Source: Gammaproteobacteria bacterium | Lineage (GTDB): Bacteria > Pseudomonadota > Gammaproteobacteria > SZUA-152 | Length of the DNA: 64,000 nucleotides | Direction of reading: 5' to 3' | Assembly: GCA_021647705.1 (NCBI GenBank) | Contig: JAKIUF010000013.1 | Location: 1 to 64,000, forward strand | Part shown: one piece after another, positions 1-64,000 of the stretch | How positions within the stretch are numbered: position 1 is the first letter of the stretch | Layout: every line of letters starts with the position of its first letter | The notes under the pieces: model-generated | Databases searched by the model: none | What the model saw: only the letters and a program-made list of their open reading frames with translations | Told to the model about the DNA's origin: nothing | Program-made: the position numbers and the translations under genes

Positions 1-1
1 G

Positions 2-130
2 GCGAACACATTGCCAAATGCTCACTACGATGAACAGACCATTTTATTGCAAATGGAACACCGACACCGGAAAAGACGAGCGGCGACAGAATCTGCTTTA
101 CGAAAACAAAATCGACAGCGAAGAAAATAG
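2..130 (+). CDS. possible 3' end of a gene cut by the window edge
   Basis: Frame 2 is open from the window edge to a TAG at 128-130, giving a 42-residue basic tail rich in Arg and Lys. Frame 3 is also open, to a TGA at 150-152, so the coding frame is not settled. The basic tail of frame 2 looks more like a real protein C-terminus. No family can be named from so little sequence. Confidence 0.25.
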   Translation, partial: ANTLPNAHYDEQTILLQMEHRHRKRRAATESALRKQNRQRRK

Positions 131-298
131 CACACACTACCTAAATGATTGAAATTTAATAAAATGAATGTGACAAAGTAGAATTAAAGAAGCAGTATTA
201 AGGTCAGAACCCTTTAAGAGTTGAACAAAACATCCGGGAAATAGATGCAGCGAAGGAAATAAAACTAAATTTATTAACATCACTAAGGAAAGCACTCT

Positions 299-658
299 AT
301 GACACTTAACGGAAGACAATTAATCGCACTAAAAATTGGCATCATACTCATGACCATCAATATTATTTTTCCCCCTTGGGTTTACACTGTAAATGGGGGT
401 TCTTTTCATAGTGAAAACCCAGCCGGGTATTACTCAATTTTCGAGCCACCCTCACCAGAAAGCAGCAAGCCTGCGCATGGCGTAAAAATTGATCTCAGCA
501 GATTGTTAATACAGGTAGTTGCCATTATTTTAATCAGCGCGTTAGGAATGATTAAAGCGAAGCCAGGAATACAGAAAGCGAGAGAGTCGAAAGAAAATAT
601 ACGAAATTCAGAAAAAGAAAAGCCAACGGTTAAAAGTGGAGACCCATGGACTGATTGA
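299..658 (+). CDS. small two-helix membrane protein, unknown function
   Basis: This 119-residue protein starts at an ATG preceded by AAGGAAA. It has a hydrophobic stretch at about residues 10-30 that contains FPPW, a soluble loop rich in Pro and Ser, and a second hydrophobic stretch at about 67-87. The charged tail is rich in Lys and Glu and is probably cytoplasmic. The base composition is more AT-rich than the genes downstream, which may mean recent acquisition. I do not recognise a named family. It stands alone, with 231 bp before the next gene. Confidence 0.6.
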   Translation: MTLNGRQLIALKIGIILMTINIIFPPWVYTVNGGSFHSENPAGYYSIFEPPSPESSKPAHGVKIDLSRLLIQVVAIILISALGMIKAKPGIQKARESKENIRNSEKEKPTVKSGDPWTD

Positions 659-889
659 TCAGGCCAGTATCACGCTAAAAAACGTAGTTGTTGTGTGTTT
701 GGTGCTGGATATCAAGTCGTGACTTAATATATTTAATTCACTGCTGACTTCAAGGTTTTTATCCATTGACATATTCGTTAAAACAGACAACTTTGCTTAT
801 ATTTGCCTATAGTCGAAGGATTTTGTTTTTGAAGGTGTTTGTGTCGATGGGCTATGCTTCAGTTGTTCAGGCATAACCGGGGGTGATTT
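659..889. other. AT-rich intergenic region
   Basis: No gene is visible in these 231 bp. A TTGACA hexamer at about 766 could be the -35 box of the gene at 890, but the matching -10 is weak. A GGGGGTGA ribosome-binding stretch lies directly before the ATG at 890. Confidence 0.4.
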
Positions 890-1456
890 ATGGTTGGCAA
901 AAAAAATATCGTATTCGGGTTTTTATTTCTGGCAAGTACGGCGGCGCTGGGGCCGTTGATGGTGCTGAAGTATGACGATTGGGGTGTGGCCAATACCGAG
1001 AAGCAGCTGGTGGTGGGCAAATTGCAGGAACTCAAGGCCGGTGATTATGAAGAAGACTTCGAGACGCTGGAGGATCTGAATGCGAAGCAGCTGGCCATCG
1101 CTAATGCCGAGGCGATTCTCAGTATGAATAAGGTGAGTGCTAACGAATTTGCTATTGATTTCATCAAGGGTGGTCCGCATGCCCATGGTAATCTTGAGGC
1201 TTTATTGAATATTGTGGTGGGGGTGGTGTTGTGTTTCATTGCTGCGCCGCTGATGTTGAAGCAGGCGGTGAGCTGGATGTTGATCATCGGTACGTTGATG
1301 CATTCGGGGCTGTTGTATCTGGAGCGGGTGTTTATGCAGGAATGGGCGAGCGTCTGGCTGAATACCGCTATCGGCCCGGCGTTGATTTTGCTGGGGCTGG
1401 TATTAATGGGTGCGATGGCTTTCAAAGGTTTCAAGGGTGAGTTGGTACAGGATTGA
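890..1456 (+). CDS. four-helix inner-membrane protein, unknown function
   Basis: The 188-residue product has one N-terminal hydrophobic segment (about residues 6-26), an acidic soluble region of about 75 residues that probably faces the periplasm, then three closely spaced hydrophobic segments between about 104 and 178. A short His-containing motif, GGPHAHGN, sits just before the second membrane segment. The start is supported by a GGGGGTGA ribosome-binding stretch. It lies 45 bp upstream of the iminopeptidase and could be co-transcribed with it. I cannot assign a function. Confidence 0.65.
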   Translation: MVGKKNIVFGFLFLASTAALGPLMVLKYDDWGVANTEKQLVVGKLQELKAGDYEEDFETLEDLNAKQLAIANAEAILSMNKVSANEFAIDFIKGGPHAHGNLEALLNIVVGVVLCFIAAPLMLKQAVSWMLIIGTLMHSGLLYLERVFMQEWASVWLNTAIGPALILLGLVLMGAMAFKGFKGELVQD

Positions 1457-1501
1457 TGTGTTGATTTTGATTTACAGATGCAGGCGGCAGATACTATCGT
1501 T

Positions 1502-2452
1502 ATGAGAGACCTTTATCCCAAGATCAAACCCTATGCCACGCATACAGTAGCGGTGGATGAGCCCCATCAGTTGTACGTGGAGGAGAGCGGTGAGCCGGAC
1601 GGCATTCCTGTGTTGTTTGTGCATGGGGGGCCGGGGGCCGGTTGTTCTCCGTATCATCGTTGTTTTTTCAATCCTGAAAAATATCGCATCATTCTTTTTG
1701 ATCAGCGCGGCAGCGGCCATTCCAGGCCTCATGCCACGCTGGAAAATAACACGACTCAACATCTGGTTGCGGACATTGAGGCTATTCGTGAACATTTAGG
1801 CATTAAGAAGTGGTTGTTGTTTGGTGGTTCCTGGGGTTCTACTTTGAGTTTGGTGTATGCCGAGACCTATCCTGAGCGGGTGTTGGGGCTGATTCTGCGA
1901 GGCATCTTTTTATGTCGGCCCCATGAGATAAAATGGTTTTATCAGGAAGGTGCCAGCCATATTTTCCCTGATTACTGGGAGGAGTACCTCAAGCCTATTC
2001 CGGAAAATGAACGTGATGACATGGTGGCTGCCTATTATCAGCGGCTCACCAGTAGCAACGAATTGCAACGCATGTCTGCCGCCAAAGCCTGGTCAAAGTG
2101 GGAGGGACGTACTTCAACGCTGCATCCCAGCAAGACAGTGGTGGACCATTTCAGTGAACCGCACAACGCGCTGAGTCTGGCGCGCATTGAGTGTCATTAT
2201 TTTACGCACGACAGTTTTCTCGAACCCAATCAGATATTACGGGATGCCAACTATCTGGCGGATATTCCCGGCGTTATTGTGCAGGGTCGTTACGATGTGG
2301 TGTGTCCCATGCAAAGTGCCTGGGATTTGTATCACGCCTGGCCCAATGCCGTGATGCAGATCATCCCGGACGCCGGGCATTCGGCTCTGGAGACCGGCAT
2401 CATTGACGCGCTGGTACGTGCCACGGATGATTTGGCGCGACGCCTGTCATGA
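1502..2452 (+). CDS. pip: proline iminopeptidase (alpha/beta hydrolase, S33)
   Basis: Removes N-terminal proline from peptides in the cytoplasm. The 316-residue protein has the oxyanion-hole motif HGGPGAGC, the nucleophile elbow GGSWGS (Ser about 110), the DQRGSGHS segment typical of prolyl iminopeptidases, and a C-terminal DAGHS carrying the catalytic His. The open frame begins at 1478, but known family members begin with M(R)xLYPxIKPY, which matches the ATG at 1502, so I prefer that start. Neither ATG has a strong ribosome-binding site. The dtd gene follows after 10 bp, so the two form an operon. Confidence 0.93.
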   Translation: MRDLYPKIKPYATHTVAVDEPHQLYVEESGEPDGIPVLFVHGGPGAGCSPYHRCFFNPEKYRIILFDQRGSGHSRPHATLENNTTQHLVADIEAIREHLGIKKWLLFGGSWGSTLSLVYAETYPERVLGLILRGIFLCRPHEIKWFYQEGASHIFPDYWEEYLKPIPENERDDMVAAYYQRLTSSNELQRMSAAKAWSKWEGRTSTLHPSKTVVDHFSEPHNALSLARIECHYFTHDSFLEPNQILRDANYLADIPGVIVQGRYDVVCPMQSAWDLYHAWPNAVMQIIPDAGHSALETGIIDALVRATDDLARRLS

Positions 2453-2462
2453 CGAGTGACAA

Positions 2463-2909
2463 ATGATCGCTTTGTTACAACGGGTGAGTGAAGCCAGTGT
2501 GACGGTTGATCGCGAAATGGTGGGTGCTATCGATCAGGGATTGATGGTGCTGATCGGTGTGGAACGCGGTGATAGCGAGGCGCAGGCTGATCGTCTACTG
2601 GAACGCCTGCTGGGCTATCGTGTGTTCGCCGATGCGGATGACAAAATGAATCTCAGCTTGAAAAACGTGCAGGGCGGTTTGCTGCTGGTTCCCCAATTCA
2701 CGTTAGCGGCGGATACACGAAAAGGTGCGCGCCCCAGCTTCAGTTGTGCCGCCAGCCCGGAACACGGGCGGCGGCTGTTTGATTATTTTCTTGCACAGGC
2801 GCAGCAACAATATGCAAACGTTGCCAGTGGTCGTTTTGGTGCTGATATGCAAGTGTCACTTGTCAACGATGGGCCGGTCACTTTTTGCTTGCAGGTCAAT
2901 CAGAAATAA
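2463..2909 (+). CDS. dtd: D-aminoacyl-tRNA deacylase
   Basis: Hydrolyses D-aminoacyl-tRNA, so D-amino acids are kept out of translation. The 148-residue length is standard for DTD. The N-terminus [13 protein letters not shown], the central [20 protein letters not shown] and the C-terminal [11 protein letters not shown] are the conserved DTD segments. The second one carries the SQFTLA-like catalytic motif, here as PQFTLA, where Pro replaces the usual Ser. It starts 10 bp after pip and shares its transcript. Its TAA is followed within about 5 bp by the start of a long intergenic repeat. Confidence 0.95.
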
Positions 2910-2913
2910 CGTT

Positions 2914-3349
2914 TTAATGTGAATTAACTGACGCTACAACTCGCATTCTGACTGAAGTCTGCGCAATATCAGAAATTTCCGGGCAATCGTTTCAGCGTAT
3001 TGGAACGTTGTGTTGTCGTGCTACTGACAAGTGGAGAGTGATAAACGCAGAGGTCGCAGAGACGCAAAGGACGCAGAGAAAAACACTAAAAATTTTGCGC
3101 TAAATACCCCGGAGAATAAAATCATTGGTGTGTATTCAGCAGAACAGAGTATTCCTCAGCGATAAATCACCGTGTCATAAAATCTAACGCAAAGAAGTGG
3201 CGGCGCAGAGAACACAAAGCAATTCTTTATCCATTACCTCGCATTCTTTGCGTTCTTTGCGTCTCCGCGCCTTTGCGTTGGGTTTTCATTACTCAGGCTT
3301 TGCTGCTATGTCGAAAACAAGGCCATTTAGTTCTTAATTCACATTTAAC
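2914..3349. repeat. R1 composite palindromic repeat, copy a
   Basis: The gap between dtd and cca holds no gene. It is bounded by TTAATGTGAATTAA on the left (2915-2930) and TTAATTCACATTTAA on the right (3333-3348), which are inverted copies. Inside are CGCAGAG and CGCAAAG words in both orientations (3045-3085 and 3183-3285) that could fold into long hairpins. The right terminal repeat includes the TAA stop codon of cca. Blocks of the interior recur at 5.7, 34.0, 45.6, 57.4 and 60.2 kb. Confidence 0.8.
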
Positions 3350-4562
3350 AGCTTACTGCTTCTTTAATAGCCTGTTTGCGCAGCCGATCCAGTTCCACGC
3401 CAATGGCGGCACCTGTAAATTTTCCTGCTAATTCTTTGGCAGTGACGGCGACGGCTGCATCGCGCGCGCGCCGTAAAATATTCGGCTGATCAAAGTGCGC
3501 ATTTTCAAACCCGGTACGACCGCGTGAGTCAGCTTCGCAGGCAAGAATAAACAGCTCGAAGCGTTCCGGGCGACGAAAGGTGTCCAGAGCGTTAAACAAT
3601 TTGAGCAGGGTGGCGGGTTTGAGTTCGGCTGCGCGATGGTAGTGCAGATGATAGCGTGTCACCGCCACCGCCAGTTCCCGGTAGCTTTTGGGGACACGCA
3701 GGCGTTGGCATAAATCCTCCACCAGCGGTACGCCACGTTCTTCGTGGGCAATGTGTTTCGGCCATTGATCTTTGGGGGTGGTGCCTTTACCGAGGTCGTG
3801 TACCAGTGCAGCAAAACGAACGCGAGTGTCCGATGACAGTCGTGCGGCCTGTTCCAGCACCATCAGGGTATGCAGGCCGGTGTCGATTTCCGGGTGATGT
3901 TTTTCCGGTTGCGGTACGCCGAACAGACGTTCGATTTCCGGGAATAATATGGCCAGTGCGCCACACTCGCGCAGTACCTGAAAAAAACGTGCCGGGGTTT
4001 TTTCACCCAGCGCGCGTTTCGTTTCTGTCCACACCCGTTCGGCCACCAGCGCATCCACTTCCCCGGCATTACTCATGTCCCGCATCAGTTGCATTGTCTC
4101 AGGCGCAATATCAAAACCGAGATGGGCAAAACGTGCCGCAAAACGCGCCACGCGCAAGATGCGTATTGGGTCTTCGCTGAAGGCTGGCGAGACATGGCGC
4201 AGCAGCTTATCTGCCAGATCCTGCTGGCCATTAAACGGGTCGATGAGTTGTCCGTCGGCGGTTTGAGCGATGGCATTGACGGTGAGGTCACGGCGCAACA
4301 GGTCTTCTTCCAGGGTCACGTCGGGCGCGGCATGTATGGCAAACCCATGATAACCCGGTGCGGTTTTGCGCTCGGTACGCGCCAGGGCGTATTCCTCATG
4401 CGTTTTTGGGTGCAGAAATACAGGGAAATCTTTGCCCACCTGTTTATAACCCTGTGCCGTCAGTTGTTCCTGTGTGGCACCCACTACCACCCAGTCATAT
4501 TCTTTGGGTTTGAAACCCAATAACGTGTCGCGCACCGCTCCGCCTACCAAATAGATCTTCAT
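3345..4562 (-). CDS. cca: multifunctional CCA tRNA nucleotidyltransferase
   Basis: Adds and repairs the 3' CCA of tRNA. The 405-residue protein opens with the nucleotidyltransferase motif GGAVRD (residues 7-12), followed by the acidic segment KEYDWVVVG and the RRDLTVNA and [12 protein letters not shown] motifs of class II enzymes. The second half has an HD phosphohydrolase motif (ALVHDLGKG), as in the gammaproteobacterial multifunctional form with phosphatase and phosphodiesterase activities. Its TAA stop lies inside the terminal repeat of the adjoining R1 element. It is divergent from the aminopeptidase gene. Confidence 0.96.
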
Positions 4563-4609
4563 ACCGGTATGTTACCCGGATGAAGCTTTTGTTTATACAT
4601 TCGGTGTTG

Positions 4610-5653
4610 ATGCGGCGCACGCTTTTGCTGTGCATTTTGCTGGTTGTGAGTGGTTGCGCCACGCTGGGTTATTACGGGCAATCCATTGGTGGCCAGTGGG
4701 AGGTGTGGGACAAAAGCAAGTCTATTGATGAAATACTGGCCGCACCCGATACGGCTGACCCATTGCGCGAAAAGTTGCAGATGGTGCTGGATGTTCGTGA
4801 TTTCGCCAGCAGCGAACTGGCGTTGCCGGACAATGACAGTTACCGCAGTTACGCCGATTTGCAACGGCCTTTTGTGGTGTGGAATGTATTTGCCGCCAAA
4901 CCGTTTGAATTAAACCTCAAGCGCTGGTGCTTTCCCTTTGCAGGCTGTGTGGGTTATCGCGGTTATTTTGCCCAGGCCGATGCACAGGCTTTTGCGGATC
5001 AGCTGGCTGCCGAGGGTCTGGATGTTTACATTGGCGGTGTGGCGGCGTATTCCACCTTGGGCTGGTTTGATGACCCGCTATTGAACACCGTATTGCAGCG
5101 CTCCCCGGCGCGCATTGCCGGATTAATTTTTCACGAACTGGCGCATCAGCAATTGTACGTGGAAGACGACACCGCTTTTAATGAAGGTTTTGCCACCACC
5201 GTGCAGTTGGAAGGTGTGCGGCGGTGGCTGGAAAAACACGGTAATCAGCAGCAACGCCAGGAATATGCACAGTCCCGGCAACGGCAGGATGAATTTGTGG
5301 TGCTGGTGACCGGTGTGCGGGATCAGCTTCAGGCTTTGTACGCAGAAGCGTTGGATGAAACAGAAATGCAGATTCGCAAAACCGCCATTCAGGCCGGGCT
5401 GCGCCAGCAATATCAACAACTGAAAAAACAGTGGGGCGGTTATGCGGGTTACGACGCTTGGTTTGCGCAGGATTTGAATAATGCGCAGCTGGCGGCGGTG
5501 ACCACGTATCGCGATCATGTGCCGGTTTTTCAGCGTTTGCTGGCGGAGCAACAGGGTGATCTAGCGGCGTTTTACCGGGCCTGTGCGGCGTTGGGGGAAA
5601 TGTCGGTGGAAGAGAGAAAACAGGTGCTTGCAAGTTTTAATGTTCCATTGTGA
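4610..5653 (+). CDS. predicted lipoprotein aminopeptidase, zinc HExxH type
   Basis: The product has a short lipoprotein signal ending in VVSGC, so it is probably lipid-anchored in the envelope. A HELAHQ zinc-binding motif and a downstream FNEGFA that could give the third ligand match the 'predicted aminopeptidase' family (COG4324 as I recall it). The open frame starts at 4580. The ATG at 4610 gives a cleaner lipoprotein signal and leaves 47 bp rather than 17 bp between this gene and the divergent cca, so I prefer it. Neither start has a clear ribosome-binding site. The actual substrate is unknown. Confidence 0.75.
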   Translation: MRRTLLLCILLVVSGCATLGYYGQSIGGQWEVWDKSKSIDEILAAPDTADPLREKLQMVLDVRDFASSELALPDNDSYRSYADLQRPFVVWNVFAAKPFELNLKRWCFPFAGCVGYRGYFAQADAQAFADQLAAEGLDVYIGGVAAYSTLGWFDDPLLNTVLQRSPARIAGLIFHELAHQQLYVEDDTAFNEGFATTVQLEGVRRWLEKHGNQQQRQEYAQSRQRQDEFVVLVTGVRDQLQALYAEALDETEMQIRKTAIQAGLRQQYQQLKKQWGGYAGYDAWFAQDLNNAQLAAVTTYRDHVPVFQRLLAEQQGDLAAFYRACAALGEMSVEERKQVLASFNVPL

Positions 5654-5697
5654 GCATATTTAACTACGACGTTTACCCACTATTTTTTAGTTTTCTG

Positions 5698-5983
5698 TAG
5701 GCGTGGATTAACAGGTTTTAGCTGTTGTCGCTGTTCATTTGTCAAAGGCAATGCACCCGGGAGAGCCTGGGTAATGAAAATCCAACGCAAAGGCGCAAAG
5801 AACGCAAAGCCATGTTTTTCCCATTGCCCTCTCATCCTTTGCGCTCTTTGCGTCTCTGCGCCTTTGCGTTGGATTTTATGACACGGTGATTCGTAGTCGG
5901 GGAAATTGGTCTGTTCTGTTGAATGTAAATCAATGATTTTATTCGCCTGGATATTTTTAGCACTTAATTCACATTTAAGTTGC
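5698..5983. repeat. R1 composite palindromic repeat, copy b
   Basis: This copy contains AACGCAAAGGCGCAAAG and its near inverse CTTTGCGTCTCTGCGCCTTTGCGTT, about 60 bp apart. It ends with CTTAATTCACATTTAAG at 5965-5981. The segment from about 5875 to 5950 is the reverse complement, with changes, of the segment at 3110-3185 in copy a. A weak GTGGATTAA at about 5703 may be the left terminal repeat. No gene is supported inside it. Confidence 0.75.
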
Positions 5984-6245
5984 AGAATAAAGACAGAGAT
6001 ACAACAAACAACGTAATTTTTGTATCGAATAATCGTAACGTTTTGGAGAGTGGCAACGTTTACAGAAAGTGTTGGCAATGATGCCATTTATGATGCGGAC
6101 GGGATTAAAACCCGGAGGTCTGTTAGGGTTTGCCGCATTTTTGAGCTATGGGCATAATTACCACAGTAATCCGGCCATTATGCCATTGGCAGTTATTTAA
6201 ATGCTGTCTGATTGCGTTAAGCTTCCAAACTTTTTGAGGGAATTC
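5984..6245. other. intergenic region upstream of the aldehyde dehydrogenase
   Basis: About 260 bp without a supported gene. A 40-codon frame (6078-6200) is open but has no ribosome-binding site and no recognisable similarity, so I do not call it. The only clear signal is GAGGG at 6236-6240, which serves the ATG at 6246. Confidence 0.5.
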
Positions 6246-7610
6246 ATGGCTTATCAAAGTACCAACCCTGCCAGCGGCGAAAGTGTTGCGAATTTTGCGA
6301 CATGGACTGACACTCAACTGGAGGCAGCGCTGGCACAAGTCAGCACGGCAACTCCCGCCTGGGCGGCCACACCGCTGGATGAACGTTGTCAGTTATTGCA
6401 CAAATTGGCCGCAGTGGTGCGTGCCGAGAAGGAGTCACTGGCGCAACAGGTGACGCTGGAAATGGGCAAGCGTATCGCCGAGTCCCGTGTCGAGGTGGAA
6501 AAATGCGCGCAGGGTTGCGAGTTTTATGCCGAGCAGGCTTCGGTATTTCTTGCCGATGAACTCATCGAAACCGATGCAGGCAAAAGTCTGGTGGCTTATC
6601 AACCATTGGGCACGGTGCTGGCGGTAATGCCGTGGAATTTCCCATTGTGGCAGGTGTTTCGGTTTATTGCCCCGGCTCTGGCAGCAGGCAATACCGGTTT
6701 ACTCAAACATGCCTCCAATGTGCCGCAGTGTGCGTTGGCTATTGAACGTCTGGTGCGTGAAGCCGGGTTTCCCGAAGGTGTGTTTCGCACGTTGATGATC
6801 GATGCCCGCGAGGTGGCCGGGGTGATTGCCGACCCACGGATACAAGCCGTTACACTTACTGGTAGCGAACCGGCGGGCCGTGCTGTGGCGGCGGTGGCGG
6901 GAGAGCACCTGAAAAAATCGGTATTGGAACTGGGCGGTGCAGATGCCTTTGTGGTGCTGGAGGATGCTGATCTCGATTTGGCGGTGCAGCAGGCAGTGAT
7001 GTCACGTTTTCTCAACTGTGGGCAAAGTTGTATTGCGGCCAAGCGGTTTATTGTGGTGGATGCCATTGCTGATGAGTTTGTGGCACGTTTTGTCGAGGCG
7101 GTGAGGCAGTTGCATCCGGGGGATCCCACCGATGAAAAAACCACACTGGCCCCCATGGCGCGCGTTGATTTGCGCGATGAATTACACGGCCAGGTACAGG
7201 CGAGTATTACTGCGGGTGCCGTGGCGTTGATTGGCGGTGAGCCTGTGGCGGGTCCGGGAGCCTTTTATGCTGCAACGATTCTGGATCAGGTTATGCCGGG
7301 CACAGTCGCTTATGAACAAGAGCTGTTTGGCCCGGTGGCGGCGGTGATTCGTGTTGCTGACGAAGTTGAAGCGCTGGATGTAACCAATGGTTCACGTTTT
7401 GGCCTGGGTGGCAGTGTATGGACACAGGACGTTGCGCGTGGTGAACAGTTTGCACGGCAGATGCAATGTGGTTCAGCTTTTGTGAATGGCATGGTGAAAA
7501 GTGATCCACGTCTGCCTTTTGGTGGCATCAAGGCTTCGGGTTATGGGCGAGAGTTATCGCAGCATGGTTTGCGCGAATTTGTGAATGCGAAGACGCTGTG
7601 GGTGAAATAG
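6246..7610 (+). CDS. NAD(P)-dependent aldehyde dehydrogenase, succinate-semialdehyde type
   Basis: Oxidises an aldehyde, probably succinate semialdehyde, to the acid. The ATG at 6246 has GAGGG five bases upstream and gives 454 residues beginning MAYQSTNP, as in short (about 455 residue) succinate-semialdehyde dehydrogenases; the open frame extends back to 6201. Visible motifs are the PWNFP cofactor-binding segment, TGSEPAGR, the catalytic Glu in LELGGAD and the catalytic Cys in NCGQSC. The C-terminal PFGGIKASGYGREL is typical of this clade. The true substrate cannot be read from sequence. The next gene begins 8 bp later. Confidence 0.88.
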   Translation: MAYQSTNPASGESVANFATWTDTQLEAALAQVSTATPAWAATPLDERCQLLHKLAAVVRAEKESLAQQVTLEMGKRIAESRVEVEKCAQGCEFYAEQASVFLADELIETDAGKSLVAYQPLGTVLAVMPWNFPLWQVFRFIAPALAAGNTGLLKHASNVPQCALAIERLVREAGFPEGVFRTLMIDAREVAGVIADPRIQAVTLTGSEPAGRAVAAVAGEHLKKSVLELGGADAFVVLEDADLDLAVQQAVMSRFLNCGQSCIAAKRFIVVDAIADEFVARFVEAVRQLHPGDPTDEKTTLAPMARVDLRDELHGQVQASITAGAVALIGGEPVAGPGAFYAATILDQVMPGTVAYEQELFGPVAAVIRVADEVEALDVTNGSRFGLGGSVWTQDVARGEQFARQMQCGSAFVNGMVKSDPRLPFGGIKASGYGRELSQHGLREFVNAKTLWVK

Positions 7611-7617
7611 TCCGTGA

Positions 7618-10600
7618 ATGAAGTCAATCAACATGACGCAAGATAACCCGGCGAACAATGCCGCAAACACTGCTGCACACAATACCTCACAAAAGCCACC
7701 ATCCACCGAAGTGCCAACACTGACCCGCGCCGAATTCCTGCGTAGATTTCGCATACTGATCATTCTTGCCTGGACCATGCCTGTGGTATTTGGTCTGTCA
7801 TTTCTGTTGTACATTGAAATGTTTACCATGGTGCAAATGAGAGCCGTTCTTGGTTCTCTGCCTCAACCCGGCTTTGATGTGTTGTCGCTGGTGTTGGCTG
7901 TGTGGTACTTCCAGCGCCGTGTGTCTTCTGTAGCCGACTATTTGGGGGCGGAAAGTTTTCAGCAACAGGAAAAGCTGGCAGATGCTGCCTTGGCGCAGGT
8001 GCGCAGTTTTCCCCGATATTTTTGGGGCATTTTTCTGGCGTATTTGTTTATTGCACCGGTAACGGTGATCTACAGTGCAGAGTGGTACAGCGATTTCGTC
8101 GCCCAGCCTGTGGACTGGTTTCGTATTAACCTGGTCGCGTTGACGGTGTCCATTATTGTCGGCCTGCCGATTTTTTTTAAATTATTTGATTTGTTTGGCC
8201 GGGCTTTACAGCCCATGCGGCTGGAGCGGCCTGTCATCTCCATCCGTACCCGGGTCTTTCTGATTGCCGCACTGGTGCCGCTGCTGGTGGATACCACACT
8301 GGTGCAGTATTACTGGACTCGCACTGGCTACTTCACAAAAGAGACCTTTGTTGTCTGGCTGGCTTTGCAGATTTTGGCGCTGGTGGGCGCGCAGATTTTT
8401 ATGCGCAGTTTTGGTCAGGCACTACAGCCGCTGGAAATGGCAGCTGGAGAAGCCGGTGCTTTACTGGCTCGTAAGCCTGATTTGCGGGCTTGCTCCACGG
8501 ATGAACTGGGTGTGCTTGCCGGGCAGTATCAGAGCCTGTTGGAACACCTGTATCTACAGGGGAAAATCCTTGAGGTGGGTAACCAAGTGTTGCGTAGTGT
8601 GAATACAGCAGCCAGCATTGGTGAATCTTACGATAATCTGGTGAAAATCTGCGCCCAGGCACTGGATGCGGATGTTGCCTATTTATTGTTACAGGGAAAA
8701 GGCCCACGGGAATTGATCATCGTTTCAGTGACGGGGGCCACCTATTGTGCAGAGGGGCATTTTCGTCTGTCACAGGATGAGCCGTCATTGCTGGTGGCCG
8801 CTTTTAATGAAGGACATCTGGTTGAGACCGTCGATGCCGCAGAAGATTTTCGAGTCAGTCAGCGCCTCGCCAAACAATATGGCACCACTTCGCTCATTGC
8901 CGCGCCGCTGATCGCGGAAGGCGAAGTGATTGGCTCGATTGGTGCCAGCATCAAGGGACGGGTGCGACATTTTACCCGGCAGGACCACGACATGCTGAAT
9001 TTATTGGCGCGTGAGGCAACAACCGTGGTGCATACTCAGCTGCTGGAAGAAAAACGTCAGCAGGCAGAACTGTTGTATCAAGAGGCCCACCAGCTGGCAA
9101 AAGTAACCTTGCAATCCATCAGTGATGGAGTGATTACCACTGATACCAATGGTCAGGTGGTGTACCTCAATCCGGTGGCTGAAAAGTTTACCGGCTGGTC
9201 ATCGCAGGAAGCACAGGGCCACGCGGTGGGACAGGTGTTACGTCTGGGGGATGAAGCCGGTGCGCCGCTGATGAATCCGGTAATGTTATGCCTGGAAACC
9301 GGGGAAAACTTCACCCTGCCGGGGTCGGTAACGTTGCGTCATCGCAATGGTAATAAGGAATTTGCGGTGGAATTGCGCGTGGCACCGATCCGTGAAACTG
9401 ATGCACAAGTGCGTGGCGTGGTGCTTACCTTCCATGACACCACGGACCTGAGCATGATGGCGGGCCGTCTGTCCTATCAGGCCAGCCATGATGCGCTGAC
9501 CGGCCTGCTAAACCGTCACGAATTTGAAGCGCGACTGGAACTGGCCATGGTCGGGTGTGAGCTGGATGGTCGTGAGCACGCCCTGTGCCATCTGGACCTG
9601 GATAAATTCAAAGTGGTGAACAGCACCTGTGGGCATGTCGCCGGTGATGAATTGCTTAAACAGCTTGCCGCACGCTTCCGTGCCATTTTGCGTGAAGACG
9701 ATAGTGTTGCACGCCTGGGAGGTGACGAATTTGGTCTGCTGTTGGAGGACTGCTCACTGGCGCAGGCCAAAGAGATTGCGGGCAAAATTCTCAAAATGGT
9801 GGAAAACTTTCGTTTTACCTGGCAGGACAAGTCTTTCAACGTGGGGCTGAGTCTGGGGCTGGTGTCTATCAATGCGCACAGTGGCAGTCTCACTGATGTA
9901 CTGAGTGCCGCTGATTCAGCCTGTTACGTGGCCAAGGACCAGGGCCACAATCATCTGCATGTCTTTGTACAGGATGACCTGGAATTGACGCGCCACAAAG
10001 GTGAAATGCAATGGCTGCAATACATTCGTGAAGCGCTGGATAATGATCATTTTCAGTTATACCACCAGCGCATTCAACCGCTGTCCGAAGCGGGCAACAC
10101 AGATTATGGTTACAGCGAAATTTTATTACGCCTGCAACGTGACGATGGCGAGATCATCACTCCCAGCTTGTTTTTACCCGCTGCCGAACGTTATCACCTG
10201 ATGCCGGCCATTGATCGCTGGGTGGTGTCTCATGCTCTGGCGCTGCTGGGCAAGCAGATTGCACAGCCGGTGTCGTACTCGATTAATCTTTCCGCGCAGT
10301 CATTGTGCGAAGACAGTTTTCTGGAATTTGTGCTGGCAGAATTGACAGCAAGCACCGTGGCACCTGAGCGGGTATGTTTTGAAATCACCGAAACGACAGC
10401 GATAGCCAACCTGACCCGCGCCATGCGTTTTATCACCGAACTGAAGAGCCGCGGCTGCCGCTTTGCACTGGATGATTTTGGCAGCGGCCTGAGTTCTTTC
10501 AGCTACCTCAAAAATCTACCGGTGGATTATCTGAAAATCGATGGTGTGTTTGTCAAAGACATCGATACAAATCCCATTGATTACGCCATGGTGGAAGCCA

Positions 10601-10761
10601 TTAACCAGATTGGTCATGTTATGGGTATCAAAACCGTAGCGGAATTTGTGACCACCGATGAAGTAATGAAAGCCGTGCAAGCCATTGGTGTGGATTTTGG
10701 GCAGGGATATCACATCGCCCGCCCGGAGCCGGTGATGCTTGTTAACAGCCCCCTAGTGTAG
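7618..10761 (+). CDS. membrane GAF-PAS-GGDEF-EAL cyclic-di-GMP signalling protein
   Basis: A 1047-residue protein likely to make and/or break c-di-GMP. About six hydrophobic segments lie between residues 40 and 265, then a HAMP-like linker, a GAF domain (about 330-470), a PAS domain (about 495-605), a GGDEF domain (about 620-780) and an EAL domain (about 795-1040). The diguanylate cyclase signature GGDEF is intact near residue 700. The EAL signature reads SEILLR, so the metal-binding Glu is kept and Ala becomes Ile. DDFGSG and LKIDGVF of the EAL fold are present. It begins 8 bp after the dehydrogenase stop; the ATG at 7633 is an alternative start. Confidence 0.92.
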
Positions 10762-10778
10762 TTGCCGCTTCCTTAATT

Positions 10779-11582
10779 ATGGATATGTTAATCGCTTATG
10801 CCGTGCTGGGCATCTTTGCGGGCATTATGGCGGGTCTGCTGGGTGTCGGTGGCGGGCTGGTGATTGTGCCGGTGCTGGTAATGCTTTGGCAGGCCGATGG
10901 TCTTGGTGGCTTACAAATGGTGCAACTGGCGATTGGCACATCACTGGCCGTCATCGTGTTTACCTCCCTGTCCTCGGTTCGCGCACATCACCAACGTGGC
11001 AGTGTTTTGTGGCCAGTGTTCTGGCGGTTGACACCGGGCATTCTGCTGGGAGCCGGACTGGGTGCGACGCTGGCGTCTGCGCTGCCACAAGCGACACTCA
11101 AAATGGTGTTTGGCATATTTGAGCTGTTAGTGGCAGCACAAATGCTGTTGAGCCTGCGCCGGTCCGCAGGCGCACCCACAAAAAGGGATTTACCGGGCAC
11201 GTTGGGTATGGGACTGGCCGGTGGAGTGATTGGTACCGTGTCTGCACTGGTGGGTATCGGAGGAGGCACTCTGACCGTACCTTTTCTTGATGCCTGTCAA
11301 TTGCGCATGCAAAAGGCCGTCGGCACGTCGGCTGCCTGTGGTCTGCCCATCGCCGTGAGTGGCGCATTGAGTTATATGCTGCTGGGGTGGGGCAATACAC
11401 AGCTGCCTGCAAATTCTGCCGGTTTTGTGTACGGCCCGGCGTTGGTCGGTATTGCCATTACCAGCATGTTGTTTGCCCCCCTGGGAGCTGCCCTGGCCCA
11501 CCGTTTGCCAACATCGGTTTTGAAAAAAATCTTCGCCGGTTTTCTTGCATTGCTGGGCATCTGGATGCTTGGCTCACAGTAG
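10779..11582 (+). CDS. TauE/SafE family permease
   Basis: A 267-residue inner-membrane protein with about eight hydrophobic segments and two related halves. Each half carries the glycine-rich signature (GLLGVGGGLVIVPVL near residue 20 and LVGIGGGTLTVPFL near residue 160). The family exports sulfite, sulfoacetate and other small organic anions, but the substrate here is unknown. It starts 17 bp after the GGDEF/EAL gene. A second TauE/SafE gene lies at 16.8 kb inside the sulfur-assimilation cluster. Confidence 0.88.
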   Translation: MDMLIAYAVLGIFAGIMAGLLGVGGGLVIVPVLVMLWQADGLGGLQMVQLAIGTSLAVIVFTSLSSVRAHHQRGSVLWPVFWRLTPGILLGAGLGATLASALPQATLKMVFGIFELLVAAQMLLSLRRSAGAPTKRDLPGTLGMGLAGGVIGTVSALVGIGGGTLTVPFLDACQLRMQKAVGTSAACGLPIAVSGALSYMLLGWGNTQLPANSAGFVYGPALVGIAITSMLFAPLGAALAHRLPTSVLKKIFAGFLALLGIWMLGSQ

Positions 11583-11697
11583 TTGATGGCCCTGTTGTTT
11601 GTGACCTCGGTCACACTGTTTCTGCGTACTGTTCCGATAAAGCGGGTGAAGCAAAGGTGCTTCATTGGAATCTGCACATAACGAGAGAGGGGCCACC

Positions 11698-12102
11698 ATG
11701 AGACACAAAAAAATTATCATTCGTGCCGTCGTATTGTTGACAATGCTGGTACTGACCGTGGTCTTTACCCCGGCGTATTCACAAGGAAAAAATGCGTATA
11801 ACGCGGGTTTGCTGGCTTCTGAATCAGGTGATTACGTCGCTGCTGTGACGGCATGGCAGCCGCTGGCCAGTCAGGGTGATGCCGCTGCCCAGTTTAATCT
11901 GGCGTTGATGTATCACCGTGGATTGGGTGTAGCGCCGGATGAGCAAAAAGCGGTGCAGTGGTACCAAAAATCAGCATCCAATGGTTATGCCAAGGCACAG
12001 GAATTTCTGGCTGCGGCTTATCGTGAAGGCTGGTTCGGCCTGGAAAAAAATTCGCAAAAGGCCAAATACTGGAGCCAACAGCTTGAAAACAGTGGGCTTT
12101 AA
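11698..12102 (+). CDS. secreted Sel1-repeat protein
   Basis: A 134-residue protein that starts at an ATG with a strong GAGAGAGGGG ribosome-binding stretch. It has a Sec signal peptide (about residues 1-28, cleavage after AYS). Two to three Sel1-type repeats follow, recognisable as AAAQFNLALMYHRGLGV...A..WYQKSA and AKAQEFLAAAYREGWFG. These helical repeats mediate protein contacts, and the protein is probably periplasmic. The partner is unknown. A rho-independent terminator lies 75 bp downstream. Confidence 0.8.
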   Translation: MRHKKIIIRAVVLLTMLVLTVVFTPAYSQGKNAYNAGLLASESGDYVAAVTAWQPLASQGDAAAQFNLALMYHRGLGVAPDEQKAVQWYQKSASNGYAKAQEFLAAAYREGWFGLEKNSQKAKYWSQQLENSGL

Positions 12103-12176
12103 ATGACGACACATTAATAACAGATTTTCTGGTTTCCTGCCGTATATTGACACTGAAGACAGTTATCTGAAAAAAA

Positions 12177-12207
12177 GCCGCAGTGACAGCGTTACTGCGG
12201 CTTTTTT
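12177..12207 (+). terminator. rho-independent terminator after the Sel1 gene
   Basis: GCCGCAGTGAC pairs with GTTACTGCGGC (one G-T pair) across a short loop and is followed by TTTTTT. A run of A precedes the stem, so it could also work in the other direction. Confidence 0.85.
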
Positions 12208-12284
12208 GTATTACAGACAAAGAGGCCGTTCTTCGTCAGAATTGATCATAAATGCAGCAAAAATGCGTATAGTGTATTCTTGAT

Positions 12285-12331
12285 CACCTTAGTACATCGT
12301 GAAAATAACGTTGATGTGTTCTAAGTGAGTA
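12285..12331. promoter_or_regulatory. imperfect inverted repeat upstream of the LPP20-type gene
   Basis: CACCTTAGTACATC is matched, with small gaps, by GATGTGTTCTAAGTG about 15 bases later. It lies roughly 90 bp before the LPP20-type gene and has no T-run, so it looks more like an operator or mRNA structure than a terminator. No regulator is identified. Confidence 0.35.
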
Positions 12332-12416
12332 ACAAAGTTGTTGCTACACTCAGCAGCAGCAGAGAGAGTAGCGGGTGTTTTCAGGGTTCGTGCGGTTTAC
12401 GAACCGGACGGGGGGG

Positions 12417-13016
12417 ATGATGAAAAAATATATCAGTGTGACGACAAATCCAAATATGACACGTATCGCTATGCGCTGGTGTGTATCGCTTGGTATGGCC
12501 TGGGCTTTGCTGGCCTGCGCGAGTAATTTGAACCTGAATGATGCGACAGACGCCAATGGTGTGCCGGCCTGGGTGAATGAAGGCAGTGTTATCCGTGCGT
12601 CTAAAGACGGGCGGCGGTTTCATGGTGTGGGCTCTGCCCCCATGATGAGCAACTTTTCGCTGCAAACGGCCACCGCCGACAATCGTGCGCGTAGTGAAAT
12701 CAACCGCATCCTGGCTTCTTATGTGGAAATCGTTTCGCGTGATTTTATTGCCTCGGGTGATGCTGATGAAAGTGGTTTTAATGACCAGGATGTGGCTCAA
12801 CAAATGGATCAGCTGGCCAATATTGATTTGACGGGTATTCAGGTGATTGGGCACTGGACGGATAAACAAAGCAAGGTTGTTTATTCAATTGCTGAGGTTG
12901 ATATGCAACAGGTACGTGAAGCGATCAAATCGGCCGAATCATTGCATCCCGGTTTGCGCAGGTTTATTAAGGTGGAAGGCGACACTATTTTTGATCGCAT
13001 TGCTACGGCGGAATAA
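12417..13016 (+). CDS. LPP20-family lipoprotein
   Basis: A 199-residue product with a lipoprotein signal ending LLACAS, so it is probably an envelope lipoprotein. The following WVNEGSVI...RFHGVGSAP, ADNRARSEINRIL and VYSIAEVDM segments are characteristic of LPP20/'LPP20 family lipoprotein' domains. The ATGATGAAA start is preceded by GGGGGG. I chose 12417 over the open-frame start at 12375 because it gives a standard signal. A terminator follows at 13.2 kb, beyond the R3 element. Confidence 0.75.
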   Translation: MMKKYISVTTNPNMTRIAMRWCVSLGMAWALLACASNLNLNDATDANGVPAWVNEGSVIRASKDGRRFHGVGSAPMMSNFSLQTATADNRARSEINRILASYVEIVSRDFIASGDADESGFNDQDVAQQMDQLANIDLTGIQVIGHWTDKQSKVVYSIAEVDMQQVREAIKSAESLHPGLRRFIKVEGDTIFDRIATAE

Positions 13017-13033
13017 TAATAAACAAACAAATT

Positions 13034-13202
13034 GATATATACCCGTAGTGATTGAGATTTAGGTCTAATTGCACGCCCTATTTGACCCATGGCTGCGTTG
13101 TTGTCCTTGCAATAGAGCGACTATTACGCGTCATTTCGTCTTGCCATGAAACAAATATGACGCACATTCAGGTCTAAATCCCAAGCGCTATGGGTATATA
13201 TG
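13034..13202. mobile_element. R3: MITE-like element with ATATATACCC inverted ends
   Basis: The left end reads ATATATACCCGTAGTG (from 13035) and the right end, reverse complemented, reads ATATATACCCATAGCG (to 13201). The next inner blocks GATTTAGGTCT and its near inverse AGGTCTAAATC extend the terminal repeats to about 30 bp. The interior (about 110 bp) holds no ORF. The size and structure fit a non-autonomous MITE. I recall similar sequences in other gammaproteobacteria but cannot search for them here. Confidence 0.75.
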
Positions 13203-13205
13203 TAA

Positions 13206-13236
13206 AAAACCGGGTATTTCAAACCCGGTTTTTTTG
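13206..13236 (+). terminator. rho-independent terminator
   Basis: AACCGGGT pairs with ACCCGGTT around the loop ATTTCAA and is followed by a T-run. It ends transcription from the LPP20-type gene, just upstream of yaeQ. Confidence 0.8.
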
Positions 13237-13269
13237 TGGAACAGAGACAAATCACTAAGGTGCGCGCGC

Positions 13270-13806
13270 GTGGCATTAAAACCAAAAATATTCAAATTCA
13301 AAATTGCATTATCTGATCTTGACCGAAATTATTATGACGCGCTTGATTTGACCATTGCTCAACATCCTTCTGAAACCAGTGAACGAATGATGGCGCGTAT
13401 TTTGGCCTTTTGCATGAATGCCCAGGAGCGTTTGGAATTCACCAAAGGGCTTAGCGCCGTAGACGAACCTGATATATGGGTTCGATCACTGGATGAGCAA
13501 ACGACATTATGGCTCGATGTGGGCGAACCGACCGTTGAGCGAGTTAAAAAGGCAACACGGCTTTCGCCGATGGTTAAAGTCTATAGCTTTAATTCAAAGT
13601 CGGATGTCTGGTGGGAGCAGGGGCGGGAAAAGTTTGGGAGGTTGAAAGCGTCTATTTTCCAGTTTCAGTGGAAAAGTATTCAATCACTGGCTGCGCTACA
13701 GCAGCGTACAATGAGTATTTCTGTCACCATTACAGGTGACTCTGCTTATATTGCAACGGAGTCCGGGGAGTGCGAGGTATCCTGGGTGGCATTGCAAATC
13801 CGATGA
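13270..13806 (+). CDS. yaeQ: YaeQ family protein
   Basis: A 178-residue cytoplasmic protein closely resembling E. coli YaeQ. Conserved segments are ALKxxIxKxxxxLsDlDRNyYd, TiAqHPSETsERMMaRiLAF, GLSAVDEPDIWVRSL and TMSISVTITGDSAYIA. The family adopts a PD-(D/E)XK-like fold and its role is unclear. The longest frame begins at 13234 inside the upstream terminator. The homologous N-terminus (ALK) is reached from the GTG at 13270, which has AAGGTG nine bases upstream, so the start is GTG. It stands alone between the terminator and a long hairpin repeat. Confidence 0.9.
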   Translation: MALKPKIFKFKIALSDLDRNYYDALDLTIAQHPSETSERMMARILAFCMNAQERLEFTKGLSAVDEPDIWVRSLDEQTTLWLDVGEPTVERVKKATRLSPMVKVYSFNSKSDVWWEQGREKFGRLKASIFQFQWKSIQSLAALQQRTMSISVTITGDSAYIATESGECEVSWVALQIR

Positions 13807-13857
13807 TGTAGCAACGTCATAATGTCATTAAGCTAAGCCGGTTTTTCTGTTTGTTAT

Positions 13858-13926
13858 TGGTTGGTGGTGAGCTTGCGAACGCCAACAGCATTGGCAACGG
13901 GGTTCGCAAACTCACCACCAGCCTAC
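13858..13926. repeat. R2 hairpin repeat, copy 1
   Basis: GGTTGGTGGTGAGCTTGCGAAC pairs imperfectly with GTTCGCAAACTCACCACCAGCC across a short loop. It sits between the convergent ends of yaeQ and the phosphomannomutase gene and finishes 4 bp before the latter's stop codon. A near-perfect relative lies at 45704-45777. Confidence 0.85.
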
Positions 13927-13929
13927 CGT

Positions 13930-15315
13930 TTAAAACGGCAATTCAGCCTCTGGTGCCTGAGTTGTCAGCAACGTGCGAAAATCCTCCTGAATCCGCGCCA
14001 ACGCTGTTTCATTTGTCGCTTCAAAACGAAACACCAGACAAGGTGTTGTATTGGACGCACGCACTAGCCCAAAACCATCGTCAAAATCCACACGTAATCC
14101 ATCGATAGTGGTGATTTTGGCATTGGGGAAATCTGCTGCTGCAACGAGCCTTTCCACCAGGGGATGGTTTTCGCCTTCCGCAGTGTTCATATTCAGTTCG
14201 GGTGTGTTGATGTTGTCGGGCAGGGCATTGAAAATTTCATCTGCCGAGCGACCGTCTTTCGACAGGATTTCCAACAAGCGTGATGCTGTGTAAGTAGCGT
14301 CGTCGAAACCATACCAGCGTTCTTTGAAAAAGATATGACCGCTCATTTCCCCGGCCAGTTGGGCCCCACTTTCTTTCAGTTTGGCCTTGATAAAGCTGTG
14401 ACCGGTTTTCCACATAGTCGCTTTACCGCCAGCCTGTTCAATAATCTTGTGCAGGTTGGTGGTGCATTTGATGTCGTAAATAATCTCCGCGCCTGGGTTG
14501 CGTGACAATACGTCCTGCGCGTACAGCATCATTTGCCGGTCAGCCCAGATGACGTTACCGGTAGGGGTGAGTACACCAAGGCGATCGCCATCGCCATCGA
14601 AGGCGAGACCGATGTCGGCCTGTTGCTCGGCCAGTGCCTGTTTCAGGTCTGCCAGGTTTTCCGGTTTGCTGGGGTCAGGGTGGTGATTGGGGAAGTTACC
14701 GTCCACGTCGCAGAACAGTTCACTGACCTCACAGCCCAGTGCGCGCAGTAGTTGCGGTGCAACACCGCCCGCGACGCCGTTGCCACAATCGACAATGACT
14801 TTCATGGGTTTGGCCAGTTTGACATCGCGGGTAATGCGTTCGATGTATTGTGTCACCACATCGGCTTTGTCCACAGAGCCGGAGCCTTCGCTCAGCGTGC
14901 CGGATTCGATGCGCTTGCGCAGTTGCTGAATGTCGGGGCCGGACAGGGTGGTGCCGCCCAGTACCATTTTCAGGCCATTGTATTCCGGCGGATTGTGGCT
15001 GCCAGTGATCATGATGCCGGAACCGCTGCCCAGTTCGTAGGCGGCGTAGTAGAGCACGGGTGTGGGTGCCATGCCGAGATCGGTGACGTCGCGCCCGGCT
15101 TCAGTGAGTCCGCGCGTCAGTGCTGCAATCAATTTTGGTCCAGAGAGACGGCCGTCGCGCGCCACATAGATATGTTGTTCGCCGCGTGCCTCGGCTTCTG
15201 CGCCCAGGGCACGGCCGATCCAGTACACCGCATCTTCCGTGAGGGTTTTATCGACGATGCCGCGCACGTCGTAGGCTTTGAAAATACTAGCATCGAGCTG
15301 GGGAGGTTGGGTCAT
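13930..15315 (-). CDS. algC: phosphomannomutase/phosphoglucomutase
   Basis: Interconverts hexose 1- and 6-phosphates for LPS and exopolysaccharide precursors. The 461-residue protein has the phosphoserine loop ITGSHNPPEYNG (active-site Ser near residue 105), the metal loop AFDGDGDRLG, the sugar-recognition segment GEMSGHIFF and the phosphate-binding RASNTTP at the C-terminus, in the order of AlgC. The ATG at 15315 begins MTQPPQLDASIF; a second ATG is 12 bp upstream. It stands alone and is convergent with yaeQ. Confidence 0.92.
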   Translation of the reverse strand: MTQPPQLDASIFKAYDVRGIVDKTLTEDAVYWIGRALGAEAEARGEQHIYVARDGRLSGPKLIAALTRGLTEAGRDVTDLGMAPTPVLYYAAYELGSGSGIMITGSHNPPEYNGLKMVLGGTTLSGPDIQQLRKRIESGTLSEGSGSVDKADVVTQYIERITRDVKLAKPMKVIVDCGNGVAGGVAPQLLRALGCEVSELFCDVDGNFPNHHPDPSKPENLADLKQALAEQQADIGLAFDGDGDRLGVLTPTGNVIWADRQMMLYAQDVLSRNPGAEIIYDIKCTTNLHKIIEQAGGKATMWKTGHSFIKAKLKESGAQLAGEMSGHIFFKERWYGFDDATYTASRLLEILSKDGRSADEIFNALPDNINTPELNMNTAEGENHPLVERLVAAADFPNAKITTIDGLRVDFDDGFGLVRASNTTPCLVFRFEATNETALARIQEDFRTLLTTQAPEAELPF

Positions 15316-15467
15316 GATGTATTTCACTTATGTTAGGTTGTTATTAAACATGGGTGAGGCAGAAAATGCCGAAGAATATCAGGTTCGTTTGGCAATTGCC
15401 TTGTTCTGGAACCCCTCAAAAGGTGAAGGTGGCCTTATTCCACATTTTTTACCGGCTTCTCTTCGGT

Positions 15468-15657
15468 TTTTAATGTGAATTAAGCGTTAAATCACCAATG
15501 TCGTTAAGTTAAGCGTACTTGATCAAATCTAGTGCTTGTAAACGTAGAGGCGCAGAAACGCAGAGTTTTTAGTGTTTTTCTCTGTGCCTCTGCGACCTCT
15601 GTGTTAAATACTCGATGACTTTAAAAACCGCGTGTTTTTAGCGCTTAATTCACATGT
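15468..15657. repeat. R1 composite repeat, copy c
   Basis: This element is bounded by TTAATGTGAATTAAGCG on the left (15470-15486) and GCGCTTAATTCACATG on the right (15641-15656). Inside are ACGTAGAGGCGCAGAAACGCAGAG, a TTTTTAGTGTTTTTCTCTG block also present in copy f, and the inverse CTCTGTGCCTCTGCGACCTCTGTG. The right end runs into the TAA of cysB. The left part also carries AATCACCAATGTCGTTAAGTTAAG, which recurs near 45.7 kb. Confidence 0.8.
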
Positions 15658-16583
15658 TAGTCAGCATGGAGCGCCGCACGCAATGTTGCCCGGCTCAGGT
15701 GTGGTGCAAACAGTTCAACAAACTCGAAAATAAACCGGCGAAGGTAGCTGCCGCGACGGATACCTACCCAGGTGGTACTGGCAGGAAACAGGTGGGCGAT
15801 GTCGATGCGGCGCAGGCCAGTGTCACGTTGTGGTTCGAAGGCCACATCGGCCAGCAGCCCAATGCCCAGACCGAGTTCCACATAAGTTTTGATGACGTCA
15901 GCGTCCAGCGCGGTGAGTACAATTTTGGGTTGTAACCCGGCGGATTGAAAGGCATCGTTGAGCCGACTGCGTCCGGTAAAGGCAAAATCGTAGGTGACGA
16001 TGGGGTGTTCGGCCAGATCCTGTAAGGTCAGTGGTGTGGTTTTTTCCAGCAGCGGATGATCCGGTGGTACCACTACGCAGTGATGCCAGGGATAACAGGG
16101 CAGGGTGATGAGTCCGTCGGCAGCAGAAACAGCCTCGGTGGCAATCACAATATCAGCCTCGCCGCGCAGGGCTCTGTCGCAAATTTGTGTTGGGTTTCCC
16201 TGGCGTAGTTGCAGGATGACATCGGGGAAACGTTGGCGGAATTTCTGGATGACTGGTGGTAACACGTAGCGCGCCTGAGTGTGGGTGGTGGCCAGGGTGA
16301 GTGTGCCGCGTGTTTGATCGCTGTAGTCAGCGCCAATACGACTGATGTTTTCCGCTTCACGCAGCATGCGGCGTGCGGTGAGGATGATCTCGTTACCGGG
16401 CTCGGTCACGGCGGTCAGCCGTTTGCCCTCGCGGGCGAAAATAGGGACACCCAGTTCTGACTCCAGCAGGCGTATTTGTTTACTCACACCGGGTTGCGAA
16501 GTGAACATTGCTGCTGCCGCTTCGGTGACATTGAGGTGGTGATCTACGACTTCGCAGATGCAGCGTAATTGATGCAGTTTCAT
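15657..16583 (-). CDS. cysB: CysB-type LysR transcriptional regulator
   Basis: A LysR-family activator of sulfur assimilation that senses O- or N-acetylserine and sulfate status. The 308-residue protein begins MKLHQLRCICEVV; the open frame extends 21 bp further upstream. The HTH (about residues 19-45, AAAAMFTSQPGVSKQI) and the CysB/Cbl signature TTHTQARY near residue 100 are clear, as is the effector-domain TYDFAFTGRS. It is divergent from the TauE, sulfite reductase and cysH genes that it probably controls. Its stop codon coincides with the end of R1 copy c. Confidence 0.92.
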   Translation of the reverse strand: MKLHQLRCICEVVDHHLNVTEAAAAMFTSQPGVSKQIRLLESELGVPIFAREGKRLTAVTEPGNEIILTARRMLREAENISRIGADYSDQTRGTLTLATTHTQARYVLPPVIQKFRQRFPDVILQLRQGNPTQICDRALRGEADIVIATEAVSAADGLITLPCYPWHHCVVVPPDHPLLEKTTPLTLQDLAEHPIVTYDFAFTGRSRLNDAFQSAGLQPKIVLTALDADVIKTYVELGLGIGLLADVAFEPQRDTGLRRIDIAHLFPASTTWVGIRRGSYLRRFIFEFVELFAPHLSRATLRAALHAD

Positions 16584-16795
16584 AATGGTTTCCGTCGTTT
16601 CCATTGCTGACGGGTTGGCTTTATCAGCGCATGTCGTGGTGATTTTGCTGTTTGTGCGCCCGAGTTTTTGTCTGTACTCATTTCTTGTTTAACATCCATT
16701 TATAACCTAAGTGTCTTTATAAAGGCATTTTTATTCTTTTTCAACCTATTGCTGGATTGTTACTGTTTGCGCACCTTCGAAAGGAATGCGCGTTC
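16584..16795. promoter_or_regulatory. divergent control region of cysB and the sulfur genes
   Basis: An AT-rich stretch of about 210 bp between cysB and the permease gene. Divergent LysR regulators normally bind such a region. I see no clean T-N11-A palindrome that I would mark as a CysB site. GAAAGGAAT just before 16796 is the permease ribosome-binding site. Confidence 0.5.
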
Positions 16796-17584
16796 ATGGA
16801 TGCTTTTTTTGTTATTTCAGGCTTTGGCGTAGGCGTTCTGGTTGGGCTCACCGGAGTGGGTGGTGGTGCGCTGATGACACCGCTGCTGATTTTCGGGTTT
16901 GGTATCGCGCCTGCTGTGGCGGTCGGCACCGATTTGATGTTCGCGGCGATTACCAAGGCCAATGGTGTCTGGGTACATGCACGCCAGAATTCAGTGGAAT
17001 GGCGCATTGTGGGCTGGATGCTGTTGGGTAGCTTGCCCGCCACCCTGCTCACGCTGTTGGTATTGCGACAGGTGGATATACGTACCGACGCAGCACAGGA
17101 GGTGATGACGCTCACGCTGGGTCTGGCGTTGATTGCCAGTGCTGGCGCGTTGATATTCCGGCGGCGTCTGGCGAAAAGCGATACGGGTCTGACACATGAC
17201 GAGACGGGGCGCAAAACCCGGATCGCCACGGTGGTGACGGGGGTCGTGCTGGGTACGCTGGTGACAATGACCTCGGTAGGTGCGGGTGCGCTGGGGGCGG
17301 CGGCGTTGTTTTGGCTTTATCCGCGTATGAAAGCGGTGCGGGTGGTGGGTACCGATCTTGCCCATGCGGTACCGCTGACCACTGTCGCCGGTCTGGGCCA
17401 TTGGCAGTTGGGCACAGTGGATTGGGTTTTGCTGATCAGTCTTCTGATTGGTTCATTGCCCGGTATTTATATTGGTAGTCGATTGAGTGCCCGTGTGCCG
17501 GAAATCTGGTTGCGTTCGGTGTTGGCCAGTCTGTTGTTGGTGATTGGCCTGGGGGCAGTGTTTGGTGGGCGGTTGATGGCGTAG
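16796..17584 (+). CDS. TauE/SafE family permease in the sulfur cluster
   Basis: A 262-residue protein with about eight hydrophobic segments. The family signature is seen as LVGLTGVGGGALMTPLLI near residue 20 and TMTSVGAGALGAAAL in the second half. Its position between cysB and sulfite reductase suggests it handles sulfite or a related sulfur oxyanion, perhaps venting excess sulfite. That is inference from context. The ATG at 16796 has GAAAGGA upstream and gives the usual N-terminus MDAFFVISGFGVG. It is the second paralogue in the window. Confidence 0.87.
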   Translation: MDAFFVISGFGVGVLVGLTGVGGGALMTPLLIFGFGIAPAVAVGTDLMFAAITKANGVWVHARQNSVEWRIVGWMLLGSLPATLLTLLVLRQVDIRTDAAQEVMTLTLGLALIASAGALIFRRRLAKSDTGLTHDETGRKTRIATVVTGVVLGTLVTMTSVGAGALGAAALFWLYPRMKAVRVVGTDLAHAVPLTTVAGLGHWQLGTVDWVLLISLLIGSLPGIYIGSRLSARVPEIWLRSVLASLLLVIGLGAVFGGRLMA

Positions 17585-17636
17585 GCGTCGCAAAGATGTG
17601 GACGCAGGAATCAGGATTTACAGGAGACAGGATAAA

Positions 17637-19745
17637 ATGACGACGACGAAAAATGAACACTGGATAGACGCCCCGGAGCTGACACAGTATCGCCAAGCGG
17701 TGCAGGATGTTCTGGCTGGCGAACTTGATGAAACCCGCTTTCAGGCTCTTCGTTTGCAACAAGGTGTTTATGGCCAGCGCCAGGACGGCGTCAACATGAT
17801 TCGCGTTAAATTGCCGGGTGGTGTGGTATCGCCAAGCCAACTGGGTGCTGTCGCCGATGTATTGGATAACTATTGCGAGCTGGATATCGCCAGCGTTACC
17901 ACACGCCAGGATATTCAGCTGCACAGCATTCCGCTGAGTGACACGCCCGCTGCGTTGGAAAAGTTGGCCGAGCAGGGGCTGACCTCGCGGGAAGCCTGCG
18001 GTAATACCGTGCGTAATATTACCGCCTGCCCGTTGGCGGGTGTCTGTCCTTGCGAGCATAGCGATGTGCAGCCTGTAGTCGATGCGGTGGCGCAACGTTT
18101 TTTACGGCATCCGTTGACCCAGCATTTGCCGCGTAAATTCAAGATGAGCTTTTCCGGTTGCGAAGCGGATTGCGCGCAAGGGTTGTTTCATGATCTGGCG
18201 GTGATTGCTGTCAAACGTGACGGTGTCTTTGGTTACAAGGTGCTGGCAGCGGGTGGCCTTGGTCATAAGCCGCGCCCGGCGATTACGCTGGAAGAATTTG
18301 TTGAAGAATCGGAATTGCTGCCCGTGATTGAAGCCGTGCTGGCACTGCATCACCGCTATTCTGATCGTAAACGTCGTGCCCGGGCGCGGATGAAGTTTTT
18401 GCTGGAGAAATTAGGCGAAACCGAATTTGTCGAAAAATACCGCGAAGAACTGCAACGCACTAAACAGGTGTATGCCAGTGATGCCCTGCCTGCGGCAAAT
18501 TGGGTAACGGCAGACGAAACGGTGAAATCCAAAATTTCTGCCACAGGTGCGCCGCGTGATGCGCTGCAACAGCGGCAGGCCGGGCTTTATGTATACCCGG
18601 TGAGTTTGCCTTTGGGAGATTTAGGGGCGACACAAATGCGCGGTTTGATGGCAGTGGCCGAGCAATATGACAATGCAGAAATGCGTGTCACCCAGGACCA
18701 GAACCTGATGTTGATGAACATTCCGCAAGAAGGTTTGCAGGCAGTGAAAGATGGCCTGCGTCTGCTGGAATTGGATGCGCCTGCCGCCGGTGATGATGTG
18801 GTGGCCTGTCCCGGCACCTGGACGTGTCGTTTGGGCATTACTGCCTCCCGACTGGTGAGTGCAGAGTTGACAGGTGGTGAAAGTGATTTGCGTATCAGGG
18901 TCAGCGGTTGTCATAACGGCTGCGCGCAACCGTATGTGGGTGATATCGGCATGCATGGCGAGGGTCGCCGTATCAATGGAAAGCTGATTCCACATTATCG
19001 TCTGCATTTTGGTGGTGATGGTCGTAATGAAGGTGAGATTGCAGTGCGTGGCCCTGAAGTGCCCGTGCGCATGGCACCCGCAGCGGTGAAGCGTGTCAGT
19101 CGTGAATATGAGAACACACGTCAGGCAGAAGAAAGTTTTCGCACCTGGGCACAGCGTCAGGAAGAAGGCTATTTTGCCAAGTTGTTGCAAGACCTGACGG
19201 TAATTAGTGGCCCGGACAGTGACTGGTTGTCAAAAGATTTTGGTGAGACAGAGGATTTCCGCGTACTGGCATTAGGGGGCGGTGAATGCATGGGTGCAAA
19301 ACATGACGTGGTGTCCGCAAATTTCTCCGAGGCAGCGCATGAGCGGGAATATCGCCGGGTATTTCAACTGGCGAAAAAAGAAGATCAGGCACTGGATTGT
19401 GCTGAAGCTATCGCGCGCTTGGTGGCGCAGGCATTACTGCATGCTGGAGGTGAAAATGTTTTGCCGGACGACCTGACTGAACTTGCCGGGAAAATCGCAA
19501 AACAGACGAATGTAGAGCAGGGTATTGCTGAATCGCTCAGCGTATTTATCGAAGAAATGAAGGTGTTACGTGCAGACTATGATGATGCTCGTTTTGAAAA
19601 ACTGGCAAATGCACAAGATCTATGGACCGTGTTAGTGGCAAGAGCCTGTGAATCGGTGGATATACAACTGGATGTACAGGCATCACTGCCGGAAATCACA
19701 CAATTGGTCGCGACGGGTGAAGAAAAATTACAGGTGCCTGCTTAA
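17637..19745 (+). CDS. sulfite/nitrite reductase hemoprotein with C-terminal helical extension
   Basis: Probably the assimilatory sulfite reductase that makes sulfide. The 702-residue protein has two ferredoxin-like/siroheme repeats and the siroheme-4Fe4S cysteine set C391-x5-C397 and C425-x3-C429 (CPGTWTC, GCHNGC). An earlier CPLAGVCPCE and SFSGCEADCAQG are conserved in the N-terminal half. About 170 residues after the catalytic region form a mostly helical, acidic extension not found in E. coli CysI. The start at 17637 has AGGAGA upstream. No cysJ flavoprotein is nearby, so electrons may come from ferredoxin (inference). cysH follows 40 bp downstream. Confidence 0.88.
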   Translation: MTTTKNEHWIDAPELTQYRQAVQDVLAGELDETRFQALRLQQGVYGQRQDGVNMIRVKLPGGVVSPSQLGAVADVLDNYCELDIASVTTRQDIQLHSIPLSDTPAALEKLAEQGLTSREACGNTVRNITACPLAGVCPCEHSDVQPVVDAVAQRFLRHPLTQHLPRKFKMSFSGCEADCAQGLFHDLAVIAVKRDGVFGYKVLAAGGLGHKPRPAITLEEFVEESELLPVIEAVLALHHRYSDRKRRARARMKFLLEKLGETEFVEKYREELQRTKQVYASDALPAANWVTADETVKSKISATGAPRDALQQRQAGLYVYPVSLPLGDLGATQMRGLMAVAEQYDNAEMRVTQDQNLMLMNIPQEGLQAVKDGLRLLELDAPAAGDDVVACPGTWTCRLGITASRLVSAELTGGESDLRIRVSGCHNGCAQPYVGDIGMHGEGRRINGKLIPHYRLHFGGDGRNEGEIAVRGPEVPVRMAPAAVKRVSREYENTRQAEESFRTWAQRQEEGYFAKLLQDLTVISGPDSDWLSKDFGETEDFRVLALGGGECMGAKHDVVSANFSEAAHEREYRRVFQLAKKEDQALDCAEAIARLVAQALLHAGGENVLPDDLTELAGKIAKQTNVEQGIAESLSVFIEEMKVLRADYDDARFEKLANAQDLWTVLVARACESVDIQLDVQASLPEITQLVATGEEKLQVPA

Positions 19746-19785
19746 GGTTGTCTGACCAAGTAATATTTGATTAAGGAGAAAGGAA

Positions 19786-20484
19786 ATGTTGGTGGATAAA
19801 AAAGTACAATCAGTTATCTCTTTGTTGAATAATATTCAACGGGACTATGCACCGGCTGCACTGGCCAGCAGTTTCAGTGCTGAGGATATGTTATTACTGG
19901 ACCTCATTAGCAAGCATGCACCGGAAATCAATGTGTTTACTTTGGACACCGGACGCTTACCCGCAGAAACGTATGACCTGATGCAAAAAACCCACGAAAA
20001 ATATGGTCCGGTGGTAGAGGTCTATGCGCCGGATTGTTCTGTGCTTGCCGAGTATGTACAGGCGCAAGGCCCCAATGCTTTTTACAATAGTGTAGAACAA
20101 CGCAAGCAATGTTGCGCCATGCGGAAACTGGTGCCATTGAAACGGGCACTGTCCACACGTGAAGCCTGGATTACCGGGTTACGTAAAGAGCAATCGGTCA
20201 CCCGTACCGACTTGGAACACATGGAATGGGATGAAGCTCATGGGATTCCCAAATTCAATCCTCTGCTGGATTGGAGCGAGAAGGAAGTATGGGCCTACAT
20301 TCATGAAAATGATGTGCCTTTCAACGAATTGCATACGAAGGGATATCCGAGTATTGGTTGCGCGCCATGCACGCGGGCGATTGCTGAAAAAGAGGATATT
20401 CGTGCCGGGCGTTGGTGGTGGGAAAATCCGGAAAGTAAAGAGTGTGGTTTGCACGTACGCTCAAAAGAAACCGTAAGCGCATAA
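19786..20484 (+). CDS. cysH: adenylyl-sulfate (APS) reductase, CysH family with 4Fe-4S motif
   Basis: Reduces activated sulfate to sulfite. The 232-residue protein has the SxSAEDM phosphate-binding start, TLDTGRLPAETYDL, and the catalytic C-terminal ECGLH. It also has Cys109-Cys110 (QCCAMRK) and Cys192-x2-Cys195 (GCAPCTR). This is the four-cysteine 4Fe-4S set that marks APS-type reductases, whereas E. coli-type PAPS reductases lack it. The ribosome-binding site AAGGAGAAAGG precedes the ATG. It completes the cluster with the sulfite reductase. A degenerate copy of its 3' end lies 1.2 kb downstream. Confidence 0.93.
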   Translation: MLVDKKVQSVISLLNNIQRDYAPAALASSFSAEDMLLLDLISKHAPEINVFTLDTGRLPAETYDLMQKTHEKYGPVVEVYAPDCSVLAEYVQAQGPNAFYNSVEQRKQCCAMRKLVPLKRALSTREAWITGLRKEQSVTRTDLEHMEWDEAHGIPKFNPLLDWSEKEVWAYIHENDVPFNELHTKGYPSIGCAPCTRAIAEKEDIRAGRWWWENPESKECGLHVRSKETVSA

Positions 20485-20540
20485 CAACAAACGAATGCAG
20501 TGCGTCGCTTCATGTTGATGAAGTGACGTATTTCTTTTGT
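20461..20540 (+). repeat. direct repeat A: cysH 3' end plus terminator hairpin
   Basis: This segment includes the last codons of cysH, the stop, and the hairpin GTCGCTTCATGTTGATGAAGTGAC followed by a T-rich run (the likely cysH terminator). It aligns with 21661-21741 with one gap and about 15 differences in 80 positions, mostly transitions. The two copies bracket the toxin-antitoxin remnants. Confidence 0.8.
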
Positions 20541-20602
20541 GACTCCTGTTTTTCTTCTCTGGTTTTCAGGAGTGAAAAACAAAGAAAGGCTGGGAGCGTT
20601 CC

Positions 20603-20920
20603 TTATTCCTGCGCCAAAATAATCTGAATACAATCTTCAAGTGGTTGCAGTTGCTTTTCGATGACGTTGGCAACTGTCAACGAATCGATGTTGCCCAGAT
20701 AATTATGCACAAGAATATTGCGAAAGCCGCTGATTTCACGCCAGGGGATATCAGGAAATGCAGCTTTTTTGTCATCGGGTAATAGTTGGGTCGCTTCGGA
20801 TAAGGTCTGCAAATTGCGTAAAGCAGCATCATAAAGCACCTCATCCTGAGTAAGGAATGGGCTCGCAATAACTTCCCGGTTTTGCATCTCATCTTCAGCC
20901 CGTCTTCGTCCGTTCTTCAA
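20603..20920 (-). pseudogene. hepT: C-terminal part of hepT (HEPN toxin), cut off by a MITE
   Basis: These 105 codons hold the C-terminal two thirds of a HepT/DUF86 HEPN protein: AALRNLQTLSEATQLLP, DIPWREISGFRN and the catalytic motif RNILVHNY (R-x4-H-x-Y), intact. In complete MntA-HepT systems this motif forms the RNase site and its Tyr is AMPylated by MntA. The N-terminal 33 codons lie at 21017-21115, in the same frame but separated by a 157-bp element with two stop codons. The ATG at 20920 is inside the element, so a truncated protein could in principle still be made. Probably non-functional. Confidence 0.8.
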
Positions 20921-21020
20921 TCACAAAACCTCGAAATAGAACGACTATTCCTACGGTTTTGCTCAATCAGAACAAACGAATACGAACTAAATCTGAGCGC
21001 TAAACCAGGAAGTTATTGCG
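20864..21020. mobile_element. R4 MITE, copy 1, inserted in hepT
   Basis: The ends are inverted copies: left CGCAATAACTTCCCGGTTT and right AAACCAGGAAGTTATTGCG, differing at one position. The 157-bp body encodes no transposase and fits a MITE. A related copy lies at 46368-46473 and shares CCGTTCTTCAATCACAAAA and CTCGAAATAGAACGACTAT. I cannot fix the target duplication because CGC/GCG at the ends is itself part of the palindrome. Confidence 0.88.
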
Positions 21021-21115
21021 TTCTCATTCCTAAGGTCACCACGCAACTGAATGCGCCGAATTTTTGCGATGGCATCAAGGATATGCAGCGCATAGGGTTG
21101 CCAGAGTTTGCTCAT
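20987..21115 (-). pseudogene. hepT: N-terminal fragment of hepT
   Basis: The ATG at 21115 overlaps the mntA stop codon as ATGA, the normal junction of mntA-hepT operons. It opens with MSKLWQPYALHILDAIAKI, a typical HepT first helix, reaches residue 33, enters the MITE and stops at the TAG at 20987-20989. The frame matches that of the downstream fragment, so the original gene was continuous before the insertion. Confidence 0.82.
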
Positions 21116-21441
21116 AACTCCACGGCCTCTTTTAACACCTGTTCGCGGATATGCCGGTTAAGTTCATGTTCCGGTACCAGCTCCACTTTGCGATGGAGCA
21201 GGCCCGTCAAACTCTCGGCCAACGGCAAACGTTGAGTGAACAAATCATAACCACGTGGTAAATCCACCAGGAAATCGATGTCACTATCAGGCTGTTCTTC
21301 ACGCCGGGCGACGGAACCGAACACGCGAATGCGACGAGCACCAAATTTACCGACTAATGTCTCAATAATCACTTTTTTCTGTCGTAACTCGTCTAATAAC
21401 ATCATTAGCTCCCATCGGTAATCGGGTGACTCTATTTTCAT
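21112..21441 (-). CDS. mntA: MntA-type nucleotidyltransferase antitoxin
   Basis: A 109-residue minimal nucleotidyltransferase. The signature GS-x10-DxD is intact: FGSVARRE...DSDIDFLVDL. In characterised MntA-HepT pairs this enzyme AMPylates the HEPN toxin on the Tyr of RxxxxHxY and so neutralises it. Its stop overlaps the hepT start. The partner toxin is split by a MITE, so the antitoxin may now be an orphan. An inner ATG at 21405 is an alternative start. It is divergent from the vapC remnant. Confidence 0.88.
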   Translation of the reverse strand: MKIESPDYRWELMMLLDELRQKKVIIETLVGKFGARRIRVFGSVARREEQPDSDIDFLVDLPRGYDLFTQRLPLAESLTGLLHRKVELVPEHELNRHIREQVLKEAVEL

Positions 21442-21458
21442 ACTATCATAGTAGTATA

Positions 21459-21587
21459 GGGCAACCTATTGGCCCATATGACATGATGGTTGCTGGCCAT
21501 GCAAGAGCCATAGGTTTAATGTTGGAGGCCAGTAACATGAAAGAGTTTGAACACGTGCCAGGGCTTCGGGTTGAGAGCTGGATGTAA
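21459..21587 (+). pseudogene. vapC: 3' remnant of a vapC (PIN-domain toxin) gene
   Basis: In frame with the TAA at 21585 the sequence reads QPIGPYDMMVAGHARAIGL, then EFEHVPGLRVESWM. This matches the C-terminal quarter of VapC toxins (xGPYDxxIAaHARslGLtLVTnNxrEFerVPGLrvEnW), including the PIN-domain Asp in PYD. The expected LVTNN block has decayed to MLEASN. Upstream the frame runs into the mntA promoter region and no more of the PIN domain is visible, so this is a truncated relic. Confidence 0.8.
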
Positions 21588-21660
21588 AATAAGGGGAGGC
21601 CATAATTTAAACAGAATAATTGTGTTCTATCCCTCCTGTTATTTCCTATGCACACACACA

Positions 21661-21741
21661 TCCAAAAGAGACCGCAAGTGCATAACAACAAACGAACGTA
21701 ATATGTCGCTTCATGTTTATGAAGCGACATATTTTTGTGTG
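21661..21741 (+). repeat. direct repeat B: degenerate copy of the cysH 3' end and terminator
   Basis: It aligns with 20461-20540, including the bases of the last cysH codons (here frame-shifted by one base) and the hairpin GTCGCTTCATGTTTATGAAGCGAC followed by ATATTTTT. This hairpin also lies just beyond the dut stop and can serve as the dut terminator on the other strand. Confidence 0.75.
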
Positions 21742-21750
21742 GTTATGGTT

Positions 21751-22206
21751 TTAATGTTGTCCTGTATGTCCAAATCCCCCTTCACCACGATCACTTTCAT
21801 TAAAGCTGTCAACAATCTCAAAGGTGGCTTGCACCACAGGTACAAATACCATCTGTGCGATACGTTCACCTGGGTTGATCGTGAAGGTTTTGTTGCCACG
21901 GTTCCAACAGGATACAAACAACTGTCCCTGATAGTCTGAATCAATAAGCCCGGTGAGGTTGCCTAACACAATGCCGTGTTTATGGCCCAGACCCGAGCGA
22001 GGCAGCAACACCGCAGCCAGTTTTGGATCGCCAATGTGAATGGCAATGCCGGTGGGAATCAAATGAGTTTCACCGGGTTTTATTTCAAGGGCTTCATCAA
22101 TGCAGGCGCGCAGGTCCATTCCGGCAGAGCCGTCGGTGGCGTAATGTGGCAGTTCGATTTCTTTGCCGATGCGTGGGTCAAGAATTTGTAGTTGAATTTG
22201 AGTCAT
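21751..22206 (-). CDS. dut: dUTP diphosphatase
   Basis: Hydrolyses dUTP to dUMP, giving dTTP precursor and keeping uracil out of DNA. The 151-residue length is standard for the homotrimeric enzyme. Conserved motifs in order are GSAGMDLRA (motif 1), [13 protein letters not shown] (2), [12 protein letters not shown] (3), [13 protein letters not shown] (4) and the C-terminal arm [11 protein letters not shown] (5). It stands alone and is read away from the M16/GNAT operon. Confidence 0.97.
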
Positions 22207-22546
22207 GATATCAGTGCTCTTGTTTTAATTGTTATGGTTATTGGTATAGCTTGGTTTGAGGTTGAATGTTGTTAATTACAATAATCAATCCTGTTTTTGT
22301 AGGGTGGGCATTGCCCACCATTTAAGACTTGAATTAAGCACTTTGAATTAAGAGGCTGGATTTTCTTTAAAGGCACGTTGATTCTTTGTGGTCATATGAT
22401 TATTCCAGTGTTTATTTCAAATTGATTGCTGAGTATTTAACGCAAATTTGCACGGTTCTCTTTGCGCTCTTTGCGTCTCCACATTCTTATGCGTTTACAA
22501 CACTTGGCTTGATTGTGTTACACATCTCTAAAACTAGGCTGGGTAG
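22207..22546. repeat. intergenic region with degenerate R1 pieces and a GGTGGGCA hairpin
   Basis: No gene is visible. TAGGGTGGGCATTGCCCACC at 22300-22319 contains the perfect inverted repeat GGTGGGCA/TGCCCACC, a common intergenic hairpin type. From 22439 to 22500 there is a degenerate R1 block with TTAACGCAAATTTGC and CTCTTTGCGCTCTTTGCGTC. Two GAATTAAG words at about 22332 and 22346 resemble R1 terminal repeats. Confidence 0.6.
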
Positions 22547-22975
22547 TTATAATGATTGACCTTCAGCCAATACCCATGCCTGTGGATGTTGGCTGAAGCC
22601 GATTTTAGGATAATAGTCTGCGGCACCCGGTGCGGAAAGCAAAATCAATTTGCAGCGTACTCCTAATTGTTGCTGAGTTTGTGCAATGAGTTGCTTGCCG
22701 ATACCACTGTTTTGGTGTGCCCGGTCAACGGCGATGTCGGATAAATAGCAGGCGTAGTGAAAGTCGGTTATCGAACGTGCGATGCCCACCAGTTTGTTTT
22801 CATAACGCGCGGTAACTACGAGGTTGGCATTTTCCAACATGCCTGCAATGCAGGCCCGGTCCTCCACTGGCCGACGTTCGGCCAGAGTGGAGGAAACAAG
22901 AACATCGATAAATTCATCGATGCTGGGTTTGTCATTGACTGCGTAGACAATTTCCACAGTATCCGTTGTTGCCAT
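22547..22975 (-). CDS. GNAT family N-acetyltransferase
   Basis: A 142-residue acetyl-CoA-dependent acyltransferase. The acetyl-CoA-binding region is seen as DIAVDRAHQNSGIGKQLI (motif A, Q/RxxGxG/A), followed by KLILLSAPGAADYYPKIGFSQH, a usual GNAT C-terminus. The closest architecture is that of short single-domain GNATs of unknown substrate. It begins 8 bp after the stop of the second M16 peptidase, so all three genes are likely one operon. Confidence 0.85.
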   Translation of the reverse strand: MATTDTVEIVYAVNDKPSIDEFIDVLVSSTLAERRPVEDRACIAGMLENANLVVTARYENKLVGIARSITDFHYACYLSDIAVDRAHQNSGIGKQLIAQTQQQLGVRCKLILLSAPGAADYYPKIGFSQHPQAWVLAEGQSL

Positions 22976-22983
22976 GAAAAAAC

Positions 22984-24372
22984 TTATTTTTCGCTGCTGG
23001 GGTTAACGTTACCACCCACCATTACCGTCACCATCTTGTCCAGATGGATACGTTTTTGGAAAGCTTTCTTGATGTCTTCAAGGGTAATCGCCTGCACCCG
23101 CTCATTAAAGGTATCGAGGTAATCCATGGGCAGTTGATAAAAACCGATCATGCCGATGTAGTCGATGATTTTTTTGTTGCTGGAAATGCGTAATGGAAAT
23201 CCACCGGTGATGTTTTTCTTCGCGGCTTCCAGTTCTTCTGCGGTGGGTCCCTCTTTAACAAATTTGTCGATGGTTTCGCGCAGTACGACCAGTGCTTCGT
23301 TGGCAGATTCATTTTTGGTTTGCAGACCAATGGTGTAGGGGCCGTATTGCTGCATGGGGACAAAATAACTGTAACTGCTGTATGCAAGGCCGCGCTTTTC
23401 ACGTATTTCGTTGGAAAGGCGTGCCACCAGACCGCTGCCACCTACTATGTGATTGCCCACGTATAATGCAAAGTAGTCAGGGTCTCCGCGTTTCATGCCG
23501 GGTTGACCTACCAGAATATGTGTTTGTGCTGAAGGGTGGTTGATGCGGATTTCTTTACCTTCTGCAAGCGCTTCGACGGGTGGCAAGGTGTCCGCGGGTT
23601 CACCCTCTGGCAGTTTGCCCATCAGGGTTTGAGCGAGCTTTTCGGCATCGGCACGAGACAAGTCTCCCACGATGGCAAGTATCGCATTACGACTGACATA
23701 ATATTTATCATAAAAAGCGTTGAGCTTTGCCGTGTCCAGTCCGTTGATGCCAGCTTCTGTGCCAGTGGGTTGGTTGCGATAGGGATGTTTCACATAAAGG
23801 GCATCAAAAAAAGCTTCGTTGGCCTGTTTGCCGGGTGATTGTTTGTTGCGTTTGAGTGTCGTCAGCAGGCGACGACGCTCACGCTCAAAGGCGGTTTTTG
23901 GGAAATCCGGCTGAGTGAGAATGGTGGTCAGTGTGCCCACTGCGCTGTCGAACGCTTTTTTCTCCGTCAGGGTGCGCAGGCTGAGTATGGCCATGTCGCG
24001 TTGTGCGCTGTTACTGAAACGCGCACCGATGGACTCAAACTGTTCTGCCAACTGGCCGGCAGATAAGCCTCCTGCGCCTTCGGCTAACAAGCCGTTGGTC
24101 AGTATGGCCACTCCCGGGTCGTCTTCATCGCGCGCTGCACCCGCATTAAAAATGATGCGTATATCAACGATGGGCAGTTCAGGTGCGGATACAAAGTAGA
24201 CGTGTGTCCCATTTGTTGTGCGCCAGTGTTCAATGTCTGGATTGGCGCTGACTGTTGTGCTGACCAGGGCAGAGAAAGACAGGGTGCTGATTATTAACAG
24301 GCTAAGAAATAGCTTATTTTTCATGTTTTTCATATTTGGTTTTTTTGAATAAAGGGATAGATTAATGGGCAT
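22984..24372 (-). CDS. M16 family peptidase-like protein, lacking HxxEH (exported)
   Basis: A 462-residue M16 protein with a Sec signal (about residues 18-43, SALVSTTVSA). The zinc motif HxxEH expected near the N-terminus is absent: the region reads AILTNGLLAEGAGGL. This is therefore the non-catalytic partner of a heterodimeric M16 pair. The catalytic partner is the next gene upstream. The ATG at 24372 overlaps that gene's end and has GGAGA upstream, which suggests translational coupling. The ATG at 24333 would give a more compact signal peptide but lacks a ribosome-binding site. Confidence 0.88.
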   Translation of the reverse strand: MPINLSLYSKKPNMKNMKNKLFLSLLIISTLSFSALVSTTVSANPDIEHWRTTNGTHVYFVSAPELPIVDIRIIFNAGAARDEDDPGVAILTNGLLAEGAGGLSAGQLAEQFESIGARFSNSAQRDMAILSLRTLTEKKAFDSAVGTLTTILTQPDFPKTAFERERRRLLTTLKRNKQSPGKQANEAFFDALYVKHPYRNQPTGTEAGINGLDTAKLNAFYDKYYVSRNAILAIVGDLSRADAEKLAQTLMGKLPEGEPADTLPPVEALAEGKEIRINHPSAQTHILVGQPGMKRGDPDYFALYVGNHIVGGSGLVARLSNEIREKRGLAYSSYSYFVPMQQYGPYTIGLQTKNESANEALVVLRETIDKFVKEGPTAEELEAAKKNITGGFPLRISSNKKIIDYIGMIGFYQLPMDYLDTFNERVQAITLEDIKKAFQKRIHLDKMVTVMVGGNVNPSSEK

Positions 24373-25810
24373 GAGAGTGGTCTCCGTTTGCTGCGACGGG
24401 TGTGGATTGTGGATCCAGTACGGCCACGGTCAGGTAGTCATCAATGAGGTATTTTTTTGCTACGGCTTGCACCTGTTCCGGGGTTACCGCGCGCAGGCGT
24501 TCCACAAACTGGTCCATCAGCTGCCAGTCAAGTCCCACAGTGGCCAGGGTGCCCATTTGCATGGCCTGATAAAACAGAGAATCTTTTTCGTACACTTTGC
24601 TGGCAACAACCTGTGCCTTGATGCGGTCCAGTTCAGCCTGGCTCACTCGTTCGGTTTTGATTTTTGTGATTTGTGCGTGAATCGCATTTTCCACTTCTTC
24701 GACGGTTTTGCCCTTGGCGGGAGTGCCATCGAATATAAACAGGCTGCCAAGTCGTGAATACATATTGTAACCGGCGCCAACGCTGGTCGCGATTTGCTGG
24801 CCACGCACCAGTTCTTTGGCGAAACGTGAACTTTCACCCGCATCAAGTATGCTAGCCAGCATTTCCAGTGCATAAGGTTCCCAGTCGGTTTTGGCCGTTG
24901 TTACCACGGGTACTTTGTAACCCATAATCATATAGGGCACTTGTGCGGGGGCTTTCACTACAATACGTTTAATCCCCTTTTGTTCAAATTCTGTTTGTGG
25001 TTTTACGACAGGAATGGCTCGGGCTTTTACTTTGCCATAGGTTTTTTGTGCCAGCTCAAACACTTCTTTTGCATCAACATCACCCGCCACCACCAGTGTG
25101 GCATTGTTGGGTGCATACCAGTCTTTGTACCAGTTGCGCATGTCGTCCACGTTCATGTTTTCCAGGTCGTTCATCCAGCCGATGATGGGGTGATGGTAAG
25201 GGCTGTTGACGAAGGCGGTGGCGGAAAAATGCTCGTAAGTCAGCGATCGTGGTCTGTCTTCGGTACGCATACGGCGTTCTTCCATGACCACTTTCACTTC
25301 TTTGGCGAAGTCTTCGGCGCGCAGGTTGAGATTGGCCATGCGATCAGCTTCCAGCTCAAAACTGATGGGCAGGCGACTCTTTTCCAACTGTTGGAAATAG
25401 GCGGTGTAATCCTGTCCGGTGAAGGCGTTTTCACGCCCGCCATTGGCGGCGATGATGCGCGAAAACTCGTTGGGGCCGAGTGTTTTGGTGCCTTTGAACA
25501 TCATGTGCTCTAGCACATGGGCGACACCGGTGGTGCCGCTGGATTCATAACTGGCACCGGTTTTGTACCAGATTTGCGAGACGACGATGGGCGCGCGGTG
25601 ATCTTCTTTAATGAGGATTTTCAGTCCGTTGGCGAGCCGGTATTCATGCACATCACCCACGGTGATGATGTGACCGGTTTTTTCCACATCGGCTGATGCA
25701 GCGGCCAGTGTGGGTGTTTCGGTGCTGTCATTTTTGGCAAGACCGGTGGTGCAGCCTGCAAGTGCCGCAGCTGCAAGTGCTGTAGCGGAGATCATTAATA
25801 AAGGATTCAT
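24362..25810 (-). CDS. M16 family zinc peptidase, catalytic subunit, lipoprotein signal
   Basis: A 482-residue M16 metallopeptidase. The inverted zinc motif HVLEHMMFKG (HxxEH) is present near residue 103, with the downstream EADRM Glu as a probable third ligand. The N-terminus has a lipobox (AALAGC), so the protein is probably lipid-anchored in the envelope. It forms an operon with the non-catalytic M16 and a GNAT gene, divergent from ftsY. The same arrangement beside ftsY-ftsE-ftsX-rpoH occurs in other gammaproteobacteria. A natural substrate is not known from the sequence. Confidence 0.92.
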   Translation of the reverse strand: MNPLLMISATALAAAALAGCTTGLAKNDSTETPTLAAASADVEKTGHIITVGDVHEYRLANGLKILIKEDHRAPIVVSQIWYKTGASYESSGTTGVAHVLEHMMFKGTKTLGPNEFSRIIAANGGRENAFTGQDYTAYFQQLEKSRLPISFELEADRMANLNLRAEDFAKEVKVVMEERRMRTEDRPRSLTYEHFSATAFVNSPYHHPIIGWMNDLENMNVDDMRNWYKDWYAPNNATLVVAGDVDAKEVFELAQKTYGKVKARAIPVVKPQTEFEQKGIKRIVVKAPAQVPYMIMGYKVPVVTTAKTDWEPYALEMLASILDAGESSRFAKELVRGQQIATSVGAGYNMYSRLGSLFIFDGTPAKGKTVEEVENAIHAQITKIKTERVSQAELDRIKAQVVASKVYEKDSLFYQAMQMGTLATVGLDWQLMDQFVERLRAVTPEQVQAVAKKYLIDDYLTVAVLDPQSTPVAANGDHSHAH

Positions 25811-25937
25811 AAGCCTCTCGTCGTTTTATTGGTTTAATAATTGTGGTAGTTGATGATTTTTAACGTAGCTGACGACCTGTGTCCGCAAATGGTAGGATAG
25901 TCTACCCAATTACCAGCAGCTGTGACCGCAAAAACTC

Positions 25938-26990
25938 ATGTTTGGTTTCAAAAAAAACAAGCCTCCTGTCGTAAAAGAGGCATCGTCAAGCGAAGCTCCC
26001 GTCATTGATGAGCCTCAACCCGCAGCGATAGAGGCGCAACCTGAAGCCCAGCCTGAGAAAAAGAAGGGTTTATTTGCCCGCCTCAAGGCTGGCCTCAGTC
26101 GTACCCGCAGTGGCATTACTGATGGTCTGGCTGATCTGGTGCTGGGCAAAAAAGCCATTGATGACGATGTGCTGGATGAAATTGAAACCCTGTTACTGAC
26201 TTCTGATGTGGGTGTGGAAGCCACTCAGGAAATTGTCGCCGATCTTACCGGCCGTATTCAGCGCAAGCAACTGGCTGATGCCGATGCTCTGTTTGCTGCG
26301 CTGCGTGAGGACATGGCTGCCATTCTTGCACCGTCCACCCAACCATTGGAAATTGATAGCACTGCCCAGCCTTTTGTGATCCTGATGGTGGGTATTAACG
26401 GTGCAGGAAAAACCACGACGATTGGTAAGCTGGCGAAAAAATTCCAGAACGAGGGTAAGTCTGTGATGCTGGCGGCAGGCGACACCTTTCGCGCCGCTGC
26501 TGTGGAACAATTACAGGAATGGGGGCGTCGCAATGACGTTGCTGTGGTGGCACAGCACAGTGGTGCGGATTCCGCCTCGGTCATTTTTGACGCTGTGCAA
26601 TCGGCCAAATCTAAAGGTATCGATGTGCTCATTGCGGATACTGCGGGTCGTTTGCATACCCAATCCAACTTGATGGAAGAACTGAAAAAGGTACGTCGCG
26701 TCATTACCAAACTGGACGACACGGCCCCCCACGAAGTCATGCTGGTGCTGGATGCCGGTATTGGCCAGAACGCTGTTGTACAGGCCGAACAGTTCCGCGA
26801 TGCGGTGGGCGTGTCCGGTATCACGTTAACCAAGCTGGATGGCACCGCCAAAGGGGGTGTTATTTTTGCTGTGGCTAAACGCCTTGGTCTACCCATTCGT
26901 TTTATTGGTGTGGGTGAAGGGATTGATGATCTAAGGTCATTTAATGCAGATGAATTTGTGGATGCCTTGCTTGCACGGGATGAAACGTAG
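25938..26990 (+). CDS. ftsY: signal recognition particle receptor FtsY
   Basis: SRP-receptor GTPase that docks ribosome-nascent chain complexes at the inner membrane. The 350-residue protein has a short acidic A domain (about residues 1-50, Pro and Glu rich), an N domain of helices, and a G domain with GINGAGKTTT (P-loop), DTFRAAAVEQL, DTAGRLHTQ and TKLDGTAKGG. The C-terminal GVGEGIDDLRSF is conserved. It is separated from ftsE by a 200-bp gap that contains an R1 repeat, so the usual ftsYEX transcript may be interrupted. Confidence 0.97.
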   Translation: MFGFKKNKPPVVKEASSSEAPVIDEPQPAAIEAQPEAQPEKKKGLFARLKAGLSRTRSGITDGLADLVLGKKAIDDDVLDEIETLLLTSDVGVEATQEIVADLTGRIQRKQLADADALFAALREDMAAILAPSTQPLEIDSTAQPFVILMVGINGAGKTTTIGKLAKKFQNEGKSVMLAAGDTFRAAAVEQLQEWGRRNDVAVVAQHSGADSASVIFDAVQSAKSKGIDVLIADTAGRLHTQSNLMEELKKVRRVITKLDDTAPHEVMLVLDAGIGQNAVVQAEQFRDAVGVSGITLTKLDGTAKGGVIFAVAKRLGLPIRFIGVGEGIDDLRSFNADEFVDALLARDET

Positions 26991-27190
26991 ACCGGTGTTA
27001 TTAACGCAGAGGTTGCAGAGGCGCGGAGACGCAGAGAAAAACGTGATTAAAATGTACGGCCGCAGGATTTGTGACGCTTATGGTAGGTTGCGCGTTGGAA
27101 TAACGCTTTTCACTCCACATAAAAAATCTCTGTGTCTCTCTGTGCCTCTGCGACCTCTGTGTTTAAATACGGGTTCGATTCAAAACACCA
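26991..27190. repeat. R1 repeat, copy h, between ftsY and ftsE
   Basis: AACGCAGAGGTTGCAGAGGCGCGGAGACGCAGAG (27003-27036 region) is matched in inverse orientation by CTCTGTGCCTCTGCGACCTCTGTGTTTAAA about 100 bp later. Together they could form a long hairpin in the ftsY-ftsE intergenic mRNA. No TTAATTCACATTTAA boundary is seen, so this is a core-only copy. Confidence 0.7.
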
Positions 27191-27877
27191 ATGATTAAGT
27201 TTGATAACGTCAACAAGCGTTACCCCGGTGGCCACGAGGCGCTGTCTGGTGTGAGTTTTCACCTGAAGCCGGGCGAGATGGCTTTTCTCACCGGGCATTC
27301 CGGGGCGGGCAAGAGCAGCCTGTTAAAGCTGATCGCCTGCATCGAGCGCGCCTCACGAGGTAACGTGGTCATTGATGGGCAGAACCTTACCCGACTGAAA
27401 AATCGCCACATTCCCGCATTGCGTCTCAAGATCGGTGTGGTGTTTCAGAGCCACAACCTGCTTTATGACCGCACGGTGTTTGATAATGTGGCGTTGCCGT
27501 TAATCATTGCCGGTTATCACCAGAGTGAAGTGGGACGGCGGGTACGTGCTGCATTGGACAAGGTAGGGCTGCTGGGCAAGGAACGGCTGATGCCTATTAC
27601 GCTTTCAGGTGGTGAACAGCAGCGTGTCGGCATCGCGCGCGCGGTAGTGAATCGCCCACCTTTGCTACTGGCCGATGAACCCACTGGCAATCTGGACCCG
27701 GCATTGTCCCGGGAAATTATGGGGCTGTTTGAACAGTTTAATCAGGTGGGGGTATCGGTGTTGATTGCCACTCACGATCACGATTTGATTTCGAGGCTGG
27801 ATCATCGGTTGCTGACTCTCACACAGGGCAAGCTGGAGCGGGATGGTCGGACGACAGAATTGCAGATACAAAAGTAA
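27191..27877 (+). CDS. ftsE: cell division ATP-binding protein FtsE
   Basis: ABC ATPase of the FtsEX complex, which links divisome assembly to cell-wall hydrolase activation. The 228-residue protein has Walker [10 protein letters not shown], the signature [14 protein letters not shown], Walker [13 protein letters not shown] and the H-loop ATHDHDL. It begins [14 protein letters not shown], as usual. No good ribosome-binding site is visible because R1 copy h lies directly upstream. ftsX follows after 50 bp. Confidence 0.96.
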
Positions 27878-27927
27878 AGATGAGCGTTAAAAAAACGACG
27901 GCAATAGTTGGGTTTTCCTGAAAACTG

Positions 27928-28911
27928 ATGAAACGAACCAGCGTCAAAAATATCGATACCGAAGACCGGCAGCGTTTAAGCAAGCCTCGTGGTCGAGTGA
28001 ATGCTTACTTCACTCATCACCTATGGGTACTGATATCATCTCTCGGTGCGCTATGGCGTACGCCGCTGGCGACGTTGATGACGGCTGCGGTGATCGGTAT
28101 TGCCCTGGCTCTGCCCACCGGCCTGCATGTGCTGCTGCAAAATGTGCAGCAACTTTCCACGGGCTGGGAGGGTACGGCACAGATGTCGTTATTTCTTAAA
28201 TCGGATATCCCGGAAAAACGTATTCAATCACTGGCGGATAAGTTGCGCAGCTGGGATGGTGTGGCTGAGGTGCAGTACATTTCCCGTGAGCAGGCATTAG
28301 CAGAATTCCGCGAACAGTCCGGTTTCGGAGGTGCATTGGATTCGCTGGATGAAAACCCTCTGCCCGCAGTGCTGGTGCTGCGGCCTACGGCCGAGGCGAC
28401 AGAACCGGCACAAATGGAGTTGCTGTTAGGCAAAGTGCAAAAGCTGGAGCCGGTGGATCTGGCGCAGTTGGACATGGAATGGGTGCGTCGCCTTAGTGGC
28501 ATTATCGAAGTAGGCAAGCGCGGTGTGCTGTTGCTGGGAGGCTTGTTAGCGTTAGCGATACTGCTGGTGGTGGGCAATACCATCCGGCTCACTATTCTCA
28601 GTCGTAGTCAGGAAATCATTGTCACCAAGCTAATTGGTGCCACTAATGCCTTTATCCGGCGTCCTTTCCTTTATACCGGATTTTGGTATGGTCTGATGGG
28701 TGCGGTGCTGGCTTGGCTGTTGGTCGCCATATTGTTGGGTTTGCTGAGTGACCCGGTGAGTCGCCTATCTTTCCTGTACAGCAGCGAGTTTTCGCTGGAT
28801 GGGCTGGGTCTGGAAACGGTGGTCATTTTGCTGGGGAGTGGTATTAGTCTCGGCCTGTTGGGTTCCTGGTTGGCAGTGGGCAGGCATCTGCAAGCTATTG
28901 AGCCCTCTTGA
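27928..28911 (+). CDS. ftsX: cell division permease FtsX
   Basis: Integral-membrane partner of FtsE. The 327-residue protein has a cytoplasmic N-terminal segment, a first membrane helix at about residues 48-68, a periplasmic domain of about 110 residues that would contact a cell-wall hydrolase activator, and three further helices (about 195-220, 245-275 and 295-320). VGNTIRLTILSRSQEI and KLIGATNAFIRRPFLY are conserved FtsX segments. It is in an operon with ftsE and followed by rpoH. Confidence 0.95.
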   Translation: MKRTSVKNIDTEDRQRLSKPRGRVNAYFTHHLWVLISSLGALWRTPLATLMTAAVIGIALALPTGLHVLLQNVQQLSTGWEGTAQMSLFLKSDIPEKRIQSLADKLRSWDGVAEVQYISREQALAEFREQSGFGGALDSLDENPLPAVLVLRPTAEATEPAQMELLLGKVQKLEPVDLAQLDMEWVRRLSGIIEVGKRGVLLLGGLLALAILLVVGNTIRLTILSRSQEIIVTKLIGATNAFIRRPFLYTGFWYGLMGAVLAWLLVAILLGLLSDPVSRLSFLYSSEFSLDGLGLETVVILLGSGISLGLLGSWLAVGRHLQAIEPS

Positions 28912-29073
28912 GTTTTTCCATTTTTTGGTCAGAACCTGTACTCTTTACGACCACTTGATGGGGCAGGCAAAGCGTGCGCAGCAAATCAGTGACATCAGGG
29001 AACTTTAATTCAGCTTGGCACTCTTACCATCTGATTGCTAAAATGCTGATATACAGAGGAAGGAGGGAGAGCC

Positions 29074-29925
29074 ATGAATAAAAATCTGACCGTTGATCTT
29101 GCCGTCCCGACCGGCAGTCTTGAGGCCTATATTTCGGCCGCAGCTCAGGTACCCATGCTTAGCGTGGAAGAGGAACGTGATTTGGCCACTCGTCTGCGTG
29201 ACGAAGGCGATCTCACTGCTGCGCGACAGCTGGTTATGTCACATTTACGTTTTGTCATTCATGTTGCCAGGGGTTACAGCGGCTACGGGCTGGCGCAGGC
29301 CGACCTGATTCAGGAAGGCAATATCGGTTTGATGAAAGCGGTTAAGCGCTTTGACCCTAATCATAATGTGCGTCTGGTTTCCTTCGCGGTACATTGGATT
29401 CGCGCCGAGATACACGAATATATTCTGCGTAACTGGCGTGTGGTTAAATTGGCCACCACCAAAGCGCAGCGCAAATTGTTTTTTAATCTGCGTAAAAACA
29501 AAAAACGCCTTGGCTGGTTTACCCAGGCGGAAGTTGAGCATGTCGCTAAAGAATTAGGTGTGCCTGAAGCCACTGTACGTCAGATGGAAGAGCGTATGAG
29601 TGGTCAAGATACCGCCTTTGATGGTTATGGCGTTGACGATGACAGTGATTTCAAACCCGCTCCTTCCGGTTATCTGCAAGACATGAGTATGGAACCCGCT
29701 ACACAGTTGGAGGCGGAAAACTGGGAAGCACATAACAATGATTTGTTGGCCGGTGCGTTGGGTGATTTGGATGACCGCAGTCAGGATATTGTAAAAAGCC
29801 GTTGGTTGTCCGAGAAAAAGGTAACCCTGCATGACCTTGCTGACAAATACGGTGTTTCCGCAGAACGGATTCGGCAATTAGAAGCCAATGCAATGAAAAA
29901 GATGAAAGGCACAATGATTGTGTAA
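29074..29925 (+). CDS. rpoH: RNA polymerase heat-shock sigma factor (sigma-32)
   Basis: Directs RNA polymerase to heat-shock promoters. The 283-residue protein has region 2 ([29 protein letters not shown]), the RpoH-specific box [10 protein letters not shown], and region 4 with the [44 protein letters not shown] precedes the ATG. A target is in this window: clpB at 46.6 kb has a matching promoter. It is followed by a strong bidirectional terminator. Confidence 0.97.
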
Positions 29926-29943
29926 AACAATTTGACGTAACTA

Positions 29944-29991
29944 ATGGGGTATAAAAAAGACCGTCCAAAGCGGTCTTTTTTATACCCCATT
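29944..29991. terminator. strong, nearly perfect palindromic terminator after rpoH
   Basis: The arms ATGGGGTATAAAAAAGACCG and CGGTCTTTTTTATACCCCAT are perfect inverse copies around the loop TCCAAAG. The inner GACCG/CGGTC stem is flanked by A6 and T6, so it can terminate from either side. Confidence 0.92.
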
Positions 29992-30128
29992 GTTATTTTG
30001 AATCATCGATAAAGTGTGTGATTATACTATTTCCCTATAAAAAATATGACTAATGGAGGTATGTTTAATTTTGTTGGAGACTTTTAGAGCATTGGAGCGT
30101 TCAAAGTATATTATCAAGGAGTAGAATC

Positions 30129-32336
30129 ATGGATGTAAGAACAATATTTAATGGACTTTTAGGAATGACTATCGTTGTGCTGGGCGGTTGCAGTGACCCA
30201 GCTCCACCCTCCTCAGGTGTTTCCCCTTCTTCAGATGTTCCCCCTTCTTCAGGTGTTAATAACGTCACTCTTGGTGGCACTGCTGCGAAGGGCATTATCA
30301 GTCTCGGTAACGTAGTGGCCGAGGAATTAAAAACGGACGGCACCGTTCTTGCGCAGGTGGGTAGTGCGACTACTGGCGCTGATGGTCGTTACTCTCTCTC
30401 AGTAAGCAGTGCCTATTTGGGTGGCCCTATCAAAGTCACCGTCAGTGCTGACGAAAATACCCAGATGAAATGTGATGTAGTGGAAGGATGTGGCGCACGG
30501 GTTGATGGTCTTGGGGACATACTTAACCCCACTGTCGTTGATTTTGGTGAATGGTACAAACCCGGTGATCTGAATATGATGGCGCTGGTCGCCGAGGCCG
30601 CTGCCAATCATACCGTCAAGGTCAACATTACTCCCTATACCGATCTGGCTGCCAATTATGCTTTGGCGACCAGTCATGCCGGGATTGCCAGCCGGACGGT
30701 AGATACAGGCTCTCTCACGTCTGGTGGGATTTATAATGCCAATTCTGAAGTGTCTGACCTGTTGAATATCGATATTCTGAATACCCAGCCCGTGGATATT
30801 ACGGACATCTCTGCCGTTATCGGTGGTGATCCGACTGAAGTTGTTTATGCCGCAGTTTCGGCTGCTGTGCTGAGGAGTAATGAGACCGCTGGCGGAACGC
30901 CAAATGTTAATGCTGCTCTGGGTGACCTGTCGAATTCGTTCAATGGCGGTACCATTGTTACCGGTGATATGCAGGACATTCTTGATAGTGCATCAAGTGT
31001 TCTTGATCAGGTTGGTGGCATTGGCAACATAGCCGATATTTCAGGAATCCTTGCTGCGTTACAGGCAGATATTGATGCTGCCAATGGTGGTAATGGCGGT
31101 GGCAGTAATGGTGGTGGCATTATTGACCCAACACCCAGTGGCACTGCTGATGCTGCCGACTTGGTTAAGGTCAAAGCCTTTGTCGGCGATGTACGCACTT
31201 GGGGTACTGTTATCAAGAATGAGACTGGCGTCAACGGTGGTCCCTTTGAAATACAGACCGGGTTGATATCAGCTGCCGCTGATCTCAGTATGGATTTTCT
31301 GTTTGGTCCCGCCTTTTTTGCCTCTGCGGAAGTTATGGAAATGCACTTCCATGGCAGAAATACTTCCCCGAACCTTACTGACTACACAACAGGGGGGGCA
31401 ACAGACCCGCAATTTACGACAGGTACTATCGCAAAATTGGGTAACATTATTACCATTACTGATGGTGTTATTGACGGTGTGACTGTCAATATGAGCATGA
31501 AATTTCCGGCAGATGGTGAAGTGTTGGCGTTGGGCTCAAGCTTTAGCATCGAGATTGTTTCCGCCAGTTTTGAAAGTGCTGCAACCGACGTTTATATCAA
31601 CAGTGGAAAAGTTACCTTCAATCTGGCGTCAGAATACACTATTGATTGGGTGGCGATTGACCAGGGTAACGCTGTTATACCGGGTATTCTGGGTGGCTCC
31701 GTAAACTGGGATACGACGATGATACAAAAACAGGATGATTTTGGTACACCTTTGGACGCTGAGATAACATTTGCCGGCACATTATCCACGAGGTTTGTTA
31801 ATCCTTCTGCGGTTTCGGGGGCCGCCGATGATCTCAGCGAGATCATACCCGGTACTTTGACAATAAATGGTGATGTCAGTGATACCGCTGGCAACAAGTT
31901 TGGTGCCCGCTTTACGTTTAATATTGTCGATGTTGAACTTCTTGCGGCTGCCGGGATGCTGGATTCAGCAGTTCCTAAAATTGGCCTGGATTTCACCATG
32001 CAATTGGCGGGCTTGCCGGAGGTCTCCGTTAACATCAATGGCAGTCAGACTGGCCTTGAAGAAGGTACAGCGAAGACCACCATTACCTATGGTGGACGCC
32101 GGATTGTGATTACGAGCGATCTTGCCGTTTCCTCTGTGGATGGCGTAGATAACATTGCAGCAATCGGTGATGCGGCCATTAGCAATCAGGATGGTGTCAC
32201 CATGAGCTTTGATGGAAACCTGGAGGCACTGGAGGGTGATGTGCTATTTAATAATGTAAGCTATGCGACCATTTCGAAGATGGATAACGGCGCGTCAAAA
32301 ATCACTTACATTGATGGTACTTTCGAAATTTTATAA
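30129..32336 (+). CDS. large secreted lipoprotein of unknown function
   Basis: A 735-residue protein with a lipobox (VVLGGC). The mature start has a short repeat (PPSSGVSPSSDVPPSSGV). Next is a carboxypeptidase-regulatory-like beta sandwich (about residues 50-130, with TGADGRYSLSV), a region similar to cell-surface lipoproteins up to about 310, a Gly/Asn-rich hinge (about 318-330, GGNGGGSNGGG), and a C-terminal half of about 400 residues rich in beta strands. The ribosome-binding site is AAGGAG. I do not recognise the C-terminal domain. It is followed by a terminator and an outer-membrane-like gene. Confidence 0.8.
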   Translation: MDVRTIFNGLLGMTIVVLGGCSDPAPPSSGVSPSSDVPPSSGVNNVTLGGTAAKGIISLGNVVAEELKTDGTVLAQVGSATTGADGRYSLSVSSAYLGGPIKVTVSADENTQMKCDVVEGCGARVDGLGDILNPTVVDFGEWYKPGDLNMMALVAEAAANHTVKVNITPYTDLAANYALATSHAGIASRTVDTGSLTSGGIYNANSEVSDLLNIDILNTQPVDITDISAVIGGDPTEVVYAAVSAAVLRSNETAGGTPNVNAALGDLSNSFNGGTIVTGDMQDILDSASSVLDQVGGIGNIADISGILAALQADIDAANGGNGGGSNGGGIIDPTPSGTADAADLVKVKAFVGDVRTWGTVIKNETGVNGGPFEIQTGLISAAADLSMDFLFGPAFFASAEVMEMHFHGRNTSPNLTDYTTGGATDPQFTTGTIAKLGNIITITDGVIDGVTVNMSMKFPADGEVLALGSSFSIEIVSASFESAATDVYINSGKVTFNLASEYTIDWVAIDQGNAVIPGILGGSVNWDTTMIQKQDDFGTPLDAEITFAGTLSTRFVNPSAVSGAADDLSEIIPGTLTINGDVSDTAGNKFGARFTFNIVDVELLAAAGMLDSAVPKIGLDFTMQLAGLPEVSVNINGSQTGLEEGTAKTTITYGGRRIVITSDLAVSSVDGVDNIAAIGDAAISNQDGVTMSFDGNLEALEGDVLFNNVSYATISKMDNGASKITYIDGTFEIL

Positions 32337-32359
32337 ATAAATTTCAGTCAATAATGTAT

Positions 32360-32385
32360 TGGGCGGCCAATTGGTCGCCCTTTTT
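32360..32385 (+). terminator. rho-independent terminator after the large lipoprotein
   Basis: GGGCGGCCAATTGGTCGCCC forms a stem with the central CCAATTGG and is followed by TTTTTT. It lies only 20 bp before the next start codon, so the two genes need separate promoters or readthrough. Confidence 0.85.
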
Positions 32386-32406
32386 TCTGAGTGGAATCAA
32401 TACAAC

Positions 32407-33480
32407 ATGTATTTTCGGTTAATTCTGTTATCAGTGCTGGTTACGTTTTCCACTTACGTTGCTGCTGATGAATATCAGCCATACCTAGCGATTCAAAGTG
32501 TTTCTTACAGCGAGCCTGTTACCCTTAAATTTATGCTGGGTGAACGGCAGACGCCCTTAAAAAAAGGGAACAAGGCATTTACCTATAACAGGGCAGAAGT
32601 AGGGTTTCGGTGGGGTAATTGGCAGTTTGGTGTTCTGGAGCGTCTTGAGTACCTGCTGGAGTTTTCACCGGAAACAGCAGAGTTGATTTATCTTGCTGAA
32701 AATCGTTTGCCGCTTGAAGAAGGTAGGGAGTATGAACTGCGCATCAGGGCACAACATAATTACAGCCATGGTTTTCGTCTGGCATATCGTCACACGTTTT
32801 CTTCTAGCATCAATGTTGGGTTCGCTGCATCATACCTGCAAGGCAAGGCATTTACCGATGGTGCTCTTCAGGGAAATGCCACAGTGCTGGGCGAAAAAAA
32901 TTATGAATTTCAGTTTGATGCTGATTATTTTTATTCTAACGACATACTTTTTGAGCGAGATATCGCTCCACCAAGTGGCAATGGTTACAGTCTGGATTTT
33001 AATGTTGACTGGCGACCCAGCAAATATTTTACAGCCCAGCTTGATGTTGTTGATCTTGCTGGGGAAATGTTTTGGGATAATGCCCCCTTTACCACCGCAA
33101 CAGCCTCATCGGATACCCAGACGTTTGATGAAGAGGGTTATGTTCGTTACGACCCCGCAGTTTCCGGCTTTGAATCAAATAAAAACTTTACCCAAACGCT
33201 GCCACGAAAAATATTTATTGCGACTAGGTACCAATGGTCGCCCAGTTTTGGATTATTAGCGGAATTACAGGATTATAAAGTCGCACGATTTACGAGTGTC
33301 GGTGCGGAGTGGTGTTACCGTCATAATAATTGTTTTCAAAGCCTCTACAATACAACCATTCAAGCATTGAGTTTGCGATATAAAGGGCATGGAGTGCAGG
33401 TTGAGCTGGCCAGTGATGAGCTGGATCTTGATCAGGCCCGGTATTTTGCCCTCCAACTATCGTTCAATCAGGTGTTTTAA
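32407..33480 (+). CDS. outer-membrane beta-barrel-like protein, unknown function
   Basis: A 357-residue exported protein with a signal peptide (about residues 1-20, cleavage near YVAA-DE). The mature part alternates aromatic and polar residues in strand-length blocks and ends in F (QLSFNQVF), as expected for a barrel inserted by the BAM machinery. The open frame begins at a TTG inside the terminator; the ATG at 32407 gives the signal peptide and is preferred. It follows the large lipoprotein, but whether the two work together is not known. Confidence 0.7.
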   Translation: MYFRLILLSVLVTFSTYVAADEYQPYLAIQSVSYSEPVTLKFMLGERQTPLKKGNKAFTYNRAEVGFRWGNWQFGVLERLEYLLEFSPETAELIYLAENRLPLEEGREYELRIRAQHNYSHGFRLAYRHTFSSSINVGFAASYLQGKAFTDGALQGNATVLGEKNYEFQFDADYFYSNDILFERDIAPPSGNGYSLDFNVDWRPSKYFTAQLDVVDLAGEMFWDNAPFTTATASSDTQTFDEEGYVRYDPAVSGFESNKNFTQTLPRKIFIATRYQWSPSFGLLAELQDYKVARFTSVGAEWCYRHNNCFQSLYNTTIQALSLRYKGHGVQVELASDELDLDQARYFALQLSFNQVF

Positions 33481-33529
33481 ATAATTCTCTGGTTTTTATG
33501 TTTTGTTGTGGATATCAATGTAATTCATT

Positions 33530-33553
33530 CTACTGACACCATGTTGTCAGTAG
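33530..33553. promoter_or_regulatory. perfect 9-bp inverted repeat
   Basis: CTACTGACA and TGTCAGTAG are exact inverse copies around CCATGT. There is no T-run, and it lies about 55 bp before the start of the DUF1801-type gene, so it could be an operator or a hairpin. Confidence 0.45.
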
Positions 33554-33607
33554 GGCTGCTTTATAATGAAGGGTTCAACCTAAATTAATCATTCGGGAAA
33601 ACAAAAA

Positions 33608-33952
33608 ATGAACCCAGCGAACGGCATTAAAATTGATAATTTTCTCCATGACATTCAGTCGCTCTCGGAGGAAAAATTTACTCTTCTTGTTTCAATCAAA
33701 AAAATATTCAATGAGGCTCATGCCGGTCTGGTTGAAGATATAAAATATGGCGGGCTGGTATTCAGTTTGTCCAATACGTTGGTTGGTGGTATTTATGTTT
33801 ATGAAAAACATCTGTCAATTGAGTTTAGTCATGGTGCTGAATTATCAGACTTGGATCATATTCTGGAAGGTAAAGGAAAGAAAAGAAGACATATAAAAAT
33901 TTATTCGATGAGTGATATTAGCGAGAAAAAAGTGGGATATTTTGTGCGTTAG
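33608..33952 (+). CDS. DUF1801-like protein
   Basis: A 114-residue cytoplasmic protein that resembles the YdhG/DUF1801 fold: EDIKYGGLVFS, VGGIYVYEKHLSIEFSHGAEL and HIKIYSMSDI. The family has a frataxin-like alpha/beta fold and no firmly assigned activity. It is monocistronic, with R1-related repeat sequence downstream. Its high AT content compared with neighbours may reflect its recent history in this genome. Confidence 0.75.
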   Translation: MNPANGIKIDNFLHDIQSLSEEKFTLLVSIKKIFNEAHAGLVEDIKYGGLVFSLSNTLVGGIYVYEKHLSIEFSHGAELSDLDHILEGKGKKRRHIKIYSMSDISEKKVGYFVR

Positions 33953-33974
33953 GCATTGGAACAAAATGCTAATA

Positions 33975-34200
33975 ATTGAAATGTGAGTTTGGGACTAAAT
34001 CATCTTGTATTTATACTTATGCTGGCTGATCCTGAATAATGAAAACCCAGCGCAAAGATGCAGAGAGTGCAAAGGGCTATGACAATAACGAAAAAAATAT
34101 CAAGTGCTATGAATCTCTGCGTTCTTTGCGTCTTCGCGCCTTTGCGTTAGATTTTATGACTCTGTGATTCGTGGCCGCTATCGCAGTCAGACAGATATTA
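33975..34200. repeat. R1 composite repeat, copy g
   Basis: It contains GAAAACCCAGCGCAAAGATGCAGAG and the inverse CTTTGCGTCTTCGCGCCTTTGCGTT with TTTTATGACTCTGTGATTCGTGG after it. The same downstream string, with changes, occurs in copies b and e. The upstream words CTGGCTGATCCTGAATAATGAAAA also match copy e. No gene is visible. Confidence 0.75.
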
Positions 34201-34275
34201 TTATTACTTTCTCCATCGTTATTAATAACGTATTTTGTTTCCAGGCATGGCGTAATCGAGAGCTTTACCGGATTA

Positions 34276-35496
34276 TCAAAAATAACGCGCAATTTCCAGC
34301 TGTAAGTAACTGTCTCTGCGTACACCGACCAGCAGCTCAGTGTTGACGTTGGGGATGTCGATAAAGGCTTGACCTTCCAGAGTGATTTTCCAGTTTTCAC
34401 CAAAGCGGCGACTGGACTCCAGGGTGAGCAGACGAGCAGCATCGTCGCTGTCAAAAATCATACCCAATAAAAATTCTGTGGATTGTTCATCGTTAAGGGT
34501 GAGGCGACTGGCTAATAGGATATCGTCGGCGAAGGGGGTCAAGGCATCGTCGCCGCGTTCATCGTACAAGACTTCAGAAATCACCCCGAGGTCGGCGTTG
34601 CTGTCCGCGATGCCGATGAAGGTGTATTCAAACCCGGCAGTGAGGGCGGTGTAGCTTTTATCCTGACCGGAACGATCGACCTGACCAGAACGATTGATGA
34701 CTTCAAATTTCCACAACCAATCGCCCAGAGTGGCTTGCAGGTCAAACCCCCATTGTTCGATAAGATCGTAAATAGGGATGAGTGCAGGCTGGCCTTTATT
34801 ATCCTGGCCAAGTGCAAAACGCGGATCACGACTGGTGCCGTTAAAATAGCTGAGACCGATATCCCAGTCTCCCAAATAATGGGTCCAGCGGGCGGCGTAG
34901 TCGATATGTTGTTCCTCGTCATCGGATTCGTAAATGGCCTGACTGGTATCAACGCGAGGCGAGGAACGCAGGCGGCCTTTTTCACCAGGAAAAGTACGCT
35001 CACGAAAGCCGGGCAGCACGAACAGATCCACTGTTCCCCAGTCACTGATTAGGGCGAGGTTGACCATGGGCTGGCCGAGCTTTTCTTCGCCGTCCGTGGC
35101 TTCAACAAGATCGGTCTGGTTGATGATGTCCACCAGGTGTTGTGATTCAGTGACTCCCCAAAATACTTTGCGTATACCGGCGCGCAGTTCCCAACTATCT
35201 GCGGCCTTTAACCAGGTGAGTTCACGGATATCGGCATGGCTACGCTCGCTATCATTTTCGTCCCAGCGCACAAAGGGTACAACGGTAATGCTTTGTCGTC
35301 CGTTATCCCAGTCTGTGTAGTATTCAGGTTGTGCCGAGAATGAAATATTATTGTCGTGTTGGCGTGCATCCGTCGGGCTGTTGGCAAAGGCACGAAATTC
35401 ACCGCTGACATAGCCCGACCATTCTCCGGCATCACTGAATGCCGGGATGCAGAACAGGGCTGCTGACAATATGGATAAAGAAGCACGGGTGAACAT
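34276..35496 (-). CDS. outer-membrane barrel protein of the RND operon
   Basis: A 406-residue protein with a Sec signal (cleavage near SDA-GEW) and a C-terminal aromatic residue (IARYF) typical of outer-membrane barrels. Amphipathic strand patterns run throughout, for example LRAGIRKVFWGVTESQHLVDII, which resembles DUF1302-like porins. A short internal tandem repeat, VNRSGQVDRSGQ-like (NRSGQVDRSGQD), is seen mid-protein. It is the last gene of an operon behind the LolA-like and MMPL genes, and so is the likely outer-membrane component of that export system (inference). Confidence 0.75.
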   Translation of the reverse strand: MFTRASLSILSAALFCIPAFSDAGEWSGYVSGEFRAFANSPTDARQHDNNISFSAQPEYYTDWDNGRQSITVVPFVRWDENDSERSHADIRELTWLKAADSWELRAGIRKVFWGVTESQHLVDIINQTDLVEATDGEEKLGQPMVNLALISDWGTVDLFVLPGFRERTFPGEKGRLRSSPRVDTSQAIYESDDEEQHIDYAARWTHYLGDWDIGLSYFNGTSRDPRFALGQDNKGQPALIPIYDLIEQWGFDLQATLGDWLWKFEVINRSGQVDRSGQDKSYTALTAGFEYTFIGIADSNADLGVISEVLYDERGDDALTPFADDILLASRLTLNDEQSTEFLLGMIFDSDDAARLLTLESSRRFGENWKITLEGQAFIDIPNVNTELLVGVRRDSYLQLEIARYF

Positions 35497-35497
35497 G

Positions 35498-36295
35498 TCA
35501 ACGTGCGCGCTTCAAACTGTTGCGGTCAAAATCACGACTCGTTAAACCGGTTTTGAAACGGTAATCTTTCCAGTGCAAGTCTGTGCTTTTTTTGGTGAGG
35601 TGATTCACCACGCTCATATTTGTCGGACGCCAAAACTGACCTTCGTATTGTTGATAGCCTGAATAAGTAAGTGTTTTTAATAACGCCTTTTTACGGTCAT
35701 AAAATTCAATTTTCAGTGGCTGATACATTTCTGTATCCATCCAGGTAGTCAAGCGGGTGTAACCGGAATATTTGTAGGCAGGCTTACGCTCGATAACAAA
35801 TGCTTCGCGGCCATCAATTTCTTCGGTGCGTAAATATTTGTAGCTGTATTTTTCCACTTCTTGTGAAGAAAGATCTTCATAGGAAAATTCACTGCCCATA
35901 AATGGCCCGGATTTATTATTGGAGGAGATACGTTTGACACGCTTCAGTGCAGGCAGGTACAGCCATTGTTCATCGGGTACCAGTGCATGGGTATAGCTCA
36001 GGAAAGCAGTGCCTTTGATGTCACGAGGGGAATCAAAAATACTCAGGGATTTGTCACCATCACCATCGACTTCCAGGGTTTTGGTGCGGATGTTGCGCTT
36101 GCTTTCCTGTCCATGGCGATTGCGCAAAACCATTTCCAGGCTGGCTGTTTGATCCTGCCAGCCGGTGTCACGTTTGTCAGCTTCGATGGCGATAGCCAAG
36201 CCTTTTTCTTCGGGTGTTTCTGCCATTGCCAATAATGGTAGGCCGAGCAGTGCGAACAGACCGATGTGTTTTATATTTAACGAAAAATTATGCAT
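35498..36295 (-). CDS. LolA-like outer-membrane lipoprotein-sorting protein
   Basis: A 265-residue periplasmic protein. The ATG at 36295 gives a standard signal peptide (LFALLGLPLLAMA); the open frame extends to 36430 inside the MMPL gene. The mature part matches the 'outer membrane lipoprotein-sorting protein' family (EQWLYLPALKRVKRISS, GPFMGSEFSYEDLS, KIEFYDRKKALLKTLTYSGY). Such proteins have a LolA/LppX beta fold that binds lipid. The gene overlaps the MMPL exporter by 8 bp, which suggests coupled translation and a shared lipid substrate. Confidence 0.85.
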   Translation of the reverse strand: MHNFSLNIKHIGLFALLGLPLLAMAETPEEKGLAIAIEADKRDTGWQDQTASLEMVLRNRHGQESKRNIRTKTLEVDGDGDKSLSIFDSPRDIKGTAFLSYTHALVPDEQWLYLPALKRVKRISSNNKSGPFMGSEFSYEDLSSQEVEKYSYKYLRTEEIDGREAFVIERKPAYKYSGYTRLTTWMDTEMYQPLKIEFYDRKKALLKTLTYSGYQQYEGQFWRPTNMSVVNHLTKKSTDLHWKDYRFKTGLTSRDFDRNSLKRAR

Positions 36296-38624
36296 GACCA
36301 GGCTCCTTGATGATGGACTGTTTGTTGGTTTTCTTTTTATCAAACAACATGAGAATGGGGGGTAACAATAAAAAGTCAGCCAATAAAGCAAAGGTGATGA
36401 CGATAGCGGTAAGTAGTCCCATACCCGCATTTAGTTCAAAGCTGGACAACGATAACACCATGAAGCCGATGACCAGTACCATCGAAGTGGTCAGCAGGGC
36501 CATGCCCACGTTGCGGAATGCGTAACGTACGGCTTCTTCTGCATCCAGACCTTTTTCACGGCGGGCGCGCAGGTATTTACTGAGAAAGTGTACGGTGTCA
36601 TCGACCACAATACCCAAGGTCATACCTGCGACAATGGAGAGACTGAGCCCTACTTCGCCCACCAGTAATCCCCACAGGCCAAAACCCATCGCTGCGGGTA
36701 TCAGGTTGGGTATCAGACTTAGCAGACCAATTTTGACGGAACGCAGAGCAAAGATCAGGATAAGGGAAATACCAATCAATGCGAGGGTGGTACCGATCAG
36801 CATACTAATGATGTTGCGTTTTCCGATGTGCGCAAACATCATTGATACGCCACTGCCTTCTTTGCCACTGAGATGTGTGGTGTTGTTTTTCAGCCAGTCG
36901 CTGGCGCGTTTATCCAATGCCAGCAATTCATTGGTGGACATGGTTTGTAGCGTGACGGTAAAGCGCGTAGCAGATTTTTCCACGTTTATCTGATTGTTAA
37001 GGTCCAACCCATAAGGCAGTGACATTTCATATAACAGCAAATATTGTGCTGCCAGATTGCGCTCATCAGGCAGTTTGTACCAGTTTTGTTCATCACCGTG
37101 CATATTTTTGTTGAGTCGTTTCATGATGTCGGTGATGGTATTGACATGCATGGTTTCCGGCTGCTTGCGATACCAGTCTGCAAAGGCGTTAACATCCTTC
37201 AAGTATTCAGGATTGCTAATGCCGCCAGATTCACCGGAGTCTAACGAGTAGTCAATAATATAAAGACCCGTCAGGTTTTCCGTCATGAAATCGGCATCTA
37301 TGCGGAATGGTACGGTCTCGTCAAAATAATGCACGAATACGTCATTCATTTCGTTGCGGGGTATGGAGGCTATCAAGGCGATGGCGACGATGCTCATACC
37401 CCAAATTAATTTGTGGCGTTGCTTGACCACAAAGTCACCGACACGATGCATCAGGTGGCTTTCATCATTTTCAACAGGACGTACGCGCACTGGTAATACC
37501 GACATTAACGCAGGCAAAAATGTGACGGATAAAAAGAAGGAGGCAACTACGCCTATGGCCACCATGTTGCCGAGGTGTTGGAAAGGGGGAACATCGGAAA
37601 AGTTCATGCTCAAAAAACCCAGTGCGGTCGTAACGCTGGCAAGAAATACCGGTTGCATATTAATGCGCAAGCTTTCTACGATGGCTGCCTTTTTCTCACG
37701 TCCCATACGCATTTCGTGGAGCATGGTGACGAGAATATGCACACAGTTGGCGATGGCCATGGTGAGCACAATGGTCGGGGTGGAAGCCGATGGCGGGGTA
37801 ATGGGAAAGCCCAGATAACCGCCCAAACCCATGGCCGTCATGATGGAGCCGATAATCACCACCAGGGTAGCGAAGGTGCCGGAGAAGCCACGAATCATCA
37901 GCCCGAGGGTGATCAGCATGAGCGCAAAACTGATGAGCACCAGTCCTTTCATGTCACTCTGCGAGGCTTCCGCAAAGGCGTTATTCATGAACACCATGCC
38001 ACTGAGGTAGATGTCAATCTGCGGATACTGTGCTTCAATTTCGGCGGCAAGATTACGTGAGAAAGCGACGATTTCTGGTACTTCGGTCATTTTTTCACCG
38101 GGTAGTTGCACGGTGACATTGATGCCGGTGACGTGGGTACGGTCAGAAACAAGGCGGTTCAGCAACATGGGTTCACTGAGTGCAACACGTTTTATTTTTT
38201 TACGGTTGTCGTCAGTCAGCTCGATCTCTTCATCAATCAGATCCCTGACCAGTAAATCATCACCCTCGGCTTCGGTGTTTTGAAAGTTGGCCAGTGAATC
38301 GACACGAATGGAATAGGGCGTTTGCCAGGCTTTTTCTGTCAGTATTTTTATCGCTTCCAGGGTTTCTTTACTAAAGGCATTTCCATCTTTGGGGGCCAAG
38401 ACAAACATGACATTGTCATTTTTGGTATACATGGCCTCCAGTGCTTCAAAGGCAAGTAATTGAGGGTTGTCACCACTGAAAAAGACCCGGTAGTCGGTTT
38501 TGAACGCGAGGTGTTTGCCACCACTGGCTGCGCCCGCCACGATGAGTACGGCGGCCAGCATTACCAGCCAGGGATGACGGGTAATCCACTGAGCGTAACG
38601 AATAACGAGGGTAGACTCACTCAT
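36288..38624 (-). CDS. MMPL/RND-family exporter
   Basis: A 778-residue inner-membrane transporter with twelve hydrophobic segments in two blocks of six and large periplasmic loops, as in RND proteins. Typical segments are LVLISFALMLITLGLMIRG, GITPP-like FPITPPSASTPTIVLTMAIANCVHIL and LGIVVDDTVHFLSKYLRARREKG. The family includes hopanoid and other lipid exporters (HpnN, MMPL). With the LolA-like and barrel genes it could carry a lipid from the inner to the outer membrane (inference). A TetR gene lies 65 bp upstream in the same direction. Confidence 0.9.
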   Translation of the reverse strand: MSESTLVIRYAQWITRHPWLVMLAAVLIVAGAASGGKHLAFKTDYRVFFSGDNPQLLAFEALEAMYTKNDNVMFVLAPKDGNAFSKETLEAIKILTEKAWQTPYSIRVDSLANFQNTEAEGDDLLVRDLIDEEIELTDDNRKKIKRVALSEPMLLNRLVSDRTHVTGINVTVQLPGEKMTEVPEIVAFSRNLAAEIEAQYPQIDIYLSGMVFMNNAFAEASQSDMKGLVLISFALMLITLGLMIRGFSGTFATLVVIIGSIMTAMGLGGYLGFPITPPSASTPTIVLTMAIANCVHILVTMLHEMRMGREKKAAIVESLRINMQPVFLASVTTALGFLSMNFSDVPPFQHLGNMVAIGVVASFFLSVTFLPALMSVLPVRVRPVENDESHLMHRVGDFVVKQRHKLIWGMSIVAIALIASIPRNEMNDVFVHYFDETVPFRIDADFMTENLTGLYIIDYSLDSGESGGISNPEYLKDVNAFADWYRKQPETMHVNTITDIMKRLNKNMHGDEQNWYKLPDERNLAAQYLLLYEMSLPYGLDLNNQINVEKSATRFTVTLQTMSTNELLALDKRASDWLKNNTTHLSGKEGSGVSMMFAHIGKRNIISMLIGTTLALIGISLILIFALRSVKIGLLSLIPNLIPAAMGFGLWGLLVGEVGLSLSIVAGMTLGIVVDDTVHFLSKYLRARREKGLDAEEAVRYAFRNVGMALLTTSMVLVIGFMVLSLSSFELNAGMGLLTAIVITFALLADFLLLPPILMLFDKKKTNKQSIIKEPGHA

Positions 38625-38689
38625 AATGCTTTTCCTTTTTTTCAGGGTTTATACGTTGCTGTGTGTTGTTGCGTACAGTGCGTACAGGT

Positions 38690-39310
38690 TTAACGCTTTT
38701 TCAAGCCGCTCAGCATCAGTTGCACTACACTTTTAGCGCGTTTCTCAAAGGTTTCAAGATTGTGTAGAGACATGAACAGCGGCACGCTGAATAGAGTGAT
38801 AGCGGTGGTAATGGCTTCGGCGGTATCCTGTACATCGGGAATAGAAAATTCGTCGCGTCGGACACCGTCTTCCAGCAGCTCAACGATCAGGTTATGTCTG
38901 TTGAGTTCGTACTGATTCACTATTTCCAGGCGTGCATCACAAATGGCGGTGACCATTTCATTTATGCGTGGATTATTAGCCCATTCGTTGTGGGTGTGGC
39001 TCAGTATTTGTAATACGACATTATGCAGACGTTCTGCCGCAGGCTGCTGGGTTTGTTGCACCACGTTTTTTACCAGCAGTAGTTTTGTATCGAGACAGGC
39101 GCAGGCCAGATTGGAGCCGATATCCAGTTTGTTTTTGAAAAAGCGATAGAGGTTGGCGGCGGACATGTCACAGTCTTTGGCGATTTCAGCCATGGTGGTT
39201 TTGTTGTAACCAAACTGGGCGAAACGTTCACCGGCTGCTGTGAGAATGCGTGTACGGACATCGCAAGTCGGGCTGGGTGTGTTGGAGTAAGTGCGGGTAT
39301 TCATACTCAA
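38690..39310 (-). CDS. TetR-family transcriptional regulator
   Basis: A 206-residue repressor with an N-terminal TetR HTH (about residues 20-66: RILTAAGERFAQFGYNKTT, IAKDCDMSAANLYRFFKNK). The C-terminal ligand domain is diverse, as usual. It is the first gene of the operon with the exporter genes. A perfect 15-bp inverted repeat lies 14 bp upstream of its start and is the likely operator, so the operon is probably autoregulated. Confidence 0.9.
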   Translation of the reverse strand: MSMNTRTYSNTPSPTCDVRTRILTAAGERFAQFGYNKTTMAEIAKDCDMSAANLYRFFKNKLDIGSNLACACLDTKLLLVKNVVQQTQQPAAERLHNVVLQILSHTHNEWANNPRINEMVTAICDARLEIVNQYELNRHNLIVELLEDGVRRDEFSIPDVQDTAEAITTAITLFSVPLFMSLHNLETFEKRAKSVVQLMLSGLKKR

Positions 39311-39323
39311 GCACTGTAATCTC

Positions 39324-39359
39324 TAAATGCTGAACATTCAAGATAATGTTCAGCATTTA
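39324..39359. promoter_or_regulatory. perfect palindromic operator upstream of the TetR operon
   Basis: TAAATGCTGAACATT and AATGTTCAGCATTTA are exact inverse copies with the 6-bp spacer CAAGAT. The position just upstream of the tetR-type start and the symmetry suit a TetR dimer-pair site. No similar site is seen directly before the exporter gene. Confidence 0.75.
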
Positions 39360-39470
39360 TTATTCAGGGAGGCTTAAGTCCGATGTATGACCGCTTCTAA
39401 GCGAGTTTGATATATCGGGTGGTATCTGGAGGAGGCCGATGTTTGGCTGAGTCGTTGTTTATTCTAAAGT

Positions 39471-39647
39471 TTATTTTGTCAGGATCAGTTTCCCCTGCCG
39501 GGTGATACGCAGACGATACACCTGATCTTCGTGTTCAATACAAATTTCCTGACGACCCTGAAACAGATCTTGGCTGCTGATGCGGTGGCTATCCGTCGTG
39601 GTTATTTCCACAGGCGGGGTATCGGGTGTGGTGTTTTTGCTGTTCAT
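39471..39647 (-). CDS. hemP: hemin uptake protein HemP
   Basis: A 58-residue protein starting at the ATG 39645-39647 with AAAAGGAC upstream. The core [18 protein letters not shown] and the tail [15 protein letters not shown] match the HemP/HmuP family (SxxLFxGxxEvxIxHxgexYrLRxTrxgKLILtK). HemP is a small factor found in heme and siderophore uptake clusters, where in some bacteria it is needed for receptor expression. It is divergent from the TonB-dependent receptor, with two Fur-like sites between them, which fits iron-controlled expression. Confidence 0.92.
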
Positions 39648-39701
39648 GGCCGTTGTCCTTTTGTTTCCAGAGAGCTGTTTTTATGGCTCAGTCTGTTTCA
39701 A

Positions 39702-39716
39702 TGATAGTGATTCTCA
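39702..39716. promoter_or_regulatory. Fur-like site 1
   Basis: TGATAGTGATTCTCA matches the 7-1-7 Fur motif TGATAAT-N-ATTATCA at 12 of 14 defined positions. It lies 55 bp upstream of the hemP start. Confidence 0.65.
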
Positions 39717-39740
39717 TCTTCTTGTCAATGCAAATGCAAA

Positions 39741-39755
39741 TGATAATGATTCGTA
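39741..39755. promoter_or_regulatory. Fur-like site 2
   Basis: TGATAATGATTCGTA matches the left half of the 7-1-7 motif fully and four of seven positions in the right half. The upstream AATGCAAATGCAAATG repeat extends the A/T-rich array. It lies about 155 bp before the receptor gene. Confidence 0.6.
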
Positions 39756-39909
39756 TTTACTTTTAAGTTTCATCCGTGCATACTGTTTCCCAGCCAGCAA
39801 GTAGACCTCGTGATTCCGATCCCGTCGTAGCCAGCCAGTAACGCCGTCCTGCCGACCAGTGCAGTAGCGGCACGACAATAGTTTGCATGTGTTTTGGGAG
39901 AGTGAAGAA

Positions 39910-42192
39910 ATGAAAGAACAACGGTTTTTGTTTTGTAATGTTCTTGCTGCTGTGGCTCTGGGATTGATCCTGCCAGCGGTTGTGGTCGCAGATGAGGAAA
40001 CAAAAAAGAAGGATGAGCCTCGTGCCAAGGTGTTGGATAAGGTAATGGTGATCGGTAATCCTGCGAATATTGAAAAGATGCCGGGTTCTGCTCAGGTGGT
40101 GACAAAAGACGATATTCGCCAGCAAAATTATGATGACATCAACCGCGTGCTGCGCAAGGTGCCGGGGGTTTATGTGCGAGAGGAAGACGGTTTTGGTCTC
40201 TTTCCCAGTATCAGTTTACGGGGGGTTGATACCACCCGTAACTCCAAGATCACCATTATGGAAGATGGGGTGATGATGGCACCCGCACCTTACTCGGCAC
40301 CTGCCGCGTATTATTCACCGACCACAGGCCGCATGAGCGGACTGGAAGTATTGAAAGGCTCCAGCCAAATTAAATATGGTCCACATACTACGGGCGGGGT
40401 AATCAATTATCTTTCAACCTCTATTCCCACGAAAGAAAAAGCTTATCTGAAATCAACCTTTGGCAGTTTTAACGAACAACGCACCCACGCTTATGCAGGC
40501 AATACGTTCGATGCAGGGGCTGTCGGGCAATTCGGTGTTTTGCTGGAAGGTTATCGCCGACAAAATACCGGATTCAAAAAAATTGATGAGACTGTCGATT
40601 TTCGCAATGGTGATGACACGGGTTTTGATAAAACAGATGCCATGGTGAAATTATCATGGGAACCGGCCAGTGCGATGTATCAGCGTTTTGAATTCAAATA
40701 CGGTACCAGTGAGCTGGATGCCAATGAAACTTACCTTGGTTTGACTCAGGCTGATTTTAACGCCGATCCAACACGTCGTTATGCCGCATCGCGTTTCGAT
40801 AATATAAAAAGTGAGCAGGAGCAGGTCTCGTTACGCTGGAGCATCAGTCTCAATGATGACATCGATATTATTACAACAGCCTATCAAACCGATTTTAAAC
40901 GTAATTGGTACAAACTGAGTAACGTCAATGGAGAGAAACTCCCTCAAGTGATGGAAACCCCAGGGTTATCGCAGGACTGTATGAAAGGTACGGCTGCATG
41001 TGACTTTAACGTCAAAGCCAATAACCGCAAATATAATACTCAGGGTGTTGAGTCTGCTGGCTATTTCCGCTTTGATTCAGGTGATGTTCAACACGAAGTA
41101 ATGGCGGGCATTCGTCTGCATCAGGACGAGGTAACACGCTTCCAATGGGAGGACACTTATAGTCAGGCAGCCAATGGCACTGTTACGGGAATGACGCCCG
41201 GCACACCGGGTGATGCAGGTAACCGTTTTCAGAAGACAGAAGCTTTGGCATTGTTTGTTCAGGATACCATTGATATAGGCGCTTTAACGGTCATTCCCGG
41301 GATTCGTTATGAGATGCTGGAGCAAACCTCCGAAGATCCTAGGGGCACTCTGCAAAGCGTGGGGGGTACGAAAGGCCGGGACGGAAAAAACAGTTTTAGT
41401 GTTAACGCTTATGGTGTGGGTGTGGCTTACCAATTCAACGAGCAATGGACCGGCTTTGGTGGTGTTCATACCGGTTATTCCACACCCAGTCCTCGGGGTA
41501 CACGCGGTGGTCTTGACCCGGAAACCAGCACCGCCTTTGAAGTTGGCACACGTTATACCAATACCCGACAAGCATTCGCGGCTGAAAGCACTTTTTTTTA
41601 TACCGCCTTTAAAGATCTGATCGTGACCGATAACGTCGGTGGCACAGGAGCGGGGAATGATGAAAACTTTGGTGAGGTGGATACCTACGGCGTTGAATTG
41701 GCACTTCAGTATGATGCAGGGCTTGCGAACAACTGGGGAGTAAGTAATCCGTCTTTCCTGAGCGTAACCTATACCAATGCCGAGCAAAAAAATGACTCAA
41801 CATCCACGGACGCAGAATCGATTTTCAGTTATGGCAAAAAAGGTAACAAAGTGCCGTATATCCCGGAACTGACCGTGAGTCTGGGTACGGGTATTGAGAC
41901 TGAAAAATGGGGCGCATCCATTGCCGGAAACTATGTGAGCGAAACCTATACCAGCGCCAACAATGTTAATGATCAAATTAATGGTGTTGGTGCGCGTGAT
42001 GCCCGGTATGGCAAGACAGACCGTTATTTTACGACGGATGTTTCTGCTTTTTATCGCATTAATGAGACCGTAAAGCTTTTTGGTGGTGTACAAAACCTCT
42101 TCGACGAAGAGTATGTCGTATCACGCCAGCCTGATGGTGCGCGAGGCGGTCTGCCGCAGTTTGTTTATGCCGGGATCGAAATGGAATTGTAA
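39910..42192 (+). CDS. TonB-dependent outer-membrane receptor, FecA/YncD-like
   Basis: A 760-residue receptor that probably imports a ferric chelate. The ATG at 39910 has GGGAGAG upstream and begins a signal peptide (LAAVALGLILPAVVVA). A TonB-box-like DKVMVIG near residue 40 is followed by the plug domain (VVTKDDIRQQNYDDINRVL, SLRGVDTTRNSKITIMEDG, VLKGSSQIKYGPHTTGG) and a barrel that ends in F/Y-rich strands (FVYAGIEMEL). The siderophore cannot be told from sequence. It is followed by a terminator and then exbB, exbD, tonB. Confidence 0.92.
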   Translation: MKEQRFLFCNVLAAVALGLILPAVVVADEETKKKDEPRAKVLDKVMVIGNPANIEKMPGSAQVVTKDDIRQQNYDDINRVLRKVPGVYVREEDGFGLFPSISLRGVDTTRNSKITIMEDGVMMAPAPYSAPAAYYSPTTGRMSGLEVLKGSSQIKYGPHTTGGVINYLSTSIPTKEKAYLKSTFGSFNEQRTHAYAGNTFDAGAVGQFGVLLEGYRRQNTGFKKIDETVDFRNGDDTGFDKTDAMVKLSWEPASAMYQRFEFKYGTSELDANETYLGLTQADFNADPTRRYAASRFDNIKSEQEQVSLRWSISLNDDIDIITTAYQTDFKRNWYKLSNVNGEKLPQVMETPGLSQDCMKGTAACDFNVKANNRKYNTQGVESAGYFRFDSGDVQHEVMAGIRLHQDEVTRFQWEDTYSQAANGTVTGMTPGTPGDAGNRFQKTEALALFVQDTIDIGALTVIPGIRYEMLEQTSEDPRGTLQSVGGTKGRDGKNSFSVNAYGVGVAYQFNEQWTGFGGVHTGYSTPSPRGTRGGLDPETSTAFEVGTRYTNTRQAFAAESTFFYTAFKDLIVTDNVGGTGAGNDENFGEVDTYGVELALQYDAGLANNWGVSNPSFLSVTYTNAEQKNDSTSTDAESIFSYGKKGNKVPYIPELTVSLGTGIETEKWGASIAGNYVSETYTSANNVNDQINGVGARDARYGKTDRYFTTDVSAFYRINETVKLFGGVQNLFDEEYVVSRQPDGARGGLPQFVYAGIEMEL

Positions 42193-42222
42193 TCCTGTTA
42201 CACCAGGGATGAATTGTGATGT

Positions 42223-42265
42223 ATGGGTGGCAATCGGTGTTGACTGCCACCCATCACCTTTTTTT
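42223..42265 (+). terminator. rho-independent terminator between the receptor and exbB
   Basis: ATGGGTGGCA pairs with TGCCACCCAT across a 12-base loop; CACC and then TTTTTTT follow. Transcription of exbB may depend on partial readthrough. Confidence 0.85.
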
Positions 42266-42282
42266 AAAATGGTTTGGAAATT

Positions 42283-42957
42283 ATGAACATAGTGGATTTA
42301 TTTCAACAAGGTGGGCCGGTAATGCTAGTGCTGCTGGCCATGTCTGTTCTGGCCGTCACCATTATTTTACTGAAACTGTTTCAGTTTTATCGCAGCGGTT
42401 TGCGCCGCCTGGCATTTGTGGATGACACCGTGTTGGCCGTGCAGCGCGGTGAGCATGAGCAAGCCATCAAGCGTCTGCAACAGCACGACAACCCCGTGGC
42501 GAAAGTATTGGAAAGTGCTATTCGTTATGGTGCCGATCCGACGATGTCTACGGGCGATGTTGAAGCGGAAGTCAGTCGTGTGGGGAGTGCGCAAATACGG
42601 AATCTGGAATCCTGGTTGCGCGGGCTTTCTTCCATTGCTCACCTGAGTCCGCTGTTAGGTTTGCTGGGTACAGTGACCGGTATGATCGTCGCGTTTATGA
42701 GTCTGGAAGCGGCAGGCTCCCGGGTTGATCCTTCCATTCTTTCCGGCGGTATTTGGGAGGCTCTGCTCACCACCGCCTTTGGCCTCACCGTGGCGATTCC
42801 CGCCATGGCCGCTTTTTATTATCTGGAAGGAGAGGTGGATCGAGTTCGTGCCGCCATGAAGGACGCCAGCATCCGGGTGCTGCGTCATTTTGGTAAAACA
42901 CCCCATGTGGGTAGTCACGATGACGAACGCATTGAGGACGAGACGCATGGAATTTGA
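42283..42957 (+). CDS. exbB: biopolymer transport protein ExbB
   Basis: A proton-channel subunit of the Ton motor in the inner membrane. The 224-residue protein has a first hydrophobic segment at about residues 10-33, then two near 115-140 and 160-185 that contain LGLLGTVTGMIVAFMSLE and ALLTTAFGLTVAIPAMAAFY, the conserved ExbB/TolQ/MotA channel helices. The ATG at 42283 (MNIVDLF) is preferred over 42274. Its end overlaps the exbD start by 11 bp. Confidence 0.93.
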   Translation: MNIVDLFQQGGPVMLVLLAMSVLAVTIILLKLFQFYRSGLRRLAFVDDTVLAVQRGEHEQAIKRLQQHDNPVAKVLESAIRYGADPTMSTGDVEAEVSRVGSAQIRNLESWLRGLSSIAHLSPLLGLLGTVTGMIVAFMSLEAAGSRVDPSILSGGIWEALLTTAFGLTVAIPAMAAFYYLEGEVDRVRAAMKDASIRVLRHFGKTPHVGSHDDERIEDETHGI

Positions 42958-43345
42958 GGGGCGTGCCCGCATTCATTCTCATCTCGATATCGCGCCACTG
43001 ATCGATATCGTGTTTTTGTTACTGGTATTTTTCATGCTCACCAGTACCTTTATGGTGCCCGAAGCCATTGAACTGGAACTACCGGAATCCAATAGTGCCC
43101 AGGTGAGCGATATCACACCCATTATTGTGTCGTTGAACCCGGCCGGCCAGTTGGCGCTCAATGGTGAGCGTATCGAACTGAAACAGTTGCGCGAGGCCAT
43201 TGAGCCGCTGATCAAACAAAATGCCGATGCGCCCATTACGCTCAAAAGTGATGCCAGTACCCAGGTACAACAGCTACTGCAAGTGATGGATGAAATACGC
43301 GCTGCGGGGGGCACAGATGTGGCTATTGCCACCACGCAAAAATAA
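42947..43345 (+). CDS. exbD: biopolymer transport protein ExbD
   Basis: Partner of ExbB. The 132-residue protein has a short cytoplasmic start, one hydrophobic helix (about residues 14-36) with the essential Asp in HLDIAPLIDIVFLLLVFFM, and a periplasmic domain. The ATG lies inside the end of exbB, so translation is probably coupled. An upstream frame to 42890 is only an extension within exbB. Confidence 0.93.
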   Translation: MEFEGRARIHSHLDIAPLIDIVFLLLVFFMLTSTFMVPEAIELELPESNSAQVSDITPIIVSLNPAGQLALNGERIELKQLREAIEPLIKQNADAPITLKSDASTQVQQLLQVMDEIRAAGGTDVAIATTQK

Positions 43346-43368
43346 TTTCTGCGGTACCGACGTAAGCT

Positions 43369-44085
43369 ATGACCATTACCCCACAACATTTAGGTATCAC
43401 TCTGCTGATTGCTTTGGCTTTGCATGGAGGGCTGGCGTTGTGGTTAACGTTGCCCGAGCCCGAACTCCCCGCCGAACCTCCTGTACCGCCTTTGCGCGTT
43501 AATTTGTTAGCCATGGTGGCAGAGCACACAGTAGCCGCACCGACACCGCCGCCGGAACCATTACCTCCGCCACCCAAGCCAAAGCCAAAACCCAAGCCTG
43601 AATTAAAGCCAGAGCCAAAACCTGAAGCAAAGCCGAAACCAGAACCTGAGCCTGTACCAGAGCTGGAGCCGGAGCCCTTGCTCGAGCCCATTCCGGTAGA
43701 AACACTACACGAACCACCTCCCGAACCGGTGCCACAACCACAAGTAGTGCAGGCATCACCTGTTGTGCCTGTTGTTCCCCCGCCATTGGATGCGGTAGCT
43801 ACTGCTCGTTATGAACAGTTATTGGTAGCTTGGCTGGAAAAACATAAAGAATACCCACGTCGTGCCAAGCGGATGCGTATTCAAGGTGAGGCGGTGTTAC
43901 GCATTTTGATTAATCGCTCCGGTGAAACACAGCAGGTGACGCTGGAACAGCGTACCGGCAATCGTTTGCTGGACAAGGCCGCGCTGGACATGGCGCAGCG
44001 AGCGAATCCTTTCCCTCCCATGCCGGATAACGATCCCCGCCAGGACTTGGAATTTATGGTGCCAGTGGCCTTTTTATTGCGTTGA
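43369..44085 (+). CDS. tonB: energy transducer TonB
   Basis: A 238-residue protein with an N-terminal membrane anchor (about residues 9-28), a long Pro-Lys/Pro-Glu rich periplasmic spacer (about residues 55-125, built from PKPKPKPE- and PEPEP-like units), and a C-terminal TonB domain (about 150-238) with YPRRAKRMRIQGEAVLRILI and DMAQRANPFPPMP. It links ExbBD to the receptor two genes upstream. The spacer is low-complexity at DNA level and produces a false long ORF on the other strand. Confidence 0.93.
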   Translation: MTITPQHLGITLLIALALHGGLALWLTLPEPELPAEPPVPPLRVNLLAMVAEHTVAAPTPPPEPLPPPPKPKPKPKPELKPEPKPEAKPKPEPEPVPELEPEPLLEPIPVETLHEPPPEPVPQPQVVQASPVVPVVPPPLDAVATARYEQLLVAWLEKHKEYPRRAKRMRIQGEAVLRILINRSGETQQVTLEQRTGNRLLDKAALDMAQRANPFPPMPDNDPRQDLEFMVPVAFLLR

Positions 44086-44205
44086 TGGTGTACAGCCTTT
44101 CTTATTTGTATTTTTTACCCCTATTTCGATATCTCAAATTTTTCACAAAATGGTCGATAGTTTGTACAGAAAACGGGTATTTCTCATCAGTTAACAGGGT
44201 ACAAA

Positions 44206-44724
44206 ATGATTCAGGCCAGACGATTTTTTTTCGTCCTTTTTGCAATGTTGATAAGTCTGCCTGCCGCTACGGCAGCGCGGGACATTAATGTTGAGCTGAT
44301 TGATGCCGCCCGGCAGGGGCATTTGGACATGGTGCGCTCATTGTTAAATGAGGGGGCAGACGTTAATTCAACAAATGCCAGTGGTAAAACCCCGTTAATG
44401 AGTGCCGCTTATTTTGGCAATGAACGAGTGGTGCGCCTGTTTATTTCCGCAGGTGCCGATGTGAATGCCAAGGACAAGGGCGAATCCACCGCGCTGATTG
44501 CTGCGGCCTTTGGAGGCAGCCTTACGGTGGTGCAGGCATTGGTTGCCGAAGGCGCTGATGTGAACGCCAAATCCAAAGCTGGCGTGTCGGCCCTGAAAAA
44601 TGCCAATACGCGGGGGTTTGCACAAATCGCCCGGGTATTGGAGGATGCCGGAGCAGAAAGTGGTGATGGCGGAGAGAAAAAGAAAGGCAAGAAAAAGAAG
44701 AAAAAGAAGAAAAAGAAAAAATAA
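44206..44724 (+). CDS. exported ankyrin-repeat protein with poly-lysine tail
   Basis: A 172-residue protein with a signal peptide (about residues 1-23, LPAATA). About four ankyrin repeats follow (DAARQGHLDMVRSLLNEGAD, TPLMSAAYFGNERVVRLF, TALIAAAFGGSLTVVQALV, SALKNANTRGFAQIARVL). The end is unusual: after an acidic GDGGE the last 20 residues are almost all Lys, encoded by an AAG-rich run (44680-44721). Such a tail could bind LPS, nucleic acid or a charged partner. It lies 120 bp after tonB. Its role is unknown. Confidence 0.8.
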   Translation: MIQARRFFFVLFAMLISLPAATAARDINVELIDAARQGHLDMVRSLLNEGADVNSTNASGKTPLMSAAYFGNERVVRLFISAGADVNAKDKGESTALIAAAFGGSLTVVQALVAEGADVNAKSKAGVSALKNANTRGFAQIARVLEDAGAESGDGGEKKKGKKKKKKKKKKK

Positions 44725-44857
44725 CGCCCTTGTCGGTGTTGGTTTACACTGTGTCCCTTCCTTGAATCATTACATCAGGTCAGTAACTCCCGATTTTTGT
44801 GGTATGTGGAGCAGGTGTTTTTGTGCGGCCTGTATTTAACCAAAAGTCTCATCTTCC

Positions 44858-45559
44858 ATGACAGAATTAATCCCATTTTTTTTATTGGTTGCCACTGGCG
44901 TGCTGTTGTTGTGGCTGTTGCTGCGTTTTGTACGTGCCTGTGGCAGGGCAAATACTGTGGACTGGGGTAATGCCATCAATAATCATATTGTCGGTTTTAT
45001 TGTATTGTTTTGTCGTTATGTGCATCGTTTTGAATACCAGCCGATTCCTTTGCCGGAGCAGGGCTGCGCCTTGCTGGCATGTAATCATATTTCCGGGCTG
45101 GACCCGTTTTTGCTGATTGCCGCCAGCCCCCGGCCGCTGCGGTTTATGATTGCCCGCGAGGAATACGAGCGTTTTGGGTTGCGGTGGTTGTTTCGGCGCG
45201 GGCATTGTATTCCGGTGGATCGTGATCGTCAGCCTGAGCGGGCGCTGCGGGAAGCCTTGCGAGCATTGGATGCGGGAGAGGTGGTGGCGGTGTTTCCGCA
45301 AGGAGGCATCCAGCGGGAATCACAAGAACATCGCAAACTTAAAGGTGGTGTGGTGCGTCTGGCACAAAAATCTGCTTGTCCGATTTATCCTGTGCGTATA
45401 GACGATGTGCGTGGTGCAGGTCATACGGTGCGCGCTGTGTTTTTCCCCAGCCAGGCAAAGATGCGGGTGGCACCGGTTTTGCATTGTGAAGAGGATGATC
45501 ATCACACCTGTCTGACGATGTTGTCATTGCGCTTGGGATTAATTTCAGTACAGGATTAA
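44858..45559 (+). CDS. 1-acyl-sn-glycerol-3-phosphate acyltransferase-like (PlsC family)
   Basis: A 233-residue membrane-associated acyltransferase. An N-terminal hydrophobic segment (about residues 5-25) is followed by the catalytic motif NHISGLDPF (H-x4-D) near residue 73 and the substrate-binding FPQGGIQRE, which corresponds to FPEGTRS. PIYPVRIDDV is the usual later motif. It may acylate lysophosphatidate or another lipid; the exact acceptor is not set by sequence. It is alone, with R1/R2 repeats immediately downstream of its TAA. Confidence 0.87.
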   Translation: MTELIPFFLLVATGVLLLWLLLRFVRACGRANTVDWGNAINNHIVGFIVLFCRYVHRFEYQPIPLPEQGCALLACNHISGLDPFLLIAASPRPLRFMIAREEYERFGLRWLFRRGHCIPVDRDRQPERALREALRALDAGEVVAVFPQGGIQRESQEHRKLKGGVVRLAQKSACPIYPVRIDDVRGAGHTVRAVFFPSQAKMRVAPVLHCEEDDHHTCLTMLSLRLGLISVQD

Positions 45560-45845
45560 ATGCTAATAACATTGGTTTACATTCAGTAAAACAGACTGTT
45601 CCTTGACTCCGAATCACAGCGTCATAATTCAGCCCTAGCCAGCATACGCCTGAAAACAGAGTGATTTAGCCAATGTCATTAAGTTAACAAAAAACGGCGT
45701 ACCGTAGGTTGGTGGTGAGCTTGCGAACCCCAACGGAATCGACGATGTTGGGGTTCGCAAGCTCACCACCAACCTACAACAAGCCGGAGGTTTGGCTTAG
45801 CTTAATGATATTGGTGATTTAGCCCTTAATGCACATTTAAGTCCT
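45560..45845. repeat. R1/R2 chimeric repeat, copy d
   Basis: It starts directly at the acyltransferase stop (TAAATGCTAATAA) with a segment that matches copies a and b (ACATTGGTTTACATTCAG, CAGACTGTTCC). From 45670 to 45822 comes the R2 hairpin with outer arms CCAATGTCATTAAG and CTTAATGATATTGG. It ends in CTTAATGCACATTTAAG, a variant of the R1 terminal repeat. There is no gene within. Confidence 0.8.
45704..45777. repeat. R2 hairpin repeat, copy 2, perfect 31-bp stem
   Basis: The two 31-base arms (45704-45734 and 45747-45777), beginning GTAGGTTGGTGGTGAGC, are exact inverse copies around a 12-base loop. There is no T-run. Copy 1 at 13858-13926 is a diverged relative. Confidence 0.93.
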
Positions 45846-46062
45846 GCATATCACAAAAAAATCAGGGGGGATTAACGAGCAAAGTGATTGTTAACACCCT
45901 TCTGGGCTATGGAAATACGGTGATATCACCGGGAACCAGGGGTTGCCTGTTAAATCATCCAACGCTAACATTATTGCCAGACCGGATATCACTTGCCGTA
46001 CGGTTGGGGATTCTGCAACAGCAGAACGGATAACAGTCATTGATTAATAGAGATCACATGTT

Positions 46063-46284
46063 ATGGAGCTGAAACTGGTACCCAAAGATGAATGGGAAAA
46101 CGAGGCCGAACCTGAAGGTTCGGAAGATGGCCCTTTGCAGTACACCGGGCCGGACCGGCGTAAGGCATCTCGTCGTATTAAAGTGGATCGTCGAGAGATG
46201 ATACGTTTTGAAAATACCCCGGATCGTCGTCAGAATGGAGACCGTCGTCTGAACACCCGTATGTGGGACGGACGCGAGTTCTGA
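46063..46284 (+). CDS. 73-residue Asp-Arg-Arg-rich protein, unknown function
   Basis: The protein has an acidic first third, then repeated DRR units: GPDRRKASRR, VDRREMIRF, PDRRQNGDRR, ending NTRMWDGREF. A palindromic CGGTGATATCACCG lies about 140 bp upstream (45920) and a good terminator follows the stop, so it looks like a real single-gene unit. I have no family name for it. The Arg-rich repeats suggest binding to nucleic acid or to an acidic partner (inference). Confidence 0.65.
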   Translation: MELKLVPKDEWENEAEPEGSEDGPLQYTGPDRRKASRRIKVDRREMIRFENTPDRRQNGDRRLNTRMWDGREF

Positions 46285-46315
46285 TTTTTACACCACTTGT
46301 TTTGATGCCGTTCTT

Positions 46316-46352
46316 TAAAGGCACTTTCCGTTATTCGGGGAGTGCCTTTTTA
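46316..46352 (+). terminator. rho-independent terminator after the DRR-rich gene
   Basis: AAAGGCACT pairs with AGTGCCTTT across a 15-base loop and is followed by TTTAT. Confidence 0.8.
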
Positions 46353-46367
46353 TTTAGAAACGTGCAT

Positions 46368-46473
46368 GCAATAACTTCCGCTTTTGCATCCCGGCTTCAT
46401 CCGTTCTTCAATCACAAAAGCTCGAAATAGAACGACTATGCACTAAATCCAGGTGCTAAACCGAGAAATTATC
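46368..46473. mobile_element. R4 MITE, copy 2 (degenerate)
   Basis: The left end GCAATAACTTCCGCTTTTGC and right end GCTAAACCGAGAAATTAT are degenerate inverse copies. The interior shares CCGTTCTTCAATCACAAAA and CTCGAAATAGAACGACTAT with copy 1 at 20864-21020 but is about 50 bp shorter. It lies between a terminator and the clpB promoter. Confidence 0.82.
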
Positions 46474-46512
46474 CCTTACCTTTTAATTTAATCGCAACAA
46501 ATCTAACCGATG

Positions 46513-46539
46513 CTTGGAATCACAAAGCCCGGCCCCCAT
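46513..46539 (+). promoter_or_regulatory. sigma-32 heat-shock promoter of clpB
   Basis: CTTGGAA (-35, 46513-46519) and CCCCAT (-10, 46534-46539) are separated by 14 bp. This matches the sigma-32 consensus CTTGAAA-N(11-16)-CCCCAT with one mismatch in the -35. It is about 45 bp upstream of the clpB start. Confidence 0.88.
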
Positions 46540-46583
46540 GTAAGACTTAACATAATGATGAAGTTTCAGCGAGGGCGAAAAAT

Positions 46584-49184
46584 ATGCGAATGGATAAACT
46601 GACCAGTAAGTTCCAAATGGCATTGGCGGATGCGCAAAGCTTGGCAGTGGGAAGGGATCATCAATTTATTGAGCCCGCCCATTTGATGATGGCGGTACTG
46701 GATCAGCAGGGCAGTACGGTGCGTCACCTGCTGAACAATGCTGGGGTTAATGTGAATCAGTTGCGCACTCTGTTGGGCGAGACGTTAGAAAAAATGCCCA
46801 GTGTGGAAGGTGGCGATGGTGATGTACACATTTCTAATGACTTAGGACGTCTGCTTAACGTTACCGACAAACTTGCGCAGGATCGTAAGGATACTTACAT
46901 TTCCAGTGAATTGTTTGCGCTTGCTGCTGTGCAAAGCAAAGGGCAGCTTAGTGATCTCCTGCATAAAGCCGGTGCGGCCAAAGGCTCGCTGGAACAGGCC
47001 ATTGAGCAGATGCGCGGCGGTGAAAGTATTGATGACCCCAATGCAGAGGAAAGTCGTCAGGCGTTGGATAAATTTACCCTGGACCTGACCGAGCGTGCAG
47101 AACAGGGCAAGCTGGATCCGGTGATCGGGCGTGATGATGAGATTCGTCGCACGATTCAAGTATTGCAGCGCCGTACCAAAAACAATCCGGTGCTTATCGG
47201 TGAACCGGGTGTAGGTAAAACGGCGATTGCGGAAGGTTTGGCGCAACGCATTATCAATGGTGAAGTGCCAGAAGGCATGAAAGGGAAGCGCTTGTTGTCG
47301 TTAGACATGGGTGCGCTGATTGCGGGTGCGAAATTTCGTGGTGAGTTTGAAGAGCGACTCAAGGCTGTGTTGAGTGACCTGTCCAAACAGGAAGGTCAAA
47401 TCATTTTATTTATCGACGAGTTGCACACCATGGTGGGCGCAGGTAAGGCTGAAGGTGCCATGGATGCGGGTAACATGCTGAAACCAGCCCTGGCGCGTGG
47501 GGAATTACATTGCGTGGGCGCGACCACGCTGGATGAGTATCGTCAGTATATTGAAAAAGATGCTGCGCTGGAACGTCGTTTCCAAAAGGTGCTGGTGGAT
47601 GAGCCTTCGGTGGAAGATACGATTGCAATTTTGCGTGGCCTGAAAGAAAAATATGAAGTGCATCATGGTGTGGATATTACTGACCCGGCCATTGTGGCTG
47701 CGGCTACATTATCGCACCGTTACATTACGGATCGGCAGTTACCGGACAAGGCGATTGACTTGATTGACGAGGCGGCGTCGCGCATTCGTATGGAAATTGA
47801 TTCCAAGCCGGAAAGTATGGATCGCATGGACCGACGCTTAATTCAGCTTAAAATTGAACGTGAAGCATTGAAAAAAGAATCGGACGAGGCCTCCAAGCGG
47901 CGGCGGGCAGACCTGGAAGCAGAGATTAAAAAACTGGAGCTTGAGTACGCCGACCTGGAGGAAATTTGGAAATCAGAAAAGGCCGCGTTGCAGGGTACGC
48001 AACATATTAAAGAAGCGTTGGATCGTGCTCGGCAGGAATTGGAAACAGCGCGTCGTGCCGGTGATCTCGCGCGCATGTCGGAAGTGCAGTATGGAAAAAT
48101 CCCTGACCTGGAAAAAGAACTCGACATGGCAGCGCAAGCAGAAATGATGGATATGCAGTTGCTGCGCAATAAGGTGGCGGAAGAGGAAATTGCAGAAGTC
48201 GTTTCCAAATGGACAGGTATTCCGGTCAACAAAATGCTGGAAGGTGAGCGCGAAAAACTGCTGCAAATGGAAGATGCATTGCGTGAGCATGTGGTGGGAC
48301 AGGATGAAGCGGTGAAAGCGGTAGCGGATGCCATTCGGCGTTCACGCGCGGGCCTGTCGGACCCGAACCGGCCCAATGGGTCGTTCCTGTTTCTTGGGCC
48401 GACAGGGGTGGGTAAAACCGAACTCACTAAAAGTCTGGCGACTTTTTTGTTTGATACTGAAGAAGCCATGGTGCGTATCGACATGTCCGAGTTCATGGAA
48501 AAGCACTCGGTGGCACGGCTCATCGGCGCGCCGCCCGGCTATGTGGGTTACGAAGAGGGTGGTTATCTCACCGAAGCAGTGCGGCGCAAACCTTATTCGG
48601 TGATCCTGCTGGACGAGGTGGAAAAGGCGCACCCGGACGTGTTCAATATTTTGCTACAGGTACTGGATGACGGTCGGTTGACCGATGGCCATGGTCGTAC
48701 GGTAGATTTTCGCAATACGGTGATTGTGATGACATCGAACCTGGGCTCTGAAGTGATCCAGCAAATGGCAGGTGAAGCCAATTATGATGCGATGAAAGCC
48801 GCAGTGATGGAAATCGTTGGTGGTCATTTTCGACCGGAATTCATCAACCGGGTGGATGAGACTGTGGTCTTTCACCCATTGGGTCGTGAACAGATTCGTG
48901 CCATCACCCGCATTCAAATTGATTATTTGAAGGCGCGGCTGCGAGACCGTGATATGGAGCTGGAACTGACAGAGGCGGCGCTGGATCAACTGGGTGAAGC
49001 GGGTTTTGATCCTGTTTATGGTGCGCGACCGCTAAAACGGGCGATTCAGCACGGTATTGAAAATCGCTTGGCACAGGACATTCTCTCGGCGCATTTTCAA
49101 CCGGGTGACATTATTTTGGTAGACAAAGTGGATGGCGAGCTGGTTTTCACCAAGAAAGGAGATGTGGATGCCAGTGCAGCTTGA
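46584..49184 (+). CDS. clpB: ATP-dependent disaggregase ClpB
   Basis: A hexameric AAA+ chaperone that rescues aggregated proteins with DnaK. The 866-residue protein has the N domain (residues 1-145), the first AAA+ module with Walker A GEPGVGKT (about 206), a coiled-coil M domain (about 405-530, which sets it apart from ClpA), and the second module with GPTGVGKT (about 610) and [13 protein letters not shown]. The length is standard. ATG 46584 or 46590 may be used. It is under a sigma-32 promoter and is followed by a terminator. Confidence 0.98.
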
Positions 49185-49234
49185 GTATACCCAGAAGGTG
49201 TCGGGATTAACCCAGTGAATTAATAATTCTGATG

Positions 49235-49264
49235 AAAGGCTCTGTTGATACAGAGCCTTTTTTA
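49235..49264 (+). terminator. rho-independent terminator after clpB
   Basis: AAAGGCTCTG and CAGAGCCTTT form a 10-bp stem around TTGATA and are followed by T residues. Confidence 0.9.
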
Positions 49265-49274
49265 TTGTGAATCA

Positions 49275-49530
49275 ACAATATGAATTAAGGGTTAAATCAC
49301 CCTGTTTTTATGTGTCTGCTGGGTGGGGCTGAATAATGAAAATCCAACGCAAAGGCGCGAAGACGCAGAGCGCGCAAAGGGTTATGAGGATAATAAGCGC
49401 AAGAGATAAAAACCTAAAATTTTGTGCGGGTTCTACGCTCCCCGTGTCTTCGCGTTAGGCTTTATGATCTGTGATCTGTGATCTGTGATCTGTGATCTGT
49501 GATCTGTGATTTGTGGTCGAGAAACAGTAC
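49275..49530. repeat. R1 composite repeat, copy e, with an expanded heptamer array
   Basis: TATGAATTAAGGGTTAAATCACC opens the copy, then CTGAATAATGAAAATCCAACGCAAAGGCGCG, with the inverse words TTCGCGTTAGGCTTTATG about 100 bp later. The right-hand boundary is not clear. The tandem array of GATCTGT at 49466-49514 replaces the single TCTGTGATTCGTGG seen in copy g. No gene is visible. Confidence 0.75.
49466..49514 (+). repeat. 7-bp tandem repeat GATCTGT, seven units
   Basis: Six perfect GATCTGT units are followed by one GATTTGT. The array lies inside R1 copy e, in an intergenic region. Such arrays change length by slippage. Confidence 0.95.
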
Positions 49531-49691
49531 CTGTTTGGAGTCATAGAGGATATTTATGGCCTTTATATTTACATGGATATTGTTGCGGGTTATAGTATAA
49601 CCGTAAAAATAATAAGGGATTGTTGAGTGTTTTAGTCAAATATCAACAGTTTCTTAGCGTGAATTAATTACAGCAACAGGAGAATATCATC

Positions 49692-49781
49692 ATGTCATTT
49701 GCCGCAGGTTTGACCATTGTAGGAATTGTTGGAGGAATCATTTTATTGGTGACACTGAAGGATGTGATGAGTGAGTCCTAG
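49692..49781 (+). CDS. 29-residue single-helix membrane peptide
   Basis: A short ORF with the ribosome-binding site ACAGGAGA upstream and a rho-independent terminator starting 20 bp after the stop. The peptide has one hydrophobic helix rich in Gly and Ile (LTIVGIVGGIILLVTL) and a short charged tail. The layout of ribosome-binding site, ORF and terminator in 150 bp fits a real small gene. No family is recognised. It could be a membrane-subunit stabiliser or a toxin-like peptide; there is no evidence to choose. Confidence 0.6.
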   Translation: MSFAAGLTIVGIVGGIILLVTLKDVMSES

Positions 49782-49800
49782 ACTGGTTTTTTCGCATTAG

Positions 49801-49846
49801 TCCCCCGCCTGGATCGGTAACATACCGGACAGGCGGGTTTTTTTAT
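49801..49846 (+). terminator. rho-independent terminator after the 29-residue ORF
   Basis: CCCGCCTG pairs with CAGGCGGG, with a small inner pairing TCGGTAACATACCGGA in the loop, and is followed by TTTTTTT. Confidence 0.85.
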
Positions 49847-49858
49847 GGCAGGGGTAAT

Positions 49859-50224
49859 TCAGCGTGCAGGGAAGCGGATAATCATACTCTTGCTTGTCGC
49901 TGTGGGCTTTTTAGTGCTGATGGATTGCCCTGTAGATAGCCCGACCAGCTCACGCTGATGATCACCCAGCAGATGCAGGGAATCCCACATCATATTGGAA
50001 ATGGCGAGACATGAGGCCATGGGCGTACGGGCCAGTTGGCGTGTCTGGTCAATTTGCCATTGCAGCCCCCGCAATCGCGTTTGTTTTTCGGCTGGGACGC
50101 TGGTCAGGAATGACTCGATGTATTCTGCGCGTCTGGCCTCGAAGGTGGCCGGATCGGTTTTGGCCAATGCCAGCATTTCATCAAAATCCACATGGAGTTT
50201 GCATTGTTTCTGTGTGTTACCCAT
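49859..50224 (-). CDS. DUF3135 family protein
   Basis: A 121-residue cytoplasmic protein with the DUF3135 core FDEMLALAKTDPATFE, RLRGLQWQIDQTRQLA and SCLAISNMMWDSLHLLGDHQ. The family occurs in gammaproteobacteria and its function is unknown. The last 25 residues after this core are a Ser/Lys-rich tail. It stands alone and converges on the terminator of the 29-residue ORF. Confidence 0.8.
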   Translation of the reverse strand: MGNTQKQCKLHVDFDEMLALAKTDPATFEARRAEYIESFLTSVPAEKQTRLRGLQWQIDQTRQLARTPMASCLAISNMMWDSLHLLGDHQRELVGLSTGQSISTKKPTATSKSMIIRFPAR

Positions 50225-50548
50225 AACTCTCTCCAGCTACTGCGGTACCCGTGTTTGCACAAGGTGGAATATTCCCTCGCTCATGCCTTGTAACGTGTAC
50301 CTTTACAACGAGCCTCTCAGCATTTGAGCCGAGGTAGAACTCAAAAAAAGTATTATCAACAATCCATTATTATTTTTGTTGGACGGGGTTCATTTTCCGG
50401 GTTTCACTTTGTTATGTCAAAATATGCTTATAATATTTAGGGATAAGGCAGGAGGAGTGAGCAGGTAACTCACTGTTTTTAGGATGAAATTATTTTTCAG
50501 GTTGCCGCGAAGACGGTTTTTTCATCTCAAACCCGCCCTAGACGGGAG
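50225..50548. other. gene-free region, possible small-RNA transcript on the plus strand
   Basis: No coding gene is supported. TATAAT at 50430-50435 lies behind an A/T-rich stretch. The following 85 bp contain several GGA words (GGATAAGGCAGGAGGAG, AGGATG), a hairpin AGTGAGCAGGTAACTCACT and a weak stem before TTTTTT at 50517-50522. A 22-codon ORF from 50484 has no proper ribosome-binding site. This could be a short transcript, but the evidence is weak. Confidence 0.3.
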
Positions 50549-52039
50549 CTAGTTTGGGCTTGCTGCCACTTTGTGTTGTTTGACCTTATTTAAAAAGCTG
50601 GCAAAAAATGCGGCAAAAATGCCAAACATTAAGCCGAGCAGCAAAGATAAGATAATAATAAGATTTTTGCCGGGACCCGTGGGTTGTAGTGATTGCATGG
50701 GGGGCGCAATGGTGCGGGTGGCTTTCAGATTATTCAGTTGTGCCTCAATTTGGGTAATGGTTTGTTGTTGACGTTCAACAGAGCGCCGGGAATCAGCCAA
50801 AAGCTTAGCGAGTTTTTCTTCAAGTTTACCAATTTCGGGTTGGTGGCGCTGTAAAGCACGTTGATTGCCAATGTCCAGGCGGCTGAGTTCGCTATTGGTT
50901 TTGTCAATGATTTTGCCTTGTACACTTTGGCTGCGCAGATTGGCTGCTATTTTTTCTTCCAGTTCCAGCCGCAGGTTTTGTTGGTTGATAAACAGACGCT
51001 CCTGCAAGGCAGCGAGTCGTGTACGATTCTGCTGGATGCCATTATCAATAAGCAGCATAGCCATGGCAGCTGATTCACTTTGCAGGTTGCCAATGGCCTG
51101 TTTACGTTGTGCAAGGGAGGAATCGATTTGTGATTCAAGATCGCTGATTTGCTGCTTTAACAGGGTATCGATTTCATCCAGGCGTTGATAACGTGCTTTG
51201 ACCAGTTTGGCCTGGTCTTTTAAATCGGTTAATTGCTTTTCCTCACGAGCCAGCTTGCTTTCCAATTGTTGCCGTGGCACCGCCAGCACGCGGGGGTCGC
51301 GCAATTCATCCCGTTTAATGCGTGCGTTATTGAGTTGGCTTTCCAGCTGTTTTTGTTGTGTGGCCAGGGTGCTGGGATCGGTAATTTCATCCAATGTTAT
51401 TTTGGCCAAAGCCAGCCCATTATTCAGGCGTGCTTGGTAAACATTCATCTCTCGTTGGTGGTCCTGCAATAAATATTTCGTTACAGCTTGTAATTGTTGC
51501 AGGTAATTGGCTCCGTCTTCTTCGCTACCCTTGGCTTCCAACACTACCAGCTGACTGTCTTTGGGGATACGCGCGGTAATTTTGTAGGAGGTGTTGTTGT
51601 CAGGATGAGCCTTGCTGAATTGTTGCTGTGCTAACGGAATATAGCTTTCCTGTATTTTTGCCAGCACTGTTTCAGGAGGGTCGATTAGTTGCGGTACTGT
51701 GCCGGAGGCAGTTTGAGTCAACGTGCTGCCAATTTCTATCGTGCTCGTGTAATTGTATTTTTGCGGTAATAGGAAGGCGACGAGTAAACCAGCGATGAGC
51801 GCCAGAATTGCCGACGTAAAAATGAGGGTGCGATATTTGACAAGTTCCATCCACAGATCAATGAGGTTGATGCTGTCTTCTTCGTACCATTGCTGTTGCT
51901 CAGTTATAGTGGATGGGCTGGTGGGAGAAAGCGTATGTATCTTGCCGGCAGGCTCGTTCATCAAAGCATTCTCCATGTGCTGGTCGGCATCAGTGCCATC
52001 TTGTTTCGGTTTAACGACATGATCCTGGGGTAAACTCAT
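50549..52039 (-). CDS. Wzz-family polysaccharide chain-length regulator
   Basis: A 496-residue inner-membrane protein. Residues 1-50 are a Pro/Ser-rich cytoplasmic tail. A first membrane helix (about 70-93, FTSAILALIAGLLVAFLLP) is followed by PQKYNYTSTIEIGS, the start of a Wzz domain. A long periplasmic coiled coil (about 180-440) and a second membrane helix (about 462-485, preceded by the Pro-rich PTGPGKNLIIILSL) complete the plan. No kinase domain is attached. No capsule or O-antigen genes are seen nearby. Confidence 0.85.
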   Translation of the reverse strand: MSLPQDHVVKPKQDGTDADQHMENALMNEPAGKIHTLSPTSPSTITEQQQWYEEDSINLIDLWMELVKYRTLIFTSAILALIAGLLVAFLLPQKYNYTSTIEIGSTLTQTASGTVPQLIDPPETVLAKIQESYIPLAQQQFSKAHPDNNTSYKITARIPKDSQLVVLEAKGSEEDGANYLQQLQAVTKYLLQDHQREMNVYQARLNNGLALAKITLDEITDPSTLATQQKQLESQLNNARIKRDELRDPRVLAVPRQQLESKLAREEKQLTDLKDQAKLVKARYQRLDEIDTLLKQQISDLESQIDSSLAQRKQAIGNLQSESAAMAMLLIDNGIQQNRTRLAALQERLFINQQNLRLELEEKIAANLRSQSVQGKIIDKTNSELSRLDIGNQRALQRHQPEIGKLEEKLAKLLADSRRSVERQQQTITQIEAQLNNLKATRTIAPPMQSLQPTGPGKNLIIILSLLLGLMFGIFAAFFASFLNKVKQHKVAASPN

Positions 52040-52174
52040 CCTGAAACGGCACCTGTTTTTGCGTTTATTACGTCTTTTCGGGGCACCCGGTGACGACCGG
52101 TAGCGACCACTCTAATTTCCATTACAACTGATGCAACAATACTAGTCAAAGTTTAAAACTTTTGCAGCTTATTG

Positions 52175-55051
52175 TTATTGCGTACCCGTTGCCTTGAGTG
52201 CGGTGGATTCCAGGACAGATTTCAGGAAATAACCCGTATGGGAATTTTCTGTTGCAGCAATTTTCTCCGGTGAACCACAGGCGACAATTGTACCACCACC
52301 TTCTCCACCCTCCGGTCCCAGGTCAATAACCCAGTCAGCCGTTTTAATCACGTCCAGATTGTGCTCGATCACCACAATGGTATTGCCATGGTCACGTAAG
52401 CGATGCAACACACCGAGCAATTGCTCGATGTCATAAAAATGTAAGCCAGTAGTAGGTTCATCAAGAATGTACAGCGTGTTGCCAGTATCGCGCTTGGACA
52501 ATTCGCGTGCCAGTTTGACACGCTGTGCTTCACCACCGGACAGTGTGGTCGCTGCCTGACCTAACTTGATGTAACTGAGACCGACATCCATCAAGGTTTG
52601 CAACTTACGCGCTACCGAGGGAATGGCATCAAAAAAAGTACGCGAGTCTTCTACTGTTTGCTCTAACACTTCATAGATATTCAGTCCCTTGTATTTAATT
52701 TCCAGCGTTTCGCGATTGTAACGTTTGCCTTTGCAGATATCGCAGGGCACGTAGATATCCGGTAGAAAATGCATTTCCACTTTGATAACCCCATCACCGC
52801 GACAAGCTTCACAACGGCCACCTTTGACGTTAAAGCTGAAACGGCCCGGTGTGTAACCGCGCGTACGTGCTTCCTGGGTGCCGGCAAATAATTCACGAAT
52901 GGGGGTGAACAGACCTGCATAGGTGGCAGGGTTTGAGCGCGGGGTGCGACCGATAGGGCTTTGATTAATGTCCACGACTTTGTCGAATTGATCAAGCCCT
53001 TCTATTTTTTCCATCGGCGCAGGTGCTTCCGGGTTGTTGTTGATTTGCTGTGCGGCAAAACGGAACAGAGTGTCATTAATAAGTGTGGATTTACCAGAGC
53101 CTGACACACCGGTCACTGCCGTCATCAGTCCAGCAGGGATATCCACATTCACATTTTTCAGATTATTACCCGACGCACCGAAAATGCGGATTTGTCGTGT
53201 TGCATCCGGCAGGGTGCGTTGTTCAGGAATCGCGATGGCTTTGCGTCCGGACAGGTAGGCACCGGTCAGCGAATTTTCATTATCCATGACTTCCTGTGGC
53301 GTGCCTTGCGCAACAATTTCCCCGCCATGCACACCGGCACCGGGGCCGATATCCAGCACATGGTCTGCACTGGTAATGGCATCTTCATCATGCTCGACGA
53401 CGATGACGGTATTGCCCATATCACGCAGATAAGTGAGTGTGTTGAGCAGTCGCTGGTTATCGCGCTGATGCAAGCCGATGGAGGGCTCGTCCAGGACGTA
53501 CATCACGCCCACCAGGCCAGCACCTATCTGGCTGGCCAGACGGATGCGTTGCGCTTCACCGCCAGACAAAGTGTCGGCACTACGGTCCAACGAAAGATAA
53601 TCAAGGCCGACGTTGACCAGAAAATCCAGCCGCTGGCCAATTTCCTTGACAATTTTTTCGGCAATTTGCCCTCGGTGGCCCTCTAATTTCAGTTGAGCAA
53701 AAAAGGTCTGTGCCCGACCGACAGGCAGTGCGGTTAATTCAGGTAATGTCGATTGTGCGACGAATACATGACGTGGGCCTTTGGCCAATCGCGTACCGCC
53801 ACAATCAGGGCAGGAGCGGGTATTGAGATATTTTGCCAGTTCTTCACGCACCACATTGGAATCGGTTTCGTGATAACGGCGATCCATGTTGGGCAGAATG
53901 CCCTCGAAAGCATGGGTACGACTGGTGAATGTGCCGTTATTGTTATGCCTGTCCTTGTAATAACGGAATTCGATTTCTTCTGTGCCACTGCCATTGAGGA
54001 TGGTGTGCTGAATATTTTCCGGCAGTTCATGGAACGGTGTGTCCAACGCAAAGTGATAGTGCTCCGCCAGCGAACTGATCATCTGAAAGTAATAGGCATT
54101 ACGTTTATCCCAGCCACGTATAGCGCCAGCAGGCAGAGACAGTTCGGGATGGCGAACCACACGTTCGGCATCAAAAAACTGTTTTATACCCAGGCCATCA
54201 CAACCGCCACAGGCCCCCGCCGGGTTGTTGAAGGAAAACATGCGAGGTTCCAGCTCTGGCAGGGAGTAGCCACATTGCGGGCAGGCGAACTGGGCGGAAA
54301 ATAATAACTCCTGTTCTCCGTCTGCTGTCTGTGTATCATCCATCAGCATCACCGACGCAATGCCCTCGGTAAGCGCCAGTGCCGTTTCAAAGGAATCGGC
54401 CAGCCGTGATTGTTGATCGTCACGGACTTTAAGCCGGTCCACAACCACTTCGATACTGTGTTTCTTGCGCAGATCCAACTCTGGTACACCGTCCAACTCA
54501 AACAGCTCATCATTAACGCGCACACGCACAAAACCCTGGGCGCGCAAATCTTTAAATACGCTGAGATGTTCACCCTTGCGGTTGCGCACCACAGGTGCCA
54601 GCAACATGATTTTTGTGCCTTCCGGCAGGGCCAGCACCTGGTCCACCATTTGGCTGATGGTTTGCATTTCCAGGCTGGCATCGTGTTCGGGGCAGCGCGG
54701 TTCACCAGCGCGCGCGAACAACAGCCGCAGGTAATCATAAATTTCGGTGATGGTGCCCACGGTGGAGCGAGGATTATGTGATGTGGATTTTTGCTCGATG
54801 GAAATAGCCGGAGACAATCCTTCAATATGATCTATGTCGGGCTTTTCCATTATCGACAGGAATTGACGCGCGTAGGCGGAAAGCGACTCCACATAACGAC
54901 GCTGGCCCTCGGCATAAATGGTATCAAAGGCCAGAGAGGATTTGCCTGAGCCGGATAACCCTGTAATCACAATGAGTTTATCCCGTGGTAATTCCACGTT
55001 GATATTTTTGAGGTTGTGGGTGCGGGCACCCTGAATACGTATTAAATCCAT
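52175..55051 (-). CDS. uvrA: excinuclease ABC subunit A
   Basis: Damage-recognition ATPase of nucleotide excision repair. The 958-residue protein (start ATG at 55051, [16 protein letters not shown]) has two ABC modules with Walker [10 protein letters not shown] and GVSGSGKST, signatures [12 protein letters not shown] and [12 protein letters not shown], and zinc fingers including CPQCGY...CGGC and CEACRGDG...CDIC. The open frame runs further upstream, but the conserved N-terminus fixes the start. No clear LexA box is seen upstream. It is divergent from the MFS gene. Confidence 0.98.
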
Positions 55052-55207
55052 GCTGGCGACATCTCGTGTTAGCGTTTTTGGGTTGCTTTTGGGCTGATAA
55101 AAGGCGCGCGGGTTTTTCCGGCGGAACGCAAACCTGATATCATACGCCGTTCTGTCTGAACGACGCAAAAACCAGCAATAATAAATTTAAGTTGAGCAAG
55201 TATCGCA

Positions 55208-56650
55208 GTGACGCAATCCTCTACATCCGAAAGCACCCATAAAACGACGACAGACGACGCAATGCTTCCCACCGAGCGTCGCGCCGTATTTTCCCTGGCC
55301 GGTATTTATGCCCTGAGAATGATGGGCCTGTTTATGATCCTGCCAGTATTTGCGCTGTATGCGGAAACGCTGGAGGGTTATACGCCCGCGCTTATCGGCC
55401 TGGCTATTGGCATTTACGGTCTGACCCAGGCGGCATTGCAGATTCCCTTTGGCATGGCCTCGGATCACTTTGGCCGTAAACCGGTGATCATTCTCGGCCT
55501 AATTATTTTTGCTATCGGCAGCGTAGTAGCGGCCACCGCAGATACCATGAATGGCGTGATTTTTGGTCGAGCACTGCAAGGTGCGGGAGCTATTGCCGCA
55601 GCAGTAATGGCACTGGTAGCGGATCTCACCCGCGAAGAAAAACGCCTCGGAGCCATGGCTATTATTGGCATGAGCATTGGCGTAGCCTTTGCCGTGTCGC
55701 TGGTGATGGGGCCGTTGTTCAGCAACTGGATTGGCGTGGACGGTATCTTCTGGCTGACCGCCGTACTGGCGCTGGTGGCTATCGCCGTGCTGCATTTTGT
55801 GGTGCCAAATCCGGTGCGCAGCGTATTGCACCGTGACGCGCAGACCGTGCCGGCCCAGCTTAAAAACGTGATTCGTGATCCCCAACTACTGCGTCTGAAT
55901 TTTGGCATCATGATCTTGCACATGATGCTGACGGCAACGTTTGTGGTGCTGCCACTGGCGTTGCGTGATCACGCAGGGCTGGTCGCCGAGCAGCACTGGT
56001 ATATTTATCTGCCAGTGATGGTCTTTGCCATGCTGTTAATGGTGCCATTTATTATCATCGCTGAGAAAAAGCGCCGTATGAAAACCGTGTTTACTGCCTC
56101 GGTGTTGGTGTTGGGCATAGGTCAGCTGATTTTCATGTTTGGTTACAACTCGATTACCAGTATTGTGCTGGGGTTGTTCATCTTTTTCACCGCGTTTAAT
56201 GTGCTGGAGGCTTCGTTGCCTTCACTGGTGGCGAAAATGGTCTCGCCTGACAACAAAGGCACCGCCATGGGAATGTACTCCAGCTCACAGTTTCTGGGTG
56301 CCTTTTTTGGCGGTGTGCTGGGTGGCTGGCTGTACGGTGCTATGGGTTTTGAAGCTGTATTTGGTTTATGTGCCGGTATGGCAGCTGTGTGGTTTTTGGT
56401 GGCTGCTACCATGCAAAGCCCACGTTATCTCAGCAGCCATTTGGTGAGGGTGGGACCCATCAGCGAAGAACGGGCACGACATCTGGTGGGTGAATTCACC
56501 CGAGTAACTGGTGTTGCCGAAGCGGTAGTGATTGCCGAGGATGGTGTGGCTTACCTGAAAGTGGATTTGCATGCTTTGGATCGCGAAGCACTTAAAGCCT
56601 TTTCAGCGGATGACGAATTTGTTGACAAGGCAGAGAAGCAAGGCAGTTAA
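55208..56650 (+). CDS. MFS transporter, YajR-like, with C-terminal YAM-type domain
   Basis: A 480-residue transporter with twelve hydrophobic segments. Motif A is SDHFGRKPVI between helices 2 and 3. After the last helix about 75 residues form a soluble ferredoxin-like domain (HLVRVGPISEERARHL, EDGVAYLKVDL), as in YajR. The substrate is unknown. The start is a GTG at 55208. The order uvrA-MFS-ssb is common in gammaproteobacteria. ssb follows 43 bp after the stop. Confidence 0.88.
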   Translation: MTQSSTSESTHKTTTDDAMLPTERRAVFSLAGIYALRMMGLFMILPVFALYAETLEGYTPALIGLAIGIYGLTQAALQIPFGMASDHFGRKPVIILGLIIFAIGSVVAATADTMNGVIFGRALQGAGAIAAAVMALVADLTREEKRLGAMAIIGMSIGVAFAVSLVMGPLFSNWIGVDGIFWLTAVLALVAIAVLHFVVPNPVRSVLHRDAQTVPAQLKNVIRDPQLLRLNFGIMILHMMLTATFVVLPLALRDHAGLVAEQHWYIYLPVMVFAMLLMVPFIIIAEKKRRMKTVFTASVLVLGIGQLIFMFGYNSITSIVLGLFIFFTAFNVLEASLPSLVAKMVSPDNKGTAMGMYSSSQFLGAFFGGVLGGWLYGAMGFEAVFGLCAGMAAVWFLVAATMQSPRYLSSHLVRVGPISEERARHLVGEFTRVTGVAEAVVIAEDGVAYLKVDLHALDREALKAFSADDEFVDKAEKQGS

Positions 56651-56693
56651 TTATTTTTTGAATTAAAACAGTGTACAAGCAGGAGAAAAGACA

Positions 56694-57182
56694 ATGGCGC
56701 GCGGCATAAACAAAGTTATCTTGATTGGTAATCTGGGGCAAGACCCCGAAGTGAAATACATGCCCAATGGTGGTGCCGTGACCAATGTCACGATAGCCAC
56801 CAGTGAAAGCTGGAAAGACAAAAGCACGGGTGAACAAAAGGAAAAAACTGAATGGCATCGAGTGGTGTTTTTTCAGCGTCTGGCAGAAATTGTAGGTGAA
56901 TATCTGAAAAAAGGCTCTAAGGTTTATATCGAAGGCAAATTGCAAACTCGCAAGTGGCAGGATCAAAGTGGTAATGATCGTTATACCACTGAGATTGTTG
57001 CCAATGAAATGCAAATGCTGGACAGCCGTGGTGGTGGCGGCAGTGGAGGAGGAGGTGGTGGTGGAAACTTCAACCAATCTCCTCCCAGTCAGTCCTCGGG
57101 CGCTGCTCCGCAGCAACAGCAACCAGCCGCCGCACCGTCTGGTGGTGGCATGGGTGATTTTGATGATGATATTCCGTTTTAA
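56694..57182 (+). CDS. ssb: single-stranded DNA-binding protein
   Basis: The 162-residue protein has an OB-fold (about residues 1-110: [58 protein letters not shown]), a Gly-rich linker (about residues 113-122), a Gln/Pro-rich stretch and the C-terminal acidic tip DFDDDIPF that recruits repair and replication partners. AGCAGGAGAAAAG precedes the ATG. The terminator is close behind. Confidence 0.98.
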
Positions 57183-57220
57183 ACGTCACCCAGGAGCAAT
57201 TTTGTAACAACCTATAATCA

Positions 57221-57246
57221 AGCCTCTATTATTAGAGGCTTTTTTA
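57221..57246 (+). terminator. rho-independent terminator after ssb
   Basis: AGCCTCTA and TAGAGGCT form an 8-bp stem around TTAT and are followed by TTTTTT. Confidence 0.92.
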
Positions 57247-57304
57247 TTTTCAGGGTAGAAATATGTGATTTGTTCACTTCATGGCTGATGTTAAACAGGT
57301 CTCA

Positions 57305-57525
57305 AATGTGAATTAAGTATTAAAAACACCTGTTTTAAAAAACACCGGGTATTTAACGCAGAGGGCGCAAAGTTTTTAGTGTTTTTCTCTGCGTCCTTTG
57401 CGTCTCTGTGCCCTCTGCGTTTATAGCTCGCCACTTGTCAGTACCACGACAACATAATCTCCCAATGCGTTGGAGCGATTGTTCGAGAGTTTTTGATATT
57501 ACGCAGGCTTCGTCATTGTATTATC
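57305..57525. repeat. R1 composite repeat, copy f
   Basis: It opens with AATGTGAATTAAGTATTAAA, continues with AACGCAGAGGGCGCAAAG, the TTTTTAGTGTTTTTCTCTG block and the inverse CTTTGCGTCTCTGTGCCCTCTGCG. The segment GCCACTTGTCAGTACCACGACAAC (57430-57453) to GCAGGCTTCGTCAT is the inverse complement, with changes, of 2950-3040 in copy a. No gene is present. Confidence 0.8.
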
Positions 57526-57733
57526 CACCCTGGTCTTCGATGTTACGCCGCTGTTGCGTAGCAGCATCCTGAATCATTTTTTCCACTGTTTCGGTTTTTT
57601 TAATGGTATCCAGCTTTTCAGTCAAAAAATGATCTTCTTCCGTTATGGTTTTTTCTGGTGATGTTTGTTCGGAACAGGCTGTCAGGCCTGCCACAAGAAT
57701 TGCGAGTAAAACCGTTTGCCATTTGCTGCTCAT
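57521..57733 (-). CDS. small lipoprotein downstream of motY
   Basis: A 70-residue product with a lipobox (AGLTAC), a Thr/Glu/Lys-rich middle that is probably helical (KTETVEKMIQDAATQQRR) and no recognised domain. It is 26 bp behind motY on the same strand and could share its transcript. Whether it belongs to the flagellar motor is an open question. R1 copy f abuts its stop codon. Confidence 0.65.
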   Translation of the reverse strand: MSSKWQTVLLAILVAGLTACSEQTSPEKTITEEDHFLTEKLDTIKKTETVEKMIQDAATQQRRNIEDQGG

Positions 57734-57759
57734 GATTTTTCCTTTTATGGAGTGGTATT

Positions 57760-58683
57760 TTATTTAACCAGCCTGACCATAGCCCGGCGGTTTTGGGCAC
57801 GACCTTTATCAGTACGGTTGCTGGCCTTTGGGCTGCGTTCACCCAGAGCTTTCAATTTAAACAGTTGTGGTGAAACACCTTTGGCAATAAGGTAATTTTT
57901 TACTGCCTGGCTGCGTTGTTGGCTGAGTTTGTCATTGCTGCGACGTCGTCCTATATCATCGGTATGGCCAGTGATATCAATGTATTTCAATTGTGGGTCG
58001 GTTTTGATGTAGCGCACCAATTCATCAAGACGTTTTCGGTTTTTCTTGTTGAGGGTGCTTTTGCCAAAGGCGAAGTGCAGCAGGCTGTCTTTAAAGTCTG
58101 AAAATTTATAAACCGGCAGGTTTGTCAGGCAGGTGATAAATTCATCCAGTACCGGTTTTATATTAATGCCGGGAAGGACGACGGTAACCTCGTCACGGGC
58201 ATCGGCCCAGTCACGATAACTGAAAGTAGGGAACATACCTTTTTGTAATTCAGCCAGCATGCGGCGTGATAAGTCTTCCTGTAGTTGAAACGGGGTGTTG
58301 CCTTTGTGTATGGGTATTTCACCCAAATCCACTACACTTGTCTGATGCTTCCACTCTGGCGGTAGAGAGCGTAAATGGGCGCGGTCTCTGTTGCGACTGG
58401 CCTGACGTTTTGCCGTTAGTTTGAATTCCAGTTTGCGGCCAGCGGTTTGTGTGAAAGTGGCAGTGCCATAAAGAGGGATGTCATGACTCAGCGTGCAATG
58501 TAATTTTTTTGATGAGGTTTGCCAATTCACATTCCCCAGTGGAGCCTGATAGTGCTGCATGCCCGCCATGGTGACGCCGCTGGTACCGCAAAGCAATATG
58601 ATTGCCAACACGGCCTGTTGCGCTGTTCGCTGCAACAATGAGTCGTGTATTGGCACGGATAGTGTATTCAGTAGCATGTACAA
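57760..58683 (-). CDS. motY: MotY-like flagellar T-ring protein, OmpA C-terminal domain
   Basis: A 307-residue exported protein. The N-terminal domain resembles Vibrio MotY: KLHCTLSHDIPLYGTATF (MotY: LxCxLxHxIPxFGxAxF), SLPPEWK and KGMFPTFSYRDWADARDEVTV. The C-terminal 120 residues are an OmpA/MotB peptidoglycan-binding domain (ITGHTDDIGRRRSN, KALGERSP). MotY forms the T ring that fixes sodium-type stators around the flagellar base. An inner ATG at 58677 is an alternative start. It is divergent from flgT. Confidence 0.82.
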   Translation of the reverse strand: MYMLLNTLSVPIHDSLLQRTAQQAVLAIILLCGTSGVTMAGMQHYQAPLGNVNWQTSSKKLHCTLSHDIPLYGTATFTQTAGRKLEFKLTAKRQASRNRDRAHLRSLPPEWKHQTSVVDLGEIPIHKGNTPFQLQEDLSRRMLAELQKGMFPTFSYRDWADARDEVTVVLPGINIKPVLDEFITCLTNLPVYKFSDFKDSLLHFAFGKSTLNKKNRKRLDELVRYIKTDPQLKYIDITGHTDDIGRRRSNDKLSQQRSQAVKNYLIAKGVSPQLFKLKALGERSPKASNRTDKGRAQNRRAMVRLVK

Positions 58684-58904
58684 AATTTCATGGTGAGTCT
58701 CTGTCCTTGCTACAGCGGCGTATTAGCGGGATTTCTTTAGTGTTTACAAGGCTCTGCGGCATTTTTTCGGGGTATGGTCACGAGGTTTGTGGAGAGACTT
58801 AAACCCGTGTAATCACTAAAGATTTTGCCGCTTTTTGCCGCTAGCGGCAGTAATTGATTGCTTGCCATCGGTGGTGTTGCCGATGACAGGCCGGAGGAGT
58901 CAGC
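58684..58904. promoter_or_regulatory. divergent motY/flgT control region
   Basis: About 220 bp without a gene. TTTTGCCGCTTTTTGCCGCTAGCGGCA (58824-58848 area) has tandem GCCGCT words and the palindrome TGCCGCTAGCGGCA, a possible operator. I see no GG-N10-GC sigma-54 site that I would mark. Confidence 0.4.
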
Positions 58905-60176
58905 GTGGTGACAGACGTGCGGTTTATGAAAACGTATTTTATGTGGTGTGCTGGTTTGTTATTGGTTTGCATGCTGGTGGGCGCGGTGCAGGCCCAGGCA
59001 GTGGAGGCGGAAGGTACGTCGCCGATCAATGGCCCGGTAGGTGTGGCTAAACGCCTAGCTTTGCAGGATGCCATTCGACAAGCACTGTTGCAGGCCAATG
59101 CTCAGGTTTCCACCACCACAGTGGTGTCGTCCCGTGGGGTGGTATCGGATAATGTCCGCTTTACTGCACGGGGCAATGTCACCAACGTGGTGATCCTCGA
59201 TGAGTGGACGGATGAGACCAATTATTACGTGCGTATCCGGGCACAGGTGCCGGGTGCGATTGTGGTGACAAATCGTGCTATGGGAACTAATGCCGGAGCA
59301 CGCAATGCCAGTTTGCAAGTATCAGCAGCCCCATCCGATTTGAGTGCCCAGTATCGCCGCAAGATGGCGATTACCCAGTTTCATGTGCTGGATCGTGCCC
59401 AGATTGCTGATTTGCCAAATATTGAAATTGCGCTTGCCCGCGAACTAAAGCGTCGCTTGGATGTGGATGGGCATGTTCGCACTGTTGATGCCTCGCAGTA
59501 TTTATTGCCGCTGGGTGATGATGCTGGTGTGGTATCACAAGGACGTATTCTGGGTGCCTTGCCAGCCGCGCAGGAAGTCGGGCAGTTGGCCACAGAGTTT
59601 GCAGAATCCCTGGGAGCACAATTTGTGGTAAGCGGGGTCATTCGTGACATGAGTGTAACCAAACACCTGCTGGGCGCGCGAGTGCGGCATCTGGAGCTGG
59701 ATGTCATTGTGCATGATGGTATTACCGGTGCCGAAGTGGCACGTCATCGGCTTAACGAATCAGTCGTGGATGCCGGGCTGTTTGATTTCCCCACTACGCT
59801 GCCAGTATTGAATGACAAGTTTTATGCTTCGCCTTTTGGGCAGAGAATTCATCGCGTTTTGGATAAGCTGGTGAGCATGTTGGTTAATGATCTCAGCTCG
59901 CAGCTGTTTACTGCGCGAGTGATTCGTGCTGAGGGTAAACAGGTGTTTTTTGATGCCGGTGGTGCGGCCAACATCAAGGTAGGTGATGTGCTGAATGCTT
60001 TTCAATTGAGTCAGTCTGCGGTGAATGATTTTCCAGGTCAACGGGCATTGGGTTTTTCGGAAAACCCTACCAGTATTCTGGTAGTGACTCAGGTGCAACG
60101 GCTTTTTTCAGTGGGAGAACTGGACTCGGAAACGACTAGGCTGAGTCCAGGGGACGTGATTCGTTTTGAACCCTGA
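58905..60176 (+). CDS. flgT: FlgT-like flagellar H-ring protein
   Basis: A 423-residue exported protein. The start is a GTG with GGAGGA seven bases upstream; the ATG at 58926 is an alternative. A signal peptide (LLLVCMLVGAVQAQA) is followed by an FlgT-N type domain (VAKRLALQDAIRQALLQANAQV), a middle domain (KMAITQFHVLDRAQIADLPN, AESLGAQFVVSGVIRDM) and a C-terminal beta domain (GGAANIKVGDVLNAFQL). FlgT builds the H ring of sodium-driven polar flagella and helps MotX/MotY assemble. Its pairing with motY supports the call. Confidence 0.78.
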   Translation: MVTDVRFMKTYFMWCAGLLLVCMLVGAVQAQAVEAEGTSPINGPVGVAKRLALQDAIRQALLQANAQVSTTTVVSSRGVVSDNVRFTARGNVTNVVILDEWTDETNYYVRIRAQVPGAIVVTNRAMGTNAGARNASLQVSAAPSDLSAQYRRKMAITQFHVLDRAQIADLPNIEIALARELKRRLDVDGHVRTVDASQYLLPLGDDAGVVSQGRILGALPAAQEVGQLATEFAESLGAQFVVSGVIRDMSVTKHLLGARVRHLELDVIVHDGITGAEVARHRLNESVVDAGLFDFPTTLPVLNDKFYASPFGQRIHRVLDKLVSMLVNDLSSQLFTARVIRAEGKQVFFDAGGAANIKVGDVLNAFQLSQSAVNDFPGQRALGFSENPTSILVVTQVQRLFSVGELDSETTRLSPGDVIRFEP

Positions 60177-60379
60177 GTTTATTAGACGCTAATATTTATG
60201 CAGGCTTTAAATGTGGATTAATATTGCGCAGGCTTCTGTCAGAATGCGAATTATAGCGTCATGCAAAAACTGTCAGTTATTGGTTCACTCCTTGAGCGGG
60301 TAACATTAGTTAGGAGTGCGCATGTTCTTTAACGCATTACATATTCGATGTTCTCTACACAAATAACCAGAGTCAGAAT
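60177..60379. repeat. intergenic region with an R1 fragment
   Basis: CTTTAAATGTGGATTAATATTGCGCAGGCTTCTGTCAGAATGCGA (60206-60250) is the inverse complement, with changes, of the left part of R1 copy a. The rest shows no gene. The fragment has no CGCAGAG core. Confidence 0.65.
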
Positions 60380-60679
60380 TTACTGGATCGAAGTGATTCT
60401 GCCAGCAATAGTGTAATGCGACGTCATACCATTGGTTTGTGTGCGCACTACTTTTATTGTTGCATCAAATGGCGATACCACGGAGTGTTGTGGTGTGATA
60501 GTGACTGCCAGTTCTGCTCCCAGCGGAATTTCCTGTTCAGAGGTAAACATAATACCTGTGGCGCTGAGATTACAGCAGACCCCTTGCTGAACCTCATTTG
60601 AGTCGGTTCTCCTAAATTGCAAAACATGGTCGGTATTCATGCGAATAAAGTCACGTTTCTCTTCGTAATCAATCGACAT
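60380..60679 (-). CDS. PilZ-domain protein
   Basis: A 99-residue protein that is a single PilZ-type domain. The N-terminal RDFIRMNTDHVLQFRR contains the R-x(n)-R c-di-GMP-binding pattern in a short form, and the second part reads NLSATGIMFTSEQEIPLGAEL, which is D/NxSxxG. It would bind c-di-GMP as an effector. The open frame extends to 60793, but the ATG at 60679 (MSIDYEEKRDFIRM) is the usual PilZ start. It lies beside flagellar and HD-GYP genes, which fits control of motility. Confidence 0.85.
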   Translation of the reverse strand: MSIDYEEKRDFIRMNTDHVLQFRRTDSNEVQQGVCCNLSATGIMFTSEQEIPLGAELAVTITPQHSVVSPFDATIKVVRTQTNGMTSHYTIAGRITSIQ

Positions 60680-60861
60680 TTCAAAATTCCCAAGCTGTGT
60701 GTTTACTGTTTTAGTTAGCAGATGTATGGAATGTCTGCAAGATTCAGGCGATTTTTGACGAATAAAACAGGCTATTTCACCAGTGAATTGCATTATTTCT
60801 CTTTATTTTTAAAGAAGCCCCTACAGCTGACGATGTATTCGCGGCAAAGTAATAAAACCGT

Positions 60862-60907
60862 TGTAATCGTTATAATCGTTTGAATCGTTGTCTAGTCTAG
60901 TCTAGTG
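60862..60907. repeat. short tandem words upstream of the MerR-receiver gene
   Basis: AATCGTT occurs three times with about one helical turn between copies (TGTAATCGTTATAATCGTTTGAATCGTTG), followed by three TCTAG words (TCTAGTCTAGTCTAG). They lie within 95 bp of the start codon and may be binding sites for a regulator, possibly the HTH protein itself. Confidence 0.5.
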
Positions 60908-60953
60908 TTTAACGGTAGTTGTGCAGAATTATTTTAATAAGCGGGAAAATACG

Positions 60954-61592
60954 ATGGGTAAACCTGCAAATAAGGTTCGTTATATGACGCCAAGTGAGGC
61001 TGCGACATTGTTGATGATTTCTCCGGTGACTCTGCGGCATTGGGCGTTAGCAGGAAAACTGAATTTCGTGACCACCCCAGGAGGACACCGGCGCTTTGCT
61101 GAAGATGAAGTGAAACGATTTGCTTCTCGGCACATGTCGGCAAATGAAGTATTGGTTACACATGTCAACTCTGTCTATCGTGACGATGACACGCATCGCA
61201 TTCTTATTGTGGACGATGATGAGCAGCTCTCCAGTTTTTTGGTAGAGCTGTTGCAGGGATTGCCTGATTCTGTGCAAACAGAAGTTGCTAATGATGGTTT
61301 TGACGCAGGGCAAAAATTACAGGCTTTTCGTCCCCATACCGTATTGTTGGATTTAATGATGCCGGGTATCAAGGGTTTTGATGTGTGTCGAAAAATCAAG
61401 GAGAATCCAGAAACCTGTAGTACAAGGGTGGTGGTGATGACGGGTTATCATACGCCTGAGAATATGATGCGGGCTATGGAGGCAGGTGCTGAAGCCTGTC
61501 TGGCCAAGCCGCTTGACAAAGCCCAATTGTTTAAAGTTATTGTATTGGGTGGGTTAAGTGGGATAGAAAAAATAACTAATACTTATAGTTAG
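60954..61592 (+). CDS. MerR-type HTH fused to a response-regulator receiver
   Basis: A 212-residue protein with reversed order for a response regulator. Residues 8-56 are an excisionase/MerR-type winged HTH (MTPSEAATLLMISPVTLRHW, TTPGGHRRFAEDEV). Residues about 80-200 are a receiver domain with the acidic pair DDDEQ, phospho-acceptor Asp in VLLDLMMPGIKG, and the T/K switch residues MTGYH and AKP. The ATG at 60954 is preferred to the open-frame start at 60921. It precedes the receiver-HD-GYP and PAS genes, so a shared phosphorelay is likely. Confidence 0.88.
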   Translation: MGKPANKVRYMTPSEAATLLMISPVTLRHWALAGKLNFVTTPGGHRRFAEDEVKRFASRHMSANEVLVTHVNSVYRDDDTHRILIVDDDEQLSSFLVELLQGLPDSVQTEVANDGFDAGQKLQAFRPHTVLLDLMMPGIKGFDVCRKIKENPETCSTRVVVMTGYHTPENMMRAMEAGAEACLAKPLDKAQLFKVIVLGGLSGIEKITNTYS

Positions 61593-61721
61593 GGAAAATA
61601 AATAAAGTTTTTCCATTGCCAAAATAAAAAATAATCACCAGCTAGCATTCATTTTGCAGTTGAAAAGTTAAATAAATATGTATTTTGGTGTCATAACCTG
61701 GCATTAATTGAGGGAATGAAG

Positions 61722-62786
61722 ATGTCTTTGGCTAAAATACAGCAACCGTTCAAGGTGCTTATTGTCGATGATGAAAAACAGCATCGAGAGTTGGAGAAAG
61801 AAGTTTTGAGCGGCTCCCGTTATTGTGTAAGTGAAGCCTGTAACGGCGAAGAAGCATTGGATAAATTGCGTAAAGAAGAGTTTGATGTGGTGTTGGCTGA
61901 CAAGCGTATGCCGGGTATGGATGGTGATGAACTGTGTCGGCAGATTCGCAATGACCTGGGTTTGAAATTGTTGCCGGTGATTATGGTGACTGGCACCAAT
62001 GATCGCATGGAACTGTTAAAAAGCTTGCAGGCGGGTGCCAACGACTTTATTCACAAACCTTATAACCCTATGGAGTTGATGGCGCGCACTGATAATTTGG
62101 CTACGCACAAACGGCTCACCGATCAACTGGAAAATGCCGAGACATTATTGTTTGCTTTGGCCCGCATGGTGGAAGCGCGTGACGAACACACCGGTAACCA
62201 TTGTTCACGTCTGGCACATATTTCGGTAGTGATGGGTGAGGCTATGGGTTTGAGTTCGGAAGAACTGACCGCATTGCGCCGGGGAGGTGTGTTACACGAT
62301 ATTGGCAAGCTGGGTATTCCCGACAGTATTCTGCTCAAGGACGGACCGTTAAACGATGCAGAATGGATTGTGATGCGTCAGCACACCATTATTGGTGATG
62401 AATTATTGCGTGGCCTGAAGAGTATGGAATTAACCCAGCCGATTGTGCGCAGCCATCATGAGCGCTGGGATGGCGGTGGTTACCCTGATGGTTTAAAGGG
62501 TGAAGAAATTCCATTGTTGGCCCGCGTTTTCCAGTTAGTTGATATTTATGATGCTCTGGCCAATGCGCGACCTTATAAGCCTGCGTTCAATATTGAAAAA
62601 ATTACCCTGATTATGACCGGCGAGGTAGAAAGTGGGTGGCGTGATCCTGAGCTGACTGCGCTGTTCCTGAAAATCTTGCACGAACGCCCCGATGATCTGC
62701 TGTTAAGTGTTGGCGAAGAATGTGACATGGGGACCGAGGTATTTGAAAATATTCAGCGTACTGGCGCACTGACCTGGAAAGAATGA
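61722..62786 (+). CDS. response regulator with HD-GYP phosphodiesterase domain
   Basis: A 354-residue protein. The receiver domain (about residues 12-130) has LIVDDEKQH, phospho-acceptor Asp in VLADKRMPGMDG and the switch VTGTN/KPYNP. The HD-GYP domain (about 145-340) has HDIGKLGIPDSIL and HHERWDGGGYPDGL, the full HHExxDGxGYP set for c-di-GMP hydrolysis. The open frame starts at 61716, but GAGGG is correctly spaced only for the ATG at 61722. It ends 1 bp before the next gene. Confidence 0.93.
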   Translation: MSLAKIQQPFKVLIVDDEKQHRELEKEVLSGSRYCVSEACNGEEALDKLRKEEFDVVLADKRMPGMDGDELCRQIRNDLGLKLLPVIMVTGTNDRMELLKSLQAGANDFIHKPYNPMELMARTDNLATHKRLTDQLENAETLLFALARMVEARDEHTGNHCSRLAHISVVMGEAMGLSSEELTALRRGGVLHDIGKLGIPDSILLKDGPLNDAEWIVMRQHTIIGDELLRGLKSMELTQPIVRSHHERWDGGGYPDGLKGEEIPLLARVFQLVDIYDALANARPYKPAFNIEKITLIMTGEVESGWRDPELTALFLKILHERPDDLLLSVGEECDMGTEVFENIQRTGALTWKE

Positions 62787-62787
62787 T

Positions 62788-64000
62788 ATGGCTTTTGAAA
62801 ATCGTATATTGAGTTCCGAGTTGCCGAAACTGGGGCTGGCACCACTGGAAATTCTGCAAAAAGTTTTCGATCAGCACGCCATTATTTCAGTCACCAATGT
62901 GGCAGGTATGATTACTTATGCCAATGATAAGTTTTGTGAAGTCAGTGGTTACCAGCGGGATGAGCTGATGGGGGTTAATCACCGCATTGTTAAATCAGGC
63001 AATCATCCGCCGGAATTTTTTCGTGGTATGTGGCGCACTATTGCACAGGGTGGAACCTGGCAGGGTCAGATCCAGAACCGTCGTAAGGACGGCAGTGATT
63101 ACTGGGTGCAGACCACTATCATGCCGGTATTTAACGACCAAGGTAAGCCGGAACAATATATTTCTATTCGTACTGATGTTACCCAGCAAGTTTTATCGCG
63201 ACGTGATTTAAGTAAGTTTAAACAGCTTCTGGATCAGACGCTTGATAGTGTTTTTCTTTTTGATGCTGAGCATCTTTCTTTTACCTATGTGAATATGGGC
63301 GCTGTTGAGCAGGTAGGGTATACCGAACTTGAATTGTTAACGATGGGTCCGGTGGATATCAAGCCGGAGATTAATGAACAGCAATTTCGCACAATGCTTT
63401 TGCCATTGTTAAATGATGAAGTAGACAGCCTTACTTTTGAGACCGTGCATCAACACAAATCAGGACAGCAGGTGCCGGTGGAGCTTTTTCTGCAATATTT
63501 TCCGGAGCATGACGGTGATGGTCAGTTCATTGCCATTGTGCGTGATATTGCCGAGCGAAAACGTCTTGTGGATGCGTTGGAAGCGCTAACCGTTGCGGAT
63601 CCGGCCAAGAATGTTTTTCATTCTATTGCCAAATCTGTAGCGGATGCTTTGGAGGTGCGCTGGGCGGGGGTGGGTAAGATTTCTGAAAATGGCAATGATA
63701 TTGAATTATTGGGTTTTTGGGATACGGGTCACGAAGGCGAGCTTTTTACATATGCATTGAAAGACACGCCTTCCGATGATGTCTGTAGGCAGCGTGAACC
63801 GCTGATTATTCCTGAACAGGTCGTGGACCGTTACCCGGATGATGCCCTGCTGTGTGATATCGGAGCGGTCAGCTATAGAGGAAAGCCTTTACTCAATAGT
63901 GATGGTCGTGAGATCGGCGTGTTGTTCGCAATTGATGACAAGCCTTGTGAAGAAGCTGCAACGGAGCGTGCTTTAATGCGCGTTGCCGCCAAGCGCGCCG
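62788..64000 (+). CDS. multi-PAS/GAF signalling protein, 3' end outside the window
   Basis: The frame opens at the ATG 62788, 1 bp after the HD-GYP stop, and stays open for 404 codons to the window edge. The first PAS domain (about residues 30-140) shows ITYANDKFCEVSGY, GNHPPEFFRGMW and IQNRRKDGSDYWVQTTIMPVF. A second PAS-like domain (about 150-260) and the start of a GAF domain (about 270-404) follow. Such proteins usually end in a histidine kinase or GGDEF/EAL module, which would lie outside. Tight spacing puts it in the same operon as the HD-GYP regulator. Confidence 0.88.
   Translation, partial: MAFENRILSSELPKLGLAPLEILQKVFDQHAIISVTNVAGMITYANDKFCEVSGYQRDELMGVNHRIVKSGNHPPEFFRGMWRTIAQGGTWQGQIQNRRKDGSDYWVQTTIMPVFNDQGKPEQYISIRTDVTQQVLSRRDLSKFKQLLDQTLDSVFLFDAEHLSFTYVNMGAVEQVGYTELELLTMGPVDIKPEINEQQFRTMLLPLLNDEVDSLTFETVHQHKSGQQVPVELFLQYFPEHDGDGQFIAIVRDIAERKRLVDALEALTVADPAKNVFHSIAKSVADALEVRWAGVGKISENGNDIELLGFWDTGHEGELFTYALKDTPSDDVCRQREPLIIPEQVVDRYPDDALLCDIGAVSYRGKPLLNSDGREIGVLFAIDDKPCEEAATERALMRVAAKRA

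What the first reader, a model, noticed from the sequence alone, without database searches (positions are those of the whole stretch)
21459..21587. Relic of a vapC toxin next to mntA-hepT
About 40 codons read as the C-terminal end of a VapC (GPYDMMVAGHARAIGL ... EFEHVPGLRVESWM). Nothing upstream in the frame resembles the rest of the PIN domain. Two unrelated toxin-antitoxin systems, both broken, in 1.1 kb suggest a hot spot where such loci arrive and decay.
Basis: partly seen in the sequence, partly recalled or inferred. Interest (0 to 1): 0.6.

Follow-up and report, generated by a model that had tools for sequence, protein, structure and literature searches.

The report
Decayed toxin-antitoxin insert beside cysH
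The 43-codon stretch is a dead leftover of a bacterial growth-inhibiting toxin gene (vapC), and it sits in a 1.1-kb piece of imported DNA whose second toxin gene has also been cut by a small transposon while its antidote gene stays intact; an ordinary but clearly readable example of toxin-antitoxin genes arriving and decaying.

Summary
Window 21452-21587 (+) encodes the last ~43 residues of a tRNA(fMet)-type VapC (PDB phmmer E=1.7e-12, aligned to VapC residues 91-131 of 132). No PIN head and no vapB lie nearby. Its substitution pattern is that of neutral decay. The genome has an intact copy of the same subfamily elsewhere (C15). (1) hepT is split by a 177-bp MITE with TAA duplications (20854-21030), but the antitoxin gene mntA is intact. 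(2) The whole TA stretch lies between two copies of a 72-bp segment, the cysH 3' end plus its terminator (20462-20533 and 21663-21734). A sister genome has a single copy there and no insert. That copy matches the right-hand repeat (70/72), whereas the window's own cysH tail is divergent and closer to a third species. The simplest reading is one import that brought a foreign cysH tail and both TA pieces together, then decay; repeated arrivals are not needed. Other genomes have no TA at this site, so a TA hot spot is not shown. In relatives hepT is often broken while mntA stays open, including one independent cut by an unrelated MITE. Ordinary; new member of a known kind.

The parts
19786..20484 (+). 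cysH (phosphoadenylyl-sulfate reductase), gene upstream of the insert; its body is 95.4% identical to the sister genome G007
20462..20533 (+). left copy of the 72-bp direct repeat: last codons of cysH plus hairpin terminator; divergent from the sister genome (11/72 differences), closer to G006 (6/72)
20603..20850 (-). hepT, 3' part (toxin residues ~29 to end, with the RX4HXY motif RNILVHNY)
20851..20853 (.). TAA target-site duplication, left
   Evidence: (sequence)
20854..21030 (.). 177-bp MITE with ~32-bp inverted ends that splits hepT between codons 28 and 29; more than 20 full or partial relatives elsewhere in the genome
21031..21033 (.). TAA target-site duplication, right
   Evidence: (sequence)
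21034..21115 (-). hepT, 5' part (residues 1 to ~28); ATG overlaps the mntA stop codon by 4 bases
21112..21402 (-). mntA, intact antitoxin (adenylyltransferase family, GSX10DXD present); start inferred from relatives, ATG possible at 21405
21452..21587 (+). relic: C-terminal ~43 codons of a tRNA(fMet)-type vapC
21663..21734 (+). right copy of the 72-bp repeat (displaced original end of cysH and its terminator); 70/72 identical to the sister genome's single copy
21751..22206 (-). dut (dUTPase), next gene; directly follows cysH in the sister genome

Best explanation
The 43 codons are the dead 3' end of a vapC toxin gene. They are part of one 1.1-kb insert, a hepT-mntA type VII TA pair plus the vapC tail, that entered at the 3' end of cysH together with a foreign copy of the last ~72 bp of cysH and its terminator. 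Recombination in that short shared stretch (single crossover with a circular or transformed DNA, or an equivalent insertion) gave cysH the foreign tail and pushed the original tail to the far side. The vapC head and vapB were lost at some point, and the remaining tail drifts neutrally. Later a 177-bp MITE inserted into hepT and disarmed it, which left mntA as an orphan antitoxin that nothing forces out. Shown: the homology, the missing head and vapB, the repeat and the empty site in the sister genome, the MITE with its duplication, the open mntA. Inferred: the mechanism of entry, the order of events, whether mntA is expressed.
For: VapC homology. Neutral pattern of change in the tail versus intact copies. 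No head or vapB nearby. 72-bp direct repeat at the two ends of the TA stretch, found only twice in the genome. Sister genome G007 with a single copy and cysH directly followed by dut. Right copy 70/72 and left copy 61/72 identical to G007. The jump in difference begins at the repeat: cysH body 31/676 versus tail 11/72, Fisher p=0.001. MITE with inverted ends, TAA duplications and many genomic relatives. Each hepT piece aligns to adjoining parts of hepT in the GTDB relative L099. In relatives mntA is open in 80/82 loci and hepT in only 45/82. Among 9 loci found through hepT (window included), hepT is broken in 4 and mntA in none.
Against: No donor with cysH tail + hepT-mntA + vapC in this order was found; no cysH or dut lies near any of 82 mntA relatives. 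Loss of an old insert in G007 by recombination between the repeats would give the same empty site. The tail comparison rests on 72 bases. The hepT/mntA counts are partly shaped by having searched with MntA, and 'broken' includes frameshifts that may be assembly errors in MAGs.
Confidence: 0.7

Rival explanations
1. Hot spot: two independent arrivals of TA loci at the cysH-dut gap, each followed by decay.
For: The gap is variable in the genus: other genes sit there in G011 and G005, and other neighbours follow cysH in G004 and G008.
Against: Both TA pieces lie within one pair of repeats; no other genome examined has a TA gene at this place.
Confidence: 0.15
2. The insert is older than the split from G007. 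It duplicated the cysH tail in place and was later lost in G007 by recombination between the repeats.
For: Direct repeats readily delete what lies between them; G007 has exactly one copy.
Against: More distant G002 also has a single copy without an insert. The left copy is closer to G006 than to the right copy (66/72 versus 61/72), which in-place duplication does not predict.
Confidence: 0.12
3. The 43-codon frame is a functional small peptide, for example one that still binds a VapB or a VapC.
For: The frame is open to its stop; similar orphan VapC tails occur in other genomes of the family.
Against: Changes fall as expected without selection (7:4, neutral fraction 0.71, p=0.52) and hit positions fixed in intact copies (VTNN to EASN); no vapB was found nearby.
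Confidence: 0.03

Closest known systems
VapC of the tRNA(fMet)-specific group (NCBIfam PRK13725; PDB 6ifc, 3tnd, 5ecw)
   Same: Residues ~90-132 align without a gap, including GPYD and EF.PGLR.E.W
   Different: Two thirds of the protein, with the first acidic residues of the active site, and the vapB partner are missing; the conserved TNN is changed
HepT/MntA type VII toxin-antitoxin system (PMC7641770)
   Same: mntA-hepT with overlapping genes; GSX10DXD in MntA and RX4HXY in the HepT fragment
   Different: hepT is split by a MITE, so no toxin is expected
Small TAA-duplicating MITEs of the same genome
   Same: Inverted ends, TAA duplications, size of about 180 bp
   Different: Only one case seen inside hepT here; the unrelated genome G298 has a different MITE at nearly the same place in hepT

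Membership tests
VapC (PIN-domain toxin of type II TA) | Sequence homology to VapC | tested here: met
   E=1.7e-12 to PDB VapC, 2e-13 to PRK13725
VapC (PIN-domain toxin of type II TA) | Complete PIN domain with N-terminal acidic residues | tested here: not met
   Only the last ~43 of ~133 residues; no head in any frame nearby
VapC (PIN-domain toxin of type II TA) | Adjacent vapB antitoxin | tested here: not met
   tblastn of the genome's own VapB-like protein: nothing in 17-25 kb
HepT/MntA type VII TA | MntA with GSX10DXD | tested here: met
   GSVARREEQPDSDID; NCBIfam MntA 3.3e-11 but below its cut-off
HepT/MntA type VII TA | Intact HepT with RX4HXY | tested here: not met
   Motif RNILVHNY present, but the gene is split by a 177-bp insert
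HepT/MntA type VII TA | MntA adenylylates HepT | not testable with these tools
   Needs a biochemical assay
MITE | Short, inverted ends, target duplication, repeated in the genome, no transposase | tested here: met
   177 bp, ~32-bp ends, TAA/TAA, 20-odd related places
Integron gene cassette | attC site and integrase | tested here: not met
   The flanking repeat is the cysH end and terminator, present as cysH end in the empty sister genome; no integrase in the insert

The most novel reading that the evidence does not exclude
The end of cysH serves as an attachment site for small mobile TA-bearing units that restore the gene with their own tail, and the repeatedly found orphan VapC tails (breaks near residues 80-94 in six of seven family cases) reflect a recurrent recombination point in the vapC 3' end.
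Probability: 0.07. Interest if true: 0.5.

Novelty: new member of a known kind. Interest (0 to 1): 0.25.

Why it matters
It is a readable example of how TA loci enter and decay: an insert with its empty site in a sister species, a toxin cut by a transposon while the antitoxin stays open, and a second toxin reduced to its last codons. The toxin-first pattern across relatives (mntA open in 80/82 loci, hepT in 45/82, two independent MITE hits in hepT) fits the idea that a cell can lose the toxin first but not the antitoxin. It changes no known mechanism.

Tried and rejected
Integron cassette reading of the 72-bp repeats: rejected, because the repeat is the native cysH end and terminator in a genome without the insert. 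The repeat as a genome-wide element: rejected, only two copies. RNA family in the region: none at gathering scores. Promoter for mntA: only one weak site, on the other strand, fewer than in shuffles. MntA relatives in viral contigs: none. In plasmids: only below 60% identity. Clustering of orphan-tail breakpoints as a general rule: suggestive but post hoc; several class-wide short frames turned out to be frameshifts, internal deletions or contig ends. A donor with cysH beside hepT-mntA: none among 82 loci.

Full report
Observation. The (+) frame ending at 21587 carries the C-terminal end of a VapC of the tRNA(fMet)-specific group. PDB sequences align from VapC residue 90-91 to 131 of 132 with E=1.7e-12, and NCBIfam PRK13725 with 2e-13. 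The piece is too short for Pfam's PIN model. DNA homology to intact vapC genes begins at about 21452-21454 and ends at the stop codon. The intact relatives include one in the same genome, at contig C15, 71-72% identical in protein, with a vapB-like frame in front of it. No VapC head lies in any frame of 20545-21700, and no vapB in 17-25 kb.

It is a dead remnant. At codons where four intact copies agree in amino acid, the window has 7 amino-acid changes and 4 unique silent changes. Chance alone would give a nonsynonymous fraction of 0.71 (p=0.52 for the observed 0.64). The intact copies themselves have 0-3 and 3-15. The conserved VTNN has become EASN.

Surroundings. Upstream, on the other strand, lie mntA and hepT, with a 4-base overlap of stop and start. 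mntA is open and has GSX10DXD, the motif that transfers AMP to HepT in the type VII system (PMC7641770). hepT is split. Its first 28 residues lie at 21034-21115 and the rest at 20603-20850, and each piece aligns on its own to the intact hepT of the GTDB relative L099. Between them is a 177-bp element with inverted ends (pattern match at both ends) and TAA on either side. Relatives of the element occur at more than 20 places in the genome, some with similar ends and TAA flanks. It is a MITE.

The insert. The whole stretch from hepT to the vapC tail lies between two copies of a 72-bp segment at 20462-20533 and 21663-21734, 61/72 identical. The segment is the last codons of cysH with its hairpin terminator and occurs only at these two places in the genome. 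In the sister genome G007 (about 95% identical around here), cysH is followed by a single copy and then dut; G002 has the same arrangement. G007's copy is 70/72 identical to the window's right copy but only 61/72 to the left one; the left one is closer to G006 (66/72). The cysH body of the window differs from G007 at 31 of 676 sites, and the left tail at 11 of 72 (Fisher p=0.001); the difference begins at the start of the repeat. So the right copy is most likely the original end of cysH, and the left copy came with the insert. One event at one point explains this: a DNA with a short cysH tail recombined there. The mechanism (single crossover or another kind of insertion) is inferred. The test rests on 72 bases.

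Hot spot or not. Both TA pieces are inside the same insert, so one arrival suffices. In other genomes of the genus the gap between cysH and dut is empty (G007, G002), holds a cyclophilin-like gene and another frame (G011) or a DUF1439 gene (G005), or cysH has other neighbours (G004, G008). None has a TA gene there. TA genes do cluster with hepT-mntA in the family: vapBC lies next to it in G032 and a ParE gene in G034. The L099 neighbourhood also shows a frame resembling the start of a tyrosine integrase (by eye).

Order of decay. Among 82 mntA loci, mntA is open in 80, while hepT is open in 45, disrupted in 22 and not found in 15. The set was found through MntA, which favours open mntA. In the small reverse set of 9 loci found through HepT (window included), mntA is open in all and hepT broken in 4. 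In one of them (G298) hepT is cut by an unrelated MITE six codons from the site used here. This fits the expectation that the toxin is lost first.

Orphan VapC tails. Other genomes of the family also hold vapC tails without heads (G002:C97, G034:C114, G017:C96, G009:C172, G005:C60), as does the own genome at C32, and six of the seven, window included, break near residues 80-94. In 274 genomes of the class, 14 of 142 tail matches but only 1 of 67 head matches lie in short frames (counted by hand from the tables); several of the former are frameshifts or contig ends. This was noticed after the fact and is not used as evidence. It does show that vapC remnants are common here and not special to this locus.

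Verdict. Confirmed as a vapC relic, part of one decayed TA insert with an intact orphan mntA. Ordinary in kind, unusually readable in history.

Noticed in passing
window 20462-20533 and 21663-21734: 72-bp direct repeat made of the cysH end and terminator brackets the TA insert; the left copy looks foreign, the right one original.
   Followed up: yes
window 20854-21030: 177-bp MITE with TAA duplications inside hepT, with over 20 related places in the genome.
   Followed up: yes
L219 (G298:C1), about 1765-1928: Unrelated MITE-like insert with long inverted ends inside another hepT, at codons 22/23, with mntA intact.
   Followed up: partly
L078, L085, L179, L182, L196, L184: Orphan VapC C-terminal tails without heads in other genomes of the family and elsewhere in the own genome, breaks mostly near residues 80-94.
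   Followed up: partly
82 mntA loci (L063, L064, L099-L178): mntA nearly always open while neighbouring hepT is disrupted or not found in 37; partly an effect of searching with MntA.
   Followed up: partly
L099 3849-4067 and 2407-2988: Next to the closest mntA-hepT relative: a frame like the start of a tyrosine integrase, and a frame that by eye resembles a SocA/Panacea-type antitoxin.
   Followed up: no
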